Below are positions 1-12,060 of a stretch of DNA of 12,060 nucleotides, piece after piece (within the stretch, counting starts at the first letter, position 1; each line of letters starts with the position of its first letter). Under the pieces are notes generated by a model that did no database searches, was not told where the DNA came from, and was given only the letters and a program-made list of their open reading frames with translations. The DNA comes from Propionibacteriaceae bacterium (GTDB lineage Bacteria; Actinomycetota; Actinomycetes; Propionibacteriales; Propionibacteriaceae): positions 1 to 12,060 of the forward strand of contig DAIESZ010000038.1 of the NCBI GenBank assembly GCA_027346035.1. Reading direction: 5' to 3'. The translations under genes were made by a program, and so were the position numbers.

Positions 1-1620
1 ATCGCGGTCAACGTGTTCCCCGACGTCACCACCACGGCCACCGTCGCCTCGAGTGCGACCAGCCGCACGTTCCTGGACGCCACCGGCGCCATGTCCGTCA
101 CCGCCGTCGCGTCGCTCGATCCGCTCAACCTCGCCACCAACCTCGGGCCCGAACTCCAGGGGCCGGTCGACACGGTGCTCAACAAGATCGGCTGGTCGCA
201 CCCCTCGATCGTGTTCAGCAACATCGCGGCCTCGGGCGCGGCGGCGTCCGGCGACGGCGCAGTCGCGGGCTCCTTCATCGTCAACGTGTGGAACCGGACG
301 ACTCACGCGGCGATCGGCGACGGCGCCAGGATCGACCAGACCGCGGCCCCCTCGCTCACCCAGAGCCTCACCGTGCACGCCGAGGACGTCGTCACCGAAC
401 TCAACATCAGCGGGTCGCTCGGCCTGTCCACAGGGGACGCCGGTGTCGGCGTGGCCCTCATCGTCGCGGTCGTCAACCGCGACGTGCGCGCCACCCTCGG
501 CTCCGGCGTGCTGGCCAAGGCCGGCGGAGACGTCACCGTGAGCGCGATGTCCCGCGAGCCCCTTCTCAACGTGGCGGCGTCCGGCGGAGCGAGCAGCGAG
601 GCCGGCGTCGCCGGATCGATCATCGTCGTCGTCATCAACCAGGGCAGCGGCGACCCGGGCACGTACGCGGGCATCGCCAGCAGCAGCGGCGCCCCGACCA
701 CCGTGCTCGCGCGCGGCAACCTCACCGTGAGTGCCAGCGACAACATCGCCGCCGACGGCAGCACCGTGAAGACCGGTCTCTACTCCGGCGCCGCGGCCTT
801 CGGCAGCTCCGCCGGGGTCGGCATCGCGGCCGTCGTCCTCATCCGCACCAGCCCGGTCGAGGCGACCGTCGGCTCGAACGCGACCATCGGCGGCCTCGCC
901 CTCACCGGCGGCACGGTCACCGGCGTCATCGTGTCCGCGGCCCAGGCCGCCGACCTGCAGCTCGTCGCGGTGAGCGGTGCGGCGGGCGGCGACGCGGGCG
1001 TCGCGGGTTCGGCCGTCGTCGACGTCTACACCGACACCACCACCGCCTCGATCGGCGACCAGTCCACCGTCAACGCCACCAACTCGGGTGCCTCGAGCCT
1101 CCAGGACGTCGTGATCAGCGCCACCGACCACACCAGCCTGCTCGCCATCGCCGGAGGCATCGCCGCCGGCGGCGACGCCGGAATCGGGGCGGGCGCCGAC
1201 GTCGAGGTGCTCACCAAGACCACCTCGGCCACGACCGGCAGCACCGTGACGATCAACGCCGCCCGCAACGTGACGGTGGTCGCCGACAACACCGAGACCA
1301 TCACCTCGATCTCCGCCGGCGCCGCGTTCTCCGGCGAGGTCGCGATCAGCGTCAACGCGGCCGTCTCGGTCTACAAGTTCACCGCCGTGGCCTCGCTGGG
1401 CGCCGACAACGTCGTCACCGCGGGCGGCAGCGTGGTCGTCAACGCCAACGACTCCCTCACCCTCGACGTCGTCGCCGGCAACGTGTCGGCGTCCGGCAGT
1501 GTCGCCGCCGGTGCCGCCGTGGCGGTCCCCGTCGTCACCAAGACCGTGAGCGCCACCGTCGGCGCCGGGTCGACGGTCACCGCCAACTGCACGGTGGGCA
1601 GCGGCGCCAGCACCAACGCC
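1..1620 (+). repeat. Beta-strand repeat array A (protein-level repeats, residues 1-540)
   Basis: Degenerate repeats within the giant protein. Each unit has a V-x-V-x-A strand (starting at bases 91, 367, 532, 721, 925, 1108, 1270 and 1432), then a short polar stretch, a Gly/Ala-rich hydrophobic half such as SGGASSEAGVAGS, then a V-x-V strand and a T-x-x-A-x-x-G turn. Intervals are 92, 55, 63, 68, 61, 54 and 54 residues, so the base unit is about 54 and the longer ones carry insertions. The 92-residue unit contains an extra stretch (about bases 118-215, residues SLDPLNLATNLGPEL onward) that may include a short helix. DNA identity between units is low, so this is an old, diverged repeat. The window opens inside the array, so upstream units are likely. 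The last unit is interrupted near base 1600 by the module block that follows. Confidence 0.85.
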
Positions 1621-4600
1621 GGCGGCCACACCACCACCACGCCCGACCTGCGCTTCGACCCGCGCCGGGCCGTCGCGTACCTCGGCAACCCCAACTCCAT
1701 CTACATCCCCGGCGCCTCGGCCTTCTACACCGAGGGCCAGCGGGTGATCTACGACAACGGCGGCGGAGCCGACATCGTCGGTCTCAACGGCGGCTCGGCG
1801 AGCGGCCAGGGCGACGTCTATTACATCCACTTCCTCACCGCCGGCCAGGACTACGTCCAACTGCTCGCCAACCGCGGCCCACCGAGCACCTCCAACCCGG
1901 TCCTCGCACTCTCGCTGCCCTCCTCGGGCCTCATGGGTGAGAACCAGCGCCTCGTGCCGGCCGACCAGGCCAGCGTCGCGCAGGATCGCAGCCCCCGCTT
2001 CAACCCCACCTGGGACGTCTCCGGCAACACCATCACGCTGCCCTACGACATCTCCGGACTCGCCACCGGCGACCCCGTCGTGTACAGCTCCGGCGGCGGC
2101 ACCCCGATCGGCGGTCTGCTCGACGGACACGTCTACTACGTCATCGTCGTCACCCCCACTGACCTGATCAACGGGACCCACGGCCCCACGATCGAACTCG
2201 CCGCGACGAAGTGCGCCGCCACCGGCGCCTCGGCCGACTGCGGCGGCCAGAGCGGCACCGTGACCGCCCTCACCCTCGACGGGTCGAAGGCCACCGGCAC
2301 CTCCCACAGCATCGTGCTCCAGGGCCAGCAGCCCTCCGCCTCCGGAGCGTCGCTCAACCCGGCCACGGCCTCCCTCGACACCATCACCGGCTTCCACGGC
2401 ATCGCCGTCACCGCCACCAGTTCCGACCTGCTGGCCACCGTGGGTGTGAGCGCCGGCTTCAGCGGCAGCGCGGCGGTCAACCTCTCCGGGTCGATCGCGG
2501 TGCTCACCACCACGACCATCGCCCACATCGGCGACTCCGCCACCCTCGACTCCCACGGCGACCTGCGCGTCACGGCCGGTGAGACCTTCCACCAGCTGGG
2601 CATCGCCGCCACCATCGCCGTGGCCGGGTCGGTCGGCGCCGGCGCCGGTGCCGCGGTGCGCGTCGTCACCCTCGACACCGAGGCGACGATCGGCAACTTC
2701 GCCTCCCTCACCTCCACCGGTGACACGATCATCGCGGCCCGCACCGACGACAGCGTGATCAGCGTCGCGGCCAGCGTCGGCGGCGGCGCGGACGCCGGCA
2801 TCTCCGGTGTCGCGAACGTCACCCTGCTCACCACCACCACCCGGGCTGGCACCCGCTCCGATGCCGACCTGGCGGCGGGCACCGACACGAGCACCGGCAC
2901 GGGCGTCTCGATCACCGCGGGCAACAACGTGCTGGTCAGCGCGAGCGACGCGACCGAACTCACCGGGGTCACGGCCACCCTCGGCGGCGGCTTCTACGCG
3001 GGCATCGGCATCGGCGTCGACGTGACGATCGTGCACAAGGACACCGAGGCACGCATCGGCACCTCCAGCAGCATCACCGCGAACGTCAACGGGTCGGCAC
3101 TGGCCGACGGCGTGTACGACGGCACCGAGAGCGACAGCGGATTCACCGCCCCCACCGGCTTCCACGGGGTGGCAGTCCAGTCGACCTCCAGCGAGCACCT
3201 CTTCGGGCTCACGGCGAGCATCGGCGGCGGCATCGCGGGCATCTCCGGGTCGGTCGGCGTCCACCTCGTCACCTCCGTCACCAAGGCCTTCGTCGACTCG
3301 GGCAGCACCGTCACCACCGGGGGAGCGGTGACGGTCGCCGCCGCCGACGACCTGCGCGCCCTGACCATCGCCGTGGGCTTCGCGGGCGGCGTCGTGGGAG
3401 CCACCGGCGCCGTCGACATCGGCGTGGCCGACACGACCGTGCAGGCCTACCTGGGCGACAAGTCCTCGGTGAGTGCCACCGGGGCCGTCGAGGTGCTCGC
3501 CATGGGACGCCACCACCTCGTCACCGTCGCCGCCAGCGTCGGCGGGGGAGCGGTGGGCATCGCGGCGTCCGTGTCGGTGTGGACGGTCGGCACCGCCCCC
3601 ACCGCCACCTACTCCGACACCGGCACCACCCCGCCGGCCTGGAGTTCGGCCACGAAGTACGGCAAGGGCGACGTCGTCAGCTACGGCGGCAAGACCTATG
3701 CGGCGATCAACGCCGTCGGCCCCTCGTCGACGCCGCCGAGCACCGACACGACGAACTGGAGCCTCCGCACCACCGACGCGCTCACCACCGGCGGCGCCGA
3801 CAACGCCGGCCATGCCGACAGCACCACCTCGGGCACCAGTACCGGAGTCAACAACTCGATCGACTCCACGCAGACCAACGACCGCGGCACCTGGGTCGGC
3901 GGCACCTCGTACGTGAAGAACGACCAGGTGCAATACACCCTCACCACCACCGGATCGGCGACCCTCTCGACCGACGGCGTCACCCTCACCTGCAGCTCCT
4001 GCACCTTCGTCACCGACGGCTTCCAGAGCGGCGACACCGTGACGGTGTCCGGGCCGTGGGGCGACGTGCAGGCCTCGATCATCGCGCTGACCGCGACGAC
4101 GATGACCTTCGGCGCCGCACTGCCCGCGACCACCGGCACGGTCAGCGTCACCGTCTCCCGGACCGACTACTACCTCGCCCGGGTCGACAACTCCGCGAAC
4201 CTCAGCCCGGCCACGGACACGACCGACTGGGAGCGGGTCTCGGCGAGTTCGGTCAAGCTCAACGGCTACCTGGCCGGCGGCAAGTCCTCCGCGATGACGA
4301 GCGTCACCACCGGCACGACGAGCAACGTCGCCGGCGCCCTCGCCTCGACGACCGTGCCCGACGGGATCTCCGCCTACATCGGCGGCACGGTCACCTCGGG
4401 TGCCCAGGTGCACGTGACCGCGTGGGACGACCTGAAGGTCACCGGCGTGACCGGCACGGTCGCCGGCGGCCTGGGCGCCCTCGGCGCCTCCGTCCTCGTG
4501 CTCAACGTGGGCGTGCCGGTCAACGCCGGCATCGGCAGGTTCGGCTCCATCACCGCCGGCTCCGGCAGCACCTCCGACGTCGCCGTCAGCGCCACCAGCA

Positions 4601-7600
4601 CCGAGACCGTCAACGGCATCGCCTTCGGCGGAGGCGTCGGCGCGGTGTCCATCGGGGCCCAGGTCGTCGTCATCAACGACTCGAGCAGCCAGGCCGCGCA
4701 CATCGACGGCGGCGCATCCGTCCTCGGGGCCGGTGGCGGCGTGTCGGTCGGCGCAACCGCGAACCGCTCGGTCACCGCCCTGGCCATCGGTGGCGGCATC
4801 GGCGGGGCAGCGGCGGGTGCCGCGGTTGCCGTGGCCATCGTCAGCGGCGACACGACCGCGACCGTCGGCGCCGACCCCGTCTCCGCGCCGAACGCCACGT
4901 GCGGCACCAGCGCGGCGCCGACGTGCGTGACCTTCGGCGGGCAGACCACCTCGGTGTCGGGGCTCAAGGTGTCGGCCACCGACACCACCCCGGTCGAGGC
5001 GAACTCGTACGCCGTCCAGGCCGGGCTCGCGGCGGGCATCGCCGGCTCGGTGGCGGTGGCGCAGTTCAGCGGCGTCACCCGCGCCTCCTCCGCCGCCACC
5101 GGCAGCGTCGGCAGCGGCGGGGTGACCGTGTCGGCGATCGGCAACCACGGGGACGTCACGGCCAACACCCTTGGAGTCGGCGTGGGCGGCTTCGGCGGGG
5201 TCATCTTCAGCCTCGCCCAGGCGCGCAACGGCCGCAGCACCGTCGCGCTCGTGCGGGCCGGCTCCCTGGCCACCACCGGCACCGCATCGGTGACGGCGTC
5301 CGCCACGAACAAGGCCACGGCCTCCGCGCCCGGCGGTACGGCGGGTCTCGGGGCGCTGGCGGTCATGCTCCCGTCGGCCTACATCTCCGGCGCCACCTCG
5401 GCCACGGTGAACGGCGCGATCACCGGTGCCTCGTCGGCGACGATCTCCGCGGACGCCGAGAACAGCGCCTACGCCTGGGTCGCCGTGGCGGCCGTCTCGG
5501 TGGCCGGCGGGAGCGGCGCCTACGCGGACGCGCAGGTACAGGCGAGCGCGGACATCACCGCCGGGATCGGGTCCACCGGGACCATCACCACCACCGGATC
5601 CCTGAGCATCAGCGCGTCGACCGACGGACCGGACAACAACAAGGCATACGCGAAGGCCATCGCGGGCGGCGTGGGCCTCGCGGGCAACGCCAACATCATG
5701 GTCGCCAATGCCGACGTCGCCGGCTCGGTGCACGCCTTCCTCGACGGCACGGCCACTGCCGGAGCGGGCTCCTGCACCACCAACGGTGTCGCGCACACCG
5801 GCGTCTGCGTCTCCGCCACGAGCATCGACTCCGCCGAGGCCGACAGCGTCGTCGTCAGCGGCTCGTTGGGCCTCGGGCTGGGAGTCGTCGACGAGACGGC
5901 GTCCGTCTCCGCCGGCGCGACGACCGGGGCCACCGGCGGCTCCACCGCCTCGGTGTCGTCGAGCGGCGACGTCACCTTCGACTCCTTGTCGGCCAACACC
6001 GCCAGCACAGACGCCGTCGTCGTCAGCGGAGGGACGGTCGGCGGGTCCGCCGCCGTGCCCACCGCAACCGTGGCCGGGGAGACGCGCGCCGAGTTCGACG
6101 GCACCGTCAGCTCCGCGGCCGGACTGACCGTCAAGGCCGTCGGCGTCAACACGGCGACCGCCACGGCCACGCCGGTCGCGGTCGGCCTCCTCGCCGGCGC
6201 AGGCGCGAACGCGATCGCCCTCATCGCCAGCACTGCGGACGTCACCGCGGCGGTCGGACAGGGCAGTGTGACCGTCGGTGCCGACGGCGTCTCGGTGACC
6301 GCGAACGGAACCAACACGGCGACCGCCTCGGCCAACGGCGGCGGCGGCGGTGGCGTGGCCATCACCGCGATGCTCCCCGACGCGCAGATCGAGGCGTCCG
6401 TCTCTGCCAGCTTCGACGCGGTCATGCCGGTCACCGGCGCGTCCAGCCTGAGCGTCGAGGCGATCGGTGCGAACACCGCGACGGCGACCGCGCTGGCCGT
6501 GTCGATCGGGCTCGGCGCCGGGACCGGCGTCCGCTCGCAGGCCCTGGTCGGCAGCAGCGCCACGGTCTCGGCGAGCGTCGGGGCGGACGCGGTCGTGCGG
6601 GTCGGCAGCGGCGGTGCGACCGTGTCGGCGACGGCCACTGACTCCGCCACCGCCGGTTCGCGCGGCGGGTCGGGCGGCGGTGTGGCGATCGGCGCCATGC
6701 TCGCCCGGGCCGAGGACCGCGGCGGCGCGAGCGCCCTGTTCTCCGGCACGTTCGCCGCCGGTTCCTCGCTCGCGGTGACCGCCACCGGCAACGATTCGGC
6801 GTCCAGCACGGTGCTCGTCGTCGCCATCGGCCTCGCCGCCGGCGCGGGTGCGAGCGCCTGCGCCACCGTCGGGGGACCGAACTCGATCGCGACCGGCGAC
6901 TGCGGCTTCACCTCGCTCCCCGTCACCGATAACGGCACCGGCGGTGCCGTCACCGCGGCCATCACCTCCGGGGCCCAGGTCACCGCGCCGGGAGCCGCCG
7001 TGAGCGTGCACGCCACGCACACCGAGTCGGTCAGCGTGAGCAACCACGGCGGCGCCGGCGGCGCGATCGGCGTCGCCGTGCTCAACAGCTACTCCCAGAT
7101 CCGGGGGACGACCACAGCCGACGTCGGCGCCGGTGTCACGATCGGAAGCGACGCGGCACGCGTGGGCTCCCTGTCCGTGCGGGCCGAGGACACCGCCACG
7201 GCCACGTCGGAGTCGATCCTCGGTGCGGGCGGCGTCATCGCCGGCGGCGGCAGCTACGCCCAGAGCTCGGTGACCCCGACGGTGTCGGCCTACATCGGCG
7301 TCGCGGGCACCGCGCAGACGATCCGCCTCACCGGCGACCTCACGGTCTCCGCGCTCTCGCACCGGGCCGAGAGCAATGCGACGGCCAAGAGCTACGGGGG
7401 CGGCGGCGTCCAGGTCGGTGTGGCGTACGCCACGGTCACCACCGCTCCCACGGTCACCGCATACCTGGCCAAGGGCGTGGACGCCGCGACCGACGGCGCG
7501 GTGAGCATCAGCGCCAAGGCCCTCAGCGACGCCAGTGGCGGCCCGCTGCCCGACTTCTACTCGGCGACGGGCACCCACCCCGTGCTGCAGCCCGACGGAT

Positions 7601-10600
7601 CGACGGCCTACCAGGCGAACGTCGACCTCAGCAACAGCCCGACGGACCTCACCGCGAACTCCGTCTACTTCCAGTCGCATGGCCTGCAGACCGGCGACAC
7701 GGTGCTGTACACCGGCACGAGCATCGGCGGCCTCACCAACCTGCGCGTCTACACGGTCATCGCCGTCGACGCCGACCACCTCGCCTTCGGTGACACCTTC
7801 GCGACCGGATCGATCGACTCCTCCGACCTGACGGGCACCTCGGGCGTCGATCCCACGCGCGACATGATCCGGTTCGCCCAGCCGCACAACTTCCACACCG
7901 GCGACCAGGTCGTCCTGTCGGGCAGCTACGGATTCGGCGGCCTCGCCGCCGGCGGCATCGCCTACGTCCGGGTCGTCGACGACTACCGGATCCAGCTCTA
8001 CTCGACCCTCGCCGCCGCCCAGGCCGCCGCCGTGAGCTTCGCCCCCACCGCTGCGTCGGGCACGACGATCACCGTCGGCAACTCCTTCGCCCCTGGAGAG
8101 CGGGTCAACTACCTGGCGCCCGCGCCGGTGAGCTTCGATGCGGACTCCGTCGACGTGGGCGGGTACGACTCCAGCACGTATTCGTTCCCGACCGACACCA
8201 ACGCGAACACGATCATGGTCGCTCCGGTGCTCAGCGTGAGCCACGACAGCAACGGCAACGTCAATGGGGTCACCTTCGGGCCCAACCCGTTCACCGCGGG
8301 CGAGCGCGTCCAGTACCTGGGCCAGGGGTCGACCGTCGGCGGCCTGGTGAGCGGCCACTACTACTACGTCATCGCTGTCGACCAGTACCGCATCCAGCTG
8401 GCCGCCACCCGCTACCAGGCGACGACGCACACCTACACGTACTCCTGCGGCAATTCGACCTGCACGGGCACCGACAACCCCGTCGCGATCGCCATCTCCG
8501 CCCCCTCCGGAGGCACCCAGGAGCTCGTCCCCGCGCCCCTCTCCGGGCTGGTGAGCGGCGAGACGTACGTGGCCACGGCCGTGTCGTCCAGCAGCCTCTC
8601 GCTCGCGCCGATCCTGTCCTACGACGCGTTCGGGAACGCGGTCGCGGGGTCGCCGATCACCGTGTCGGCGAACGAGACCTACACCAGCACGCGCGGCACG
8701 ACGTTCACCGAGCAGGTGATCTTCGGGACCCAGACCCTGTGGGCCTCCGGGATGCACCTCGCCGCCTCTCCGTCCAGCACCCCGCCCGTCGACGCGCTGA
8801 GCATCGACCTCGGCAGCGTGTCCGCCGGCAACTACATGCTCCAGGCCCCGGCCGATCCCACCGACCCCAACGCTCAGCCCTCGTCGCTCCGCGACCTCAC
8901 GCCGCCGCCGGGCGACGGCAACTCCGAGGCGTCCGCGGCCGGCGGTGGCGGCGGTGCGGTCTCGGTCAACGTCCCGACCGCCGACGCCTACAGCACACCG
9001 GTGTCCACCGCCTACCTCGCGGGCACGGTCGTGGCCGGCGGCGATGTCACGGTGTCGTCGAACGTCGTCACCGACACGACGGCCTGGGTGACGAACGGGT
9101 CGGGCGGCGTCATCGCCGTAGGCGTGGCCAACGCGTCGGTGACGATCAACTCGACGAGCACCGCGCTCGTCGGCGGTCTGGTCGGTCCCGCGGGCTCGGG
9201 CATCTCCGGCGACAGCACGTCGACCCAGGTCGACGGCAGCGGGGCGTCCATCGCCTCCGGTGGCAACGTGGCCGTGCTCGCCAGCAGCAACCACACCTCG
9301 ATGGACCACTCGAACTCCTCGGGCGGCGGCCTGGTGGGCGCGTACACCGCCTCGGCCGACACCACGGTCACCGACACGACCGCGTCCGCGTTCGGCGCGA
9401 ACGCCAACGTCTCCGGCGACACGGTCCGCTTCGACGCGACCTCCGGCGGCACCACCAACCTCTACACGCACGCCGTCATGGGGGCCCTGTTCGGCGGCAC
9501 CGACACCAAGCCGGTCCGCAGCGTAACCTCCCGCGACGTCGTGCTGCTCGACGGGCTGGCCAACAGCCTCGGGTCGATCACCGGCCACTACGGCGTCGAT
9601 GTCCGGGCACACCAGGGGGACTGGAACACCAACGTCGACGAGCACTCCGCCTGCTACTGCATCGGCCCGTCCCACCACAGCGGCAGCGACACCTACGTGT
9701 TCGACTCGCTCGTCTACGCGCACCACGGCGTCGTCGTGCACGCCGGCCCGCGCCTGATCACACAGACCTCCGGCTTCACCTACCTGACGCGCAACGCTTC
9801 CGGTCCGGCGACACCGCTCGTGTTGATCGACAACCCGAACGCCGAGAACCTGGCCCTGTACGTGCAGGGCGAGAACGCCGGTTCGCTGACCGACAAGGGC
9901 AACGCGATCGGGGACACCCAGAACCGGTTGGTCAGCTGGTACTCCGATGTCGTCGTCAACTCGGGGCCCGACCCGTACCTGCTGATCGACTCCTCCGGAC
10001 ACGTCGTTAAGGCAGTGAACGTGACGGTGAACGGTGTAGCAACGCCGGACGTCGGAACGGGGTACACGAGCACCATCACCGTGGGCGACATCGTCAACTC
10101 GAACAAGGGCGACATTTGGATGGCTTCGGCCGGTGGCGCGATCAGCGGGGGGACCTGCGTCGACCCCAATGCCATCTGCCCGAGTGGCAGCAATCACTAC
10201 TGGGGCACGTTCACCTTCCACCAGAACTTCCGCACGGTCGCGATCCTCAACAACTCCAACCTCGACATCGTCGTGCAGAACGTCGACGTCATCGACGAGA
10301 CCAGCCAGCCGCATGTCACTCTGACCACGGGGAACACCGCAGTCACGGTGAAGTTCGACCTCGTCCAGGACGTCAACCCCAGCCTGGTCGTCATCGACAA
10401 CACCGGCGAGTCGACGCTCCACCTCAACGGCACCATCACGAACCCCATCGGCGAGACCGATGTCCGTGCCCTCCTGGGCGACATCCTGTCGGGCACCGCG
10501 CGAGGCGCAACCGTCTCCTCGGTCGACGCCCACACTCAGTTGATCGTCTCCAACGTCGTGCACCTCGATTCCCAGACGGCGTCCCTCGGCTCGTCGACCG

Positions 10601-12060
10601 CACGCGTGAACGTGGATCTGATCGCTTACCCCGGCCACTCTGTGACTTTCACCGCGACAGCGGGCAACAATGCTTATCTCGATCTGCGGACCTGGGTGCG
10701 CGACCCGTCCGTCACCGACCCGGCCACGACCGGCACTCCGCAGACGCCGTACGTCGTCACGATCGGCAGCCTCCTCGCGGGCAACAACCTTGACGTCCGG
10801 CTGCAGGCAAGCCGCTACAGCACCGCGCCAGCGCCGCTGCCAGGGGTGGCCGTCAGTGCCATCAACGGGACGGACCCAAGCGGCAATTTCTACACGTTCT
10901 ACTGGCCGGACAACCCCACCTGCGCCGCCTCGCCATCCGCGTGCCAGTTCATCCCGGGAGTGGGCAGCTCCGACGATCACCCCATCGCGAGCACCTACAC
11001 CTTCACCACCCTCGACTCGGGCTCGGGCACGCCGAACGGCAGCATCACCGTCGCCGCGGCCGACGACTCCGCCACTGCCACCCGGATCAACGTCATCGGC
11101 CTGGTGTCGGTGCACCAGTCCGGCAACCTCAACGTCGACACCAACGGTTTCATCACCCTCACCGAGACGGCGTCCGACAGCATCGCCACGCGGGTCGTCG
11201 TCGACCAGGCCGTCAGCCCGGTGGTGGCCGGCTTCGTCACCTTCGTCGACGTGGTCGTCCCGGTCGGGAGCATCGACATGCGGCTCGGGCTGGTGCGCTC
11301 CACGGACGACGACGTGACGCTCACCTCGCCGGCCTCCATCGTCGACGCACCGGTCGGGTCAGGGGCGCCGCCGATCACCGGCTCGCCGAGCGCCAACGTC
11401 GTCGGCGTCAACATCACCATGACCGCCGGCACCGACGGACCGGGCAGTATCGGCACCGACACCAACTTCGTCGAGATCGACTCGTCGTACGACCGCTTCG
11501 GTGTCGTCAACGCGACGGCGGCGGGGGTCATCCGCCTCACCGAAACCCCGAGCACGCCTGCGGGCAACTACGCGCGACCCGGTGACCTGCACGTCGGCAC
11601 GATCAGCACCTGTGTCCGCTCGACCCTCACGACCTGCGCCGACATCACCCTGACGACCACCGACGGCTCGATCCTCGACGGTCACAACGCCGGCGCGGGC
11701 GGCACGACGGTGAACGTCGTCGGCAACACCATCGACCTGCTCGCCGTCGGCGGCGGCATCGGGACGTTCACCACCGCGGCGTCCGGTGTCTTCACCGGCG
11801 ACCTCAAGCTCGACTCCGCCGCAGGCTCCGGCTGCGCCAGCACCTTCACGCTCGACTGGTTCAAGGCGACCGCCGCCCAGCGCGCCGTCACCGCCACCTG
11901 CGACATCGCGGCGCAGGCTGACACGAGCATCTATCTCACCGAACTCGCCGGGCCGGCGAACCTGCTGCTCGTCCACTCCGGCCTCGCCGGGGCCGGCGAC
12001 GTGCGGGTGACGACGACCGAGACCGGCGTCGAGGGCAACGACATCCTCGTCCTCCACGAC
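1..12060 (+). CDS. Interior of a giant beta-strand-repeat adhesin-like surface protein (partial at both ends)
   Basis: The frame starting at base 1 has no stop in 4020 codons. The protein's true start and end lie outside the window. Composition is dominated by Ala, Gly, Thr, Ser, Val and Asp, with few Lys and only about 23 Cys, nearly all in close pairs. At least 37 strands of the form V-x-V-x-A recur, most often every 51-57 residues, each followed by a Gly/Ala-rich half with the pattern GG-x-x-AG-V. Non-repeat modules interrupt the array: two blocks of TGD-type modules, a pair of CBM5/12-like modules, and a different solenoid-like C-terminal part. Such architecture is known from very large secreted or surface-attached bacterial adhesin-like proteins; extracellular location and adhesion are inferred. 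No signal peptide, sortase motif, secretion domain or catalytic motif is visible. Strong G/C bias at third positions across the whole length supports this frame. The existence of the gene is near certain; its function is uncertain. Confidence 0.96.
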   Translation, partial: MAVNVFPDVTTTATVASSATSRTFLDATGAMSVTAVASLDPLNLATNLGPELQGPVDTVLNKIGWSHPSIVFSNIAASGAAASGDGAVAGSFIVNVWNRTTHAAIGDGARIDQTAAPSLTQSLTVHAEDVVTELNISGSLGLSTGDAGVGVALIVAVVNRDVRATLGSGVLAKAGGDVTVSAMSREPLLNVAASGGASSEAGVAGSIIVVVINQGSGDPGTYAGIASSSGAPTTVLARGNLTVSASDNIAADGSTVKTGLYSGAAAFGSSAGVGIAAVVLIRTSPVEATVGSNATIGGLALTGGTVTGVIVSAAQAADLQLVAVSGAAGGDAGVAGSAVVDVYTDTTTASIGDQSTVNATNSGASSLQDVVISATDHTSLLAIAGGIAAGGDAGIGAGADVEVLTKTTSATTGSTVTINAARNVTVVADNTETITSISAGAAFSGEVAISVNAAVSVYKFTAVASLGADNVVTAGGSVVVNANDSLTLDVVAGNVSASGSVAAGAAVAVPVVTKTVSATVGAGSTVTANCTVGSGASTNAGGHTTTTPDLRFDPRRAVAYLGNPNSIYIPGASAFYTEGQRVIYDNGGGADIVGLNGGSASGQGDVYYIHFLTAGQDYVQLLANRGPPSTSNPVLALSLPSSGLMGENQRLVPADQASVAQDRSPRFNPTWDVSGNTITLPYDISGLATGDPVVYSSGGGTPIGGLLDGHVYYVIVVTPTDLINGTHGPTIELAATKCAATGASADCGGQSGTVTALTLDGSKATGTSHSIVLQGQQPSASGASLNPATASLDTITGFHGIAVTATSSDLLATVGVSAGFSGSAAVNLSGSIAVLTTTTIAHIGDSATLDSHGDLRVTAGETFHQLGIAATIAVAGSVGAGAGAAVRVVTLDTEATIGNFASLTSTGDTIIAARTDDSVISVAASVGGGADAGISGVANVTLLTTTTRAGTRSDADLAAGTDTSTGTGVSITAGNNVLVSASDATELTGVTATLGGGFYAGIGIGVDVTIVHKDTEARIGTSSSITANVNGSALADGVYDGTESDSGFTAPTGFHGVAVQSTSSEHLFGLTASIGGGIAGISGSVGVHLVTSVTKAFVDSGSTVTTGGAVTVAAADDLRALTIAVGFAGGVVGATGAVDIGVADTTVQAYLGDKSSVSATGAVEVLAMGRHHLVTVAASVGGGAVGIAASVSVWTVGTAPTATYSDTGTTPPAWSSATKYGKGDVVSYGGKTYAAINAVGPSSTPPSTDTTNWSLRTTDALTTGGADNAGHADSTTSGTSTGVNNSIDSTQTNDRGTWVGGTSYVKNDQVQYTLTTTGSATLSTDGVTLTCSSCTFVTDGFQSGDTVTVSGPWGDVQASIIALTATTMTFGAALPATTGTVSVTVSRTDYYLARVDNSANLSPATDTTDWERVSASSVKLNGYLAGGKSSAMTSVTTGTTSNVAGALASTTVPDGISAYIGGTVTSGAQVHVTAWDDLKVTGVTGTVAGGLGALGASVLVLNVGVPVNAGIGRFGSITAGSGSTSDVAVSATSTETVNGIAFGGGVGAVSIGAQVVVINDSSSQAAHIDGGASVLGAGGGVSVGATANRSVTALAIGGGIGGAAAGAAVAVAIVSGDTTATVGADPVSAPNATCGTSAAPTCVTFGGQTTSVSGLKVSATDTTPVEANSYAVQAGLAAGIAGSVAVAQFSGVTRASSAATGSVGSGGVTVSAIGNHGDVTANTLGVGVGGFGGVIFSLAQARNGRSTVALVRAGSLATTGTASVTASATNKATASAPGGTAGLGALAVMLPSAYISGATSATVNGAITGASSATISADAENSAYAWVAVAAVSVAGGSGAYADAQVQASADITAGIGSTGTITTTGSLSISASTDGPDNNKAYAKAIAGGVGLAGNANIMVANADVAGSVHAFLDGTATAGAGSCTTNGVAHTGVCVSATSIDSAEADSVVVSGSLGLGLGVVDETASVSAGATTGATGGSTASVSSSGDVTFDSLSANTASTDAVVVSGGTVGGSAAVPTATVAGETRAEFDGTVSSAAGLTVKAVGVNTATATATPVAVGLLAGAGANAIALIASTADVTAAVGQGSVTVGADGVSVTANGTNTATASANGGGGGGVAITAMLPDAQIEASVSASFDAVMPVTGASSLSVEAIGANTATATALAVSIGLGAGTGVRSQALVGSSATVSASVGADAVVRVGSGGATVSATATDSATAGSRGGSGGGVAIGAMLARAEDRGGASALFSGTFAAGSSLAVTATGNDSASSTVLVVAIGLAAGAGASACATVGGPNSIATGDCGFTSLPVTDNGTGGAVTAAITSGAQVTAPGAAVSVHATHTESVSVSNHGGAGGAIGVAVLNSYSQIRGTTTADVGAGVTIGSDAARVGSLSVRAEDTATATSESILGAGGVIAGGGSYAQSSVTPTVSAYIGVAGTAQTIRLTGDLTVSALSHRAESNATAKSYGGGGVQVGVAYATVTTAPTVTAYLAKGVDAATDGAVSISAKALSDASGGPLPDFYSATGTHPVLQPDGSTAYQANVDLSNSPTDLTANSVYFQSHGLQTGDTVLYTGTSIGGLTNLRVYTVIAVDADHLAFGDTFATGSIDSSDLTGTSGVDPTRDMIRFAQPHNFHTGDQVVLSGSYGFGGLAAGGIAYVRVVDDYRIQLYSTLAAAQAAAVSFAPTAASGTTITVGNSFAPGERVNYLAPAPVSFDADSVDVGGYDSSTYSFPTDTNANTIMVAPVLSVSHDSNGNVNGVTFGPNPFTAGERVQYLGQGSTVGGLVSGHYYYVIAVDQYRIQLAATRYQATTHTYTYSCGNSTCTGTDNPVAIAISAPSGGTQELVPAPLSGLVSGETYVATAVSSSSLSLAPILSYDAFGNAVAGSPITVSANETYTSTRGTTFTEQVIFGTQTLWASGMHLAASPSSTPPVDALSIDLGSVSAGNYMLQAPADPTDPNAQPSSLRDLTPPPGDGNSEASAAGGGGGAVSVNVPTADAYSTPVSTAYLAGTVVAGGDVTVSSNVVTDTTAWVTNGSGGVIAVGVANASVTINSTSTALVGGLVGPAGSGISGDSTSTQVDGSGASIASGGNVAVLASSNHTSMDHSNSSGGGLVGAYTASADTTVTDTTASAFGANANVSGDTVRFDATSGGTTNLYTHAVMGALFGGTDTKPVRSVTSRDVVLLDGLANSLGSITGHYGVDVRAHQGDWNTNVDEHSACYCIGPSHHSGSDTYVFDSLVYAHHGVVVHAGPRLITQTSGFTYLTRNASGPATPLVLIDNPNAENLALYVQGENAGSLTDKGNAIGDTQNRLVSWYSDVVVNSGPDPYLLIDSSGHVVKAVNVTVNGVATPDVGTGYTSTITVGDIVNSNKGDIWMASAGGAISGGTCVDPNAICPSGSNHYWGTFTFHQNFRTVAILNNSNLDIVVQNVDVIDETSQPHVTLTTGNTAVTVKFDLVQDVNPSLVVIDNTGESTLHLNGTITNPIGETDVRALLGDILSGTARGATVSSVDAHTQLIVSNVVHLDSQTASLGSSTARVNVDLIAYPGHSVTFTATAGNNAYLDLRTWVRDPSVTDPATTGTPQTPYVVTIGSLLAGNNLDVRLQASRYSTAPAPLPGVAVSAINGTDPSGNFYTFYWPDNPTCAASPSACQFIPGVGSSDDHPIASTYTFTTLDSGSGTPNGSITVAAADDSATATRINVIGLVSVHQSGNLNVDTNGFITLTETASDSIATRVVVDQAVSPVVAGFVTFVDVVVPVGSIDMRLGLVRSTDDDVTLTSPASIVDAPVGSGAPPITGSPSANVVGVNITMTAGTDGPGSIGTDTNFVEIDSSYDRFGVVNATAAGVIRLTETPSTPAGNYARPGDLHVGTISTCVRSTLTTCADITLTTTDGSILDGHNAGAGGTTVNVVGNTIDLLAVGGGIGTFTTAASGVFTGDLKLDSAAGSGCASTFTLDWFKATAAQRAVTATCDIAAQADTSIYLTELAGPANLLLVHSGLAGAGDVRVTTTETGVEGNDILVLHD
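1651..1872 (+). other. TGD/GGL-type beta module, copy 1 (residues 551-624)
   Basis: Lead RFDPRRAV, then a predicted strand NSIYIPG, the turn-strand TEGQRVIYDNGG, an IVGLNGG equivalent to the usual IGGL, and VYYIHFLTAGQDYVQLLAN, matching the pattern F/L-x-TGD-x-V-x-Y ... GGL-x-x-G-x-x-YYV-I-x-V-D ... I-x-LA seen in the other copies. It is diverged: TEGQ replaces TGD and there is a longer loop before the YY strand. The same pattern is common, from memory, in giant bacterial repeat proteins, but I cannot attach a reliable family name. Function is unknown; a small all-beta domain is likely. Confidence 0.6.
1873..1995 (+). other. Linker between TGD modules with a Q-x-LVPA motif
   Basis: Pro/Ser-rich stretch (RGPPSTSNPVLALSLPSSG) followed by ENQRLVPADQASVAQDRSP. 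The motif Q-x-LVPA recurs at about 8518-8535 (QELVPAPLSG) in the second module block, which suggests it is a regular element of the module family and not a random spacer. No domain is recognised. Confidence 0.4.
1996..2211 (+). other. TGD/GGL-type beta module, copy 2 (residues 666-737)
   Basis: The best-conserved copy in this block. It has the lead RFNPTWDV, a strand NTITLPYDISG, the core ATGDPVVYSSGGGTPIGGL, then LDGHVYYVIVVTPTDL and IELAATK. Length is about 72 residues. It is followed at once by a Cys pair (bases 2212 and 2239, nine residues apart). Copies 1 and 2 together with flanks make an insertion of about 269 residues in a single 54-residue repeat unit (strand at 1432 to strand at 2401). 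The relation to copies 3-7 at 7657-8625 is clear from the shared motif order; function is unknown. Confidence 0.7.
2212..2400 (+). other. Cys-paired loop and return linker to repeat array
   Basis: Residues 738-800. Contains CAATGASADC, a likely disulfide hairpin, then Gly/Ser/Thr-rich strands (GTVTALTLDGSKATG, SHSIVLQG) and a QQPSASGAS linker that leads into TITGFHGIAV, the first strand of array B. The element TGFHGIAV has a close match, TGFHGVAV, at about base 3154, so it is a recurring lead-in to this repeat type. Confidence 0.4.
2401..3600 (+). repeat. Beta-strand repeat array B (residues 801-1200)
   Basis: Seven V-x-V-x-A-type strands start at bases 2401, 2563, 2725, 2929, 3169, 3328 and 3487. 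The intervals are 54, 54, 68, 80, 53 and 53 residues. Four of six are 53-54, which fixes the basic unit length. The 68 and 80 units carry polar Asp/Ser/Thr-rich loops (TRSDADLAAGTDTSTG; VYDGTESDSGFTAPTG) before the closing strand. Gly-rich halves such as GGGIAGISGSVGV follow each strand. The final unit (from 3487) is broken after SVWTVGTAPTATYSD by the CBM-like pair and resumes at about base 4366 (ISAYIGGTVTSG). Confidence 0.85.
3640..3768 (+). other. CBM5/12-like (ChiC-type) carbohydrate-binding module, copy 1 (residues 1214-1256)
   Basis: The motif order fits the family-5/12 chitin/cellulose-binding fold: opening Trp (base 3640, W1214), W-x5-Y-x-x-GDVVSY-x-GK-x-Y, then a loop with Pro residues (SSTPPSTDTTNW) closing at a second Trp (base 3757, W1253). 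Length of about 43 residues is normal for the family. The tandem aromatic pair after the central strand, which binds ligand in classical chitinase modules, is replaced by YAAINAVG, so sugar binding cannot be assumed; phage tail and adhesin proteins use similar variants. It sits in a loop of a beta-strand repeat unit and not at a protein end. Fold assignment is fairly confident; ligand is unknown. Confidence 0.72.
3769..3891 (+). other. Ser/Thr/Asn-rich linker between the two CBM-like modules
   Basis: Residues 1257-1297 read TTDALTTGGADNAGHADSTT followed by a stretch rich in Ser, Thr, Asn and Gln. It is low complexity and likely flexible. It could space the two modules. No motif is recognised. 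Confidence 0.5.
3892..4236 (+). other. CBM5/12-like module, copy 2, split by an inserted domain (residues 1298-1412)
   Basis: The first half is W-VGGTSYVKNDQVQY (Trp at base 3892). The second half is DYYLARVDNSANLSPATDTT followed by DWERV (Trp at base 4228). Joined, these halves give the same W-x-x-x-x-x-Y-x-x-x-x-x-V-x-Y ... YYLA ... P-x-TDTT-x-W order as copy 1. The two Trp are 112 residues apart; after removing the 76-residue insertion (3937-4164) the spacing falls to 36, close to 39 in copy 1. The split falls just after the strand ending VQY, a loop position in this fold. TDTT-x-W is shared by both copies. Confidence 0.65.
3937..4164 (+). other. Small beta domain with CSSC motif, inserted in CBM-like copy 2
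   Basis: About 76 residues, 1313-1388. Order: a Thr-rich strand (TLSTDGVTLT), a CSSC pair (Cys codons at 3991 and 4000), DGFQSGDTVTVSGPWGDVQA, IIALTATTMTFGAALPA, TGTVSVTVSR. The pattern GF-x-x-GDTVTVSG ... I-x-x-(V/L)TATT-x-T(F/L) is, from memory, frequent in phage structural proteins and large surface proteins as a small beta domain. It also echoes the GD core of the TGD modules elsewhere in this protein. It has no known activity. The CSSC could form a tight disulfide or be a metal or redox motif; nothing else in the segment supports a redox role. Confidence 0.55.
4348..5283 (+). repeat. Beta-strand repeat array C (residues 1450-1761)
   Basis: Before it, 4237-4347 is a Ser/Thr/Gly linker (SSVKLNGYLAGGKSS, then TTGTTSN). 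The array completes the interrupted unit with ISAYIGGTVTSGAQVHVTA. Strands start at 4408, 4579, 4741, 4963 and 5122, with intervals 57, 54, 74 and 53 residues, then 54 to the next array. The 74-residue unit has an extra loop with a Cys pair (bases 4900 and 4924; NATCGTSAAPTC). Gly-rich halves include GGGVGAVSIGAQVVV and GGGIGGAAAGAAVAVAI. Confidence 0.82.
5284..6999 (+). repeat. Repeat array D: strictly alternating short and long beta-strand units (residues 1762-2333)
   Basis: Strands start at 5284, 5437, 5602, 5803, 5971, 6124, 6289, 6448, 6616 and 6769. Unit lengths in order are 51, 55, 67, 56, 51, 55, 53, 56, 51 and 77 residues. Taking the 67 and 77 as units with Cys-loop insertions, the order is short, long, repeated five times. 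Short units share GG-x-x-GG-x-AI-x-AMLP-x-A-like cores (MLPSA at 5365, MLPDA at 6370, MLARA at 6697) and end in A-x-(F/V)-x-G. Long units share GL-x-AGAG cores and usually end near A-x-VG. Many strands are followed by N-T/K-ATA-x-A. Extra loops hold Cys pairs at 5773/5806 and 6859/6901. This points to duplication of a two-unit block of about 107 residues. A hexaglycine run lies at 6337-6354. Confidence 0.82.
7000..7560 (+). repeat. Beta-strand repeat array E (residues 2334-2520)
   Basis: Strands start at 7000 (VSVHA), 7171 (LSVRA), 7339 (LTVSA) and 7501 (VSISA), 57, 56 and 54 residues apart. Cores are GGAGGAIGVAVLNSYS, GAGGVIAGGGSYAQSS and YGGGGVQVGVAYATVTT, each followed by a T-x-x-(A)-x-(I/L) strand and the turn. 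The alternation of array D is no longer evident here. The last unit is broken straight after its V-x-V-x-A strand by the second module block. Confidence 0.8.
7657..7800 (+). other. TGD/GGL-type beta module, copy 3 (residues 2553-2600)
   Basis: NSVYFQSHGLQTGDTVLYTG, then TSIGGL-TNLRVYTVIAVDADHLAFGDTF. All landmarks are present: strand, H-G-L-x-TGD, V-x-Y, IGGL, YxVI-x-VD and a closing strand. At 48 residues it is the shortest clean copy and defines the minimal module. The preceding 7561-7656 is a linker (SATGTHPVLQPDGSTAYQAN) ahead of the module strand. Confidence 0.68.
7861..8040 (+). other. TGD/GGL-type beta module, copy 4 (residues 2621-2680)
   Basis: DMIRFAQPHNFHTGDQVVLS, then FGGLAAGGIAYVRVVDDYRI and QLYSTLAAAQAAAVSFAP. 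Landmarks H-x-F-x-TGD-x-V, GGL, YV-x-VVD and I-QL are present, with the tail STLAAAQAAAV that in this module type usually marks the last strand and exit. Confidence 0.66.
8062..8223 (+). other. Degenerate TGD-type beta module, copy 5 (residues 2688-2741)
   Basis: TITVGNSFAPGERVNYLAP opens like the family (F-x-PGERV-x-Y), but the middle is replaced by SFDADSVDVGGYDSSTYSFP before NTIMVA closes it. The GGL/YYV core is reduced to VGGYDSSTYSF. It may be a decayed copy or a fusion of two half modules; SFDADSVDV resembles the RFDP/RFNP lead of copies 1 and 2. Confidence 0.45.
8269..8421 (+). other. TGD/GGL-type beta module, copy 6 (residues 2757-2807)
   Basis: VTFGPNPFTAGERVQYLGQG, then STVGGLVSGHYYYVIAVDQY and RIQLAATRYQA. 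This is a near-ideal copy in which TAGERV replaces TGD-x-V. It closely matches copy 2 in the GGL-x-x-G-H-x-YYVI segment despite lying 6 kb away. It is followed by a Cys pair (bases 8446 and 8461, CGNSTC), just as copy 2 is followed by one. Confidence 0.68.
8482..8625 (+). other. Degenerate TGD-type module, copy 7 (residues 2828-2875)
   Basis: VAIAISAPSGGTQELVPAPL, then SGLVSGETYVATAVSSSSLS and LAPILSYD. The GL-x-SGE-x-Y-VA-x-AV-x-x-x-x-L-x-LA order is retained but the TGD turn is lost and replaced by Q-ELVPA, matching the Q-x-LVPA element at 1951-1962. It is the last member of the block. Confidence 0.5.
8626..8930 (+). other. Linker and beta segment between module block and repeat array F
   Basis: Residues 2876-2977. 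It begins with predicted strands (GSPITVSANETYTSTRGT, FTEQVIFGTQTLWASGMHLA), then a Ser/Pro linker, ALSIDLGSVSAGNYMLQAP, and a Pro/Asp-rich run (PADPTDPNAQPSSLRDLTPP) that looks disordered. The next bases (8941-8955) encode a Gly-rich core that restarts the repeat. No family is recognised. Confidence 0.4.
8931..9525 (+). repeat. Beta-strand repeat array F (residues 2978-3175)
   Basis: Restarts with SAAGGGGGAVSVNVPTADAY. Strands V-x-V-x-S/A start at 9046, 9268 and 9424, intervals 74 and 52 residues. The 74-residue unit has a Gly/Ser loop (LVGPAGSGISGDSTSTQ) but no Cys. Cores include NGSGGVIAVGVANASVTI and NSSGGGLVGAYTASADT. This is the end of the roughly 54-residue repeat in this window. Confidence 0.75.
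9526..10215 (+). other. Non-repetitive beta-rich segment downstream of the arrays (residues 3176-3405)
   Basis: The 54-residue rhythm stops here. Predicted strands include RDVVLLDGLAN, YGVDVRAH, DTYVFDSLVYAHHGVVVHAG, TPLVLIDNPNAENLALYVQG, RLVSWYSDVVVN, DPYLLIDSSG, AVNVTVNGV and GDIWMASAGG. The residue mix is broader (more Tyr, His, Trp, Leu, Asn) than upstream. Similar segments follow repeat arrays in other giant bacterial surface proteins as I remember them, but no named domain can be given. A Cys pair lies at 10156/10177. From about 9960 the codons become less G/C-ending. Confidence 0.5.
9586..9741 (+). other. His/Cys-rich patch, possible metal site (residues 3196-3247)
   Basis: Within 52 residues there are eight His (codons at 9586, 9610, 9643, 9673, 9676, 9721, 9724, 9739) and two Cys (9652, 9658) in the order H-x-x-C-x-C-x(4)-HH ... 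HH-x(4)-H. The rest of the protein is poor in both. A metal-binding site is one reading; a C-x-C disulfide in an ordinary loop with incidental His is the alternative. No known metal-binding family signature is matched. Confidence 0.4.
10216..10704 (+). other. Beta-rich module with FRTVAILNNS...NPIGET motifs (residues 3406-3568)
   Basis: Order: FHQNFRTVAILNNSNLDIVV, QNVDVID, a strand pair around VTVKFDLVQD, NPSLVVIDNTGESTLHLNG, TITNPIGETDVRALLGDILS, then LIVSNVVHLDS and VNVDLIAYPG. The spacing of I-x-N and N-PIG-x-T turns suggests a right-handed beta-helix-like solenoid. It resembles segments seen near the C-terminal side of other giant repeat proteins from memory; no domain name is certain. 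Several A/T-ending codons occur here. Confidence 0.45.
10705..11100 (+). other. Beta-rich connector with Cys pair (residues 3569-3700)
   Basis: Contains TPYVVTIGSLLAGNNLDVRL, GVAVSAINGTDPSGNFYTFY, a Cys pair (codons 10921 and 10942; PTCAASPSACQF), STYTFTTLDSGSGTPNGSIT and a strand ATRINVIG that leads into the next repeat. No family is recognised. Confidence 0.4.
11101..12060 (+). repeat. Second repeat type: solenoid-like units of about 126-133 residues (residues 3701-4020, continues)
   Basis: Landmarks recur in order: I-x-LTE(T/L) at 11152, 11530 and 11929 (126 then 133 residues apart), then a strand run with V/I-x-V, D-(V/I)-x-LT(S/T), SI(V/L)D-x-x-x-x-G, NVVG-x-x-I, a G-x-IGT turn (about 11443 and 11755) and a (V/L)-(E/K)-(I/L)DS strand. 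The third unit runs off the window end. Periodic G-x-I and L-x-L-x-(D/T) strands are typical of filamentous-haemagglutinin-like beta-solenoids; that fold is inferred. Cys pairs at 11611/11635 and 11833/11899 sit in loops of the second unit. Confidence 0.62.

Follow-up and report, generated by a model that had tools for sequence, protein, structure and literature searches.

Huge proteins, defined as those of more than 5,000 amino acids, form a size class and not a family; bacterial surface proteins are among their main groups, and the part of that paper available to us does not mention the lineage discussed here (PMC11573180). Measured against this criterion, the DNA described below holds 4,020 open codons, and its relatives, together with a second contig that probably carries the tail of the gene, imply about 10,400. 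Another described set, Giant1-5 of Apilactobacillus kunkeei, consists of extracellular surface proteins of 3,000-8,000 amino acids, and Giant1-4 have a predicted N-terminal beta-solenoid domain (PMC12863079). As far as the accessible part of that account goes, they differ from our protein in their alpha-helical repeat rod and in belonging to another phylum, the likeness being one of description and not of sequence comparison. At the level of titles and abstracts in open-licence PMC articles we found no literature on the present actinobacterial family, which is a weak negative.

The window, by which we mean the whole stretch of 12,060 bases analysed here, is a complete metagenome contig (G000:C16) from a fragmented genome (384 contigs, 77% complete). 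We read it, with a probability of roughly 0.6, as internal to a gene of an uncultured actinomycete that encodes a giant surface protein, probably secreted and forming a stalk that would hold the cell to something. The kind is already known and is not a new system: databases hold giant, probably secreted beta-solenoid proteins under names such as hypothetical or 'beta strand repeat-containing'. Two hypothetical proteins of Rhodococcus antarcticus (WP_265385170 and WP_265385171, NZ_CP110618) are colinear with nearly the whole window at 45-47% identity; they differ in lying on a 54.9 kb plasmid, in occupying two open frames and in having a signal-like/matrixin region and RTX repeats, which the window does not have. 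A single-contig 3.6 Mb actinobacterial genome (G434, a match in the class sample) has a 10,434-residue ORF with counterparts of window residues 6-2914 (at 6056-8932) and 3188-4004 (at 9035-9780), in the same order; this ORF differs by its identity of only ~25-30% in the aligned parts, its LAATG sorting-signal-like tail and its lack of HExxH. A third relative, in a draft genome matched in the phylum sample (G722, contig C45, 82473-121952, - strand), is a stop-free frame of 13,159 codons.

Eleven stretches of the window are hits of the model for the 53-residue repeat of LktA-type filamentous proteins (NCBIfam NF012206, 'leukotoxin LktA family filamentous adhesin'), and several distant homologues carry that family name; the window itself scores 47.2 bits against an NF012206 cut-off of 50. 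Gram-negative members of the LktA type typically have a type V secretion signal or two-partner secretion domain at the N-terminus. One Pfam family, PF13018, is listed for several homologues, yet it was not found in the N-terminal parts of the R. antarcticus and G434 proteins, in which no type V or two-partner secretion Pfam domain was matched either.

Reading frame and coding status

1..12060, + strand: interior of a single giant gene (4,020 codons), with neither start nor stop in the contig (0 stops, GC3 0.946, 20/25 synonymous, colinear homologues)
1..11115, - strand: antisense ORF (3,705 codons) whose codons line up with those of the gene; judged not to be a gene itself (open-ended ORF listing, codon usage, substitutions)

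As the original prediction had it, a single + frame is open across the window: frame 1 contains 0 stops in 4,020 codons where base composition would give 64.8 (P ~4e-29), and the five remaining frames contain 72, 11, 1, 68 and 209. The start and stop of the gene both lie outside the assembled contig, again as foreseen, and an entire metagenome contig can sit inside one gene. GC at codon positions 1, 2 and 3 of + frame 1 is 0.612, 0.582 and 0.946; the third-position value favours this frame as coding, which answers the proposed check of codon bias and third-position GC by frame.

The prediction also held that methods relying on closed ORFs would go astray among arginine-rich shadow frames. For closed ORFs this is right, the longest of those of at least 200 aa (3579..6641, + strand, frame 3, 1,020 aa) having a translation with 33% Arg, but a listing that admits open-ended ORFs gives the right frame at once. 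Likewise, 'arginine-rich' describes + frame 3, but the codon-aligned antisense frame is mainly rich in Gly and Ala and has 14.5% Arg. This antisense frame contains a single stop and harbours the largest rival of all, the 3,705-codon ORF, which had been overlooked.

Natural variation comes from a second assembly, Actinomycetes bacterium isolate DS4.bin21, two contigs of which (L008 and L009) cover window positions 2946-7335 and 7201-11629 with identities of 99.5 and 99.9%, 0 indels and 25 substitutions over 8.7 kb. Twenty of the 25 sites are third codon positions, and exactly those 20 are synonymous in + frame 1, against a mean of 7.0 and a maximum of 15 in 4,000 draws with random positions and substitution types kept. 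In the antisense frame 1 of the 25 is silent (null mean 6.7), and one or fewer occurred in 0.2% of 4,000 draws. The sites are clustered, many of them at 3750-3900, and so cannot all count as independent; of the four L008 differences, two sit at the edge of that contig, where L008 and L009 themselves differ at 2 of 135 bases. This pattern shows purifying selection in + frame 1 and none such in the antisense frame: the window is part of a real gene, with a single coding frame under purifying selection.

Repeats, domains and structure

220..1584, + strand: beta-solenoid repeat block 1, residues 74-528, 8 units (profile; structure model of residues 61-420)
1645..2370, + strand: insertion outside the repeat blocks, about residues 549-790, in which an element of the type G..V.Y..GGG..IGGL..G..YYVI recurs (by eye; boundaries approximate)
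2407..3609, + strand: repeat block 2, residues 803-1203, 7 units (profile)
3637..3759, + strand: CBM_5_12-like stretch, residues 1213-1253 (21.1 bits, below the family cut-off of 26.2)
4414..5136, + strand: repeat block 3, residues 1472-1712, 4 units (profile)
7012..7143, + strand: one further repeat unit, residues 2338-2381 (profile)
9901..12057, + strand: distal block, residues 3301-4019, with conservation out to distant homologues (alignment A2; matches in G434 and G722)

A BLASTP comparison of the window protein with itself (E 1e-3) gave no off-diagonal match, so the repeats were counted by a profile, which reports 20 units in total, commonly 53-57 residues apart and with other domains in between. 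The profile was built from the window and is therefore circular for it; it also reports 48 units in the G434 protein and 38 in that of G722, and it has 0 matches in 20 shuffled copies. No tandem DNA repeats were found in the window. The best stretch for NCBIfam LktA_tand_53 (residues 1078-1130) lies in repeat block 2, the similarity of one homologue (P0008) begins at window residue 549, and the CBM_5_12 Pfam family is also listed for several homologues. From block 3 to the unit at 2338-2381 the composition stays similar, with no detection by the profile. Pfam and NCBIfam profile searches recognised no catalytic domain in the window.

In the model of residues 61-420 (mean pLDDT 87.9, pTM 0.83) the coils are stacked and the parallel sheets long, so that a beta-solenoid is the predicted fold of this part. 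The model of the distal block is weak (pLDDT 55.4) and has no resolved fold; in sequence, residues 3301-3720 align with 7 homologues at 27-57% identity (alignment A2). A PDB sequence search with alignment A1 gave 0 matches and one with A2 gave three weak ones, to cartilage acidic protein 1 (E 0.00015) and twice to neuronal growth regulator 1 (E 0.012 and 0.014), while Foldseek at E <= 0.001 returned 0 in the PDB and 0 in a viral library. A second structural search lists many carbohydrate-active and acyltransferase beta-helices, the functions of which we did not transfer.

Relatives, full length and ends of the gene

At E <= 1e-3, a protein search that scored 1,392 candidates returned 128 homologues; the 120 that are listed have about 3,000 to 7,000 residues, many being marked partial, and the best align in order along the window. 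Culturable environmental bacteria, Humibacter and Diaminobutyricibacter, are among the carriers of a homologue. The R. antarcticus gene (plasmid NZ_CP110618, L018) runs through frames 4929-26927 and 24833-36628, with one coding-frame switch near 26.1 kb. Its ~10,500 codons are recorded as two hypothetical proteins, and the CDS as annotated begins 586 codons into the first frame, so that the signal-like and matrixin region is left out.

Another contig of the window's genome (C384, L022) begins with a 5'-open frame of 599 aa (2-1801), residues 2-598 of which match the R. antarcticus tail (46%, E 1.8e-137), and this frame is probably the 3' end of the window's gene. By R. antarcticus spacing, at most 2,700 codons would precede the window and about 3,140 would separate it from C384, so the whole would reach ~10,400 residues, a length drawn from homologue spacing and not from any single contig with the whole gene. 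Queried with window residues 1-3000, the same genome returned the window alone, and an R. antarcticus N-terminal query gave 0 matches there (77% complete; search without a known positive). The genes that follow the C384 tail are, as read, a flavin reductase, DUF222/HNH, DUF885 and an FAD amine oxidase.

By eye, G434, G722 and R. antarcticus all have secretion-type N-termini, that of G434 being signal-peptide-like. A matrixin-like HExxHxxGxxH motif lies near the N-terminus in 4 of the 120 listed homologues, in R. antarcticus and in G722. Pfam M10 has 0 matches in the window's genome (77% complete), the control being positive in 6 of 14 genomes.

The C-termini vary. R. antarcticus has RTX repeats plus DUF7507, C384 has DUF7507, the final 1,500 residues of G722 contain, by eye, RTX-like repeats, and LAxTG-type signals occur in G434 and in 3 of the 120 listed homologues. 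Calcium-binding nonapeptide repeats (PF00353) account for 8 stretches in R. antarcticus, in a part of the protein whose counterpart here falls in the unassembled gap; none are in the window and none on C384. NCBIfam RTX, haemolysin and protease models fall far below their cut-offs on the R. antarcticus tail and were not used as names. Sortase-anchored wall proteins have a C-terminal LxxTG signal, a hydrophobic run and a basic tail. A sorting-signal-like tail of this kind is found in G434, P0012, P0014 and P0017; the C384 tail ends in ...NNLEGSLAPPP, with no LxxTG, hydrophobic run or basic tail.

Alternative readings of the locus

The 3,705-codon antisense ORF has next to no chance of being a genuine overlapping gene, whether by itself or alongside the sense gene. 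It is long, with one stop in its frame, and antisense-open runs recur in relatives, up to 5,192 codons in G434, but such runs are predicted by the same codon usage: among the 4,020 codons of + frame 1 there are 0 TTA, 0 CTA and 1 TCA, and the antisense strand stays open because these codons are nearly absent from the sense frame, which makes selection unnecessary. We rejected the antisense gene on this ground, on the silent substitutions (1/25 vs 20/25 in the sense frame), on its interruption by stops in relatives (7 in G434, 14 in G722, 10 + 4 in R. antarcticus) and on the 0 Pfam matches of its product. The ORF is a codon-usage shadow, expected here and no evidence of a gene, and should serve as a warning.

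The window could also belong to a decaying gene or an assembly chimaera, its frame open by chance or through mis-assembly and the gene broken outside the contig, and several observations invite that suspicion. Fourteen of the 120 listed gene models have an arginine-rich tail (>15% R in the last 100 residues; whole-protein median 2.3%), which looks as if a frame break, through sequencing error or for real, had led into a shadow frame, and the R. antarcticus copy has its one frame switch. Moreover, the window and C384 relate differently to another bin, G046. Its contig C58 is syntenic with C384 (giant-gene tail, then flavin reductase, DUF885 and amine oxidase, as read) at 76-81% DNA identity, a divergence as between species, and its contig C142 is identical to L009 in a comparison of 2,455 bases, which makes it probable that G046 and DS4.bin21 are the same. 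The tail locus is thus ~20% different from a bin to which the window is 99.5-99.9% identical: either contigs were misbinned or the middle of the gene was recently exchanged. The coding evidence holds either way, because two natural variants suffice. Against decay or mis-assembly stand the independent assembly, in which window 2946-11629 has 0 indels and most differences are synonymous, and the intact frames of 10,434 and 13,159 codons in relatives, and the breaks in deposited copies may be sequencing errors; we regard this explanation as very improbable. Such genes are hard to assemble and annotate: we met with fragments, with starts that are annotated late and with tails in a shadow frame.

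Function and distribution

Our best reading makes the window the stalk part of a giant adhesin or matrix protein that an actinobacterium secretes. The chain would be exported by the general secretory route and would fold extracellularly, that of R. antarcticus having calcium-binding RTX repeats in its C-terminal part, and the long thin stalk may then hold the cell to surfaces, polysaccharide or other cells. In several relatives, the metalloprotease motif of matrixin type at the N-terminus may serve to process the chain or a target. Beta-solenoids rise 0.48 nm per coil. With ~54 residues per coil, 10,400 residues would span at most ~90 nm; if expressed, single-chain filaments of up to this length would be a large and little-studied part of some actinomycete surfaces.

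The same giant secreted protein might instead have a main job other than adhesion, as a surface coat, a matrix scaffold or a carrier of N-terminal protease or carbohydrate-binding modules that attack polymers or other cells. We think this unlikely, if worth keeping in mind: no catalytic domain was recognised in the window, G434 does without HExxH, and the sorting-signal-like tails of some relatives fit an attached filament.

More tentatively, the window may belong to an undescribed, sparse actinobacterial lineage of secreted proteins of 10,000-13,000 residues. These would have, in a varying make-up, a matrixin-like protease at the N-terminus, a stalk formed by dozens of beta-solenoid coils and, at the C-terminus, either RTX plus DUF7507 or an LAxTG-type sorting signal, and would spread partly by plasmids and within-gene recombination, a picture that we hold as possible rather than probable. 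Matches to window residues 1-1300 at E <= 1e-15 are rare in the genome samples: 2/197 for the family, 1/293 for the order, 2/296 for the class and 2/296 for the phylum, the window's own genome being counted in each. Four homologues (P0020, P0021, P0023 and P0024) come from a 103 kb contig assigned to the sea spider Nymphon striatum and are probably bacterial contamination of that assembly.
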